The notes under the pieces were generated by a model. That model was not told the DNA's origin. It searched no databases and was given only the letters and a program-made list of their open reading frames with translations. From IMG/VR virus record IMGVR_UViG_3300046012_000117, positions 1-45,008 of that record: a DNA stretch of 45,008 bases; one strand, given 5' to 3'. Positions 1 to 45,008 of the stretch are shown piece by piece. Position 1 is the first letter of the stretch. The number at the start of each line of letters is the position of its first letter. A program made the position numbers and the translations under genes. The DNA is from a virus.

Positions 1-126
1 TATTCCGGGCTCGGCGGCAACTTCGTCCTGACCGCGACCGATGACCCGGCCGGCTCATGGACCGGCGCGACGCTCACGGGGGCCGGGGACATCAACAAGG
101 CCGCCGCAGGCGTGCTCTACCTTCCG
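1..126. repeat. Terminal identity with 44881-45006 (circular assembly overlap)
   Basis: Bases 1-126 are identical to 44881-45006; base 127 (a) differs from 45007 (t). The copy lies inside one coding frame that runs unbroken across the join. This is best read as the overlap left when a circular or circularly permuted genome is assembled, not as a biological terminal repeat. Confidence 0.9.
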
Positions 127-1650
127 ACCAATCCGACCGCGGGCGACACGCTGGTGCTCGGTTCTCACACCTACGAGTTCCGCAACGATATTGTTTCGCA
201 GCCGGTGAATTACGCGGTGCTGATCGGCGCGACCGCCGCGGCGACGCTCAGCAACCTGGTGGCCGCGATCAACAACACGGCGGGCGCCGGCGCGGTATTT
301 CCGGCCAGCAACACCATCAATCCGGACGCCTCCGCAACGCTGCTCACGCCCACCAAGGCGCTGGCGGTGGCACGCACAGCGACCGCCTCCGGCGATGACG
401 TAGCCACGACCTCGGCCGTCACCGCTTCGGTATGGAGCAACGCCACGCTGGTTCAGGCGCAGGACGGCTCGGCCACCAGCCCCATGCTGGCGCTTATCGG
501 CCCCACCAATTCAGATTCACTCGCCAACATGGTGAAGCTGCTGAATTTCACAGGCACACCGGGCGTGGACATTAGCCTCGCCGCAACCACCCCCGACCCG
601 TCCGTGTCGGCGGCGTCCGAGTCTACGTCGCTCACCGTGACCTCGCGCGTCGATGGCGGCACCGCCATCACGACCACAATTTCACCAGATCCCGCCGCCG
701 CCTTGGCGTGGGGCGCCGGGACGCTGGTAGTCACCGCTCCGCAGACCAAAGGGCAAGGCGTGCTCACCCTCACCCCATCGGAGACGGTTGAGAACGTCGT
801 GCTCGACGTGGCCGGCACGTTCTACGGCTGGGGCGACATCAGCACGGCGGACCAGGACGGCACCAGCGGCCATCCGTTCCTCGCGGTGGTGGGTGGCAGT
901 ATCCCTGAATCGTTGGTGAACCTCGCCACTGTCATCAACTTCTCCGGCGTGCAGGGTGTGGACTACAGCACCGCAGTCGGCGGCCACAACACGCTCGTCA
1001 CCGCCTCCGTGGCGACTGACCCCGACAGCGGGGAGCCGGGCAACGTCCTGACCATCACGGCGCGGAGCGAGGAGACGGACGGCAACAGCATCGTGATCAG
1101 CGTGTTCGCGGGCTCGATCATCACGGCCAGCGGCGCGACGCTGACGGGCGGCGGCACGCACACGCTCCACGGCGTCGAGATACCGGACGGTGACGCGCCG
1201 ATCGCGGTGGCGAGCTGCGCCGGATTTCTGCTGCTGGCGATCGGCGATTCGCAGAAATTTTTCTGGATACTGCCCGGCGAGACGACCATCGACGCGCTCA
1301 ACTTCGCCTCGGCGTCCTTCGCTCCCGATAACCTGAACGACATCCTCGCGGTGGCCGACCAGGTGTGGCTGCTTGGCGCTGCGTCGATTGAAGTGTGGTA
1401 CCCAAATTCCGCCGCCACCGACCCCACGCAGGCGTTCATCCCGATTGCTGGCCGGGCGTTTGCCAACGGCTGCCAGGACCGCACCGCCGTCCGCATCCGC
1501 GATACCGTGATCTTCGTGGGCGCCGACAATGTTGTATATTCGAGCGGTGGGAACCATCTCTACTACACGCAGAGTGGCACCATGCAACGTGTCAGCACGC
1601 ACGCGATTGAGGAACGTATCCGCGTGCAACTAGCTCGAGAGGCAAGCTGA
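1..1650 (+). CDS. P22 gp10-like tail accessory protein, 3' part (continues from 44113 across the circular join)
   Basis: This frame is open from base 1 and continues in register from the start codon at 44113. The joined protein is 805 aa. Residues from about 655 to the end match the P22 gp10 (packaged-DNA stabilisation, PF11134-type) pattern as I know it: TIDALNFASASFAPD, a VWLLGAASIEVWY stretch and a terminal RVSTHAIEERI. These proteins form a ring of the neck/tail hub below gp4. Between the N-terminal propeller part and this part lie about 430 residues of Thr/Ala/Gly-rich repeats with a recurring LANLVAAI or LVNLATVI helix, which P22 gp10 (472 aa) lacks. The protein stops at RVQLAREAS, where P22 gp10 would continue into its C-terminal domain. 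That domain appears in the gene at 3801. The stop overlaps the next ATG. Confidence 0.85.
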   Translation, partial: YSGLGGNFVLTATDDPAGSWTGATLTGAGDINKAAAGVLYLPTNPTAGDTLVLGSHTYEFRNDIVSQPVNYAVLIGATAAATLSNLVAAINNTAGAGAVFPASNTINPDASATLLTPTKALAVARTATASGDDVATTSAVTASVWSNATLVQAQDGSATSPMLALIGPTNSDSLANMVKLLNFTGTPGVDISLAATTPDPSVSAASESTSLTVTSRVDGGTAITTTISPDPAAALAWGAGTLVVTAPQTKGQGVLTLTPSETVENVVLDVAGTFYGWGDISTADQDGTSGHPFLAVVGGSIPESLVNLATVINFSGVQGVDYSTAVGGHNTLVTASVATDPDSGEPGNVLTITARSEETDGNSIVISVFAGSIITASGATLTGGGTHTLHGVEIPDGDAPIAVASCAGFLLLAIGDSQKFFWILPGETTIDALNFASASFAPDNLNDILAVADQVWLLGAASIEVWYPNSAATDPTQAFIPIAGRAFANGCQDRTAVRIRDTVIFVGADNVVYSSGGNHLYYTQSGTMQRVSTHAIEERIRVQLAREAS

Positions 1651-3797
1651 TGGCTCAGTTGTGGGCGGATTCCTTCGATCATTATGGAGCTTCGCTCGAC
1701 AACGCGCTGGGTGGCGCGTGGGCCGCCTTCGGCACCGGCGCGTCCATCGGCACGCCGAGCTACGGAGCCCGCACGGGGCCATACGCCCTCAAGACGGTGC
1801 AAGGCACCACGGCGCGGCGCGTGCTGGGTGGCGACGTGGTGACGCTGATTGTGTCGCTGGGCTACTCGACGGAGAGCCTGCCGAGTGACAACAACACCCG
1901 CATCATGGCGATCCTCGCCAGCGACGCCTCGCAAATCGGCTGGATTGGGCTGACATCTGACGGCCGGCTGTTCCTCGTGGCCCCGACCGCATCGGGCGGC
2001 GGCGACACGATGGCGACGACCGCAGGCCCGGTTATCGTTGCGGGGTCGTGGCAGCACATCGAGGCCAAGTTCGGCGTCACCGCGGGCACGCTCACGCTCA
2101 ACGTGGACGGCACGACGGTCCTGACCGCCAGCAGCTTCGGCGGGTATCGCAAGGCATTCGGCGCCGATCCCGAGACAACCTGCGCGCAGGTGCAGTTCGG
2201 TGTGGCCGGCGGCGGCGGCGCGAACGCTTGGTATGACGACATAATCACGCGCGACACCACCGGGGATTTCAATAACGACATCCTCGGCGACCGCCGCGTG
2301 GCGACGCTGTTCCCCATCGCGGACGGCGACGCGCAGGGCTGGACGCCGCACCCGCGCAAGAAAATCGGCACTGGCATTCTCGACCTGCTCACTGACGACG
2401 CCTCGGATACCGCAGTTGTCAGCGCGGCCGACGCCACGGCGCTGCGCCTCGCGGCCGCGGAGTACACGGTCGAGGGCTTCGTGCGGTTCCGCAGCCTCCC
2501 CACCACGACCAACAAGGCTGTGCTGTTCGGCAAGTGGCAGGAGACGGGCGACCTGCGGGAGTGGCAACTATACCTCGGCGGTCCCGATCTCGATGCGGGG
2601 TTCTTGACATTCCGCACCTCCACCGATGGCACCAGCGGCACAGTGACGAAGGTGCATTCGTGGCCGTGGACCCCCGACATCGATCGTTGGTACCACGTCG
2701 CCGTGGTGCGCACCGGGACCGACAGTCTGCTGTTCATCGACGGCGTACAGCAAGGCCCGGCCGTCACCGACAGCGCGACCTATTTTGGCGGCGCGGCGAC
2801 GCAGACACTTGGCGCCGAAATGTCGAGCGCCAGCGCGGTCGTCGCCAACACGCATTTTGACGGGTTCATGGACGAGGTGAGGATCAGCAATGGTTTCGCC
2901 CGATACACCACCGACTTCACCCCCACAGCCGTCGCGTTTGGGCGTAATTCTTCTGACGATCCTCACTTTTCCACTGTGGGGCTCCTTGCTGGCTTCGATG
3001 CTGGAGTGGTGGACGAGTCGTCATTCGCCCGGACCCTGACGGCGCGCAACAGCGCCGCGCGCTTCGCGGTGGACGATGGCGATTTCGGCTTCCAGGTCAT
3101 CGACCAGGCGACGCCACGCGATGACACGTTCATCGAGGCAGATGTGCTGTTCGCCACCGGCATCTTCCAACTCGACGCCGTACCCACGGCCGACGAGACG
3201 GTGACACTCGGCGGCGTGACCTATACGTGGAAAGGCTCTGTCGGCACCACGGCCAACGAGGTGAAGATCGGCGCCGACGCCAATGCGAGCCTCGCCAATC
3301 TCGTGGCCGCGATCGTCGCGGGCGACGGCGCCGGGACCACCTACGGCTCCGATACCGTGGCCAACGCCGACGCCACGGCGGTAACGCTGCCTGACTTGCA
3401 GATCGAAGCCACGGCTGTAACAGCGGGGACCGCGGGCAACGCTGTCGTAAGCACCGATACCTGCGCGGACGGCTCGTGGCTGACCGGCGCGACGCTCGCC
3501 GGCGGCCAAGACCTCCCCGGTGTGTCGGAGTTCCAGCTTAACCGGCTGAGCGTCGACACCACGATCCTCTCGGCGCTGAGCATCGTGCATCGCGCCTACA
3601 AGAGCGACGCGGGCACCGCCAAGATCAAAGTCTCGCTGGTCGACGTGGACGGTGGCGTGGACCTTGGCACCGAGCGCACGCTGAGCACCAATCCGACCTA
3701 CCACGAGGAGGTGTTCGACACCGACCCCACCACTTCGGGCGTGCTGACGCCGCTGTTCCTGCTGGGCGCGAAAGTGCGCGTCGACCGCACGGAGTAA
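1650..3797 (+). CDS. LamG/concanavalin-A-like tail protein with adhesion repeat
   Basis: 715 aa. Residues about 1-215 look like one ConA/LamG sandwich (SWQHIEAKFGVTAGTLTLNV, then NAWYDDIITRD). Residues about 265-435 are a second, with YTVEGFVRFRS, RWYHVAVVRTGTDSLLFIDG and DGFMDEVRISNG, the typical LamG strand order. Residues about 500-625 are a third module (VTLGGVTYTW, SLANLVAAIVAGDGAGTTYG) that matches the repeats of the gp10-like protein just upstream. A role as a virion glycan-binding or adhesion protein is inferred. The ATG overlaps the upstream stop (TGATG) and follows GAGAGG. The gene sits between the two halves of a gp10-like protein, so it is a probable insertion into the tail gene. 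Confidence 0.75.
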   Translation: MAQLWADSFDHYGASLDNALGGAWAAFGTGASIGTPSYGARTGPYALKTVQGTTARRVLGGDVVTLIVSLGYSTESLPSDNNTRIMAILASDASQIGWIGLTSDGRLFLVAPTASGGGDTMATTAGPVIVAGSWQHIEAKFGVTAGTLTLNVDGTTVLTASSFGGYRKAFGADPETTCAQVQFGVAGGGGANAWYDDIITRDTTGDFNNDILGDRRVATLFPIADGDAQGWTPHPRKKIGTGILDLLTDDASDTAVVSAADATALRLAAAEYTVEGFVRFRSLPTTTNKAVLFGKWQETGDLREWQLYLGGPDLDAGFLTFRTSTDGTSGTVTKVHSWPWTPDIDRWYHVAVVRTGTDSLLFIDGVQQGPAVTDSATYFGGAATQTLGAEMSSASAVVANTHFDGFMDEVRISNGFARYTTDFTPTAVAFGRNSSDDPHFSTVGLLAGFDAGVVDESSFARTLTARNSAARFAVDDGDFGFQVIDQATPRDDTFIEADVLFATGIFQLDAVPTADETVTLGGVTYTWKGSVGTTANEVKIGADANASLANLVAAIVAGDGAGTTYGSDTVANADATAVTLPDLQIEATAVTAGTAGNAVVSTDTCADGSWLTGATLAGGQDLPGVSEFQLNRLSVDTTILSALSIVHRAYKSDAGTAKIKVSLVDVDGGVDLGTERTLSTNPTYHEEVFDTDPTTSGVLTPLFLLGAKVRVDRTE

Positions 3798-3800
3798 CCG

Positions 3801-4631
3801 ATGTCATGGGCGCGCACGTCACAAATCGCGGCCCTCGGCACGACCTCTGGCGCGTCTGCGCCGCGGGTCACGCAGATCGCGATGCTGGCCGTCTACGGGC
3901 CGCCGGAGTCGAAGCGTGCATTCCTCTCGCAACTCGTGGGGCTGGCTACCGTGGCAAATGAGACGACGGCCCGCGTGACGCAGGTGGCGGCGCTCGCCGT
4001 CTACACCACAGGCATTCCGGCGCCGTCGCGGCGGCGCGCGTGGGCGTTCGATTTCGACGGTCATGCGTTCTACGTGCTCGACCTCGGCCAGGAGGGCACG
4101 TTCGCATTCGACCTCACGACTGGGACATGGTGTGAGTTCGCCACCACGGGCTACGACACTTGGAACATGCGCAACGGCACGCTGTTTAACGGCAAGGTTA
4201 CTGCGGGAGACTCTATCAACCCGATCGTGTGGCAACTCGACCCCGACCAGCCACTTGACGAGGGCTGGCGCACCGTCGCGCACATCGTCACCGGCCTCAT
4301 CGACGTGCGCAACCGCAAAGCCATGCGCCACGACGCGCTGCGCCTCACCGCCTCCGTGGGCCAGCTTGGCGAGGCCACGGGGGCCGAAATCCGTATGCGT
4401 TTTTCGGACGACTTCGGCAAGACGTGGACCGACTACTTCACCATCGCGCTTGTCGACAAAGCCTACACGCAGGAGCTTGCGTGGCGCTCGCTGGGGCCGA
4501 TCTCCGCGCCCGGCCGCGTCATCGAGATCAGCGACACCGCGGGGCCAATCCGCATCGACGGCTGCGATGCTGAGATTGAAGGACTGAGTGACGGCGAGCA
4601 ACCAGGAGGCCAAGGTGGCAAACCGGGTTGA
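3801..4631 (+). CDS. P22 gp10-like C-terminal domain protein, separate gene
   Basis: 276 aa. From about residue 85 it carries the C-terminal signature of the gp10 family: GHAFYVLDLGQEGTFAFDL, TGTWCEFATTGYDTWNMRN, QLDPD, then a strand-rich end with SDDFGKTWTDYF and RVIEISDTAGPIRIDGC. Its first 80 residues are unlike gp10: a short motif recurs (PRVTQIAMLAVY, ARVTQVAALAVY and degenerate copies), of a kind seen at the ends of LamG-type phage tail proteins. I infer that this is the missing C-terminal part of the 805-aa protein, cut off by the LamG gene at 1650, and that the two polypeptides assemble together. The ATG lies 3 bases after the upstream stop. Confidence 0.7.
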   Translation: MSWARTSQIAALGTTSGASAPRVTQIAMLAVYGPPESKRAFLSQLVGLATVANETTARVTQVAALAVYTTGIPAPSRRRAWAFDFDGHAFYVLDLGQEGTFAFDLTTGTWCEFATTGYDTWNMRNGTLFNGKVTAGDSINPIVWQLDPDQPLDEGWRTVAHIVTGLIDVRNRKAMRHDALRLTASVGQLGEATGAEIRMRFSDDFGKTWTDYFTIALVDKAYTQELAWRSLGPISAPGRVIEISDTAGPIRIDGCDAEIEGLSDGEQPGGQGGKPG

Positions 4632-6753
4632 CCCCCTATCGTTCCAGGTTCCGATCACGAACCCGGACGGCACGCCGACGCTGGAGTTCCAGCGTAAGTT
4701 CAACGCCCAGCGCGACGACAACACCGCGTCGGACGCCGCGGTGGCGGCCGCCCAGGCCGCTGCGGCCACCGCACAGAGCGACGCCACGGCTGCACTTGAG
4801 GTGGCGAAGGCCAAGCCGGACACCTTCCTCCAGCTCACCGACACGCCCGACACTTACACCGGGCAGGCTGGCAAGGTAGCCAAAGTCAACAGCGACGAAA
4901 GCGCGCTGGAGTTCGGTGACGCCTCCGCGGTGGCGGCTTTCACCGACCTCACCGACACGCCCGACGCCTACACCGGGCAGGCCAGCAAGGCCGTGCAGGT
5001 CAAGGCCGACGAGACGGGCCTGGAGTTCGTCGCGGTCGGGGCCGGAGCCGGCGCGCAGCTCGACAAGGACCGCTATGGGCCGCCCACGGCGAGCCAATTC
5101 GCCACGCTCGTCGGGACCAACTCGGAAGATCCGACCGTGGCCGACACCATGACGCGCGGAATGACAATCTCTTTCGGCGTCTCGCCCGCGAGCGGCGACA
5201 ACGTGCGCCAGGTGCTCAAGGCGGCGCCGAGCAGCACCGACTACAATATCATCGCCCGGCTCCAGCCGGTGATGCTACAGCACAATTTCAATTCGGCCGG
5301 GATATGCGTGACGGACGGTACCAAGATCGTGTCGTTGACGGTTGACAACGCGCACAGCACCAATCTCGGCTGCGCCATTGCGGTTAACCGCTGGTCGGAT
5401 GCGACGACGTTCTCCAGTACACGAGTTACCGGCAGCGCCATTTTCATGCCTGAGTGGCTACGCATCGGCATCGTCGGCGGCAAGCCCACGACGTTCTCGA
5501 TCAGCCAGAACGGCACCGACTGGATCGAGGTTCTGAGCGAGGACCAATCGGGGTTCCTGACCCTCACCAGCGTCGGGTTCGTAGTCTACATGAACCGCTC
5601 CAGCGGAACCGAGGCGGTGAGCGGCACCGAGCAACTGGTGCAGAACGTCCTCTACTACAGCGATCCCGACATCACGCCGACCGTCAAGTATCCCGGCGTG
5701 AAGGGCGACACGGGTGCCACCGGAGCGGTGGGCACCAACGGAACCAACGGAACTAACGGAACCAATGGCGCTGGTGTTCCGACTGGTGGTGGTGCGGCCG
5801 ACGTGCTGACCAAGATCGACGGGACCGATTTCAACACGCAGTGGAGCACGCAAGCCAGTATCCAGGCGTCGTTCCAGACCGCCTATGATGCGCGCTATCT
5901 GCAACTCACGGGCGGAACGCTAAGCGGCAATCTCAACGCCACTGTGACGGGCAGTAGCACTCTGACCTCGACCTTTGCAGGCGAGAGCACAACTCAATTC
6001 GCGCTTGTTCGCGCCTCGGCGGATGCGCTCGATCCTGACTTCCTATTCAGAAAGACAAGAGGCTCAATAGCCTCACAGACGGGTGTTCAGCAGAACGATG
6101 CTTTAGGCCGCTTGATCTGGCAAGGCAACTTCAACGGCACCAATGTCACCGCAGCCTTCTTGACCGCAACCGCGATCAACGCGGCCCCTGCCAATACGGC
6201 GAGAGACACGCAGGTTTCGCTGCTCGTCTGTAAGACCACCGGCGGGGCATCCGCCATAGCTAACTGGGATTGGACGAATGGGTGGCAGGCGTTCGGGGCT
6301 AACACCGTCATAGGCATCAACCGCCACTTCTGGCTCCGCGAGTATGCTTCCGCCAGTCTGCCCTCGGCCACGCAATCGAGCATGCTGGCCTCGTCGAGCG
6401 ACGTGCCCGGTGGCGCAATCACCTCCGATGGTGTTGGCTGGCACTCTCCGGGGGTCAAGCGGCTCCGCGCCGTGACTGCTAATACAACAATCAGTATTCC
6501 AGCGGGATGGGCAATTACAGACATTTACATTGCCAATACAACTGCCAATGTTGTTACCGGGTTGATTATCGGAACGACTAGCGGCGGCAGTGACGTACAT
6601 ATTTCAACTAATATTGCTGCTAATGCGTTAAACGCCACTGTGGCAGCTATTACTATATTCTCCCGCACAGTGGCGCAGACCTTGTTCATCCAAGCCTCAG
6701 CGTGGAATAGCGCGAGCGTGGAGTTTTCCTTTGTTCTAAGAAAGGTGTTCTAA
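4615..6753 (+). CDS. Tail fibre / receptor-binding protein with collagen-like segment
   Basis: 712 aa from GTG 4615, which has AGGAGG five bases upstream; an in-frame GTG at 4588 gives nine more residues and a poorer site. The N-terminus (DPLSFQVPITNPDGTPTLEF) is typical of phage fibre proteins at the tail attachment end. An Ala-rich coiled segment follows, then two copies of a 35-40 residue repeat (LTDTPDTYTGQAGKV and LTDTPDAYTGQASKA). A middle region ends in about nine Gly-X-Y triplets (GATGAVGTNGTNGTNGTNG), then a C-terminal part of about 300 residues. The last 270 bases are clearly richer in A and T than the rest. A role in host recognition is inferred from architecture and position. It could instead include the tail-needle function, since no separate gp26-like gene is seen. 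Confidence 0.7.
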   Translation: MANRVDPLSFQVPITNPDGTPTLEFQRKFNAQRDDNTASDAAVAAAQAAAATAQSDATAALEVAKAKPDTFLQLTDTPDTYTGQAGKVAKVNSDESALEFGDASAVAAFTDLTDTPDAYTGQASKAVQVKADETGLEFVAVGAGAGAQLDKDRYGPPTASQFATLVGTNSEDPTVADTMTRGMTISFGVSPASGDNVRQVLKAAPSSTDYNIIARLQPVMLQHNFNSAGICVTDGTKIVSLTVDNAHSTNLGCAIAVNRWSDATTFSSTRVTGSAIFMPEWLRIGIVGGKPTTFSISQNGTDWIEVLSEDQSGFLTLTSVGFVVYMNRSSGTEAVSGTEQLVQNVLYYSDPDITPTVKYPGVKGDTGATGAVGTNGTNGTNGTNGAGVPTGGGAADVLTKIDGTDFNTQWSTQASIQASFQTAYDARYLQLTGGTLSGNLNATVTGSSTLTSTFAGESTTQFALVRASADALDPDFLFRKTRGSIASQTGVQQNDALGRLIWQGNFNGTNVTAAFLTATAINAAPANTARDTQVSLLVCKTTGGASAIANWDWTNGWQAFGANTVIGINRHFWLREYASASLPSATQSSMLASSSDVPGGAITSDGVGWHSPGVKRLRAVTANTTISIPAGWAITDIYIANTTANVVTGLIIGTTSGGSDVHISTNIAANALNATVAAITIFSRTVAQTLFIQASAWNSASVEFSFVLRKVF
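5731..5766 (+). repeat. 9-bp tandem repeat coding Gly-Thr-Asn
   Basis: Four consecutive 9-base units (ggcaccaac, ggaaccaac, ggaactaac, ggaaccaat) encode the GTN triplets of the collagen-like part of the fibre. Such repeats can change copy number by slippage without breaking the frame. Confidence 0.85.
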
Positions 6754-6754
6754 G

Positions 6755-7018
6755 ATGGCCGCAACCGTGAATATCACTATCGTCATGGGGCAGACGACCT
6801 ATGGCGTCACCGAGAGCCTTTCGTCGGCCGACCTGACGCGGCTGGTCACGGCCTACGCGGCTACATTCGGCACCGTAGGCGATAACGTGGCGACGGGGCT
6901 GGCGTGGGCGAACCAGCTTATCGGCCTCACCAAGCAGACCGTCCACGCCTACGAGGAAACTCAGGCGGTGACGGCGGCGCGGGCCGGCGTGGCCGACATC
7001 GTAATCACCGGAACATGA
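6755..7018 (+). CDS. Small hypothetical protein after the tail fibre
   Basis: 87 aa, function not recognised. The sequence begins MAATVNITIVMGQTTYGV and is otherwise helical and Ala/Thr-rich (LTRLVTAYAATFG, GLAWANQLIGL), with no cysteine and no clear membrane segment. The ATG follows the fibre stop by one base and the end overlaps the next gene, so it is translated in the tail operon. A minor virion protein or fibre-assembly helper is possible from position only. Confidence 0.6.
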   Translation: MAATVNITIVMGQTTYGVTESLSSADLTRLVTAYAATFGTVGDNVATGLAWANQLIGLTKQTVHAYEETQAVTAARAGVADIVITGT

Positions 7019-7452
7019 CGCGCCTCGAAACCCAGGCGGCGCTCGCCGCTATCCTGAGCGATCCCGAGTTGCTACGTGCCCACGCCCCTGCGCTTGCGCG
7101 GCGCGTGGCGGCTGGTATAATGGAGGTTCCTGGCGCCATAGTGCTAGGTGACATCGACGGCATGATGGTGTTCTACCCGGAGGGTGAGGGAAGCTATGAC
7201 AGCCACTATTTGTTCCCGCCTTGGGCACGAGGGCGTGATCTTCTACAAAGGACTCGGGTATTTCTGCGAGGAATGTTTTCGGGAGGGGCGCGACGCATAT
7301 CCGGCGAGACACCAATCGGAAACCTCCCCGCCCGCCGCATCAACCGCACCCTCGGCGCCGTCCCCGCCGGAGAATGCGTTAACTCAGAAGGCCAAAAGTG
7401 CATCCGCTACGTCTTGACGCGAGAAATGTTTGAGCGTAGCGTGGTGAAGTAA
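7015..7452 (+). CDS. P22 gp14-like protein (putative GNAT-fold / DUF2824 type)
   Basis: 145 aa from ATG 7015, overlapping the upstream stop by four bases. The chain runs from an N-terminal helix pair through MVFYPEGEGSYDSHYLFPPWARG to a stretch (GETPIGNLPARRINRTLGAVPAGEC) that resembles the acceptor end of acetyltransferase-like phage proteins. Its place, after gp10 and the fibre and before the ejection proteins, matches P22 gene 14, annotated there as a head or DNA-stabilising assembly protein of DUF2824 type. The family call rests on gene order plus weak motif resemblance. No active-site proof is visible. Confidence 0.5.
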   Translation: MTRLETQAALAAILSDPELLRAHAPALARRVAAGIMEVPGAIVLGDIDGMMVFYPEGEGSYDSHYLFPPWARGRDLLQRTRVFLRGMFSGGARRISGETPIGNLPARRINRTLGAVPAGECVNSEGQKCIRYVLTREMFERSVVK

Positions 7453-7474
7453 CGTAGTAACAGTGATCATACAA

Positions 7475-7783
7475 ATGCCACGCGGGCGACCTAGAACAGA
7501 AGGGCTGTGTAGCTGGGAAGGGTGTTGTCTAGATGCGCGCACCAAGGGCATGTGCCTAAAGCACTACCAGCGATCCCGGTACGCAAAAAATCCAGAAAAA
7601 TTTCGTGCGGTAGGGCGCGCAAGACAGCGCGCTTACAACGCCAGGACGCAATGCTACGTCATGCGTCTACGCACGGTGGCGTGGGCCCTTTGCAAAGAGC
7701 TTGGCCTGGAATCTCTAGTCCGAGAAAAGGTAAAACAATGCTTTCCACAGAATACGCAGGTCAAAAAGGAGCAACGCGGTTAA
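7475..7783 (+). CDS. Small cysteine-rich basic protein
   Basis: 102 aa from ATG 7475 (an in-frame GTG lies at 7463). It opens with MPRGRPRTEGLCSWEGCC, resembling an AT-hook core (GRPR) next to a cysteine cluster. CLKHYQRSRY follows, so C-x4-CC-x8-C-x2-H could bind a metal. The chain is strongly basic, suggesting DNA or RNA binding; similar N-termini occur in small HNH-related phage proteins, but no HNH core is present. The gene is lower in GC than the virion genes and starts an accessory islet inserted between the gp14-like and gp7-like genes. Confidence 0.55.
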   Translation: MPRGRPRTEGLCSWEGCCLDARTKGMCLKHYQRSRYAKNPEKFRAVGRARQRAYNARTQCYVMRLRTVAWALCKELGLESLVREKVKQCFPQNTQVKKEQRG

Positions 7784-8256
7784 GTTGGTCACAGTTTGGC
7801 CCCCGCGATCTTCTAGCCCAACTCGCAGACGAGCACCCAAAGGCATCGCGAGAGCGCCTGCGCCAGTTATTTTCCGACGCGGTTCGGGCTGATGATCGTT
7901 GGCTTGATGGCTGCGTTGAGTATGCTTTTACGAACAGCATTAACGCGCTTGAAAACCAACGGGTCCGGGATGCACGACAGCCTGCTGCACGTCCGTCAGA
8001 CGTGGCCAAGAAAATGGTGCCAGAGGCAATGAAAGTATTGCTTCTCAACATGGAAATGCCAAACGGCAAGCGTCTGCGCTACTGCACCGGCCGTGAAGTC
8101 GCTAAATTTGGCAGCTTCTATACCAAGATCGCTAAGAAAGCTGGTGCCAAGCGCATCGGTGAGGTATACGACGAGGCGCAACTGCGCGCCGCGCTCGGGG
8201 GAAGTGATGAAGGGCAAGGGGTTTCGGAAGCCGGAAATATCGGCAATCCTCGCTGA
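7738..8256 (+). CDS. Hypothetical accessory protein
   Basis: 172 aa from ATG 7738, with AAAGG eight bases upstream and a 46-base overlap with the previous gene. The N-terminal half is helical (RDLLAQLADEHPKASRERLRQLF). The C-terminal half has the form LNMEMPNGKRLRYCTGREVAKFG followed by a basic helix, a pattern I have seen in small phage proteins of unknown role. I do not recognise the function. It belongs to the lower-GC islet between head-completion and ejection genes. Confidence 0.6.
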   Translation: MLSTEYAGQKGATRLSWSQFGPRDLLAQLADEHPKASRERLRQLFSDAVRADDRWLDGCVEYAFTNSINALENQRVRDARQPAARPSDVAKKMVPEAMKVLLLNMEMPNGKRLRYCTGREVAKFGSFYTKIAKKAGAKRIGEVYDEAQLRAALGGSDEGQGVSEAGNIGNPR

Positions 8257-8479
8257 GAAGGACGTTTGGCTAGAGATGGGGCCTTTTCTCGACGGTATAC
8301 GAGAGAAAATCGTGAGTCGAGGCCATCCCGACGAATTGGTGTGGCCAGCTCTGGCAGATCGGCTGATGCGACTTTCCTGTGAAATGGTGGCCCACAAATT
8401 AACCAAGGAATTGTGGCTCGAGTTCGCCGGCGGAATGTACGACCTATGTGAGCGTGAGCACCAAAAGAGAAGTTCATAG
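8207..8479 (+). CDS. Small helical hypothetical protein
   Basis: 90 aa from ATG 8207, which follows a G-rich site (GGGGGAAG) and overlaps the previous gene by 50 bases. It begins MKGKGFRKPEISAILAEKDV and is mainly amphipathic helix, with two cysteines too far apart for an obvious metal site. Function unknown. Tight overlaps with its neighbours show it is co-translated in the accessory islet. Confidence 0.55.
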   Translation: MKGKGFRKPEISAILAEKDVWLEMGPFLDGIREKIVSRGHPDELVWPALADRLMRLSCEMVAHKLTKELWLEFAGGMYDLCEREHQKRSS

Positions 8480-8482
8480 CGT

Positions 8483-8671
8483 ATGTTCCTCAAAGTCACC
8501 AGCACCCTCGGCCACACCTTTTACGTGAACGCTGACCATATCCGCTGCATTTACGGCGACAGCCGCGGCGGCTCGGTGCTGAGCATGACGGTCGGCGACA
8601 AGCTGGCCCTCAAGGAACCGCCTGACGACTTGGTGCGGCGGTTGACGAACCCCCTCCCCACCACTACCTGA
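8483..8671 (+). CDS. Small FlbD-like strand protein
   Basis: 62 aa. The sequence MFLKVTSTLGHTFYVNADHI, then SVLSMTVGDKLALKEPPDDLVRRL, follows the strand pattern of the FlbD family (PF06289): a small beta protein with conserved VNADHI-like and VKE-like positions. FlbD proteins are linked to flagella in bacteria; the role in phages carrying similar proteins is unknown. The call is by pattern only. The stop codon lies inside the putative regulatory motif of the late promoter at 8642-8673. Confidence 0.5.
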   Translation: MFLKVTSTLGHTFYVNADHIRCIYGDSRGGSVLSMTVGDKLALKEPPDDLVRRLTNPLPTTT

Positions 8672-8673
8672 CG
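8642..8673 (+). promoter_or_regulatory. Putative late promoter upstream of ejection genes
   Basis: TTGACG at 8642-8647 and TACCTG at 8665-8670 are 17 bases apart. The TACCTG is part of the motif ACTACCTGACG at 8663-8673. The same -35, spacing and motif recur upstream of the coat gene at 41074-41105. It overlaps the end of the small gene at 8483 and would drive the gp7/gp20/gp16-like genes. Confidence 0.5.
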
Positions 8674-8696
8674 TTATACGCCCCGCGGTGACGCGC

Positions 8697-8753
8697 AGCG
8701 CCACTTGGCGCTTGGCTCCATTCCCTGAGTTATAGCGCGGCATTCTATGCCGC
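8697..8753 (+). other. Leader with two short hairpins before the gp7-like gene
   Basis: Two perfect inverted repeats lie between the putative late promoter and the start codon: AGCGCC/GGCGCT around 8697-8712, and GCGGCA/TGCCGC at 8737-8742 and 8748-8753. The second ends one base before AGGGAG, the ribosome site of the start at 8765, and holds an alternative ATG (8747) in its loop. It could affect translation start choice. Confidence 0.4.
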
Positions 8754-8764
8754 AGGGAGCCACT

Positions 8765-9451
8765 ATGGGCGGCCTTCTCGGCGGTATCGGCAGCATGGCG
8801 GGGGGCAAGAAAGCCTCTAGCGCCGCTAAGGACCAAGCGGCGGCGCAACTCCAGGCCGCGCAACTCGCCGCGCAGACGGCGCGTCTCGGCTTCGACTGGC
8901 TCACCACCGGCCAGGGTGGCCAGTACACGCAGCCCTACCTCCAGGGCGGCGCCAACGCCTCCAACGAAATGCAGGGCCTTCTCGGCATCGGCGGCGATCC
9001 GAACGCGGCCAACAAGGCGTTCAACAACTTCCTCGGCTCGACCAACTACAAATTCCAGCTCGGCCAGGGCCTCAACGCCGTGAGCGGCAACCAGGCCGCC
9101 AAGGGCATGCTCGACTCCGGCTCGACCCTCAAGGCGCTCAACAACTACGGGCAGGGCATGGCTGGCAACGCCCTCCAGGGCTACATGACGAATCTCGGCA
9201 ATGTCGGCACCCAAGGCATCGACATGGCCAAGACGATCGGCGCCGCGGGTTCCCAGGCTGGGCAAGCTGGCGCGTCCGCGCTGATGAACGGGGCGCAGAA
9301 CGCCTCCGCCCTCCAGATGATGGGCGTCGGCGCGCAGAACTCCGGCCTCAACGGACTGCTCCAGGGCCGCGGCAATACCTACTCGGCCGGGCCGCAAAAC
9401 ATGACGCAGCAGGCCGGGAATTGGGGCAATTTCTTCGGCAACCTGTTCTGA
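8765..9451 (+). CDS. P22 gp7-like DNA ejection protein
   Basis: 228 aa from ATG 8765, chosen because AGGGAG at 8754-8759 is well placed; ATG 8747 lies in a hairpin loop. The first residues are Gly-rich and hydrophobic (MGGLLGGIGSMAGG), followed by an Ala/Gln helix. The middle (FLGSTNYKFQLGQGLNAVSG, then AKGMLDSGSTLKALNNYGQG) is the hallmark of phage internal virion proteins that leave the head before the DNA. Position at the start of a three-gene ejection cassette matches P22 gene 7. It is expected to be packed in the procapsid and released into the host periplasm. Confidence 0.7.
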   Translation: MGGLLGGIGSMAGGKKASSAAKDQAAAQLQAAQLAAQTARLGFDWLTTGQGGQYTQPYLQGGANASNEMQGLLGIGGDPNAANKAFNNFLGSTNYKFQLGQGLNAVSGNQAAKGMLDSGSTLKALNNYGQGMAGNALQGYMTNLGNVGTQGIDMAKTIGAAGSQAGQAGASALMNGAQNASALQMMGVGAQNSGLNGLLQGRGNTYSAGPQNMTQQAGNWGNFFGNLF

Positions 9452-9458
9452 GGCCGCT

Positions 9459-10967
9459 ATGCCATTCAGTCTCCCCTCTCAGGATCAAATCGCCGCCGTC
9501 ATCGGCATGCCCGGCATTACGATGGCGAACCAGGCGCAGCAGGGCTACGACCAAGCCGCGCTGGCTGGGCGCAAGACCGCGGCCTACAACGCGCTGCGCA
9601 ATATCTATGGCGACGTGGCGGGCGACCCGCAGGCGTTCAGCCAGCTCATGACTGGGCTCAACACCCAGGCCACCACGAACCGCACCAACACGTTGCTGCC
9701 TGGCGAGGTGGCGCAGCAGGGCGCCACACTGGCGCACACCAACGCCAGCACGGCCAACACCAACGCCAACACGAACCTGACGATCGGAGAAACGCCGGGT
9801 AAGGTCAATCTGGCGACCGGCACCGGGCAATCCGCCCTCGCCGGCGGCGCTGAGAATATATTTCAGGAGCAGTCCGCCGCCCTCCAGCGCGGCGCCATGC
9901 TGTCGGCCGCGGCTGCGCAGAACGGCGGCGACCCCGGCGCGGTGTGGGAGTCCCCCGAGGCTGTGCGCAGTATCGGCGCCGAGAAGTCTGCGGCGATGGC
10001 GCAGGCTGCACGCGCGCACCCTGATAACCTGCCCAGCATGGTGCAGGAACTCCAGCAGGGCCGCTCCGTCATGCCGATGATATCCGGCAAGGGCGCGGGG
10101 CAGGTCCACGTTTCCAAGATCGTGACCGACGCCAACGGCCAGATGTACACCGTGATGTCGAACGGGCTGACGACGCCCGTGGCTCCCGGCGCCGCGCAGC
10201 AACTCTCCACGCAACTCGGTGTCCCGATCACGCCGCTGGCCTCTGGAGGCGCACCCGGCCAGCAGGCGGCCGCTCAGCCGGGCGCGATGGTGTCGGGCAC
10301 GTTCGCGCAGAAAACACCCGGCTATGTCGGTGCCGTGGAGGCTGCGAAAAAGACCGGCGCCGCGCAAGGTGAGAAGGCTGCCAGCGATCTCGCGCCGAGC
10401 CAGAACGAAACGGCTGCCGCGCTCAATCAGGGTGGCGCCACATTCGCGATGTTCGACGCCCACGAAACGGCGCTCAAGACCGCCATGCAGCAGGCGGACA
10501 GCGCCGGCGCGTGGTCCGTCACCAAGTTCATCCCAGACACCGCGGCCGCCAATGCGGCGGCGACGCTCAAGACGGCGGCCGGCGACATGCTGCTCCAGCA
10601 GATCAACAACCTCAAGGAAGGCGGCAAGAACGGCGGCACAGGCGTCGGCCGGATCATGCAGGCGGAGATCCCACTGTTCGCCAACGCCTACGCCAATCTC
10701 GAGCAGGACCAGTCCCCGGCACAGCTCAAGCAGAATCTCCAGAAGGCGATGGACATCATCCAGGGCGCACGCAGCCGCATGGCGACGTACTACGGCGCGC
10801 ACTACGGCGTGGACGTGCCGGCCGATATGTCGGGGCCTAACGCCGCGCTCACCCAGCGCCAGCCCACTGCCGGCGACGTGGCGTATCTGCGTAGCCACCC
10901 CGACGCCAAGGCTCGGTTCGAGGGCCACTACGGCATCGGCTCCGCGGCTCGCGTGCTGGGGCAGTAA
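9459..10967 (+). CDS. P22 gp20-like DNA ejection protein
   Basis: 502 aa, starting seven bases after the gp7-like gene. Low-complexity Ala/Gln/Asn-rich chain without signal peptide; the segment TLAHTNASTANTNANTNLT is an Asn-rich repeat, and the C-terminal third is helical (ADMLLQQINNLKEGGKNGG, RIMQAEIPLFANAYANLEQ). Size, composition and position between the gp7-like and gp16-like genes match the second ejection protein of P22-like phages. Direct homology cannot be shown by eye, so the call rests on gene order and composition. The stop abuts the next ATG. Confidence 0.6.
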   Translation: MPFSLPSQDQIAAVIGMPGITMANQAQQGYDQAALAGRKTAAYNALRNIYGDVAGDPQAFSQLMTGLNTQATTNRTNTLLPGEVAQQGATLAHTNASTANTNANTNLTIGETPGKVNLATGTGQSALAGGAENIFQEQSAALQRGAMLSAAAAQNGGDPGAVWESPEAVRSIGAEKSAAMAQAARAHPDNLPSMVQELQQGRSVMPMISGKGAGQVHVSKIVTDANGQMYTVMSNGLTTPVAPGAAQQLSTQLGVPITPLASGGAPGQQAAAQPGAMVSGTFAQKTPGYVGAVEAAKKTGAAQGEKAASDLAPSQNETAAALNQGGATFAMFDAHETALKTAMQQADSAGAWSVTKFIPDTAAANAAATLKTAAGDMLLQQINNLKEGGKNGGTGVGRIMQAEIPLFANAYANLEQDQSPAQLKQNLQKAMDIIQGARSRMATYYGAHYGVDVPADMSGPNAALTQRQPTAGDVAYLRSHPDAKARFEGHYGIGSAARVLGQ

Positions 10968-13682
10968 ATGGACGCCCCTGACGACACGCTCGACCGCTTG
11001 GTGGCAGGCATCGCCCAGCGCGAGTCGGGAGGCATGCGTGATCCCTATGGCAACATCACCGACGCCGGCCGCGGCCGCCGCGTCATCGGCAAGTACCAAG
11101 TCCTCACCGACAACATCCCGTCGTGGACCAAGGAAGCCCTCGGCCAGGCGATGACGCCGGCGCAGTTCCGCGCCTCCCCCGAGGCCCAGGACGCCACCGC
11201 GCGCTACAAGCTCGGGCAGTATGCCGCGCAGTACGGCCCCGAGGGCGCCGCGCAGGCGTGGCTTGGCGGCCCCGGCAGCGTCGGCAAGACGCAGCGCGCG
11301 GATCGCTTCGGCACGACCGTAGGGCAGTACGGCCGCGACGTGATGAACTATGCGGGGCTGAGCGGCCAAGGCGAGGGCCAGCAGGCGATCAGCAGCAACC
11401 TGCATCCCGTCGTGTCATCCGCAATCGACAATTTCCTCCGCGCCAGTGGTGGCCAGCAGGCCCGGCCGCAGACGCTCGCCGACCAGCCGCTCCATCCCGC
11501 GGTGCAGGGCGCGATCGACAACTTCCTGTCCCGCAACGCCACGGCTGCCAGTCAGGCGACGCAGGACGACAACGATGGCGTGTCCGGCCCCGTGGCGGCC
11601 TCGCAAAGTGCGCCCGCGGCCGCTCCGACCGGGTTCTCGTTCGAGCAGCCCCAGCAGGCGGCGGCTCCCGCAGCGGCGCCGACCGGGTTCTCGTTCGAGC
11701 AACCTCAGCAGGCCCCAGCCGCCCCACAGGCGGCTCCGGATGCGCCCGCGGCGGCGCAGCCTCCTAGTGACCCCGGCATGCTGATGGCAATCCAGCGCGG
11801 CGCTAACACGCTCCTGGGCGGTCTCCCGAACATGCTGACCGCCGGCGTGGCGCAGATAGCCGGGAACGGCGACCCGGCCGGCTACACGGCGACACTCCGC
11901 GCCCTCGCGGAGCGGCAAGAGCTTGCCGCGCAGAACCACCCCATCGCCCAAGCGGCTGGCATGGCACTCGGCGCCGGGCCCGCTATCGGCGCAGCCGCCC
12001 TCCTCCCCGGCGCTGGAGCCGTCACCCTGCCGGGCCGCGTGGCGGCCGGCGCGGCCCTTGGCGGCGCTACAGGGGCTGGTGAGGGCTTCTCACAGACCGG
12101 CACGGCGGGCGGCGCGCTCAACGGCGGCCTCACGGGCGCGGCCGGTGGCGGTGTCATGGGCGCTGTCTCGCCGCAGATCGTCCCCATCGCGGGTGCGGCC
12201 CTCGGCGGCTTGGCCGGATACAACGCATCGGGTGGCAGCGCGACGGGCATGCTCGGCGGCGCCGTGGCGGGTGGCGCAGGTGCCAAGGCATTCGGCGAGG
12301 TCGCGGCACCGCTGGTGCGCCAGTACGTCACCGACGCGCCCACCGGCCCGCTGCGCAAGGGCTACGACGCGCTTGCCGCCATTATCCGGCAGCCGGGGGA
12401 GAGTGTGGCCGCAGTCGCCGCCCGCGTGCGCGCCGACGTGGACGAGTTCAAGGCTGTATTCGGCTTCACGCCGAACACGGCGCAACTGCTCGAGCGGCAG
12501 CAGGCCCGCGAGCTTGCCAAGCACTTCGACGCCAATCCCACAGCGATCGACACCGCTCAGCAGGCTGAGACGGCCACGGCCGACCGGATGCAGAAGGGAC
12601 TCGGCGTCAACATCGAGGGGCTGAACAACCCGACCACCAAGACCGCGATGGCGAACCGCGCCTCGACCGAAATGACGGCGGCGCTCGATGCTCCGAGCGC
12701 GGGCACCACCACGCCAGTGCGGGATATGCCAGTCGATCCCAACAAGTTCTTCCACCCCGCGGACCCTGCCCGCGCGGCCGCCGAACAGGGCGCGCTGATG
12801 CGTGCGCTGCACGGCCCCGGTGGTGGCGATGTCAAGCTCGCCGACGCGCTCGACGGCAAAGCCTCGTTCACGGTCGGAGACGCCGACGAGCTGCGCCAGC
12901 TCGCCACCAAGGCGGCTAATGCGAACAGCGCAACCGTCGCCGACGCCGCGATGTTCAAAGGGCTCGCCGACCGCATCACCCAAGCCACCCGACAGGCCGC
13001 GCCGGAGTATGGCACGGCGCTCGACCAATTTGCTGCCACCATGCACCGCGGGGCTGGCGCAGAGGTGGGGGCTACCGGCATGACGGCAGGGCCAGTGGCC
13101 TTCCAAGCTGCTGGTGAAAAAGCTGTGCGCGAGGGCGGCCAGAAATTCGCCCCCGACTTGCAGGCCGGCATCGGCCCAGGGCTCCGCACTGAGTTGTCGC
13201 AAGCCGCGACGCGCGGGCCCGCGGGCGCCGCCAGCACGTCGAACGCGATCACCGGCAACGCTAACGTGCGGCAGAATCTCACGCAGAGTTTACCGCCGGC
13301 GGAGGCCGCGCGGATCACCCGCACCGCCGAGATCGCCAACAAGGCGGGCTCCGCGATGTCGGAATTGGCTGTCGCCGGCAAGACCGACCAGGCGCTCAAA
13401 GAGAACGCGGCCGACTACGCCACGCGCGCCGCGGTCTATGGCGTCATGGGCCATCACTTCGGCATGATCCACGCCATCGCCAACGGGCTGAAAAAGGCCG
13501 GTATCGGCGCGGGCGCGCAACTGAAACTCGTGCAGCTCGCGACCGATCCGGCACAGACGGCGGGCGTCGTCCGCTATCTCGAGGGCCGCGGGCTCGGCCA
13601 CCGCGACGCCGTGGAAATGACGCGCCGGCTCGCTGCGATCGGCGCCGGCGGCATGATGGCAACACAGGCGACCGCACCATGA
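10968..13682 (+). CDS. gp16-like ejection protein with N-terminal lytic transglycosylase
   Basis: 904 aa. Residues 1 to about 125 look like a lysozyme/transglycosylase: a catalytic-type Glu in AQRESGG (E19), GKYQV at 41-45, and AAQAWLGGPG near residue 100. Next is a proline-rich linker with a repeat (GFSFEQPQQA twice), then a long Gly/Ala hydrophobic region at about 300-450 that could insert in a membrane, then an Ala-rich helical end. P22 gp16 is 609 aa and I recall no such muramidase head. The enzyme would let the ejected protein open a path through the cell wall. The stop overlaps the holin-like ATG. Confidence 0.65.
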   Translation: MDAPDDTLDRLVAGIAQRESGGMRDPYGNITDAGRGRRVIGKYQVLTDNIPSWTKEALGQAMTPAQFRASPEAQDATARYKLGQYAAQYGPEGAAQAWLGGPGSVGKTQRADRFGTTVGQYGRDVMNYAGLSGQGEGQQAISSNLHPVVSSAIDNFLRASGGQQARPQTLADQPLHPAVQGAIDNFLSRNATAASQATQDDNDGVSGPVAASQSAPAAAPTGFSFEQPQQAAAPAAAPTGFSFEQPQQAPAAPQAAPDAPAAAQPPSDPGMLMAIQRGANTLLGGLPNMLTAGVAQIAGNGDPAGYTATLRALAERQELAAQNHPIAQAAGMALGAGPAIGAAALLPGAGAVTLPGRVAAGAALGGATGAGEGFSQTGTAGGALNGGLTGAAGGGVMGAVSPQIVPIAGAALGGLAGYNASGGSATGMLGGAVAGGAGAKAFGEVAAPLVRQYVTDAPTGPLRKGYDALAAIIRQPGESVAAVAARVRADVDEFKAVFGFTPNTAQLLERQQARELAKHFDANPTAIDTAQQAETATADRMQKGLGVNIEGLNNPTTKTAMANRASTEMTAALDAPSAGTTTPVRDMPVDPNKFFHPADPARAAAEQGALMRALHGPGGGDVKLADALDGKASFTVGDADELRQLATKAANANSATVADAAMFKGLADRITQATRQAAPEYGTALDQFAATMHRGAGAEVGATGMTAGPVAFQAAGEKAVREGGQKFAPDLQAGIGPGLRTELSQAATRGPAGAASTSNAITGNANVRQNLTQSLPPAEAARITRTAEIANKAGSAMSELAVAGKTDQALKENAADYATRAAVYGVMGHHFGMIHAIANGLKKAGIGAGAQLKLVQLATDPAQTAGVVRYLEGRGLGHRDAVEMTRRLAAIGAGGMMATQATAP

Positions 13683-13972
13683 GCATCCCCGCTGTCCTCA
13701 CGCCCAGCATGGAGAAAGTCAGCACCGCGGCGATCGGCAGCGGGTGCGCTGGCGCCATTACGTCATGGGCCTTGACACTCCAAGATTGGGTGGCCATAAC
13801 GTCACTATGTTTCGTGGTGCTAGGTTTTCTCTTTAACTGTGTCGTGGCGCTACGGAAGGATCGTCGCGCCACCGCTGAGCACCTGGCGCGCATAGAGGAG
13901 TTGCAGCGTGGCACCAAGGCCCGTCCCCGAAAGCGATCTCCGTCTCGCCGTCCAGGCCGTCGCGGAGGCTAA
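13679..13972 (+). CDS. Putative holin (single membrane segment)
   Basis: 97 aa starting in the stop of the ejection gene (ATGA). One strong membrane segment (WVAITSLCFVVLGFLFNCVVAL) lies near the middle, with a weaker hydrophobic stretch (STAAIGSGCAGAITSWAL) before it. A very basic tail follows (RKDRRA, then RKRSPSRRPGRRGG). Small size, membrane segment and charged tail fit phage holins. The endolysin is 4 kb away and has its own neighbouring small membrane protein (17703), so which one is the holin is open. The last 65 bases overlap the next gene. Confidence 0.5.
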   Translation: MSIPAVLTPSMEKVSTAAIGSGCAGAITSWALTLQDWVAITSLCFVVLGFLFNCVVALRKDRRATAEHLARIEELQRGTKARPRKRSPSRRPGRRGG

Positions 13973-15119
13973 CGGGAATGTCTCCGCGGCTGCTGACCGG
14001 CTTGGCATGCCTCGTCCTACTCTCCTGTCTCGTCTCAAATCTGCTGAACGCGAGCTTGGCCTTAAGCCTGATGCTCCGGTAGGCAAGCTCTACAGCCTCA
14101 AGGACGCGGTGACGGAGCGCCAGGACCGGCGCCAATCGGCCGCCACCGCCAGCCAGCTCAAGATCGCGCTCGACACCGTGGCGCAGCTCGAGGCCCGGAT
14201 CAAAGACCTGGAGTGGGCCGCGGCAGGCTCCTACAAGCCCGCCGAGTGGACGCTGCGCACCAAGCGCGCCAGCAAGGGCGAGCACATGCCCTACCTGCTC
14301 ACCTCCGATTTCCAATGCGGCGAGGTCGGCCGCGCCGCCGAGGTCGATGGCGGCACCGACTACGATCATAAGGTTTTCCAGGCGCGCTACCGCCGCCTGA
14401 TCGAGACAACGATCTACCTCTCCACGCAGCACGGCGGCGCGTCGTGGTCATATCCCGGCATCATCTACGCCCGCGGCGGCGACAGCATTTCAGGAGGCAT
14501 CCATGACGAACTACGGGAGACTGACGACCTCACCCCCATCGAGGCTGTCGAGTGTGTGTTCGAGGCTGAGTCCTGGGGAATTGCTCAACTGGCTGGAAGC
14601 TTTGGACGGGTGGATGTCAAGTCACCCGGCGCCGGCGGGAACCACGATCGAAATACACTCAAGCCCCGCGCGAAAATGGCGGGTGCACATTCTTACGACC
14701 GACTGATTTCCTACATGCTGCGGCGCGAGTTCGCCAAAGACAAAAGGGTTTCGTTTCATGTATCGGAGTCTCCCGACGTACTATTCCCGATCTACGACCG
14801 CCAAATTCTCCTCACCCACGGTGATCGGATTGGGAGTCGTGGGGGTCAAGGTTTCGTTGGTCCCGCAGCTACGATTCTCAGGGGGGCTGCCAAGGTCATT
14901 GCCGAACAGGCTGCGCTTGGCCGCCACGTTGATCGCGTTGACATGGGGCATCATCACTACCCTCTGATCCTCGGTCACTGCATCTGCAACGGCTCGTTCA
15001 CCGGATATGGCGAGTACGCCAAGATGAACCGCATGCGCCCGTTCAAGGCGCAGCAGCTTCTCAGCTTCCACCACGAGAAGCACGGCGTCGTCGACTACAA
15101 GCCCATCGTGCTCGAATGA
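13908..15119 (+). CDS. HTH-metallophosphoesterase fusion protein
   Basis: 403 aa from GTG 13908 with GAGGAG seven bases upstream. Residues 10-52 form a Fis-type helix-turn-helix (ANGNVSAAADRLGMPRPTLL). A helical linker follows, then a calcineurin-like phosphoesterase with all metal motifs in order: SDFQ (D134), GD at 191-192, GNHD at 245-248, THGD near 303-306 and GHHH near 347-350. The set implies an active two-metal phosphodiesterase or phosphatase, possibly a nuclease, brought to DNA by the HTH. The substrate is unknown. Codon use in the middle (about 14500-14950) looks less GC-rich than the ends, suggesting a mosaic. The stop overlaps the next ATG. Confidence 0.7.
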   Translation: MAPRPVPESDLRLAVQAVAEANGNVSAAADRLGMPRPTLLSRLKSAERELGLKPDAPVGKLYSLKDAVTERQDRRQSAATASQLKIALDTVAQLEARIKDLEWAAAGSYKPAEWTLRTKRASKGEHMPYLLTSDFQCGEVGRAAEVDGGTDYDHKVFQARYRRLIETTIYLSTQHGGASWSYPGIIYARGGDSISGGIHDELRETDDLTPIEAVECVFEAESWGIAQLAGSFGRVDVKSPGAGGNHDRNTLKPRAKMAGAHSYDRLISYMLRREFAKDKRVSFHVSESPDVLFPIYDRQILLTHGDRIGSRGGQGFVGPAATILRGAAKVIAEQAALGRHVDRVDMGHHHYPLILGHCICNGSFTGYGEYAKMNRMRPFKAQQLLSFHHEKHGVVDYKPIVLE

Positions 15120-15367
15120 ACCTCGCGCTTGTGTTCTCCGCCAGCTTTGCTTTCATCTTTCTGAAAGCCTTTCAGCAGCGGAACGTGGCGTTCGATAACT
15201 ACGTGTGGGTTATGCCTACGTCATTCGCGATGGCCCTCGTCGAGATATTCGTGATCGCCAACATCGCGCGCAACGGCTGGTCGTGGCTTCTCGTCGGCGA
15301 CATAGGCTTAGGGTCAGGAAGCGGCGCACTACTCGCGATGTATATCCACAGGACTTTTGTGAAATGA
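15116..15367 (+). CDS. Small multi-pass membrane protein
   Basis: 83 aa, starting inside the stop of the phosphoesterase gene (ATGA). Three hydrophobic stretches are visible: LALVFSASFAFIFLKAF, MPTSFAMALVEIFVIANIA and LLVGDIGLGSGSGALLAMYI, each long enough to cross the membrane. Similar small membrane proteins are common in phages of this type but have no known role. It is translationally coupled to both neighbours. Confidence 0.6.
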   Translation: MNLALVFSASFAFIFLKAFQQRNVAFDNYVWVMPTSFAMALVEIFVIANIARNGWSWLLVGDIGLGSGSGALLAMYIHRTFVK

Positions 15368-15891
15368 GCAAACGACTCCTTTCAGCGATTAGCAGCGACG
15401 CGCGCAAGCGCATCCCTATGGCTGCGGGGCTGCTCGACTACTTCCCCGATGCGCTCGCAGCCGTCGCGAAAATCTCCTACCTCGGCAACGAGAAACATAA
15501 CCCCGGCCAGCCGCTCCACCACGCACGCGGCAAGTCGATGGATCACGCCGACTGCATCATGCGCCACCTCACCGAGCGCGGCAGCCTCGACGCAGACGGC
15601 GTATCGCACAGCGCACAGCTCGCGTGGCGTGCGCTGGCGTTGCTCCAGGAAGAACTTGAACAAGAATTTTCACTTCCATTGCCGCGTGGTGCGCGGCCAC
15701 CGGAGACGAAGAATGACGAAGCAAGAGAAGCATGCCGCCCTGTACCAAGTGCTGCGGGAGGCGGAATGCATGCTGAGCCTATCCGAGCTGATGGAACGCC
15801 TGGGGGATGCAGCCCCGCCGAGTTCGGCGGCGATGCGAACCTTAATATGCCGCTTCCGCGCAACTTTGCATGGCGACGTGCTCGTGACTAA
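15364..15891 (+). CDS. DUF5664 dATP/dGTP pyrophosphohydrolase-like protein
   Basis: 175 aa. Residues 16-100 show the DUF5664 (PF18909) pattern: RIPMAAGLLDYFPDALAAVA, GNEKHNPGQPLHHARGKS, MDHADCIMRHLTERG, then LAWRALALLQEELEQE. This all-alpha NTP pyrophosphatase family includes MazZ of 2-aminoadenine phages, although many members occur in ordinary phages. It would hydrolyse dNTPs to monophosphates in the cytoplasm. The last 70 residues are Pro/Gly/Arg-rich, overlap the next gene by 179 bases and look like read-through of a missing stop. No adenylosuccinate-synthetase-like partner gene is present in the window. Confidence 0.7.
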   Translation: MSKRLLSAISSDARKRIPMAAGLLDYFPDALAAVAKISYLGNEKHNPGQPLHHARGKSMDHADCIMRHLTERGSLDADGVSHSAQLAWRALALLQEELEQEFSLPLPRGARPPETKNDEAREACRPVPSAAGGGMHAEPIRADGTPGGCSPAEFGGDANLNMPLPRNFAWRRARD

Positions 15892-15937
15892 CGGGCGCAA
15901 GTACCAGCTTATCAAGCAAGGGGAGCTGGCGCTGTGA
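15713..15937 (+). CDS. Small winged-helix-like protein
   Basis: 74 aa from ATG 15713, lying largely within the 3' end of the DUF5664 frame. The chain (KHAALYQVLREAECMLSLSELMERLG, SSAAMRTLICRFRATLHG, YQLIKQGEL) follows a helix-helix-helix-wing order typical of small winged-helix DNA-binding proteins. Its neighbour at 15934 has a similar plan, so the two may be related regulators. Its place just upstream of integrase makes a role in the lysis-lysogeny choice possible; this is inference. Confidence 0.55.
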   Translation: MTKQEKHAALYQVLREAECMLSLSELMERLGDAAPPSSAAMRTLICRFRATLHGDVLVTNGRKYQLIKQGELAL

Positions 15938-16248
15938 GCAAGAGCATTCCGTCATCCATCATGCGCTGTTGCCCGATGTGCAACGGCGAGGGCAAGACGC
16001 CAGAGCACTACGGCCTGTCGCCGATGCAGAAGAAAATCCTCGACGCCATCGTGCAGCGGCCGCGCTCGACCGCTGAGTTGGCCGATTACGTCTATGCGGA
16101 TCGCGAGGACGGCGGCCCCGACAATGCGGCAGGATGCGTGTGGGGGCAGATCCACAATATCAATCTTCGCGTCCGCCCCTTCGGCTTCCAGCTTCGCGCC
16201 AAGACATCGAGTGGCGGAGCGCCATACCACGTCGAGCGGATTGCGTGA
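15934..16248 (+). CDS. Winged-helix protein with N-terminal cysteine cluster
   Basis: 104 aa from GTG 15934, overlapping the previous stop (GTGA), with AAGGGGAG about ten bases upstream. RCCPMCNGEGKTP near the N-terminus is half of a zinc-ribbon or DnaJ-type motif. The rest (LSPMQKKILDAIVQRPRSTA, GCVWGQIHNINLRVRPFGFQ) looks like a response-regulator-type winged helix, in which the NINLR helix would read DNA. No receiver or peptidase domain is attached. A transcriptional regulator is the likely role. It is one of few repressor or activator candidates in this integrase-bearing phage. Confidence 0.55.
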   Translation: MSKSIPSSIMRCCPMCNGEGKTPEHYGLSPMQKKILDAIVQRPRSTAELADYVYADREDGGPDNAAGCVWGQIHNINLRVRPFGFQLRAKTSSGGAPYHVERIA

Positions 16249-16255
16249 GCGCCTA

Positions 16256-16420
16256 ATGCCTCGCCGCCCAACCGCAGTAACCCAGGCCGACATCGCACGC
16301 GCGCTCCGGGCCGCCAAGCAGGCGGGCGCCGCCGAGGTCGAGGTGCGGATCGGTGACGCCGTGATCGCTGTGAAGTTGTCCACAGGAGAACTTGAGCCCA
16401 AGCGCGAGGTCATCCTGTAA
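16256..16420 (+). CDS. Small integrase-linked protein
   Basis: 54 aa. MPRRPTAVTQADIARALRAAK followed by EVEVRIGDAVIAVKL: a helix that may be an HTH-like segment, then two strands. Very similar short proteins often precede tyrosine integrases in alphaproteobacterial prophages, as far as I recall. An excisionase or recombination-directionality role is possible but unproven. The TAA overlaps the integrase ATG, so they are co-translated. Confidence 0.6.
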   Translation: MPRRPTAVTQADIARALRAAKQAGAAEVEVRIGDAVIAVKLSTGELEPKREVIL

Positions 16421-17505
16421 TGGAGGGCATGCCGCGCCCTCGCACGCTCTATCTCCAACGCCGCCTCACCCGTCACGGCAAAGTTACGTGGTACGTACGC
16501 GTCGGGCGCGGCAAACTGGTGCGCCTGCGCGCCGAGTACGGCACCCCTGAGTTCGCCGCCGAGTATGCTGCGGCGCGTCGTGGCGCGCAGCCCCCCAGGA
16601 CCACGGCGCAAGCAGGCACGCTCGGCTGGCTCGTCGGCCTCTACCGCCGCTCGACCGCATGGGGTGATCTCGCCCCAGCGACGCGGCGCCAGCGCGACAA
16701 CATCCTCAAGCAAGTGCTCGCCGCCTCAAGTGCGGCTCCGCTCAGCACCATCGCCCGTAGCGACATAGCGGCCGGTCGCGACCGCCGCCGCGAGACGCCA
16801 TACCAGGCCCGCCATTTCCTCGATACGCTGCGCGGGCTGTTCCGATGGGCGCTCGACGCCGAGCTCGTCCGCTTCGACCCCACGGCCGGCGTCACCTACC
16901 CGGTGCTCAAAGACAGCGGCGGCTTCCCGGTATGGGCCGAGGACGACGTGGCGGCCTACGAGCTCCGGTGGCCGCTCGGCACCAAGGAGCGGGTGTGGTT
17001 GGCCGTGCTGCTCTACACAGGCCTGCGCCGCGGCGACGCCGTGAGGCTAGGCCGCCAGCACGTCCGCGACGGCGTGGCGAAGATCAGAACCGCAAAGAGC
17101 GGCGGCAAGATCGAGGTCACAATACCGTTACTCCCGCCCCTGCGGGCGGCGCTGAGTGCCGGGCCGATCGGGGAGCTGGCGTTCATCTGCGGCGCTGGTG
17201 GTGGGCCACTGACCAAAGAGTCGTTCGGCAACGAGTTTCATGATGCCTGCCGCGCCGCAGGCATCCGCAAATCGGCGCACGGACTCCGCAAGATCGGCGC
17301 CACGCGCGCCGCGCTCAATGGCGCCACCGTCGCGCAGCTTAACGCTATTTTCGGATGGACCGGATCGAAGATGGCTTCGCTCTATACGCAGAGTGCTGAC
17401 CGTGACAGGTTGGCGCGCGAGGCGATGTGGAAGTTGAACGAACCGGGAAACTCTGTGCTACCGTCCAACCAAGCAGTTGCTACCACCTTAAAAACTCCTC
17501 AATAA
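16420..17505 (+). CDS. int: Tyrosine-type phage integrase
   Basis: 361 aa, with an in-frame ATG at 16429 as alternative start. A strand-rich arm-binding N-terminus (YLQRRLTRHGKVTWYVRVG) precedes a core-binding domain (about 75-165) and a catalytic domain. Catalytic residues visible: Arg in YTGLRRGDAVRL, Lys in a following strand, HGLRKIGAT (His and Arg), and Tyr in MASLYTQSADR; the box II His is replaced by GWTG before KMASLY, as in many members. It would recombine attP with a host attB to set up the prophage. A 197-base gap with repeated short motifs follows and is the likely attP. Confidence 0.9.
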   Translation: MEGMPRPRTLYLQRRLTRHGKVTWYVRVGRGKLVRLRAEYGTPEFAAEYAAARRGAQPPRTTAQAGTLGWLVGLYRRSTAWGDLAPATRRQRDNILKQVLAASSAAPLSTIARSDIAAGRDRRRETPYQARHFLDTLRGLFRWALDAELVRFDPTAGVTYPVLKDSGGFPVWAEDDVAAYELRWPLGTKERVWLAVLLYTGLRRGDAVRLGRQHVRDGVAKIRTAKSGGKIEVTIPLLPPLRAALSAGPIGELAFICGAGGGPLTKESFGNEFHDACRAAGIRKSAHGLRKIGATRAALNGATVAQLNAIFGWTGSKMASLYTQSADRDRLAREAMWKLNEPGNSVLPSNQAVATTLKTPQ

Positions 17506-17647
17506 ATCAAATACTTAAAGTGGCGTTTTCCGGTTATGGTGGGCGGTGACGGAGTAGCATAATTGTGCTGTAGCAAGCACTTGGCCGCTACCACCCTGTA
17601 AATCGGCACCTTTGAAGCGTAAAGAGAATTTCGCCGCGCTACCACCC
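17479..17647. other. Candidate attP with repeated arm-type sites
   Basis: GCTACCACCC occurs at 17587-17596 and 17638-17647; GCTACCACC also at 17479-17487 and GCTACCGTCC at 17457-17466 inside the integrase end. The inverse GTAGC occurs at 17553-17557 and 17570-17574. Clustered short direct and inverted repeats beside an integrase are what arm-type binding sites look like. The core cannot be fixed without the host attB. Confidence 0.4.
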
Positions 17648-17668
17648 ATGGCAGCGCGGCGATTGGCG

Positions 17669-17698
17669 TTGCGCCATTACGTGACGCCACCATATAGG
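17669..17698 (+). promoter_or_regulatory. Putative promoter of the lysis cassette
   Basis: TTGCGC at 17669-17674 and TATAGG at 17693-17698 are 18 bases apart, with the dispersed motif ATTACGTGACG (17676-17686) in the spacer. The first ATG of the cassette (17703) is only four bases after the -10, so the transcript would start at or near that codon. Confidence 0.45.
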
Positions 17699-17702
17699 CT
17701 TC

Positions 17703-17921
17703 ATGTTCGGCCTCAAACCCATCCCCGAAATCGCCCATTGGCGCGCGATCTGGAGCGTCCGCCTGGCGATCAGTTGGGCGGTCGTGAGCGGCGCCTACAT
17801 GGCGTTGCCGGCGTTCTCTGGCCTCGTCTCGCCGTTCGCCTTCGCGGCCCTCTGCATCGGGTTCTCGCTCGCCATGCTGTTCGCCCGCCTCACCCACCAG
17901 CCGGGGATCCACGATGACTGA
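17703..17921 (+). CDS. Small membrane protein of the lysis cassette (DUF7940-like, holin candidate)
   Basis: 72 aa. HWRAIWSVRLAISWAVVSGAYMALPAF and a second stretch FAFAALCIGFSLAMLFARL give two membrane segments, as in class II holins. The start HWRAIWSVRL resembles a phage family I know as DUF7940. It lies immediately upstream of and overlaps the endolysin gene, the usual holin position. No clear ribosome site precedes the ATG, which fits a leaderless or near-leaderless transcript from the promoter just upstream. Confidence 0.6.
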   Translation: MFGLKPIPEIAHWRAIWSVRLAISWAVVSGAYMALPAFSGLVSPFAFAALCIGFSLAMLFARLTHQPGIHDD

Positions 17922-18390
17922 CGCGCCCGTCGAGGCTCCCCGCACGTCCCGCGGCAAGGCGGGCTACATCGCCATCGCGGTCACGCTGATCTGCGGATTC
18001 GAGGGGCTGTATCTCCACGCCTACCACGATGTCGTCGGCGTCAAGACGATCTGCTACGGCCACATCGAGGACGTGCAGATGGGTGACGTGGCCACGAAGG
18101 CCGAGTGCCAGGAAATGCTGGCCGACGACATCCCCCGCTACGAGGCGATGGTGGCGAAGGCCATCCACGTTCCCATGCCGCCGCACCGTCACGCCGCGAT
18201 CCTCAGCTTCACCTACAACGTGGGCGGGGGCGCACTGGCCAAGTCGAGCGTGGCGCGCAAGCTCAACGCCGGCGACGTGCGTGGTGGCTGCGACGCCCTG
18301 CTGCTCTATGACCGCGCTGGCGGCCGCGTGGTCCGCGGGCTGCATAATCGCCGGGTGGCTGAGCGCAAAGAATGCCTAAGGAGTGACTGA
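17914..18390 (+). CDS. SAR endolysin, GH24 lysozyme
   Basis: 158 aa. The GH24 catalytic triad is present with T4/P21 spacing: E30 in GFEGLY, D39 in YHDVVG and T45 in GVKTICYGH. A weak hydrophobic N-terminal segment (AGYIAIAVTLICGF) leading straight into the catalytic Glu is typical of signal-arrest-release endolysins, exported by Sec and freed when the membrane is depolarised. Later conserved parts are ILSFTYNVGGGALAKSSVAR and GLHNRRVAERKECL. It cuts the glycan strands of peptidoglycan. It overlaps both neighbouring lysis genes. Confidence 0.88.
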   Translation: MTDAPVEAPRTSRGKAGYIAIAVTLICGFEGLYLHAYHDVVGVKTICYGHIEDVQMGDVATKAECQEMLADDIPRYEAMVAKAIHVPMPPHRHAAILSFTYNVGGGALAKSSVARKLNAGDVRGGCDALLLYDRAGGRVVRGLHNRRVAERKECLRSD

Positions 18391-18632
18391 TGATCGCCGC
18401 GCTGTTGCTTCACCCCGCTCTCCGCTGGGCTCTCGGCGCCGTCGCCGTCGTGCTGGCGCTCGGCATCGCCTACGGGGTCGTGTATCACCAAGGAGTCGCG
18501 TATGAGAAACGCAAATGGGACGCAGCCATTCAGGCGTCGATCGACAAGGGCACCAAGGCTGCTGCTGACGCTGAGCGCAGTGTCGCTGCTCACCCTGCTC
18601 CAAGCGTGCGCGACCGATGGAACCGGGACTAA
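18390..18632 (+). CDS. i-spanin (Rz-like)
   Basis: 80 aa, starting in the endolysin stop (TGATG). One N-terminal membrane segment (WALGAVAVVLALGIAYGVVY) is followed by a short charged, helical periplasmic part (YEKRKWDAAIQASIDKGTKAA). Topology and place after the endolysin match inner-membrane spanins, which join an outer-membrane partner to fuse the membranes in the last step of lysis. It is shorter than lambda Rz (153 aa). The Rz1-like gene begins inside it in another frame. Confidence 0.7.
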   Translation: MIAALLLHPALRWALGAVAVVLALGIAYGVVYHQGVAYEKRKWDAAIQASIDKGTKAAADAERSVAAHPAPSVRDRWNRD

Positions 18633-18747
18633 GGTAGCGTGCGCCGGCTGGAAGGCTATCACCTACTCAGCCAAGAACGACACCGCCCCAACGGTGCGGC
18701 AGGTCCGCGTTCATAACGAAACCGGCCGCAACATCGGGTGCTGGTGA
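18502..18747 (+). CDS. o-spanin lipoprotein (Rz1-like), embedded in Rz
   Basis: 81 aa from ATG 18502, with AAGGAG six bases upstream, in the +1 frame inside the Rz-like gene. A basic start and hydrophobic stretch (RLLLTLSAVSLLTLLQAC) end in a lipobox Cys (C36). The mature part (AGWKAITYSAKNDTAPTVRQ, VHNETGRNIGCW) is a motif common in phage lysis genes. The nested reading frame is typical of Rz/Rz1 pairs. The protein would be anchored to the outer membrane and contact the i-spanin. Confidence 0.75.
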   Translation: MRNANGTQPFRRRSTRAPRLLLTLSAVSLLTLLQACATDGTGTKVACAGWKAITYSAKNDTAPTVRQVRVHNETGRNIGCW

Positions 18748-18761
18748 GCATTAAGCGGTTG

Positions 18762-18977
18762 TCAGTGATGAAGTCTTGTGCGGTACGACCATGCTTCGAG
18801 GCGATCCACCTGCCTTGAGAGAAATACCGGGATTGCACGACCTTCAAAGAGCCAGTCCAAAAATTCTGCCGTCGTCTCGCACAGCACCTTCAAAAGATAG
18901 AAGGGCAGCAGCGGCAGGAGCAGCGCGAAGGCGCCTGCGTAGTAGATCGCTCTGCGTATCAGCATAGCTCTGTTCAC
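18762..18977 (-). CDS. Small membrane protein, last gene of the replication block
   Basis: 71 aa from GTG 18977; ATG 18965 is an alternative with a similarly poor ribosome site. One strong hydrophobic stretch (YYAGAFALLLPLLPFYLLKVL) is followed by a charged end (SRQVDRLEAWSYRTRLHH). Unrecognised. It is the 3' end of the - operon and faces the lysis genes with only 14 bases between the two stop codons; no clear terminator hairpin is visible there. Confidence 0.5.
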   Translation of the reverse strand: MNRAMLIRRAIYYAGAFALLLPLLPFYLLKVLCETTAEFLDWLFEGRAIPVFLSRQVDRLEAWSYRTRLHH

Positions 18978-18980
18978 CCA

Positions 18981-19307
18981 CTAACGCGCACCAAAGCGAC
19001 GTTCGGAGGCGGCTAGACGGCGCTCTCGCAACTCATCTTCGGTAATGTCGTTAGTCGACTGCGAGCAGCCCTTGACCCCATAGGTTTCGAGACATGCGAA
19101 AGCGGTCGCAGCGACCTTGACCACTTCCTCAAGGCAGCTATCGCGTCGGTCTGTCGTATTGTGCATCCATCCATCGATGGCCTCGTCAAGCTCTGCCTTC
19201 ATGATCAGGAGATAGCCGGCGAGCGACTGCTGCTTGTCGCGGCCCCAGCGTTGGCGTTGGTAGTCGCGCTCGCCGCGTACATTTTCGGCCACTTCATCGA
19301 AAGTCAT
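18981..19307 (-). CDS. MazG-like nucleotide pyrophosphohydrolase
   Basis: 108 aa from ATG 19307, which has GGAGGATA at the right distance; an upstream in-frame start adds 15 poor residues. The pattern ERDYQRQRWGRDKQQSLAGY, KAELDEAIDGW and SCLEEVVKVAATAFACLE gives the Glu-rich helices of the all-alpha NTP pyrophosphatase (MazG) fold, with the E-x2-E and E-x2-K type metal positions. It would clean the nucleotide pool. This is the second all-alpha pyrophosphatase-like gene in the phage, with the DUF5664 gene. Confidence 0.6.
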   Translation of the reverse strand: MTFDEVAENVRGERDYQRQRWGRDKQQSLAGYLLIMKAELDEAIDGWMHNTTDRRDSCLEEVVKVAATAFACLETYGVKGCSQSTNDITEDELRERRLAASERRFGAR

Positions 19308-19378
19308 GGTTTTATCCTCCGCGTTCCTCTCAGTACAGCGGCGACGCAGCACTACGCCACGTCACCGCTCAGTGCCAT

Positions 19379-21352
19379 TCACCCAAGAAACCGAGCGGCG
19401 ACATTCCGCACGATCGCGGAGGCGAGCTTGTCGTAGTCGATCTCGGGGGCAATGGGCGGTGCGAGATCGGACGCTGTGGCCTCCCGCAATCCACCCGCTT
19501 TGTCAGTAACGTATGCTGCCGCCGTAAACTGTTGCTCCCGTCCAGCGACAGCAATTTTGGCATTGGTATCGTCAATGGCCGTCTGCATCTCCTCCGACAC
19601 TTGGTCATCACCCTCCAGCGCCTTCTGAATGCTAGGCGAGAACATCGCCTTAGCGGCGGCCGCGCGGTCAGGCTGCGGTTGCGAGCCGTCGATCTTGGCC
19701 TTGATCGCTTCCTTCTGCTTCGCCTCGTCGACTTTGGTGCGCTTCGGCTTGGCAGCCTCAGCCAGCGCCTCGGCTTGTGCGACCTGCTGGGGCGTTGCCC
19801 CCGTGGTCTGCTGCTCCGCAAACGCGCGTCCTGCGGCTGCTTTCTGCTCCGCCGTGCCAAGCTGCATCGGCGGCCCCCAGCCCCGCGGCACGATGGGCTT
19901 GCCGTCTTGAGTTCCGAGCTTCTCCATGCTACTCTCCTGTGTGATTGCGGCACCAAGCCGCTGCAACAAACCAGTTTGTGTTGTACCCTTCTCACGCACG
20001 ATCTTCAACACCTGTTCGTCGATCGTGCCCTTCGCGACGAAAATATGGTTCATGACGCGCTGTGACGTGTTGCCCTGTCGCAGCACGCGGTCGATGAACT
20101 GCTCGTAGAGCTCCAGGTCATAGGTCGGGCCGAACCACGCCACATGCCCGCAGCCGCTCCCCTGGAGGTTCAGACCGTGCCCCGCGCTCTTGGGGTGCGC
20201 CAGCAGCAGCGGCACGTCGCCACGGTTCCAGGCGTCCACGATCTCCTGCGTCCGCTTCGCCGTGACACCGGCGCCGAGGTAGGGCGTCTCAGGGAACTTC
20301 TCCAGCAGCCGCGCCAGATCGGCGTTGAACTCGTAGGCCAGCAGGAGTGGCTGCCCAGCCAGTTCCTCCACGAGGTCCGCCACGGCCTCTATTTTGGCGC
20401 TGTGGAGGACTTCGTAGGGCTGGGTGTCTTGGGAGGGTGGCGCTACACCAGCCTCACCAGCGGGGCGATACACGAACCCACCGGCCATCTGCTTGAGCTT
20501 GTTCGCCACCCCACCGGCGTTCTGCGCCGTCACCACGCCACCAGGTAGCTCAGCGAGCATGTCGTCTCGCATTGACTTATAGGTCAACAACGCCTTGGGG
20601 GGCAGCTCCACCTCGCGCACGTCGTCGACCAGCGGCGGCAGCGTCAGATAGTCCTCCGCCGCCATGCGTAACACGTAGGGCTTGATCCGCTCCTCGATCC
20701 GCGCCTGGCCGTTGGGCTGGAGCTTCCATTCAAAACCGTTGTAGCCGGGCACGAAATACTGGAGCCTGTAGTGCGTGATGAAACGACCCAGGGCTGCGCC
20801 GTCGTCGAGCAGGAGGAACTGGCCAAACAGGTCGAGCATGCCGTTCGGCGCCGGCGTGCCGGTCAGCCCCCAGCGGCGTCGCGCGTGCTTGAGCAGCGGC
20901 CGCAGTGCCTTGTGGCGTTGTGAGGAGGCGTTCTTGAACTTGGTGAGCTCGTCGATGACAACGGTATCCCAGGGAAAGTAGGAATACTCCGCCAGCCACG
21001 CGATGCCCTCGGGGTTTATGAGCGTGATGTCGGCCTTGGATGCGAGCGCGTCAGCCTTTTTGTCGCCGTGGGCGAACGCGAACGTCAGATCGCGGAACTG
21101 TTCCCACTTTGCCGCCTCCTGCCGCCACACCGTCTGACACACGCGCAGAGGAGCGACGACCAGCATGCCGGAGGCTTTGGAGTTGCGTTGCAACCGCGAG
21201 AATGCTGCTAAGACGATCGAGGTCTTTCCGAGTCCCGGATCGAGGAACAGCGCGCCGGCGCTGCTCTCCAGCAGGAACTCCACCGCCCTTTGCTGGTAGG
21301 GGTGGGGTTCCCAGGGCTGAGGCGAGCCACTTACAAGCCTTGTCTGCGTCAT
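19379..21352 (-). CDS. SNF2-family DNA helicase/translocase
   Basis: 657 aa from ATG 21352 (GGTGG upstream; an ATG at 21370 is possible). Helicase motifs in order: Q-like HPYQQRAVEFLL, Walker A LDPGLGKTS, motif Ia MLVVAPLRV, Walker B VIDELTKFKN (DELT in place of DEAH), motif III LTGTPAPN, and a C-terminal lobe with LLLAHPKSAGHGLNLQG and the arginine-finger motif FIDRVLRQGNTSQRV. The last 150 residues are a charged, Ala/Gln-rich tail. It is an ATP-driven dsDNA translocase, probably helping replication or recombination. Its start overlaps the end of the VRR-NUC gene by about 300 bases. Confidence 0.85.
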   Translation of the reverse strand: MTQTRLVSGSPQPWEPHPYQQRAVEFLLESSAGALFLDPGLGKTSIVLAAFSRLQRNSKASGMLVVAPLRVCQTVWRQEAAKWEQFRDLTFAFAHGDKKADALASKADITLINPEGIAWLAEYSYFPWDTVVIDELTKFKNASSQRHKALRPLLKHARRRWGLTGTPAPNGMLDLFGQFLLLDDGAALGRFITHYRLQYFVPGYNGFEWKLQPNGQARIEERIKPYVLRMAAEDYLTLPPLVDDVREVELPPKALLTYKSMRDDMLAELPGGVVTAQNAGGVANKLKQMAGGFVYRPAGEAGVAPPSQDTQPYEVLHSAKIEAVADLVEELAGQPLLLAYEFNADLARLLEKFPETPYLGAGVTAKRTQEIVDAWNRGDVPLLLAHPKSAGHGLNLQGSGCGHVAWFGPTYDLELYEQFIDRVLRQGNTSQRVMNHIFVAKGTIDEQVLKIVREKGTTQTGLLQRLGAAITQESSMEKLGTQDGKPIVPRGWGPPMQLGTAEQKAAAGRAFAEQQTTGATPQQVAQAEALAEAAKPKRTKVDEAKQKEAIKAKIDGSQPQPDRAAAAKAMFSPSIQKALEGDDQVSEEMQTAIDDTNAKIAVAGREQQFTAAAYVTDKAGGLREATASDLAPPIAPEIDYDKLASAIVRNVAARFLG

Positions 21353-21593
21353 CGAACCACCATGCTTCAACGCCCAATATCAGCAACTCGTCGAGCCTAT
21401 GATCTTGCAACTTCGTCGGTCGTTTCCCCGGCCGCTTCACCTCGACGAAGGCCACGCGACCGCCTGGTGCAAGGCACAGTAGATCCGGCCACCCCGACGT
21501 AGCACCGCGCCCGAAGTGAAGACGGATCACGGTGACGCCGTTGGCCTTGCACCAGGCGACGATCTTGGCTTGTATGCGGCCCTCGGGGGTCAT
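21051..21593 (-). CDS. VRR-NUC domain nuclease
   Basis: 180 aa. Residues 1-110 form a compact PD-(D/E)xK fold of VRR-NUC type: GRIQAKIVAWCKANGV, SGWPDLLCLAPGGRVAFVEV with the following Lys, and LQDHRLDELLILGVEAWWF. Such phage proteins cut branched DNA such as Holliday junctions. The last 70 or so residues overlap the helicase gene and lack conservation signals, so a natural stop may be absent rather than the tail being functional. ATGA overlap with the gene before it. Confidence 0.75.
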   Translation of the reverse strand: MTPEGRIQAKIVAWCKANGVTVIRLHFGRGATSGWPDLLCLAPGGRVAFVEVKRPGKRPTKLQDHRLDELLILGVEAWWFDDADKACKWLASALGTPPLPAKGGGVPAGEQRRRAVPRSGTRKDLDRLSSILAVATQLQSLRHAGRRSSARVSDGVAAGGGKVGTVPRSDVRVRPRRQKG

Positions 21594-21757
21594 TTGGGCT
21601 TTTTGCGCGATTTGAGGTAGTCGCGCGCAAGCTCGACGAGCAATTCGGCTTCTGAGTATGGTGTTTGCTCCACCACATCCTTAACCGGGTCGCCATTCTT
21701 GTGGTACGAAACTATCTTGCGGCACACAAAGCCAAGATCAGCCCAATCTTCCACCAT
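21590..21757 (-). CDS. Small hypothetical protein
   Basis: 55 aa from ATG 21757, ending in the ATG of the nuclease gene (ATGA). MVEDWADLGFVCRKIVSYHK, then VVEQTPYSEAELLVELARDYL and a basic end. Unrecognised; the length, high charge and tight coupling suggest a small cytoplasmic partner protein. Confidence 0.5.
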   Translation of the reverse strand: MVEDWADLGFVCRKIVSYHKNGDPVKDVVEQTPYSEAELLVELARDYLKSRKKPK

Positions 21758-22128
21758 CACGGCTCCTCCAGGAAATCCAGCCGCATCGTCTTGGCGAGAC
21801 GCCGCAGCTTCTCGATGTCGTTGGCCGGCACGTCGAGCACCACGAGCTTGCGCCCCTCTGGCATCACATGCTCCACGGGCGCCTCCGGGATCGGGTCCGC
21901 TACTGGCGGCATCGTGACACGCGCCACCGCGGCCTGCTCTTTCGCGGTGAGCCGCTCCAGGATCGCCCGCGCGGCGATCTCCACCGACTTGGTGACGACG
22001 CCGCTCTTGCGCGCCTTGTGGAGCAGCGTCGTGCTGACGCCCAAATCCTTGGAGGCTTTCGTGGGGCCTTCCAATTCCATCAGCGCAGTCACCGACTTCG
22101 CCCGCGCTGTCTCGCCTCGAGTTCGCAT
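21757..22128 (-). CDS. Putative HTH DNA-binding protein
   Basis: 123 aa from ATG 22128 with AGGACAG upstream. Residues about 18-40 (EGPTKASKDLGVSTTLLHKA) read as a helix-turn-helix, followed by a basic helix and a longer C-terminal helical part (ANDIEKLRRLAKTMRLDFLE). The gene follows a promoter-like site that contains the dispersed motif. It is a candidate regulator of the late replication genes; the family is not recognised. Confidence 0.5.
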   Translation of the reverse strand: MRTRGETARAKSVTALMELEGPTKASKDLGVSTTLLHKARKSGVVTKSVEIAARAILERLTAKEQAAVARVTMPPVADPIPEAPVEHVMPEGRKLVVLDVPANDIEKLRRLAKTMRLDFLEEP

Positions 22129-22174
22129 TTGGTCTGTCCTCTCTCCGTTGTTGCATTGCCCCAGATAACGACGG

Positions 22175-22203
22175 CTTATGGCATAAAGTTACGTGGCAAG
22201 CAA
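22175..22203 (-). promoter_or_regulatory. Putative - strand promoter with dispersed motif
   Basis: On the - strand, TTGCTT (22203-22198) and CATAAG (22180-22175) are 17 bases apart, the spacer carrying the motif GTTACGTGGCA (read on +, 22188-22198). It would serve the genes from 22128 downward. Confidence 0.45.
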
Positions 22204-22248
22204 CACGAAGTCGTGAGGCGAGGTTAATATGCCAGGTTGCTGATGCAA

Positions 22249-22518
22249 CTAGAGCATTCCCAGCGCCATCATATACGTTTCTAGTATAGTTTCCTGCTCC
22301 CTACGGTCATCATGGTCCTGCTTACGCAACCTGACGATGGTGCGTAGCGCCTTCACGTCGAAACCATTCCCCTTGGCCTCGCTATACACGTCGCGGATGT
22401 CTGACGCGATGCCTGATTTCTCCTCCTCCAGGCGCTCGATGCGCTCGACGAGGGCTTGGAGCTGGTCCTTGGCGAAGCGGTGTGCAGCGTTGTCGCCCAT
22501 CGTGGTTTCGTCGGTCAT
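22249..22518 (-). CDS. GapR-like protein (DUF2312)
   Basis: 89 aa from ATG 22518 with AGGGAGATA upstream. The sequence follows the DUF2312/GapR pattern closely: [40 protein letters not shown], then [10 protein letters not shown]. In Caulobacter GapR is a coiled-coil clamp on overtwisted DNA that helps replication. A phage copy in a replication operon could act on viral DNA or replace host GapR. The family is largely alphaproteobacterial, which supports the host guess. Confidence 0.85.
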
Positions 22519-23015
22519 TGATATCTCCCTGGTGTGAAAAGTGAGCCAAGTCCGGCGTCGCGTGCATTTGACAAAGCCAAGCAGCCATCCCGGCCGATCG
22601 CCAGCAGCGTCGTGCCTTGGGCCGGCGAGCGGCCGGGCTTTCCGTCGCGGCCGATAAATTTCAGCTTAGGGCTGACAAAAAGTGCCAGATCTGCCTCCGG
22701 CACGAACTGCTGCCACCACGGCGCCGATGTGCGGTCGGGCACCAGCGCCACGCCGTTGCCGTGCGTTATGAACTTCTCCAGCCACGGCACCAAGCCATTG
22801 CGGCCGCCGAACGGCGGGTTCATCCACACGAAGCCCACCCACGGCTTAAGCAGGCCATTCTCTGAGTAGCGCGCAGCACACGGCACCCACTCCGCGAAGC
22901 CGCAGCCAGGGTGCGCCACGTCGAGGTCGAACTCGCAGCCCAGCGCCTCGAACACATGCGGCGGCGTGTACCACTCGTCGGTCGCCCCTACGCTCTGCTC
23001 GTGCAGTGCCATCAT
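22515..23015 (-). CDS. dam: DNA N6-adenine methyltransferase (phage Dam type)
   Basis: 166 aa. [36 protein letters not shown] and VWMNPPFGG (the NPPF catalytic motif IV) define the phage DNA N-6-adenine-methyltransferase family (PF05869). A later strand [13 protein letters not shown] fits the fold. It methylates adenine in a short target, perhaps protecting viral DNA from host restriction or timing replication. ATG 23015 is followed by a second in-frame ATG at 23012. ATGA overlap with the GapR-like gene. Confidence 0.85.
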
Positions 23016-23016
23016 G

Positions 23017-23697
23017 TCACCCGAACTTGCACGTCCCGCCAGCCGAGCGACGCAGCGGACACCATTTGCACTTATCGTTAGGCTTCGCGATCCACGTCTC
23101 GTCGCCGAGCATCTGCGCAGCCCGCGCGTTCCACTTCGCTTTCAGCGGCTCCGCGTCGGCGCGGGTGAACTGGTCGATCACTTCGTTCCCCGTGTCGAGA
23201 TACCAAAGCCGCGTGTTGACATGGCTCACCGCGGGGTAGCGGCAAAGCACGCTCAGGCCGAACAGCTCCATCTGATCGCAGTTGTCGTCATATTGCTTCC
23301 CGGTCTTGTAATCGACCACATCCGCGGTGTCGTCAGGATACACCACGCACACGTCCAGGATGCTGCGGAGCCATGTGTCTTTCGCGAACCAGCCGGTCGG
23401 GGTCCAGTTTTCCTTGAAGCCCCATTGTTGCTCGGTTTGAATATCGGGCACGTCAGCGCCCCAGCGTAGGGCGTATAGGCTCTTGAGCAGGCGATCAAAC
23501 TTAGCACAATCTTCTGACACCGTGCCCGTGCCCCCCATCCACGCCGCCAGTTCCTTGTGAATGCGGTCCCCGCGCGCCATCTGCGGCGACTGCTCGAACG
23601 GGATCAGCCTGTCGATCTTGGCCTTGAAATACATTGGGCATCGCTGCCAGTCGGACCAGCGCGAATAGGACCAAGCACTAACCTTTGTCATTCGCAC
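23017..23697 (-). CDS. PD-(D/E)xK exonuclease, Cas4/RecB-like
   Basis: 226 aa. The N-terminal WSYSRWSDWQRCP, then LDVCVVYPDDTADVVDYKTGK (active-site Asp, Asp-x-Lys), and the C-terminal KCKWCPLRRSAGGTCKF give the layout of PDDEXK_1 / Cas4-like nucleases, where four Cys (one early, three late) hold a 4Fe-4S cluster. It probably degrades DNA ends in replication-linked recombination. It overlaps the polymerase gene by ten bases. Confidence 0.8.
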   Translation of the reverse strand: MRMTKVSAWSYSRWSDWQRCPMYFKAKIDRLIPFEQSPQMARGDRIHKELAAWMGGTGTVSEDCAKFDRLLKSLYALRWGADVPDIQTEQQWGFKENWTPTGWFAKDTWLRSILDVCVVYPDDTADVVDYKTGKQYDDNCDQMELFGLSVLCRYPAVSHVNTRLWYLDTGNEVIDQFTRADAEPLKAKWNARAAQMLGDETWIAKPNDKCKWCPLRRSAGGTCKFG

Positions 23698-25532
23698 TTC
23701 TCCAAAGCACCCCAGGAAACCCCGCGCTTACCTTTTGTTCGGAGCGGAACCGAGAGGTAAGGTATCTCCATAGTCTCGCGCAAAGTCTGCATAAGCTCGT
23801 CGGCCTCAGCCGCCGGTGCCGAAATGCTCAGCTCGTCATAGACCTGCACCAGCCAGCGCGCCGAGGTGCCGAGCGCGTCGAAGTCGATGATGTTCTGCTT
23901 CGTGAGGTCTGCCGCCGAGCCCTGGCACAAATAGTTAAGCAACTGATAGTCGAACGTGCGCAGCTTCCCATTCTCGATCTCGGGCGGCCGCACGTCGTAG
24001 AGTCGGCCGCCCCATGTGCGAATCGGCCGGCCACAGCGCACCAGGTACTTGATCGTTTCGTCGACCAGCCGCCGACCGGGCAGCGCCTTGTCGTGGTAGG
24101 CGATGATCTGCTTCGCCTCCGCCAAGTCCTTGCAGCGCGCCTGGCGCATCACCGCCGGCGTCGAGCCACCGTAGAGCCGGGCGAACGTGACGTTCTTGAC
24201 TCGTGTGTGCTCCAGCTCCACTCCGGTCGCGTTTACAATTTCTCGCTTGATCCATTGGTGGGGATCGAGAAGAGGGTCGTCACAGTACGCACGATGCAGT
24301 GCTCCGCACTCGAAATGTGCAAAACATCGCACCTCCTGACTTGACTGATCTCGGTTAAGCCATGTGTGTCCGACATCGGGTAGGAGATATTGCCTGACAA
24401 GTGGCAAATGGGGCACTCCCAGGAAGCTTGGATGCTGATAGCCATCGGATCGGCCCTCGAAGTTTTTGCTGATGTTGAGGAAGTTCGGATCGTTGGTGGA
24501 TGGGCGGCCGGTGCGCGTCCCGCCATTGGTGCCACGCACCTGGTTCCAGTTGGTCGACAGGTAGCCGTCTCGTTTCTCCGCCTGCGCGAGCCACGGCTGC
24601 ATGAACATCTTGAGGCATGTCACCAGCCGGTTTCGATACCCTAGCGCACTAGCAACCTGTGGATCGGAGAACTTGTCGGGGGTGAGCGTTTCCTTGCTGA
24701 CGCTGCGCTTGCCGGATTTCCCGGTGGTGGCGAACTCAGTGACGATGCCAGCACGCTCCAGCGCGTCCGCCACTTCCTCGTCGGCGTCGAAGTTGAGCCC
24801 AATCGAGACGCCGAGGCGATTGCAAAGGGCCTGCTCCGCCGTCTCCAGCGCAGCCTGATACCCATCCACATCGCGCCGCAGCCCCTCCACGTCGCAGCGG
24901 ATGCCGACGCGCTCGTTGCGCATCAGGATCGGCAGCAGCTTGCGCTCGCGGTCGTATGCCTCGCCCATGCCGCGCGCATGCACGCTCAGCCACAGGTGCT
25001 CAAACAGCTTGCGGGTGCGCACGATGTCGCCGATCGCGTAGGGACCGACCAGCTCGTGCGGCGCCGCGAAGATCCACTTTCCCAGCTTCGACTTGCTGAC
25101 CTTGCCGTACTGCGGGTACTGCTGCTCGAGCTGCTGGCGATGCTCCCAAATCCAGTCGTCGACCGCGTTGCGCTCCTCCGGCTCCATGCCGAGGATCGCG
25201 TGCGCGGCGGGCTTGAGGGCGAGCGACTTGGCGTAGGGCTGGTCGAGAAAGATCAGGAACATGCTATCGTGCAGTCGCTCCCAAGACAGCAGCGGCAGAC
25301 CCAATCGCTCCCACGCAACGGAGTGATCGAATTTTTGATTATGCGCCAGCAAGGGTAGCCCACTGCCCCACGCTCTCTCTAACTCTCGGAGCATGGCGGA
25401 GCCGGTGAAGTACTCCGGCTGTTGGCCGGGCCACGAGACCGCACAGCCGATCGGCTCCGGCGGATACTCCGGCCGCTGCATTATTGGGTACGTCTCGAAG
25501 TCAATGACGATGGTGTCGGGAACTTGCATCAC
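23688..25532 (-). CDS. Family A DNA polymerase with 3'-5' exonuclease
   Basis: 614 aa. Exonuclease motifs: VIDFETYP (D11, E13), AHNQKFDH (D69) and YAIGDIVRT (D169). Polymerase motif A is LNRDQSSQEVRCFAHF (D395), motif B HTRVKNVTFARLYGG (K446, F450, Y454), motif C VQVYDELS (D566, E567). It lacks the 5' nuclease domain of bacterial Pol I, as in T7-type polymerases. Three positions are unusual: the Arg four before K446 is His, motif C has Tyr-Asp-Glu where His-Asp-Glu is standard, and motif A has Q/S/Q at usually Tyr/Gln/Ile sites. It is the replicative polymerase of this phage. Confidence 0.93.
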   Translation of the reverse strand: MMQVPDTIVIDFETYPIMQRPEYPPEPIGCAVSWPGQQPEYFTGSAMLRELERAWGSGLPLLAHNQKFDHSVAWERLGLPLLSWERLHDSMFLIFLDQPYAKSLALKPAAHAILGMEPEERNAVDDWIWEHRQQLEQQYPQYGKVSKSKLGKWIFAAPHELVGPYAIGDIVRTRKLFEHLWLSVHARGMGEAYDRERKLLPILMRNERVGIRCDVEGLRRDVDGYQAALETAEQALCNRLGVSIGLNFDADEEVADALERAGIVTEFATTGKSGKRSVSKETLTPDKFSDPQVASALGYRNRLVTCLKMFMQPWLAQAEKRDGYLSTNWNQVRGTNGGTRTGRPSTNDPNFLNISKNFEGRSDGYQHPSFLGVPHLPLVRQYLLPDVGHTWLNRDQSSQEVRCFAHFECGALHRAYCDDPLLDPHQWIKREIVNATGVELEHTRVKNVTFARLYGGSTPAVMRQARCKDLAEAKQIIAYHDKALPGRRLVDETIKYLVRCGRPIRTWGGRLYDVRPPEIENGKLRTFDYQLLNYLCQGSAADLTKQNIIDFDALGTSARWLVQVYDELSISAPAAEADELMQTLRETMEIPYLSVPLRTKGKRGVSWGALEKCE

Positions 25533-25816
25533 TGCTTCGTCAACGTGCTGATAATCGGGCCATTATGCTGCGCAATGATCTGCTGCGCCCGCGAATAGAC
25601 GTGGCCCATGAGCGCCTGGAGGTTGATCTCCTCGCCGGCCGACTGCATCGCCGCGATCGGACGCGCCAGCAGCTCGCAGCACACCGTCGTCATGAGCGCC
25701 ACGTCGCCCCCGGTGGCGTGATGCGCGGCCTCCCACGCGCCACGTATCGCGTCATTTAGTACCGTTTTTACGCTCGGGTCCAGGCTGCTGGCTTTGACGC
25801 TTACCGCTTCTGCCAT
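25529..25816 (-). CDS. Hypothetical protein upstream of DNA polymerase
   Basis: 95 aa from ATG 25816 (AGGAG upstream). Helical: VKTVLNDAIRGAWEAAHH, LMTTVCCELLARPIAAMQSA, LMGHVYSRAQQIIAQHNG. No motif recognised. Its stop overlaps the polymerase ATG (ATGA), so the two are translated together; a polymerase accessory role is possible from position only. Confidence 0.55.
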   Translation of the reverse strand: MAEAVSVKASSLDPSVKTVLNDAIRGAWEAAHHATGGDVALMTTVCCELLARPIAAMQSAGEEINLQALMGHVYSRAQQIIAQHNGPIISTLTKQ

Positions 25817-25997
25817 CTTCGGCTCCTGCGTATTCGACCTTAGTATTGTGATTGCGCCTGACGTAGTGGCGTAGCGTGTCGCGGCGTGGCTCCGGGCAAT
25901 CACAACACAACAACCGCGCTGCGTTGGGATTGTAGTTCGCGCCGAGATCGCCCGGCTTATATGGGCAGAATCGGCAAATCCGCACCTCGTAAGCCAT
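25752..25997 (-). CDS. Small four-cysteine protein
   Basis: 81 aa from ATG 25997 (GGAG upstream). MAYEVRICRFCPYKPG and ARLLCCDCPEPRRDTLRHYV contain a C-x2-C pair and a CC-x-C group, suitable for one zinc ion, and a very basic tail. It overlaps the next gene by 65 bases. Possibly a small nucleic-acid-binding protein; not recognised. Confidence 0.45.
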   Translation of the reverse strand: MAYEVRICRFCPYKPGDLGANYNPNAARLLCCDCPEPRRDTLRHYVRRNHNTKVEYAGAEDGRSGKRQSQQPGPERKNGTK

Positions 25998-26078
25998 GAC
26001 GCCACTCCGTCGCGGGAGGGTGTGGTGGTAGTGGGGCGCGCGAACGGCCGCCGAGCTTGGTTCGCTGCGCCCCACCGG

Positions 26079-26100
26079 CCTGCTGCTGAGGATCAGCAGG
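26079..26100 (-). terminator. Hairpin after the SSB-like gene
   Basis: CCTGCTG and CAGCAGG form a perfect 7-bp stem just past the stop of the gene at 26103, in a 105-base gap. No T-run follows, so it may be an attenuator, an RNA-processing site or simply a stabilising hairpin. Confidence 0.35.
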
Positions 26101-26102
26101 AA

Positions 26103-26861
26103 CTAAAAGGGTATCTTGTCGTCATCCGTGGGCGCGCTGTAGCCCTGGATCAGCGACGCCTCGGCCGACTGGTGGCGTGGCCACACTGCCGCGACGATCT
26201 CCTCGGGCAGTGAGCTGATGGGCTCAAACCCGATGACGTATTGCGACTTGGGGTCCGGCTCGCAGTACACCCGCGTCACGACACCGCATGGCGGCAGGCG
26301 CCGCGCCGCGAGGCTCTGCACGTACTTGTCATAGGTCCGCGTGCTGGTGACAGGCAGCTTGAGCGTCACGGTGTCGGCGGTGCGGTAGTGGTCCGCGTCC
26401 TCGTGCAGATGCAGGTCGAAGTCGCGGCTCTTGGGCTTCGCCACGTAGTAGCCGGCGGGGAGTAACAGCAGGCGCCGGCGGTTCTGACACGCCTTGCCCT
26501 TGCCGAGTGCCGCCGAGCCCCATTCGTTCTTGGGGCAGCCCTTGCACGCCTCGTGCTGCGGCTGGAACCAATCGCTGCCCTGCATGCTAGGATGCGGCGC
26601 CATGTCGCCCTCCAGCCGGCCGAAGGCGTAGCAGCGCGGCGGCGACGGGTTCTCGGGATCGTACTTATCGGGGTAGTAGGTGTTCTCGCGCACCGCATCC
26701 AGGATCACGGCGCAGACCTGGTTGCCCAGCAGCGGCTCGCCGGCGAGCTGCATGATGCCGCCTGAGATCGTGATGAAGTTGCCCGAGACGGTGGTTTCCT
26801 TGGCGTACTGTTGCGCCAGGGCAGCCATTTCGGCTTGGTAGTCGACCAGTGCGTTTTCCAT
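26103..26861 (-). CDS. SSB-like replication protein with acidic C-terminal tip
   Basis: 252 aa. The C-terminus PTDDDKIPF is the acidic tip used by single-stranded DNA-binding proteins to recruit partners. The body is not a plain SSB: it has a Cys-containing middle (RCYAFGRLEGDMAPHP, HEACKGCPKNEWGSAALGKG, then ACQNRRRLLLLPAG) and a strand-rich end (TVTLKLPVTSTRTYDKYVQ). It sits between primase and polymerase in the replication block. I infer a phage ssDNA-binding or replisome protein with a possible zinc site (C-x2-C plus further Cys). An unrelated protein with a coincidental tip is possible. Confidence 0.6.
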   Translation of the reverse strand: MENALVDYQAEMAALAQQYAKETTVSGNFITISGGIMQLAGEPLLGNQVCAVILDAVRENTYYPDKYDPENPSPPRCYAFGRLEGDMAPHPSMQGSDWFQPQHEACKGCPKNEWGSAALGKGKACQNRRRLLLLPAGYYVAKPKSRDFDLHLHEDADHYRTADTVTLKLPVTSTRTYDKYVQSLAARRLPPCGVVTRVYCEPDPKSQYVIGFEPISSLPEEIVAAVWPRHQSAEASLIQGYSAPTDDDKIPF

Positions 26862-26870
26862 GTGTCTCTC

Positions 26871-27272
26871 CTAAATTTTCACGATGCTGATGTCTTTGAC
26901 CTGCATGCGCTCGATGCCCGGCGGCACGCTGCCCTCGTCGATCAGCTCCATCACCGCCTTGTCGGACGTGCGGCGCTGGATGCAGTCGAACCGCTTGGTG
27001 CTCGCCACCCACTCGCAGAAGGCGTTCCAGTCGGCCACGCGCGGCTTCGCCTTGACGATGATCTGCGCGCGGTACTGCAGGCCCGCCGCGCCAGTGTCGT
27101 CGCTCGCCGCCAGCGTGTTGATGATGTGATCTCGTATCTCGCTCTCGCGGGCCTGTACCGCGGCGACTTCCTTCTCCATCGCCAGGCGCAACTCGCGAAC
27201 GTCATGATAGAGGTCGGCACAGCGGCCGGGCGTCGGCGGCAGTGGGGAGCCTACGATCAGATTGTTGTCCAT
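26871..27272 (-). CDS. Hypothetical replication-block protein
   Basis: 133 aa from ATG 27272, eight bases after GAGGA. An N-terminal coiled helix (YHDVRELRLAMEKEVAAVQA, SEIRDHIINTL) leads to a strand-helix part (YRAQIIVKAKPRVADWNAFC) and an end rich in short strands (ERMQVKDISIVKI). This plan resembles small phage proteins of unknown role encoded next to SSB-like genes. It is preceded by a weak promoter-like site and is co-oriented with the SSB-like gene nine bases away. Confidence 0.55.
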   Translation of the reverse strand: MDNNLIVGSPLPPTPGRCADLYHDVRELRLAMEKEVAAVQARESEIRDHIINTLAASDDTGAAGLQYRAQIIVKAKPRVADWNAFCEWVASTKRFDCIQRRTSDKAVMELIDEGSVPPGIERMQVKDISIVKI

Positions 27273-27297
27273 GTGCTTGTCCTCAGTTGATAGCGGC

Positions 27298-27326
27298 ATC
27301 AAGACATAACGTCACGAACGAGTCAA
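27298..27326 (-). promoter_or_regulatory. Weak - strand promoter candidate with dispersed motif
   Basis: TTGACT (27326-27321) and CTTGAT (27303-27298) are 17 bases apart; the spacer holds CGTTCGTGACG (27320-27310), a variant of the dispersed motif. The -10 match is poor. Confidence 0.3.
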
Positions 27327-27352
27327 CACGCTATAAAGCGTCATGGTGAATT

Positions 27353-27535
27353 TCAGGACAGCGCCGCCATCAGCCGGTCGCGCGCCTCCTGGAGGTCGAG
27401 AATGCTATAACAATCGTCAGCGTGCCGATCGCGCATTGCCTGCGCAAATGCCCGCCATATCGCCTGTTTCGCGATGATCTCGGCAGTTCTTGGCTGTTCC
27501 ACGCTCAACAGGGCGCACGCCAATTCTGTACTCAT
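27353..27535 (-). CDS. Small hypothetical protein after primase
   Basis: 60 aa, starting in the primase stop (ATGA). Two helices: TAEIIAKQAIWRAFAQAMRD and SILDLQEARDRLMAAL. Unrecognised; coupled translation suggests it works with the primase-helicase. Confidence 0.5.
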   Translation of the reverse strand: MSTELACALLSVEQPRTAEIIAKQAIWRAFAQAMRDRHADDCYSILDLQEARDRLMAALS

Positions 27536-29694
27536 GCCACTCTCCCCACATCGTTGTACCGGGGAAATGCCCGGATGTGTTTTTCAAACGCCCCCTGCGT
27601 AATAGGCTCACGCCACTGCTCGAAGTCTGCCAGCACGAGATACTGCTCGCGCCGATTGAACAAGAGGAAGCCCCTGGGATCATCCGCGTTTAGTAAATAG
27701 GGGATGCCCGCATTACGAAGCTGTTTACTGATCTCGCCAGCCGGCGTGTGCTCCAGGCGCCGGTTGCCATACAGCGCAGCCGCGATCTGCGGGAACATCT
27801 GCGCGATTTCCTTCGCTGTGTACCAGGGCCGCAGCTGGATGCTGTTCCAGCTCCGCAAGCACTCGGCCGCGATCTCAGCATTCCTGCCGCCGATCGCCGC
27901 CGCTGCTTCTGCCCATATCTTGTTGGTTGCGAGCCATTGCTTGATGACGGTTATCCCGCCATTTTGCTTGCACTCATATGCCAACTCCTGCACTGGCGTC
28001 AGCGACTCGGTGTAGCTCATCGCCTTTTCGCTGGTGAGCGGCGCACGTGACGGAGGCTTCCAGCCTTTTAGGTCATACGTGCGCAAATAGTGCAGGACGA
28101 ATTGCGGTCCCCCTTTCCGAAACCAGTCGTCGAGACGCTTGTAAAACTCAGGCGCAAGCGGCTCGGCTGGCGTACTGACCACAAACATTCGGCGGTTGTC
28201 CGGTGAGAACGCCCCGACTTCACGCCGATTTGAAGTCAATATGTAGGAGGAGTAGGAACGCACTTGGCGCACCGGCCGGTATTTCTCGTTCATCGGCCGC
28301 GTTTCGTCGCTGATCAACGTCTTGAGCGTGTCGGACCCAAAGGTAACATGGTCACCCTGCGCCTCGTTGATGACGCACAGCAGCGACTTCTCAAGCCAGC
28401 CCTGATAGGGCGAGGTCAACTGCTCGCTGCTCAGCTCGTGGCCGTAGGGTGCGAACGCATCGCGCACGATCTTCGTCCAGAACGTCTTGCCTGTGCCCTC
28501 CTCGCCGACAATCACCATTGCGAGCGGCACTTTGACGGCGGGATTCTGTGCCTTGTAGGCGAGCCACTGAATCGGAAGCGCCTGGTGCTCGGGCGGGAGC
28601 CGACTGAACAGGTAGTTGCCCAGCTCCAGCCATAGGCTCACGTCGCCCTCAGCCTCGCGCCAGCCTGTCCATAGGTTGAGCGCCGGCCGGCCATCGTCAT
28701 CCATAAACTCTGCTCCCTCTCCAGGTCGAAACAACGCCGCGTTATATCGCCGCGCTAGTGGCGATTTCAGCCACGCCGGCGCGACATAGACCCTCCCCGC
28801 CTCGCCGCTCACGTCCTTGGGCTTGCGGCCACCATGTTTCTTGGCCTGCGCCGTGGCGGGGATCGACAGCGCCGAGAACTTGCTGCCCGCGACGAAACTC
28901 GACTTGGGCACCCACATTGCGTCGTCGAGCGAATAGACCAGCCCCTCGGATTCCACCCATGCGCATTGACGGTTGAGCCCCAGAACGGCCGCGTCGAGCC
29001 GGCCAAGCGGCTGCGCCTCCGCCAGGCGGGTTCGCAGCGCCACCGCGCCGTCGCTCAGCAGGTAGTCATCCATGCCGACCTTGCCGCCGTCGCGCGTAGC
29101 GGGCAGCCTAGCCAGCTTCACAGTGGCGCCGCGGCGCAGGAACTCCTCGGCCAAGCGCGCCTCAGCGGCCTGGACTTGGGGATTGGTGGCCGCGTCGCTG
29201 TCGAAGCAGATCGTCAGGCTTTTGCCGCTCCACCCGATCGCTTCGAGTTCGGGCAGCAATCCGCCGGTGTGCTTGTCGGTGAAATTCCAAACACCGCCGA
29301 GGCCGATCGTCGGCAGGCCGGCGAGTGTTGCTGCGTAACTTTTCGCGCCACCCTCCGTGATGATCGCCCCGCCACGCAAATCCAAGCCAGGAGGGAAATA
29401 GGCATGCACACCACTGTCCGGAGGCTGGTCGTAGCGGCGCGGCTTCTCAGGCTTGCAGAAGCCAAGTTTCACGGGCGGATCAACGAGATACCGGACACGG
29501 CAAAATGGCCGACCGTCCCGCGTTTTCATCGGCTCGCCGTTCAGCTCAAAATACGGCTTGATGATACCCGGCACCGCCGCGAAGCTGGGGTAGATCGTCG
29601 AAGCGTCATCGACATAGAACCAGCCCGCGGCGGCGGCAGCCTCGGCTGAAATGCCCCACCGGGCCAACTGTGCGGCGAAAAGTTCTTCACTCAT
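27532..29694 (-). CDS. Primase-helicase (DUF3854 TOPRIM-like plus DUF5906 ATPase)
   Basis: 720 aa. The N-terminal third has a TOPRIM-like region (GGAIITEGGAKSYAATLAGL, LTICFDSDAATN) typical of DUF3854 primase-linked proteins. The C-terminal half is a superfamily 3-like helicase: Walker A IVGEEGTGKTFW, Walker B-like LLCVINEAQ, sensor SYILTSNR, and a following arginine region NRRMFVV, as in DUF5906 proteins. It would unwind the origin or fork and prime synthesis. The start lacks a good ribosome site and overlaps the end of the HNH gene, so it probably depends on coupling to that gene. Confidence 0.8.
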   Translation of the reverse strand: MSEELFAAQLARWGISAEAAAAAGWFYVDDASTIYPSFAAVPGIIKPYFELNGEPMKTRDGRPFCRVRYLVDPPVKLGFCKPEKPRRYDQPPDSGVHAYFPPGLDLRGGAIITEGGAKSYAATLAGLPTIGLGGVWNFTDKHTGGLLPELEAIGWSGKSLTICFDSDAATNPQVQAAEARLAEEFLRRGATVKLARLPATRDGGKVGMDDYLLSDGAVALRTRLAEAQPLGRLDAAVLGLNRQCAWVESEGLVYSLDDAMWVPKSSFVAGSKFSALSIPATAQAKKHGGRKPKDVSGEAGRVYVAPAWLKSPLARRYNAALFRPGEGAEFMDDDGRPALNLWTGWREAEGDVSLWLELGNYLFSRLPPEHQALPIQWLAYKAQNPAVKVPLAMVIVGEEGTGKTFWTKIVRDAFAPYGHELSSEQLTSPYQGWLEKSLLCVINEAQGDHVTFGSDTLKTLISDETRPMNEKYRPVRQVRSYSSYILTSNRREVGAFSPDNRRMFVVSTPAEPLAPEFYKRLDDWFRKGGPQFVLHYLRTYDLKGWKPPSRAPLTSEKAMSYTESLTPVQELAYECKQNGGITVIKQWLATNKIWAEAAAAIGGRNAEIAAECLRSWNSIQLRPWYTAKEIAQMFPQIAAALYGNRRLEHTPAGEISKQLRNAGIPYLLNADDPRGFLLFNRREQYLVLADFEQWREPITQGAFEKHIRAFPRYNDVGRVA

Positions 29695-30205
29695 GGGGAA
29701 AATTCAGCCGCGCAAATTCGCCGAAATGTTTCTTTGCAGCAGCGTCATAAGCGCGGGCAGCAGCTTCCTCGGTAGGGAAATATCCAAGGTGCGTCTGCAT
29801 GGGCCTGCCCGGCAGATGAATCTGGCAGCGCCACTTGCCCTTGTTCAATGTGGGGCCTTTGTATTTACGCCCCTTGTCAGGGCGCCGGTTATGTTGGTTC
29901 TCGGTCATCGTGCAGACGCGCAAATTTGTGATGCGATTGTCTGACGTGTTGCCGTTTATGTGATCGACGTAGCCTTTGGGCCACTCGCCATAATGCAGCA
30001 CCCAAGCGAGGACTTGCCCGGAAAAGAAACGCTGCATGTAGCGAAACGCGCGGTAGCCATCATAGCGAAGCCTGCCGCCGGTCTTTCCCGGTCGACGGCC
30101 CCAGCGATAAGGCTCCCAAATCCGTGTAATTTCGCCAGTCTCAGGCGTGTACGAAAAAGCGTCACGCAATTCCTCGACCGTAGGTAGCCCACGCCATTCC
30201 GTCAT
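29687..30205 (-). CDS. HNH endonuclease with AP2 DNA-binding domain
   Basis: 172 aa from ATG 30205. HNH core: YVDHINGNTSDNRITNLRVC (His-Asn-Asn order of HNH_3), then TENQHNR. Residues about 115-165 are an AP2 domain (KGKWRCQIHLPGRPMQTHLG, YFPTEEAAARAYDAAAKKHF). This HNH-AP2 pairing is typical of free-standing homing endonucleases in phages. It lies in the operon directly before the primase gene and is coupled to it. Its codon use is less GC-rich than its neighbours, suggesting recent arrival. Confidence 0.85.
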   Translation of the reverse strand: MTEWRGLPTVEELRDAFSYTPETGEITRIWEPYRWGRRPGKTGGRLRYDGYRAFRYMQRFFSGQVLAWVLHYGEWPKGYVDHINGNTSDNRITNLRVCTMTENQHNRRPDKGRKYKGPTLNKGKWRCQIHLPGRPMQTHLGYFPTEEAAARAYDAAAKKHFGEFARLNFPHE

Positions 30206-30261
30206 GCCGCACTGTGTCCTGTGGTGCGCCGTCAGATAACACGGCAAGTGGCGTGGTGCAA

Positions 30262-30552
30262 CTACTTGGCGTTTTGTTCCGCCTCAATCGCCTCTGTAAT
30301 TGCGCGTCGCGTATTGATGGCAGCGCCGGGGAGTACGTCGAGCGCAGAATGGAGCGCCATGTACATCTGCGCCCGCACCTTGTCGTAGGGATCGCCATAG
30401 AGCGCGCGATATTCCTTCTCCACGGCGGCACAACGTTGTCGTGATACGCACACTACGTCCTCACCATAGCGCCGGAGGATGGCCGGTGAGCGCCGCGCCA
30501 ACACCCAATTGCTGCCGCCGAATCTATAAGCCAGAAATTCTAGGTGCGTCAT
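30262..30552 (-). CDS. Hypothetical small protein
   Basis: 96 aa from ATG 30552, preceded by GGGAGGGAG. It opens MTHLEFLAYRFGGSNWVLAR and has a helical middle (CAAVEKEYRALYGDPYDKVR). Unrecognised. A 56-base gap separates it from the HNH gene. Confidence 0.5.
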   Translation of the reverse strand: MTHLEFLAYRFGGSNWVLARRSPAILRRYGEDVVCVSRQRCAAVEKEYRALYGDPYDKVRAQMYMALHSALDVLPGAAINTRRAITEAIEAEQNAK

Positions 30553-30767
30553 GGCTCCCTCCCGCATATGCCAAGCAACATGCCATCCTCTTGGTGCAGT
30601 CGCTTCGCCGCTGCAAAAGCAGCATTAAAAGAGGCATAGCGGCGGTAATTGTTGCGTGAATCAGAATAAATTTCGGTCTGCCCGCCGCGTCGCCGCGTCA
30701 CGTACCAATTACGCGGGCCGACGCCATTGGACATAGGATGCCAGCCCGTATCAAGCAACGCCATCAT
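30549..30767 (-). CDS. Hypothetical small protein
   Basis: 72 aa, coupled by ATGA overlap to the genes on both sides (a second ATG at 30764). Basic and aromatic (RNWYVTRRRGGQTEIYSDSR, AFAAAKRLHQEDGM). No known motif. Confidence 0.5.
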   Translation of the reverse strand: MMALLDTGWHPMSNGVGPRNWYVTRRRGGQTEIYSDSRNNYRRYASFNAAFAAAKRLHQEDGMLLGICGREP

Positions 30768-31108
30768 ACCTCGCCCTCCCCTGCGATCGGGTCAAGCCCC
30801 AGCGCCAGCGCGTCAGCGGCCAGCTTAGGCGTGGCGTAGTGCAGCCGGCCGTCGCCGAGCTGGTAATGCCAGCCGGCGCCCGTGCGCTCGGCCTCCTTGG
30901 CGAGATACCATGTGCGATCGCGGGGATCGAGCACCGCCACACATTCATGATGGTCGAGGATTTCATCCGTGGTGCCATGTGCGTCGATCTCATGACACGA
31001 CGCCAGGAGGCGGGAATGTGTCTCGTTGGGGGCGAGCGCGAGCCAGGCGCATTTGTCGCAAGTGGCGAGCCACGCACAGCCGTGTGTGGACTGTTTGAAG
31101 TGCATCAT
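30764..31108 (-). CDS. Hypothetical protein, possible metal binder
   Basis: 114 aa from ATG 31108. The N-terminus has histidine and cysteine spaced for a metal site (FKQSTHGCAWLATCDKCAWL, then SCHEIDAHG and DHHECVAV). The end is a helix (PKLAADALALGLDPIAG). Function unknown; it sits in the string of small early genes at the head of the replication block. Confidence 0.5.
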   Translation of the reverse strand: MMHFKQSTHGCAWLATCDKCAWLALAPNETHSRLLASCHEIDAHGTTDEILDHHECVAVLDPRDRTWYLAKEAERTGAGWHYQLGDGRLHYATPKLAADALALGLDPIAGEGEV

Positions 31109-31112
31109 GGCG

Positions 31113-31415
31113 TCACATGCAGTTAAGCGCAAATCGGGGCGATCCGACTTTCGCGATGTTATTGGCGTGGACTATGGCGCCGTGCTCACGCGCATCCGCG
31201 GTCCACTCGGTGTCACCATACTGCCCGCCGCCTTGCGCGCAGCATTCTTCGAAATCATCCCATTTGACGCGGGCGAATTGCGGGTCACGCGGCCAATAAC
31301 CGACGAATGTGCCGCGCCTTTGCGGTGCCGCGCCAGTAAATTGTGCAGTGTTTTTTAGAAACTTGGCGGCATAGGCGATGCGGTCCCCGGCGCACAGTTT
31401 ATTAGGTTTTGTCAT
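31113..31415 (-). CDS. Small strand-rich hypothetical protein
   Basis: 100 aa from ATG 31415 (GAGGAG upstream). LCAGDRIAYAAKFLKNT, then RRGTFVGYWPRDPQFARVKW and AIVHANNIAKVGS: a short beta-barrel (KOW- or SH3-like) plan in which a GxxVGxW turn is followed by strands. Unrecognised family. Confidence 0.55.
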   Translation of the reverse strand: MTKPNKLCAGDRIAYAAKFLKNTAQFTGAAPQRRGTFVGYWPRDPQFARVKWDDFEECCAQGGGQYGDTEWTADAREHGAIVHANNIAKVGSPRFALNCM

Positions 31416-31579
31416 GATCTCAACTCCTCAGTTGTCAGGATATGTTCCCACGGCACGTCTGGCAACATGCCGCGATATGGCGCCATGCGCTGCGCTGTGT
31501 CGCGCTGGTTGGCAAGGATGGCGCGGCGCCGCGCCTCGGCCATCACGTCGGGTGTGTAGGCGCGTTCGGAGGGGGTCAT
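31412..31579 (-). CDS. Small hypothetical protein (too short for usual gene calls)
   Basis: 55 aa from ATG 31579 with GAGGAG eight bases upstream; ATGA overlap with the gene at 31113. MTPSERAYTPDVMAEARRRA, then NQRDTAQRM and a Pro/Trp end. Predicted as one helix with a loop. The good ribosome site and overlaps at both ends support it. Confidence 0.5.
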   Translation of the reverse strand: MTPSERAYTPDVMAEARRRAILANQRDTAQRMAPYRGMLPDVPWEHILTTEELRS

Positions 31580-31752
31580 GGGGTAGGCTCCTCAATATCA
31601 AGCGCAGCGCGCAAAGCCGTTGCGAGTAGTTCCGTGTGTTGTTGGCACACGTTTTCGTACTGAGCTTCAAATTTCATGACGCGGATTAGGCCCTTGATTG
31701 CAGCAATCAATTTGTCAACTTTCGCGTCGTTCTCTGCGGTTCGCTTACGCAT
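31576..31752 (-). CDS. Small helical hypothetical protein
   Basis: 58 aa from ATG 31752, with GGGAG upstream; ATG 31677 is an internal alternative. MRKRTAENDAKVDKLIAAIK, then a second helix (QQHTELLATALRAALDIEE). It overlaps the next gene by four bases. Function unknown. Confidence 0.45.
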   Translation of the reverse strand: MRKRTAENDAKVDKLIAAIKGLIRVMKFEAQYENVCQQHTELLATALRAALDIEEPTP

Positions 31753-31755
31753 GAC

Positions 31756-32001
31756 TCACACTCCCATTGCGCGCAGCCACTCGACCGCGCAGCCAATACC
31801 GCCCACAAAGCCGCCGATCGCGGCGAGGCACGCAATCCCGAAATCGAGCATCGCGGCGTCCGGGTTCGCCGAGGCCATTAGGAACAGCGCCAAGGCGCCG
31901 GCCACCACGGCGCCGAGGAGGCCACATGCCAGCCACAGGACCAGTGGCCAGGCGAATACGCACAGCAGGAGGAACAGCAGGATGGCGATCAGGATCATCA
32001 T
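31756..32001 (-). CDS. Small membrane protein
   Basis: 81 aa from ATG 32001, with GAGGAG upstream. Three hydrophobic stretches: MMILIAILLFLLLCVFAWPL, VLWLACGLLGAVVAGALAL and IACLAAIGGFVGGIGCAV. A multi-pass inner-membrane protein made early in infection; roles such as superinfection exclusion are conceivable but not shown. Confidence 0.6.
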   Translation of the reverse strand: MMILIAILLFLLLCVFAWPLVLWLACGLLGAVVAGALALFLMASANPDAAMLDFGIACLAAIGGFVGGIGCAVEWLRAMGV

Positions 32002-32013
32002 TTGCGTGGCTCC

Positions 32014-32241
32014 TCAGCCTTGGTTCATACCAGGGAAATTCGGGTGCGCATCCACCCAAGCCTGCGCCTCCTCGCGAGTGCCGAATGGCGGCCGGCCTAA
32101 GCCATCCGTGCCGTCAGGGTGGCGGATGGTCCACCCGCGCGTGACGAGCTCGCAGCCCTCCGGCTTGTAGCTGGTGTAGATGCTGTACGTGCGACCGTCA
32201 GGCGCTTTCCAGCATTTCGACTCAATGACTTGGCCAGGCAT
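32014..32241 (-). CDS. Small hypothetical protein
   Basis: 75 aa from ATG 32241 with GAGGAG eight bases upstream. Strand-rich with an ordered hairpin pattern: ESKCWKAPDGRTYSIYTS, CELVTRGWTIRHPDGTDG, then a helix EEAQAWVDAHP. Unrecognised. Confidence 0.5.
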   Translation of the reverse strand: MPGQVIESKCWKAPDGRTYSIYTSYKPEGCELVTRGWTIRHPDGTDGLGRPPFGTREEAQAWVDAHPNFPGMNQG

Positions 32242-32258
32242 GTGTCCAACTCCTCAGA

Positions 32259-32403
32259 TCAGACTTGCTTGCGCCAAGAGGCGTAGTCCGCGACGGACTC
32301 AAAGCACCAATAGCCCCCCCTCGGCTTTGGCGATTACGGCAGCCCACGGGCAACGCCGACGCGCGGTATTGCGACTGGCGCACTCAACAAATTGCGTTCT
32401 CAT
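32259..32403 (-). pseudogene. Small gene with apparent +1 frameshift at a G7 run
   Basis: From ATG 32403 (GAGGA eight bases upstream) the frame reads MRTQFVECASRNTARRRCPW, AAVIAKAEGG and then stops at 32299. At a run of seven G on this strand (32320-32314) a +1 shift restores a frame that continues YWCFESVADYASWRKQV to a stop at 32259. The joined product of about 47 aa reads as one coherent small protein of a kind I recall from related prophages (CPWAAVI...GGY...FES..DY..W). Length 145 is 3n+1. A sequencing or assembly error, a real mutation or programmed shifting would each explain it. Confidence 0.5.
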
Positions 32404-32429
32404 GGTCATATTCCTCAGTTGATGACACA

Positions 32430-32458
32430 GTATTACACCACGACATTACGTGACGCAA
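32430..32458 (-). promoter_or_regulatory. Putative - strand promoter with dispersed motif
   Basis: On the - strand TTGCGT (32458-32453) and TAATAC (32435-32430) are 17 bases apart, about 27 bases before the ATG at 32403. The motif ATTACGTGACG (+ strand, 32445-32455) covers the -35 and spacer. Confidence 0.5.
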
Positions 32459-32565
32459 CACCGGATTACGGGGATGGTGAAGATTTGGTTAGCCGGCGCA
32501 ACCACATAATAAACCGCTGCCACCATGACGGAGGCGGAGGCGGTAGAATCAAAAGCGGCGGATCA

Positions 32566-33108
32566 TCAGGCGGCGCCATCGTGCGCATTTCCAGCCTCCT
32601 CCGGGTTATGCACAATATCGGCGGTGAGCCAGAGCTCGACGCGGTGCTCGGCGCAGGGCAGGCGGACGCGCGCCGTAGCCTCGCCGTCGCGGATCACGCT
32701 GTTGCGCCGCCATTTCATCTGGCCCGTCAGCCATACGTGATCCGTGACGAGTCCGGCTTCGCCGTGCGCCTGGGCGATCGCCACAATGGCGAGGCTAACG
32801 CCATCCCAGCCGTGGGCGATCGCGCCGGCCGGATCCGTCCACAATTCGGTTTCCTCGGCGGCTGTTACAGTCTGCTGGCGGCGGACCATGCGCACGTCGT
32901 AAACGCCGAACTTGCCCTGTCGGGCGTGCGACCGTTCGCCCTTTTGCTTGGACACGGCGCGGTGGACGGATGCAATCTTGCGTAGCAAGCTGTTGAGTAC
33001 CGACAACTCAGTGTTGTAAGTATGCCAGCTCCCGGCAGCCAGGGCATCGGTGAAAGCGGTGCTGGCCTGGCGCCTCAGGTAGTCGAGTGACTCGGCTTCG
33101 TCGTCCAT
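32566..33108 (-). CDS. Hypothetical early protein
   Basis: 180 aa from ATG 33108, preceded by AGGGGAA. N-terminal helices (DDEAESLDYLRRQASTAFTD, VLNSLLRKIASVHRAV), a basic segment, then a strand-rich part (MVRRQQTVTAAEETELWTDP, ATARVRLPCAEHRVELWLTA). No known motif. It is the first gene after the strongest - strand promoter, with a leader of about 150 bases that carries a hairpin and repeated sites. Early position suggests a host-takeover or replication start role; unproven. Confidence 0.6.
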   Translation of the reverse strand: MDDEAESLDYLRRQASTAFTDALAAGSWHTYNTELSVLNSLLRKIASVHRAVSKQKGERSHARQGKFGVYDVRMVRRQQTVTAAEETELWTDPAGAIAHGWDGVSLAIVAIAQAHGEAGLVTDHVWLTGQMKWRRNSVIRDGEATARVRLPCAEHRVELWLTADIVHNPEEAGNAHDGAA

Positions 33109-33129
33109 TTAGTTTCCCCTGTAACTGAG

Positions 33130-33198
33130 CCATGCAGCATGGAACGCATAGCTAGGTGTGGTTTAGTGGTCGAGCTATGCGATATGGGGCGCATAGCT
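33130..33198. promoter_or_regulatory. Operator-like repeats in the early leader
   Basis: CGCATAGCT occurs at 33145-33153 and 33190-33198, and inverted as AGCTATGCG at 33173-33181; the last two form a perfect 8-bp dyad with an 8-base centre. A second dyad, CCATGC-A-GCATGG, lies at 33130-33142. They lie between the early promoter and its first gene, where a repressor or RNA structure could act. Confidence 0.5.
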
Positions 33199-33203
33199 GA
33201 TGT

Positions 33204-33239
33204 AACACACACGCGCACGCGCGCGTGACGCGTGTTGTT
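33204..33239. repeat. Imperfect 18-bp abutting inverted repeat
   Basis: 33204-33221 and 33222-33239 are inverted copies with one indel in each arm, GC-rich in the centre (CGCGTGACGCG at 33222-33232). The same 11 bases recur at 33308-33318, on the other side of the early promoter. Confidence 0.55.
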
Positions 33240-33262
33240 AGCTTTTTGTATTACACACAATC

Positions 33263-33290
33263 ACTATATATTATAATATTTGTCTGTCAA
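33263..33290 (-). promoter_or_regulatory. Strong sigma-70-type early promoter, - strand
   Basis: TTGACA (33290-33285) and TATAGT (33268-33263) are 16 bases apart on the - strand, in an AT-rich patch (about 33236-33305) that stands out from the GC-rich genome. It would start transcription near 33256, toward the gene at 33108. The AT-rich patch could also serve as a DNA-unwinding element. Confidence 0.65.
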
Positions 33291-33346
33291 TCATATTCTA
33301 AACAAAACGCGTGACGCGCGAGGCTTGGCCCCTCCGGTAGAACGAA

Positions 33347-33379
33347 ATGTAATCCTGACTCATATGGTCAGGATTACAT
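33347..33379 (-). terminator. Perfect 13-bp hairpin, likely terminator of the gene at 33571
   Basis: ATGTAATCCTGAC (33347-33359) and its exact inverse (33367-33379) enclose a 7-base loop. Read on the - strand it is followed by TTCGTT, and it lies 15 bases after the stop at 33394 of the +1 frame of the preceding gene. A symmetric operator is the alternative. Confidence 0.55.
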
Positions 33380-33571
33380 CGCCCCTCCGTTGCTCAGCTC
33401 ACCCAAGTCTGCGTTGCGTAGCCTTGAGCGTCCAAAGCGACAATGCGATGCGCGCCATGGCTGCGCGGCCACGTAGCGCGCCAGCACAATCCGCGCGTCG
33501 TCGAGCGTGTCGAGTTTCAAGTTCGGGACCACGCCCCACTTGTCGCCGATCTGCGCTTGAATGCGGTACAT
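33374..33571 (-). CDS. Small early protein, C-terminus probably frameshifted
   Basis: 65 aa as read: MYRIQAQIGDKWGVVPNLKL, DTLDDARIVLARYVAAQPWRA, then an unconvincing tail. Near 33448-33454 a +1 shift would instead give HRIVALDAQGYATQTWVS and a stop at 33394, which looks far more like protein and would place the stop before the hairpin at 33347-33379 instead of within it. The start follows AGAGGAGAG. It has its own promoter (33596-33624) and is the first - strand gene next to the divergent control region. Confidence 0.55.
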   Translation of the reverse strand: MYRIQAQIGDKWGVVPNLKLDTLDDARIVLARYVAAQPWRASHCRFGRSRLRNADLGELSNGGAM

Positions 33572-33595
33572 CTATCTCTCCTCTGTGATGTCACA

Positions 33596-33624
33596 ACATT
33601 ACATGACGACGTAGCGTCACGCAA
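33596..33624 (-). promoter_or_regulatory. Putative - strand promoter with dispersed motif
   Basis: TTGCGT (33624-33619) and TAATGT (33601-33596) on the - strand are 17 bases apart, 25 bases before the ATG at 33571. The motif ATTACATGACG (+, 33598-33608) overlaps the -10. The same -35 and a similar -10 occur at 32430-32458. Confidence 0.5.
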
Positions 33625-33702
33625 CACCGATCGAGCAACCTGGCTACCAAGCACCTAATCACGAAGGCGTGATGACCGCGCGCCGCGTAGCACCATGCGC
33701 CT

Positions 33703-33730
33703 CGACCTCGCCTCGTCGACCTCGCCTCGT
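33703..33730. repeat. Two tandem 14-bp copies plus palindrome
   Basis: CGACCTCGCCTCGT is repeated exactly twice (33703-33716, 33717-33730). The end of the second copy forms the palindrome GCCTCG-T-CGAGGC (33724-33736). It lies in the non-coding control region. Confidence 0.75.
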
Positions 33731-34064
33731 CGAGGCATGGCGAGGGAGACGCATGGCCCCTCGATGCGTGGTGGCGGCGTGGCCGGGCTTGGAGGGGGCG
33801 GGGTGGTTCGAGTGGCTGAGTGGTTTGGCTTTGCGGGCCGACCCACGAAATTTGTGCCATTTTTCAGGGGCCACGTAACTTAATTACACAGTTGCCGAGT
33901 CCCGCGCCCCTCCCCACCTAGCGCCGCATGACCCCGACCTCAGCCACCGAGGAGCCCGGAGGCCCCTGCCCCCTCCCCGACGATCTCTACGCGACGTGGG
34001 ATCGCGCGCCGCGGCCCCGAATACGTGCGCGAACCCGTAGGCGCACCACGCCATCACGTCACGC

Positions 34065-34095
34065 TTGACACTGGCCTGACGACGTGTCATGTAGC
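34065..34095 (+). promoter_or_regulatory. Putative + strand early promoter with dispersed motif
   Basis: TTGACA (34065-34070) and CATGTA (34088-34093) are 17 bases apart; the motif GCTACATGACA (- strand, 34095-34085) covers the -10. It would serve the + block starting at 34218. The -10 is weak, which fits a need for activation or a regulated site. Confidence 0.45.
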
Positions 34096-34217
34096 GCCTT
34101 GGGTGAACCGTGTCAGCGACCTAATTCGCCGGCGTCGCTAGCTCCCCGGCACCACAGGCGCAGCACATCCTAGGTCACGTAAGTCGCAGGTGCCGGGTAT
34201 CAAATTCGGAGAGTCAC

Positions 34218-34478
34218 ATGGACGCAAGCACTTCGCCAAAGCCCTCGAAACCAGTGGAGGCGCTGTCGGCAGCGGTCGACTTCCTGCACGAGCTGCAGGG
34301 CCGCGTTCTCACCATCAGCGAGACGCTCACCAGCGCTGTACCGCCCTCGTCGGGCGAGGTGGCATTGCCTGTTCCGGCTCCAGGACAACTCGGGGTGGTG
34401 CAAAACCTCGCCGCCGAGATCAAGCGCGTCGTGCGCTGCATGCACGATAGCCTCGACCGGATCGCGGAGAAACTCTGA
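34218..34478 (+). CDS. Hypothetical protein, first gene of the + block
   Basis: 86 aa from ATG 34218 with GGAGAG upstream. Two long helices (EALSAAVDFLHELQGRVLTI and LAAEIKRVVRCMHDSLDRIA) joined by a Pro-rich loop. Unrecognised. Codon use fits a real gene. Confidence 0.6.
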   Translation: MDASTSPKPSKPVEALSAAVDFLHELQGRVLTISETLTSAVPPSSGEVALPVPAPGQLGVVQNLAAEIKRVVRCMHDSLDRIAEKL

Positions 34479-34479
34479 C

Positions 34480-34638
34480 ATGGCCAAAGGCATGGGATTC
34501 AAAGCCGTGCAGTCCTCCATCGCCCGCAAAGAGGGCGTCAGCAAGAAATCCGCCGGGGCAATCCTCGCCTCAGCGACGCGCAAGGCCAGCCCGGCGGCGA
34601 AGCGCGCCAATCCGAACCTGCGCAAGGTCAAGAGTTGA
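34480..34638 (+). CDS. Small basic phage protein
   Basis: 52 aa. MAKGMGFKAVQSSIARKEGV, SKKSAGAILASATRKASPAA, then KRANPNLRKVK. This Lys/Ala-rich small protein with the ISKKxAGAILASATRxASPAA pattern is, as far as I recall, common in temperate phages, with unknown role. High positive charge suggests nucleic-acid binding. Its stop overlaps the next ATG (TGATG). Confidence 0.65.
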   Translation: MAKGMGFKAVQSSIARKEGVSKKSAGAILASATRKASPAAKRANPNLRKVKS

Positions 34639-34820
34639 TGGCTTCGGGCAAGCCAATTCGGTTTGAGGAAGTCAAGGGCCGCCCGCGATGGCGTGTGCCG
34701 GATGTTGGCCCAGTCACGCCGCGCTTGCGTGCCGACCAGCAGACCCACGCCTTCGGGTTCGTGACGAGCTTTCCGGCTAGCGACACGAAAGAAACCGCGC
34801 GTGACCGCCGAGGAACCTGA
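34638..34820 (+). CDS. Small hypothetical protein
   Basis: 60 aa from ATG 34638, coupled to the previous gene. MASGKPIRFEEVKGRPRWRV, then TPRLRADQQTHAFGFVTSFP and a basic end. Unrecognised. Confidence 0.5.
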   Translation: MASGKPIRFEEVKGRPRWRVPDVGPVTPRLRADQQTHAFGFVTSFPASDTKETARDRRGT

Positions 34821-34821
34821 A

Positions 34822-35046
34822 ATGCCCACCGTCCTGGTGCTCCTCGCCGTGCTGTTCGCCCCCGATGGCACCGCCACCGCGAAGGCCAGCACCATGCCCG
34901 ACGCCAAGACCTGCGAGCAGTACGCAGCGATGCTGCGGCTCCAGGTTGAGAGCCTCGAGCCCTCGGCGGGCACGCTCCAGACGTTCTGCATCGACGTGGC
35001 GCCGCACACCAAGCCGGCGTTGTACGAAGTTCCGAGGGACCAGTGA
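34822..35046 (+). CDS. Small possibly exported protein
   Basis: 74 aa from ATG 34822, eight bases after GAGGA; a GTG at 34801 adds seven residues. A short hydrophobic start (MPTVLVLLAVLFAPDG) could be a weak signal sequence. Two Cys in the rest (AKTCEQYAAMLRLQ, LQTFCIDVAP) could form a disulfide in the periplasm. Function unknown. TGATG overlap with the next gene. Confidence 0.5.
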   Translation: MPTVLVLLAVLFAPDGTATAKASTMPDAKTCEQYAAMLRLQVESLEPSAGTLQTFCIDVAPHTKPALYEVPRDQ

Positions 35047-35213
35047 TGAATAACGAACTAGTCGCGCAATTTGAGGCCGTAGCAAAAGCGGCAGTCGAAA
35101 CGGCGACGTTGCGCATGCGCTGCGTCGAGCTTGTCACCGAGTACAGCGACACTGAGCACAGGCTGGCGCAGGCCAAGGCCCTCTACCGCTGGATTTGTGG
35201 CGAGCCCACATGA
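35046..35213 (+). CDS. Small helical hypothetical protein
   Basis: 55 aa. MNNELVAQFEAVAKAAVETA, then CVELVTEYSDTEHRLAQAKA and LYRWICGEPT: one long helix pair. It is translationally coupled to both neighbours (TGATG before, ATGA after). Unrecognised. Confidence 0.5.
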   Translation: MNNELVAQFEAVAKAAVETATLRMRCVELVTEYSDTEHRLAQAKALYRWICGEPT

Positions 35214-36058
35214 CGCACTATGCCGCACTCCAGCGAGAAGCCGACGACGCCTACCGAGCCGAGCGCGGAATCCCCGCGCGCAGCCAATCCACCAGTTATT
35301 ACCAAGGGCACTGCGTTGGCTTCAACGACGGCTACGCCGCCGGATATCGCGCCGCCGCTCGCCGAAATTCCGCCCTTGACGCTAGCCGATACGGCGCTGC
35401 TGCCCGCGCTGATCTCGATGTCGCGGCGGATCAAGGTCCAGACGCTCCAGGTGTTCGACGCGATCGGCGGAGTGCAGGCGTTGGCCAAGTGGGCGCAGGA
35501 AAATCCGAAGGAGTACTACACGCAAGTCCTGCCGAAAGTGATGCCCAAGGAGGTCGAGCAGCACGCCAGCGGGACGCTGGAGGACTACATCGAGGAGCTG
35601 GACAAGCGGAGTGCGGACGCGAAGATCATCGACTCCTCACCGAATATACCAAATTCGCAGCCGGACTCGGTTTCATAGGCATTGCGGTTGTCACGTTGTG
35701 GCTGTGTGGGATCGGCCCTGCATACCCCACCTGGAAGCCTGAATTTGGCGTCTCTCCACCGGACTGGATCAAGTGGTTCAACTCCGCCGAGACGACGCCC
35801 GCGGCGCGTGAGCGCATCCACTTCCAGAAGTGCTGCGACCACGCAGACCGCTTAAAAACCAAGTTCAAAGCCACGCGCAGCGGCGAGGATTGGTATTACG
35901 AGCAGGACGGTGCGTGGAAGCTCATTCCGCGTGACGTGATCCACCACGAGCCGGACCCGACGATGCCGGCGCAGCTCAAGAACGAGGGCGTGCTGTTCAT
36001 CTTCCCGCCGGTCAGTGGGGAACCGACGTGCTTTTGGCCGCCAGAATCCGGCATCTGA
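35210..36058 (+). CDS. Composite open frame: small N-terminal gene plus membrane protein
   Basis: The frame is open for 282 codons from ATG 35210. Codons to about 35375 look genuine (MTHYAALQREADDAYRAERG, then YYQGHCVGFNDGYAAGYRAA). The middle, opposite the small-terminase frame, has the odd Gly/Arg/Ala composition of a shadow. From about 35640 it becomes protein-like again: a membrane segment (FAAGLGFIGIAVVTLWLCGI) and a charged domain (DWIKWFNSAETTPAARERIH, DWYYEQDGAWKLIP). No ATG, GTG or TTG begins the second part cleanly; only TTG 35696 or GTG 35489 are available. It is either two genes joined by the lack of a stop or a product of -1 shifting from the terminase frame. Confidence 0.4.
   Translation: MTHYAALQREADDAYRAERGIPARSQSTSYYQGHCVGFNDGYAAGYRAAARRNSALDASRYGAAARADLDVAADQGPDAPGVRRDRRSAGVGQVGAGKSEGVLHASPAESDAQGGRAARQRDAGGLHRGAGQAECGREDHRLLTEYTKFAAGLGFIGIAVVTLWLCGIGPAYPTWKPEFGVSPPDWIKWFNSAETTPAARERIHFQKCCDHADRLKTKFKATRSGEDWYYEQDGAWKLIPRDVIHHEPDPTMPAQLKNEGVLFIFPPVSGEPTCFWPPESGI
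35220..35678 (+). CDS. Small terminase subunit-like protein
   Basis: 152 aa from ATG 35220; a later ATG at 35418 gives 86 aa. The core (ALISMSRRIKVQTLQVFDAI, GGVQALAKWAQENPKEYYTQ, VLPKVMPKEVEQ) is a pattern found in proteins encoded just before phage large terminases. The first 60 residues are low-complexity Pro/Thr/Ala and overlap another plausible frame, so the true start is uncertain. It would bind the packaging start site and hand DNA to the large subunit. The HNH endonuclease gene and the membrane frame separate it from the large subunit. Confidence 0.6.
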   Translation: MPHSSEKPTTPTEPSAESPRAANPPVITKGTALASTTATPPDIAPPLAEIPPLTLADTALLPALISMSRRIKVQTLQVFDAIGGVQALAKWAQENPKEYYTQVLPKVMPKEVEQHASGTLEDYIEELDKRSADAKIIDSSPNIPNSQPDSVS

Positions 36059-36059
36059 C

Positions 36060-36536
36060 GTGCCGTATGCTGATCCAGTAAAAGCGAAAGCGAGCGCAAA
36101 AACGCGCAGCGCAATTCGCTATGCCGCTGCAAAAGAGGAAGGCGGAGAGAGCTGGCTGCGCGTACTGCAAAATCGAAAACAGCAAACCGCTCGTCGCCGC
36201 GCGCTGGTAAAGGCTGATCGTAAGTACTGGCTATACCGTCTTTTGGTTCAGACGCGCGGCCGCTGCGCGCGAGGCGGCATACTGTTCTCACTCGCGCAAG
36301 ATGACGTAGAGTTGCCAGATACATGCCCAATCACCAAGCGTGCGCTGCTCTACGTGAGTGATCGCCGCGATAACGATGGGCCTTCGCTAGACCGAATCAT
36401 CCCCGCCCTCGGCTATGTGCGCGGCAACGTCAGGATTCTTTCGCGGCGCGCGAACCGCATCCGACAGGACTGCTTAGACCCTGATATTTTTCGTGCTCTA
36501 GCCGACGACGCGGAGCGCATCCGTGGACGAGTCTAA
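36060..36536 (+). CDS. HNH-type endonuclease next to terminase
   Basis: 158 aa from GTG 36060, just after the previous stop. The basic N-terminus precedes the core CPITKRALLYVSDRRDNDGP, SLDRIIPALGYVRGNVRILS, RRANRIRQD, which is the pattern of phage HNH endonucleases (C-P-x-T, N...SLDR, GYV-GN). HNH proteins beside terminases can be needed for cos cutting or can be mobile homing enzymes. The lower GC and presence of a second HNH enzyme in this phage favour a mobile origin. It overlaps the terminase start by 14 bases. Confidence 0.8.
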   Translation: MPYADPVKAKASAKTRSAIRYAAAKEEGGESWLRVLQNRKQQTARRRALVKADRKYWLYRLLVQTRGRCARGGILFSLAQDDVELPDTCPITKRALLYVSDRRDNDGPSLDRIIPALGYVRGNVRILSRRANRIRQDCLDPDIFRALADDAERIRGRV

Positions 36537-38127
36537 GCTCCATCTTATCGCGAGGTTGCGCAACAACTTTGGCCAGTTTGCGCCTGAGTGTTTGCGGATC
36601 ATTAGCAAGGATGGGGCTCTTGTGCCCCTCGTGCTCAACACCGCACAATGCTTCGTAAACGATAAATTTGAGGCGCAGCGTCTCGCCAAGGGATTCGTGC
36701 GCGCGATCATCCTCAAGGGCCGTCGCCAAGGGGCGAGCACACTGGTAGGCGCGCGTTTTTACCATCGCGCGATCTTCAATCGTGGCACGTCGGTTTATAT
36801 CCTGAGCCACGCGCAGAAAACCACCGACGCGCTTTTCGACGTGGTGGAGCGGTATCAGAAGCTCAATCCGCTCGCGCCCCATGTCGGCGTCGCCAACGCC
36901 AACGAAATGCACTTCGACCGGCTCGACTCCGCCTACGCGGTGGCGACGGCCGGCGCCAAAGCCGGCGGCCGCGGAGGCCGCGACATCACCCTGTTCCACG
37001 GCTCAGAGGTGGCGTTTTGGGAAAACGCACCGGATCACTTTGCGGCCGCCGTGCAAGGCGTGCCGCTGCTCCCCGGCACCGAAATCGTGCTCGAGAGCAC
37101 CGCCAACGGGGCCGCCGGCGAGTTCTTCGAAAGATGGCAAGATGCGGAGGCCGGACGCGGCGACTACCAGGCGATTTTCGTGCCGTGGTGGGTGAGCGCG
37201 GAGTATCGACGCGACCCGGAGGACGGGTTCGAGCTTGCCACCGATTCCGAGGACGGCGAATTGAGCGAGGCTGAGTACGCCGAGGTGTTCGGGCTCGACC
37301 ACGCGCAGATGGCGTGGCGTCGCGCGAAGATCAGCGAACTGCGATCGGGTGCGCTGTTCCGGCAGGAGTACCCGGCCACGCCGCAAGAGGCGTTCAGCTA
37401 CTCGAAGGCGGGAGATCCTTTTATCAAGCCGCCGCTGGTGCTGCGGGCGCGCAAGCGCACCCACACCGGCGTCGGTCCGTTGATCCTCGGCGTGGATCCG
37501 GCCGCGCTCGGCGGCGACAGATTTTCGATCGCGGCACGCCGCGGCATGGAGGTTGAGTGGGTTCAGTACCGGACGAAGATCGACGCGCAGGAGGGGACCG
37601 CGTGGGTGCGCAGCCTGATCGACAAGCACAAGCCGGAGCGCGCCAACGTCGATGCTGGCGGGATTGGCCATGCGATCGTGAGCGGCCTCCGGCATCTTGG
37701 CCCCGAGTATGTCCGCATTGTCCGTGGCGTGAACTTTGGCGGCACGAGTCAGCACAGAACTGCGTTGGCAAAAGTGCCGGGCCCGTGGAATCGCCGCGCC
37801 GAAATGTGGGCGCGCTTGAAAGAGTGGCTTGAGGACGAGCTTGGCGCGCGGCTGCCCGACATGGACATGCTCCAATCCGACATCGCGGCGCCACGGCTCA
37901 AGCCGCGGCTCGACGGCAACTTCCTCCTCGAGAGCAAGGACGAAATGAAGAAGCGCGGCGTGCGCTCGCCTGACCTCGCCGACAGCATCGCGCTCACGTT
38001 CGCGTCGCTCGAGTTCTTCAAGGATTATCACACGCCCGCTGCGCCGGAAAAGTTCGGTGTCATTGACAAGCCGCAGACCGTCACCACTTTCGGCGAGGTT
38101 TCCGGTGGTAATTCTTGGATGGCATAA
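36523..38127 (+). CDS. Terminase large subunit
   Basis: 534 aa from GTG 36523. ATPase: Walker A-like ILKGRRQGASTL (about 63-74), Walker B region DITLFHGSEVAFW (154-166) and coupling motif ESTANG (191-196). Nuclease: LILGVDPAALGGD (D325), ERANVDAGGIG (D377) and SPDLADSIALTF near residue 490 for the third acidic residue. It drives DNA into the procapsid and cuts it. The variant Walker A with GRRQGAS is common in P22-like and other large terminases. It leads the head gene set with portal next. Confidence 0.93.
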   Translation: MDESKLHLIARLRNNFGQFAPECLRIISKDGALVPLVLNTAQCFVNDKFEAQRLAKGFVRAIILKGRRQGASTLVGARFYHRAIFNRGTSVYILSHAQKTTDALFDVVERYQKLNPLAPHVGVANANEMHFDRLDSAYAVATAGAKAGGRGGRDITLFHGSEVAFWENAPDHFAAAVQGVPLLPGTEIVLESTANGAAGEFFERWQDAEAGRGDYQAIFVPWWVSAEYRRDPEDGFELATDSEDGELSEAEYAEVFGLDHAQMAWRRAKISELRSGALFRQEYPATPQEAFSYSKAGDPFIKPPLVLRARKRTHTGVGPLILGVDPAALGGDRFSIAARRGMEVEWVQYRTKIDAQEGTAWVRSLIDKHKPERANVDAGGIGHAIVSGLRHLGPEYVRIVRGVNFGGTSQHRTALAKVPGPWNRRAEMWARLKEWLEDELGARLPDMDMLQSDIAAPRLKPRLDGNFLLESKDEMKKRGVRSPDLADSIALTFASLEFFKDYHTPAAPEKFGVIDKPQTVTTFGEVSGGNSWMA

Positions 38128-38133
38128 AGTTAC

Positions 38134-40173
38134 ATGGCGGAAAGCTATACCAAAGGGGATAAACCGACAGCGAAAAAGCCGAAGTTCGAGCTGCCGGACG
38201 ACTTTGAGGACGAGCCCGCGTTCCTCGAGGACATGCGCAAGACCTTCGCGGACGACGTTCAATTCGATTTCAACAACCGCCAGGCCGCACTGGAGGACAT
38301 GAGGTTCTTCGCCGGCGAGCAGTGGAACAGCTCCGTTGTTGCGAAGCGCGATTCAGCACGCAAGCCGACCCTCACCATCAACCGGCTGATCGCCTACGTG
38401 GCTCAGATCGTCGGCAACCGGCGGCTCAACGAGACGACCATCAAAGTCGTGCCTGACAACGGCGGTGAGAAGCAGACCGCCCAGGTGCGCGAGGACTTGA
38501 TCCGCAGCATCCAGAAGATCAGCAAGGCCGAGCAGGCCTACGACAAGGCGCTGGAGAACTCGACAATCTGCGGTATCGGCAATTTCAGTCTCCACCTCGA
38601 TTACACCGACGATGACGTGTTCGAGCAGGAGATCAAGATCAAGGCAATCAACGACGCGCTCGCCGTCGTATGGGACCGCACACTGACGGAGCCGACTGGA
38701 CGCGACGCGAACCATGTGTTCGTCCAGGAGGTGATGCCACAGGCGGAGTTCCGGCACCGCTGGCCGTGGGCCACGCCATCGGACATGATGGCGGACATCG
38801 CGCTCCGCGGCGACCAGCGCATGAGCGGCTGGGTCACGATCGACGACGTGCGGATTGTCAGCTATTGGCGCATGCGCTCGCATCGCCGCACGCTGGCGCT
38901 GATGCAGGACGGCAAGGTTGTTGACCTGACCGACAACAAGGATCCAGACGTGCTGTCGGCGGTGCAGTCGCGCCCTGACGGCTCGCCGTATCTTCGTGAG
39001 GTCGACCGCAAGTACGCCGAAATGTACCTGTGTTCGGGCCTCGACATCCTCGAGGGGCCGTACCGCCTGCCTGTCAGCCGCGTGCCGGTCTACCGCGTGC
39101 CGGGCTGGGAGATCAACACCGGCGAGTGGCGCCATCGATGGGGCCTGGTGCGGTTCCTCAAGGATCCGCAGCGCCTCCATAACTACTGGCGCTCGACCGT
39201 CGCGGAAAAGCTGATGCAGACGCCGCGTGCGGTGTGGCTCGCCGCCAGCACCGCCGTCGAGGGCCGCGAGAAGGCGTTCCGGGAATCACACATCACCGAC
39301 GATCCGCTGCTGGTCTACAACGGCGACGCCGCGCAGAAGCCCGAGCGCGTCATGCCGGCGCAGATCGAGGAGGCTTTGATCGGGGAGTCGCAGATGTCCG
39401 TGCAGGACATGCGCGACGTGAGCAATCTCCACGAGGCGTCGCTTGGCATGCCGAGCAACGAGGTAAGTGGCAAGGCGATTCTTGCCCGCCAGAAGATCGG
39501 CGACCTCGGCACGGTGCTGTATCACGACAACCTGAACAACGCGATCGAGGAATGCGGCAAGACCGTGAACGAGTTGCTGAATGTGACCTACGATTCTCCG
39601 CGCATCGTGAAGGTGCTGGGGCCGGAGGGCAAGGACGATCTCCAGGCCATCAACGACATGACCAATCCCAAGTCGGTCGACATCACGTCGGGCAAGTACA
39701 GCGTCTCGCTCATTTCAGGCCCGTCCTACATGACGAAGCGCATCGAGGCTGCGGAAAGCATGCTGGCGTTTGTCAATGCGGCGCCGCAGGTTGCCGCGGT
39801 GGCGATGGACCTGATCGCCGAGGCCCAGGATTGGCCGAAGGCCGACGAACTCGCCAAGCGGCTGCGCAAGATGCTGCCTCCCGGCATGGCGGACCCGAGC
39901 GATATGTCGCCGGAGGAGCAGCAATCCGCGCAGGGCCAGGCACAGCAGGCGCAGCAGCAGGCGCAGATGGCGGCGCAGGTTGCGATGCTGAAAGCGCAGA
40001 ACCTCCAGGCTGACACCACATTGAAAATGGCGACGGCGCAACAACGCAGCGCAGCCGCACAGGCCGCGCCCGCACACACGCAGATCGAAGCACTTAACGC
40101 TCAGTCCAACGCGCAGGCGAAGGCGCACAAGGCCGCGATGGACACGATTGCCGCAGCAGAAGGGAAACCATGA
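38134..40173 (+). CDS. Portal protein, P22 type
   Basis: 679 aa. The N-terminal part (MRFFAGEQWNSS, KPTLTINRLIAYVAQIVGNR) and the middle (WRHRWGLVRFLKDPQRLHNY, PRAVWLAAS) match the P22 portal family (PF16510 type). The size is close to P22 gp1 (725 aa). After about residue 590 comes a Gln/Ala-rich helical tail, as in P22's barrel. It forms the dodecameric DNA gate and the pressure sensor for headful packaging. The start codon lies inside a copy of the dispersed motif (GTTACATGGCG, 38129-38139), and no strong ribosome site is visible. Confidence 0.92.
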   Translation: MAESYTKGDKPTAKKPKFELPDDFEDEPAFLEDMRKTFADDVQFDFNNRQAALEDMRFFAGEQWNSSVVAKRDSARKPTLTINRLIAYVAQIVGNRRLNETTIKVVPDNGGEKQTAQVREDLIRSIQKISKAEQAYDKALENSTICGIGNFSLHLDYTDDDVFEQEIKIKAINDALAVVWDRTLTEPTGRDANHVFVQEVMPQAEFRHRWPWATPSDMMADIALRGDQRMSGWVTIDDVRIVSYWRMRSHRRTLALMQDGKVVDLTDNKDPDVLSAVQSRPDGSPYLREVDRKYAEMYLCSGLDILEGPYRLPVSRVPVYRVPGWEINTGEWRHRWGLVRFLKDPQRLHNYWRSTVAEKLMQTPRAVWLAASTAVEGREKAFRESHITDDPLLVYNGDAAQKPERVMPAQIEEALIGESQMSVQDMRDVSNLHEASLGMPSNEVSGKAILARQKIGDLGTVLYHDNLNNAIEECGKTVNELLNVTYDSPRIVKVLGPEGKDDLQAINDMTNPKSVDITSGKYSVSLISGPSYMTKRIEAAESMLAFVNAAPQVAAVAMDLIAEAQDWPKADELAKRLRKMLPPGMADPSDMSPEEQQSAQGQAQQAQQQAQMAAQVAMLKAQNLQADTTLKMATAQQRSAAAQAAPAHTQIEALNAQSNAQAKAHKAAMDTIAAAEGKP

Positions 40174-41066
40174 GCACCGAACAGGCGCAGGACGACACCA
40201 AGACTGCCGAGACGACACACCAGGACGAAATGTCGCAGTTCGCCACGGAGGCGATCGAGGATGGCAAAGTTGTTGAGGCGAAAGAGGTAGAAACTGCCTC
40301 TGAGGACGCAGCTAAGGAAACTCCGGGAACGCCAGTGGAAGGCGGGGAAACCGCCGAGGAGCCCAGGCGCACCGTCCAGGAGCGCATCAACGAGCTGACG
40401 CGCGGCCGCCGCGACGCTGAGCGCCGCGCGCAGGAACTCGAGGCGCGGCTTGCCCGTCTGGAAACCGGCTCCAAGCCGGCCGAGGAAGCCAAGCCCGCTG
40501 TTGACGCCGAGCCTGACCCGGCTGACACCGCGAAATATCCCTATGGCGAACTCGACAAGAACTACCTCCGCGACTTCGCATCGCACTCCGCGCGCCAGGA
40601 GCACAAGCGGCTGCTGGCTGCCGACGCCGAGGCGAAAAAGCAGGAGAAGGTGCAGGCCGAGCAGAACGACGTGCGCAGCAAGATCACCGCAATGGTGACG
40701 CGCGGTGACAAGAAATACGAGGATTTCCAGGACGCCATCAACGAGGCATCGGCCGCAGGCGCCCAACTGACCCCGGATCTGGCGCTCCTCGTCGCTGAGT
40801 CCGAGGTGGGTGAGGACGTGGTGTACCACCTCGCCAAGAACCCGGCGGAGGCCAAGGCGCTCGTGGCGCAGGGTCCGCTCGCGATGGCCAAGGCGTTCGG
40901 CAAGCTCGAGGCGCGGTTCGAGAAAACCGCCGAGAAGCCGAAAGCCAAGACCACCGGCGCGCCGCCGCCGCCCGCGCACAACGCGCGTGGCTCCAACGGC
41001 CGGTTCGCCGCGACAGCAGACACAGACGACTTCGCTGCGTTCGAGGCGTCAGCGATGGGGCGGTAG
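40170..41066 (+). CDS. Scaffolding protein
   Basis: 298 aa, overlapping the portal stop (ATGA). Acidic, Ala/Glu/Lys-rich and largely helical, with a coiled segment (RTVQERINELTRGRRDAERR, AQELEARLARLE) and a conserved-looking part (FASHSARQEHKRLLAADAEA, YEDFQDAINEASAAGAQLTP). Such chains between portal and coat are scaffolds: they direct coat assembly and then leave the procapsid. P22 gp8 is 303 aa, nearly the same size. The basic C-terminal helix typical of coat binding is not obvious here. Confidence 0.8.
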   Translation: MSTEQAQDDTKTAETTHQDEMSQFATEAIEDGKVVEAKEVETASEDAAKETPGTPVEGGETAEEPRRTVQERINELTRGRRDAERRAQELEARLARLETGSKPAEEAKPAVDAEPDPADTAKYPYGELDKNYLRDFASHSARQEHKRLLAADAEAKKQEKVQAEQNDVRSKITAMVTRGDKKYEDFQDAINEASAAGAQLTPDLALLVAESEVGEDVVYHLAKNPAEAKALVAQGPLAMAKAFGKLEARFEKTAEKPKAKTTGAPPPPAHNARGSNGRFAATADTDDFAAFEASAMGR

Positions 41067-41073
41067 TAGCCCC

Positions 41074-41105
41074 TTGACGAAATTCCACCACGGCACTACC
41101 TGACG
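41074..41105 (+). promoter_or_regulatory. Putative late promoter upstream of the coat gene
   Basis: TTGACG (41074-41079) and TACCTG (41097-41102) are 17 bases apart, with the motif ACTACCTGACG at 41095-41105. The same arrangement lies at 8642-8673. It starts a leader of about 130 bases before the coat ATG, allowing extra coat expression. Confidence 0.5.
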
Positions 41106-41245
41106 ACACATCGGCCAGCCGGCCGCCGCATGAAACTGCCGGCACACCCGCCTGCGTTACCCGAGCGCAGGAGGACCGCCGCAAGGCGCTCTATCGGTCC
41201 TTAACCCGATTTGCGACGCACCACGCGTCGCCATGGAGCGCTACG

Positions 41246-42565
41246 ATGGCTTCCCAATTCTTGGCCGCGACCGAATACGCTAACGTCATGTTATTGCTGT
41301 TGAAGAACAACCTCGTCTACGGCCGCCTTGTCGATGGCCAGTTCAAGGATGAGGTGACCGACGAAAACGGCTTGAAGATCAACGTCAAGCGGCCGCCCCG
41401 CTTCGTCCAGAACGATGCCTCGGCGTTCAGCGCCACGCTCGCTGCGCAGGATCTCGTCACTGGTTCCTCGAACGTCTCCGTCAACCAGTACGCCAAGGTT
41501 CATATCAGCATTGGCGACATCGAGTATGTCCAGAGCTACAACGCCCTGATGCAGAACGCCACGATGAAGTCGGCGGCGCAGACGCTTGCGCACCAGGTCG
41601 ATTCGTTCATCGCCGGGCAGACGCTCAAGTTCCACTCGTTCGCGGAGTACAGCGCCACCACTGGCGTCATGGACGCGGCTGCGGCCGACTCGGCCAAGGC
41701 CCTTTCCCTCCCGGCGCATGCGATGGCGGCGCACACCCGCCTGATGCAGATGGGCGTCCCGGATACCGACATTTGCGGTGTCATGCCGCATGCGGACGGC
41801 CAGCTCATTCGCGGCTCGCTGACCGGCGGCTTCATCCAGGGCGTCAACAAGACCGCCCTTGAGCGCGCCACCCTGCCGATCCTGAGCACGATCGACTGGT
41901 ATCAGACCCAGCAGACCCCGACGCTGACCTACGGTGATCACTCGATGACCGCCGGCCAGATCAAGGGCGCGTCTCAGAACGTCAACTACCGCACGGTGAA
42001 GGACACCAACAAGCAGGACCTCATCACCGACACCTACGGCAACTCCAAGACGATCAAGAAAGGCGAGGTGTTCACCATCGCCAATGTGTTCGCCTGGGAT
42101 TGGCGCAAGAATGCCGCGCTGCCATACCTCCAGCAGTTCACGGTGCTGGCGGACGTGACCACGGACGGCGCGGACGGCTCGGCGACACTCTCGATCTCGC
42201 CGCCCATCATCGTCCAGGGCTCCAGCGACGGCACCGACACCAATGCGAACACAGCGTTCGCGACGGTCGACTCCGTGCCGGCCGACGACGCGGTTCTCAC
42301 CTTCGCCGGCGTGGCTTCGACCTCGCAACAGGTCAAGGCTGCGTGGCAGAAGCGCGCAATCTCCCTCGTCTCGGCACGGCTCCACATGCCGTTCACCGGC
42401 GTAGCGAGCTTCGCGCGTGACCCGGGCACCGGCATCGGCCTGCGCTACTGGCGCGGCTCCGACATCAGCACCGGTGCGCATGTCCATCGTTGGGACATGA
42501 TCTACGGCGCCGAGGTGATGGACACGTTCCTCGGCACCCGCGTCTGCGGCGCCTCAGTCTCGTAA
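41246..42565 (+). CDS. Major coat protein, P22 type
   Basis: 439 aa (P22 gp5 is 430). The start MASQFLAATEYANVMLLLLK, the strands GLKINVKRPPRFV and VNQYAKVHISIGDIEYVQ, and the end (GIGLRYWRGSDISTGAHVHR, WDMIYGAEVM) fit the P22 coat family (PF11651) with an HK97-like fold and inserted I-domain. It forms the icosahedral shell. Between scaffold and coat is a 179-base gap with its own promoter-like site, and a hairpin terminator follows the gene, so the coat is probably made from an extra transcript. Confidence 0.92.
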   Translation: MASQFLAATEYANVMLLLLKNNLVYGRLVDGQFKDEVTDENGLKINVKRPPRFVQNDASAFSATLAAQDLVTGSSNVSVNQYAKVHISIGDIEYVQSYNALMQNATMKSAAQTLAHQVDSFIAGQTLKFHSFAEYSATTGVMDAAAADSAKALSLPAHAMAAHTRLMQMGVPDTDICGVMPHADGQLIRGSLTGGFIQGVNKTALERATLPILSTIDWYQTQQTPTLTYGDHSMTAGQIKGASQNVNYRTVKDTNKQDLITDTYGNSKTIKKGEVFTIANVFAWDWRKNAALPYLQQFTVLADVTTDGADGSATLSISPPIIVQGSSDGTDTNANTAFATVDSVPADDAVLTFAGVASTSQQVKAAWQKRAISLVSARLHMPFTGVASFARDPGTGIGLRYWRGSDISTGAHVHRWDMIYGAEVMDTFLGTRVCGASVS

Positions 42566-42566
42566 C

Positions 42567-42592
42567 GGAGGGGCCTAGCGCCCCTCCTCTTT
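42567..42592 (+). terminator. Rho-independent terminator after the coat gene
   Basis: GGAGGGGC (42567-42574) and GCCCCTCC (42580-42587) form a perfect 8-bp GC-rich stem with a 5-base loop, followed by TCTTT. It begins one base after the coat stop. Partial read-through would feed the neck and tail genes. Confidence 0.75.
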
Positions 42593-42608
42593 CATTCGAG
42601 GGTTCATC

Positions 42609-43082
42609 ATGGCCAATTCAGGATGGGTGCAGGCGGTTCGCAAGGGCCTTGCAGCCAGCAAGCCGACCACGCCCGACGTGCCGGAGAGCACGTTCGTCTA
42701 CTACTACGAGACGGACACCGGCATTCTCCAGATGTGGAACGGTTCCGCATGGGTCGAGGTGGTCCGCCTCGGCACTGGGGCATCCGCGACTGTTGCTGCC
42801 GCGGGCAGCACGCAGGCCGACGCCGCGCCGATCGCTGCAGGCCTCACGCAGGTCACCGCTGCGAACGGCACCAAGGGCGTCGTGCTTCCGACCCCTGTTC
42901 CCGGCATGATTTGCTACGTCAAGAACACCGTCGCGTCGATCCTCAAGGTGTACCCGCCGGGCACCGGCGTCATCAACGCCTTGTCGGCGAGCGCCGCGAT
43001 CTCGATGGCAGCCAGCACGGCTGCTGCGTTCATCGCGTTCGACACGACGACTTGGTACACCTTTCCGCTGGTGCCGTCGTAA
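42609..43082 (+). CDS. Putative virion decoration or head-fibre protein
   Basis: 157 aa. N-terminal helix (GWVQAVRKGLAASKPTTPDV), then a strand pair (FVYYYETDTGILQMWNGSAW) and a strand-rich C-terminus (TKGVVLPTPVPGMICYVKNT, ILKVYPPGTGVINAL). The last part resembles C-terminal modules of head-fibre or capsid decoration proteins in tailed phages. Position directly after the coat gene supports a virion role; no specific family is claimed. Confidence 0.55.
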   Translation: MANSGWVQAVRKGLAASKPTTPDVPESTFVYYYETDTGILQMWNGSAWVEVVRLGTGASATVAAAGSTQADAAPIAAGLTQVTAANGTKGVVLPTPVPGMICYVKNTVASILKVYPPGTGVINALSASAAISMAASTAAAFIAFDTTTWYTFPLVPS

Positions 43083-43372
43083 TGGCGCGCTTCCCAAGCT
43101 GGCCCGCGTTTCGCTACGGCCCGAATGGCGAGGCACAGATATTCCAGCGGCCCGAGGATGTGCCGGAGGGCTGGAAAGACAGTCCTGGGGCGCACTTCGA
43201 GCCGCCCCCGGCCGTCAAGCCGGCGCCGATGACGCGCGAGGAGGTGGTTGCGGCGCTCAAGGCGCGAGGTGTCGAGTTCAAGCGGAACGCCCCCACGTCC
43301 GTCCTATGCGACCAACTGAAAGCCCTCGGCGATGACGACGTGCAGCGATCTGATCCAAGCGGCGCTCCGTGA
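43082..43372 (+). CDS. Small protein with HeH/LEM-like C-terminus
   Basis: 96 aa from ATG 43082, overlapping the previous stop. The first half is Pro-rich (FPSWPAFRYGPNGEAQIFQR). The second half MTREEVVAALKARGVEFKRN, APTSVLCDQLKAL fits the HeH/LEM helix-extended-helix domain (PF12949 type) often found in small phage head proteins. A minor head-completion role is possible. It overlaps the next gene by 41 bases. Confidence 0.6.
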   Translation: MARFPSWPAFRYGPNGEAQIFQRPEDVPEGWKDSPGAHFEPPPAVKPAPMTREEVVAALKARGVEFKRNAPTSVLCDQLKALGDDDVQRSDPSGAP

Positions 43373-44108
43373 AGGGAATCTCCTCGCCGCCGGCGTCTCT
43401 CCGACATCCGTAGAGCAGAGCGAGGCGCTTGGGCGGCTCAATGCCTACAACAAGCAGCTTTTCGGCGTCCTGATCGGCGAGTACAATCAGGACTGGCTCG
43501 TGCCGGCACCGCAGCGCACCGCGCCGCAGGCTGCCAACTACCCACAACTCCCCTACCCGATCGACACGCTCGGCGACGCCATCCTGCCATCGAGCAGCGA
43601 CCTGAGCGATAACATCTGGCCGTTCCCGCCGCAAAACTCGCGGCTGGTTGTGGCAGTGACCTCCGCCGCAACGGTCTATTTCCCCGAGGCGCCGAATGAT
43701 GGCGCGCGTATGAGCTTCGTGGCGACGCCGGAAATGAGCGACACGCTGACGCTCGACGGCAACGGCAAGGCCATCGAGGGCGTGGCCACTAAGGACGTGA
43801 CCGCGGCCGACACCGGGCGCAAGTGGTTCTTCCGCGCCGACTTGGCGAATTGGGTGGCGCTCACGACGCTCGGCCTCACTGACACGCCACCGCTGCCCGA
43901 CGAGTTCGACGACCTCTACGTGACGGCGCTCGCCATCCGCCTGTCGTCGCGCTACGGGCAAGACCCGCGCGCCGGCACGCAGAACACCTACAAGGACATG
44001 CTCAAGCAGGCGAAGACCCGCTTCGCGCAGAGCGGCAACACCATCTATCGCTCGAACGAAATACCGCGGGGCTTGGAGAGCTACCTCACCGGCCGTTGGC
44101 AGTGGTGA
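43332..44108 (+). CDS. P22 gp4-like tail accessory / head-completion protein
   Basis: 258 aa (P22 gp4 is 166). Start MTTCSDLIQAALREGNLLAA, AEALGRLNAYN-type helix (EALGRLNAYNKQLFGVLIGE), and C-terminal FDDLYVTALAIRLSSRYGQD followed by a long helix (YKDMLKQAKTRFAQSG). This matches the helical neck adaptor that binds under the portal in P22-like phages and precedes gp10. The extra middle segment (about 100-160) is a strand-rich insert. ATG 43332 lies in the end of the previous gene. Confidence 0.75.
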   Translation: MTTCSDLIQAALREGNLLAAGVSPTSVEQSEALGRLNAYNKQLFGVLIGEYNQDWLVPAPQRTAPQAANYPQLPYPIDTLGDAILPSSSDLSDNIWPFPPQNSRLVVAVTSAATVYFPEAPNDGARMSFVATPEMSDTLTLDGNGKAIEGVATKDVTAADTGRKWFFRADLANWVALTTLGLTDTPPLPDEFDDLYVTALAIRLSSRYGQDPRAGTQNTYKDMLKQAKTRFAQSGNTIYRSNEIPRGLESYLTGRWQW

Positions 44109-44112
44109 CGCG

Positions 44113-45008
44113 ATGGGGGAGGTCCAGGTCAAGCTCGGCATCAACGCATACGCGCGCACCTACTCGGGCGAGCCGGTAATACGCCAGCTTAACCGCTTCG
44201 TAGAAAAGAGCGGAGTGAATCAAGTCGAGCAGCGCATCAGCCTGGCGCGGCCGGGCACGTCGCTGCTTGGCACCTACGGGGCCGGGCCGATACGCAGCAC
44301 ATGGAGCCGCCCCGACGTGTTCGGCGGCGACCTGCTGGTGGTGTCGGGCGCCGAACTCTATCGCGTCGCTGCTGACGGCACCGCGCATGTGGTGAGCGGC
44401 GACATCGAAGGTGGCTCCGGCGACGTGAGCATGGACGTGGTATCGACCGGCGGTAGCCGCCGTGTTTTCATCGCGGACGGCACGCTGCTCCAGTATTATG
44501 ATGGCGGCACGCAGGCGAGCGGCACATTCACTGCGGCCGTGCCGCCCCATCCAGACATCTATGCCCAGGTGATCGAGATCGGCGGGCTGCACTACGGCTG
44601 GGGCGCGCTCGGCAAGAGCGCCACCGGCACGTTCGCGCTGAGTGCCAACGCCACGGCAACCAAAACCGTCACGCTCGGCACCACTGTCTACACCTTCGTC
44701 GTCTCGGCGGCGGCAGCCAATGACGTGAAGATCGGCACCGACGCGGCTGCCACTCTGGCGAACCTCGTGGCTGCGATCACTGCTGGCACCGGCTCAGGCA
44801 CGCTGTACGGCGCGGGCACGGTCGCCAATCCCGACGCCACCGCAGCGATTTCCGGTAGCGACGTGCTGGCCACTGCGGCCTATTCCGGGCTCGGCGGCAA
44901 CTTCGTCCTGACCGCGACCGATGACCCGGCCGGCTCATGGACCGGCGCGACGCTCACGGGGGCCGGGGACATCAACAAGGCCGCCGCAGGCGTGCTCTAC
45001 CTTCCGTC
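44113..45008 (+). CDS. P22 gp10-like tail accessory protein, 5' part (continues at base 1)
   Basis: Codons 1-298 of the 805-aa protein that wraps round the circular join. Residues 1-165 look like the gp10 propeller start: MGEVQVKLGINAYARTYSGE, LARPGTSLLGTYGAGPIRST, LLVVSGAELYRVAADG, GSRRVFIADGTLLQYYDGG. From about residue 175 the first adhesion-type repeat begins (KTVTLGTTVYTFVVSAAAAN, DVKIGTDAAATLANLVAAIT, GTLYGAGTVANPDAT). The same repeat type is in the LamG gene. The ATG follows the gp4-like stop by four bases. It is cut off only by the window edge. Confidence 0.85.
   Translation, partial: MGEVQVKLGINAYARTYSGEPVIRQLNRFVEKSGVNQVEQRISLARPGTSLLGTYGAGPIRSTWSRPDVFGGDLLVVSGAELYRVAADGTAHVVSGDIEGGSGDVSMDVVSTGGSRRVFIADGTLLQYYDGGTQASGTFTAAVPPHPDIYAQVIEIGGLHYGWGALGKSATGTFALSANATATKTVTLGTTVYTFVVSAAAANDVKIGTDAAATLANLVAAITAGTGSGTLYGAGTVANPDATAAISGSDVLATAAYSGLGGNFVLTATDDPAGSWTGATLTGAGDINKAAAGVLYLP
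44881..45006. repeat. Second copy of the 126-base terminal identity
   Basis: Identical to bases 1-126 and inside the gp10-like frame. It marks the circular join of the assembly. Confidence 0.9.

Follow-up and report, generated by a model that had tools for sequence, protein, structure and literature searches.

The sequence analysed here is an IMG/VR virus record (hereafter the window, meaning the whole stretch of 45,008 bases), whose two ends overlap such that positions 1–126 and 44881–45006 are identical over 126 bases, with a mismatch at position 127. Across this join a reading frame stays open to yield an 805-aa protein with its gene start at 44113, and the nearest relative, a single uninterrupted 829-aa gene in locus L002, aligns collinearly with the joined protein throughout, the join included (59.7% identity, residues 1–805 versus L002 10–829). 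Because the L002 gene is continuous through the same region, we take the join to be real, and the end overlap, open frame and collinearity together bear out the first-pass annotation, which had drawn an 805-aa gene through it. This gene is followed by a LamG/adhesin-type gene, whose ATG overlaps the TGA stop (1648–1650) of the first, and by a 276-aa gene (3801–4631), with an adaptor candidate upstream and a tail-fibre gene downstream (Table 1).

Table 1. Features at the divided gp10 locus of the window, with the evidence for each.
Feature	Position	Strand	Evidence and remarks
gp4-like tail adaptor candidate, directly upstream	43332..44108	+	mainly position and conserved synteny; weak match to head-tail adaptor Ad3
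gp10-N half, first part (residues 1–256 up to 44880)	44113..45008	+	terminal overlap, phrog_578 match, L002 collinearity; 44881–45008 repeats window 1–128
start of ~510-aa insertion in gp10-N, continuing 1 to about 1152	44521..44880	+	insertion point after L005 residue 135
gp10-N half, continuation (residues 257–805)	1..1650	+	phrog_578 match; N-core HMM E 2e-51
interposed 715-aa LamG/adhesin-type gene	1650..3797	+	Pfam, PHROGs and shared-domain match
lead of gp10-C gene, four RxSQ-type repeats	3801..4034	+	each repeat predicted as one long beta strand, pLDDT 55–67 (low confidence)
gp10-C core, blade-like strands and C-terminal sandwich	4035..4571	+	profile match, core HMM, model, fold match
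tail-fibre gene, downstream	4588..6753	+	probable start GTG at 4615

Within the continuation of the first gene, the gp10-N core lies at about 1165–1635, while the LamG gene comprises a phrog_2448-like N-terminal part, a LamG_3 domain (PF13385) at about 2433–2891 that scored 62.6 bits against a Pfam cut-off of 27.6, and, at about 3153–3569, a domain shared with the gp10-N insert. The coat and portal of the window are P22-type by Pfam, and the order coat, gp4-like adaptor, gp10 that marks the P22 gp10 family is found in the window and, as synteny, in its relatives, with a gp4-like homologue found ahead of gp10-N in 54 of 58 testable split loci with a middle gene and in 8 of 8 fused loci. At the downstream edge, a tail-fibre ORF from 4588 would overlap the end of gp10-C, and the GTG at 4615, which stands behind an AGGAGG, is the likelier start.

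We evaluated the two flanking proteins by profile and found that they match complementary parts of one family. Against phrog_578 (‘head closure Hc3’ in PHROGs, the P22 gp10 group), the 805-aa protein matched profile positions 134–280 of 486 (8e-28) and the 276-aa protein positions 289–472 of 486 (1.5e-26), while in PDB profile searches Pam1 and Pan3 were matched by both half profiles and P22 gp10 by the N half. Since a Pfam search gave no usable match for either half, the assignment to gp10 rests on PHROGs, PDB profiles and folds. For the latter, AlphaFold2 single-chain models were built from alignments of relatives and compared with the PDB by Foldseek. The N-half model (L005, 295 aa; pLDDT 83.9) was propeller-like with a terminal helix at 275–294, and the C-half model (window, 276 aa; pLDDT 76.7) held four long beta strands in the repeat lead (at low confidence), a four-strand unit at 80–113, further strands at 125–146 and a sandwich at 160–259. 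Chains of the gp10 family (Pan3, Pam1, P22 gp10, Sf6 gp8) ranked first for both models, with C-half values of 1.8e-12 (9vyg), 1.6e-9 (7eeq), 2.1e-9 (8eap, P22 gp10) and 1e-7 (Sf6 gp8) before a drop by orders of magnitude to 7e-3 for the first hit outside the family, and N-half values of 4.9e-17 for 9vyg (rmsd 1.7, 232 columns) and 6.6e-10 for P22; generic propellers also matched the N-half model. Matches of the C half to BNR/sialidase proteins came from one short Asp-box-like motif, and we did not read them as function. Profiles and folds agree with the earlier proposal that a P22 gp10 homologue is divided here into two complementary genes that flank a LamG gene, and the profile searches of each part, set beforehand as a test, placed the 276-aa protein in phrog_578 rather than in an unrelated family. 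Judged by sequence, the halves are gp10 homologues in a two-gene state, and because the characterised phrog_578 members that we checked are each one polypeptide, we file the window as ‘split gp10’ rather than as an ordinary member of that family.

The length of the 805-aa protein is due to about 510 aa of inserted repeated domains, its gp10 core being residues 1 to about 136 plus 645–801, and short relatives such as L005 have an N half of only 295 aa. The insertion site, after L005 residue 135, is occupied by an extra piece in 33 of 39 N rows, mostly of 128–151 aa and in some cases larger, with the window at about 510 aa. A domain of ~95–140 aa is common to this insert and the LamG protein (LamG residues 502–640 versus gp10-N residues 170–309: 50% identity, 143 columns, E 1e-22). 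A second copy of the shared ~140-aa stretch in the hub insert also matches the LamG protein.

Profile searches placed the end of the N half near P22 gp10 residue 287 and the beginning of the C half near Pam1 residue 273. In the models, about five blades' worth of strands precede the terminal helix of the N half, and the C half runs from a four-strand blade-like unit through more strands to the sandwich domain, which comes last. From this strand layout and the profile end positions, the break lies inside the beta-propeller, in an inter-blade connection, and a strand count made against the seven-bladed nozzles of T7 and SU10 (PMC6702177, PMC9509320) would put it between blades 5 and 6. The first-pass annotation had instead set the break where the C-terminal domain should follow the propeller, a position that the strand layout moves into the propeller itself.

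To place the window among its relatives, we surveyed split and intact loci by IMG/VR scans and our own HMMs for the N and C cores, with identical copies removed. This revealed 71 split and 11 intact non-identical viral loci. Their ratio is not a prevalence: split forms served as the basis of the queries, 80 of the 116 hits in the second viral scan were kept, and some of the loci are closely related to each other. The break falls at one fixed point in all 71 split loci, where intact relatives have a linker of 2–12 aa: the N gene ends within about 4–15 residues of a ‘..IEERIR’ motif, and the C core begins ‘RAW.FDFDGH.FYV’. Every split locus carries a module at the break, as a separate gene in 63 and fused to the C half in 8, with L003, where the contig ends within the N gene, an additional fused case. 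No split locus among the 71 lacked a module, and no intact gene among the 11 had one at the break point; neither did the relatives portray the 805-aa protein as full-length without a C-terminal domain. In the annotated phage collection the C half was detected in 23 records and the N half in 33, with no split gp10 in the annotated phage records examined, and gp10 was unsplit in every cultured or named phage examined. As read from these loci and the tree below, the divided gp10 with a module at its break is a trait of a large branch of short-tailed phages, nearly all of them uncultured, and a whole-clade state where a single event in one phage had at first been supposed. Paper searches in an open-access library, from which many structural papers are missing, turned up no earlier report of a split gp10.

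Outside viral records, two Sphingomonadaceae genomes carry a divided gp10. In the draft genome of Sphingomonas segetis YJ09 (L131, NZ_WJSQ01000003.1), found by a genome scan with the N-half alignment, the split form lies on a 47.2-kb phage-like contig that also has terminase, portal and coat genes and whose ends do not overlap; its genes are an N gene of 286 aa, a LamG-type middle gene and a C gene of 246 aa with an RLTQ/RLSQ lead. The second genome (G191) has the fused form within a 4.36-Mb contig. The gp10 relatives in Sphingomonadaceae are mostly single genes, a first genome scan with the C-half alignment as query gave no match, and genomes drawn at random, class-wide and phylum-wide, yielded no further split case.

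The modules themselves differ in kind between separate and fused states. With one unrelated exception, in L026, the separate middle genes belong to a single homology cluster of LamG/phrog_2448 type and mostly come in two sizes, about 350 and 705–800 aa; the LamG type is a putatively sugar-binding kind of module. Fused modules are mostly unrelated to this cluster and in several cases to each other (groups L003/L061/L077/L078, L006, L027, L090 and L107), with L116 having a fused LamG-type module and one repeat before its C half. In L086, the LamG gene is separated from the gp10-C gene by two extra ORFs (439 and 314 aa; 6276–8539), so more than one gene can occupy the slot at the break. A BFVD entry that matches the gp10-C model, A0A6J5R6I7, is an uncultured-phage protein of 879 aa under the name ‘Lactonase, 7-bladed beta propeller’ and is probably another module fused to a C half.

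C genes that lie beside a separate middle gene begin with a lead of about 50–115 residues bearing R-x-S/T-Q repeats. Strict RxSQ motifs number 1.02 per C lead versus 0.083 in shuffles and 0.014 in the last 120 aa of middle proteins, and the lead had no real match in the phage collection or in PHROGs. The earlier statement that RVTQ-type repeats are usual at the ends of LamG proteins is not upheld, since the motifs belong to gp10-C genes and are nearly absent from the middle proteins. Motif-bearing leads occur in 48 of 63 C genes beside a separate middle gene versus 2 of 9 fused ones (p 0.003, by a crude test with a loose motif definition). This distribution and the low-confidence model suggest that the lead is likely a docking part for the separate module.

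We then considered how the split arose and how its parts have evolved. In a tree of the joined N and C cores the split rows group together, except that the intact L101, on a long branch, falls inside; one clade of all split rows was not rejected (p-AU 0.315, or 0.427 once prophage rows were included). When four long rows were taken out, a single branch with support 97 separated split from intact forms. These results are consistent with one clade and compatible with a single split event, the placement of L101 being either a misplacement or a re-fusion. In L101, which is the closest of the intact relatives, a tandem pair of gp4-like adaptor genes (1401–2862) recalls the dual tubeA of PhiGT1. A single origin of the fused forms was rejected (p 2e-29), so fusion of modules to the C half has taken place on several occasions. 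Purifying selection acts on both halves (dN/dS mostly 0.03–0.2), and the module evolves faster, with values usually 2–3 times higher. Across the 39 double-LamG loci, mean identity was 49% for N, 45% for C, 38% for the middle protein and 24% for the lead, and distances in the same loci correlated at 0.82 for N–C and 0.79 for N–middle, values so close that correlation alone does not pick out an N–C contact. N, middle and C are a triad inherited together, and the module changes more quickly than the halves of the hub, as a host-contact protein would be expected to.

The reading that we consider probable is a gp10-type hub made from two co-folding chains, with the break used as a module slot. The N gene would encode the N-terminal part together with most blades of the propeller, the C gene the last blade or blades and the C-terminal sandwich, and the two chains would most likely co-fold into one closed propeller, six such N+C pairs (in a presumed 1:1 stoichiometry) then forming the hub ring. 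The slot would usually take a separate LamG-type adhesin, most likely held by the beta-repeat RxSQ lead, and in several sublineages an unrelated module is fused straight to the C half instead; either way, the module would sit on the hub and take part in host-surface contact. There is good ground to suppose, as first proposed, a hub ring built of two polypeptides, on which the adhesin would dock. A large module at an inter-blade position would need room, since the inter-blade loops of T7 gp12 lie at subunit contacts (PMC6702177). It is possible, and we put it forward tentatively, that the divided hub serves as a dedicated docking slot, which would carry exchangeable host-binding modules on the hub rather than on separate tailspikes, held by lead or by fusion, such that swaps leave the N half untouched.

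Other arrangements of the same genes have to be weighed against co-folding chains. Both halves might be in the virion and form no joint propeller, the N half making the channel ring by itself and the C half, with its RxSQ lead or fused module, serving as a distinct collar to anchor the adhesin. In the fused loci, the module-bearing protein indeed includes the C half covalently, as it would an anchor, and the match of generic propellers to the N-half model suits a ring of its own; we nevertheless think this unlikely, as the C half retains the blade-like strands needed to close the propeller, with invariant residues among the first of them, and is constrained like the N half in dN/dS. We give little credence to the middle gene as a passive passenger, a tolerated insertion whose product stays off the hub while gp10 works in two pieces. 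That would accommodate the 63 of 71 loci with a separate middle gene and the variable frame relations between genes, but it sits poorly with a module in every split locus, with the way unrelated modules have repeatedly been fused to the C half and with the domain common to the LamG protein and the hub insert.

Explanations that do away with the division altogether fared worse. The halves follow one transcription order and the genes are tightly spaced, as they might be if a single hub chain were still produced through recoding, intron splicing or protein splicing; yet an Rfam search of the window gave no hit to introns or any other RNA family, the domains of the middle gene are LamG rather than intein, and frame relations vary among relatives (41/15/7 for N-to-middle, 40/16/7 for middle-to-C), which makes a conserved frameshift unlikely and leaves us regarding a single chain as highly improbable. 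That the N gene spans the window ends could raise the suspicion of assembly error, misjoined contig ends or pseudogene decay, which we treat as negligible given that L002 is uninterrupted through the same region, that the same division turns up in two bacterial genomes as well as in 71 loci drawn from many metagenomes, and that dN/dS is far below 1.

Hubs of the gp10 type seal the genome of short-tailed phages, and their genes have been described among the most conserved in podoviruses (PMC6702177). If the two-chain reading is true, a propeller can be assembled from parts and serve as a plug-in site for host-binding modules, making split gp10 a natural split-propeller system; it would also provide a marker, at the sequence level, by which to recognise a group of phages that is mostly uncultured, with Sphingomonas segetis YJ09 as a possible bench model.

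Among known systems, the window is most directly comparable to P22 gp10, Sf6 gp8, the Pam1 needle head and the Pan3 stabilization protein (phrog_578, ‘tubeB’), which it resembles in profile, in predicted fold and, for the P22 gp10 group, in gene position after a gp4-like adaptor and a P22-type coat. Members of that group, however, are single chains of about 440–510 aa with a short linker, where the window has two genes and a module. The T7 gp12 and SU10 nozzles (PMC6702177, PMC9509320) are similar in having a seven-bladed propeller hub with extra domains and docks for fibres inserted into it, and the insert in the window's N half, at counted blades 2/3, lies near the nozzle-domain insertion of SU10 (and T7); their insertions are in-frame within one chain, whereas here the chain is broken and the module is separate or fused to the C half only. 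The middle gene groups by profile with phrog_2448/LamG (PF13385) virion proteins, whose relatives elsewhere (e.g., Tetraselmis viridis virus S20) occur in other gene contexts and not at a hub break. Sulfitobacter phage PhiGT1, with its dual tubeA hub (PMC10386132), is likewise a long-lived podovirus hub variant found by comparative genomics, differing in that PhiGT1 has a duplicated adaptor (tubeA) and the window a divided tubeB/gp10.
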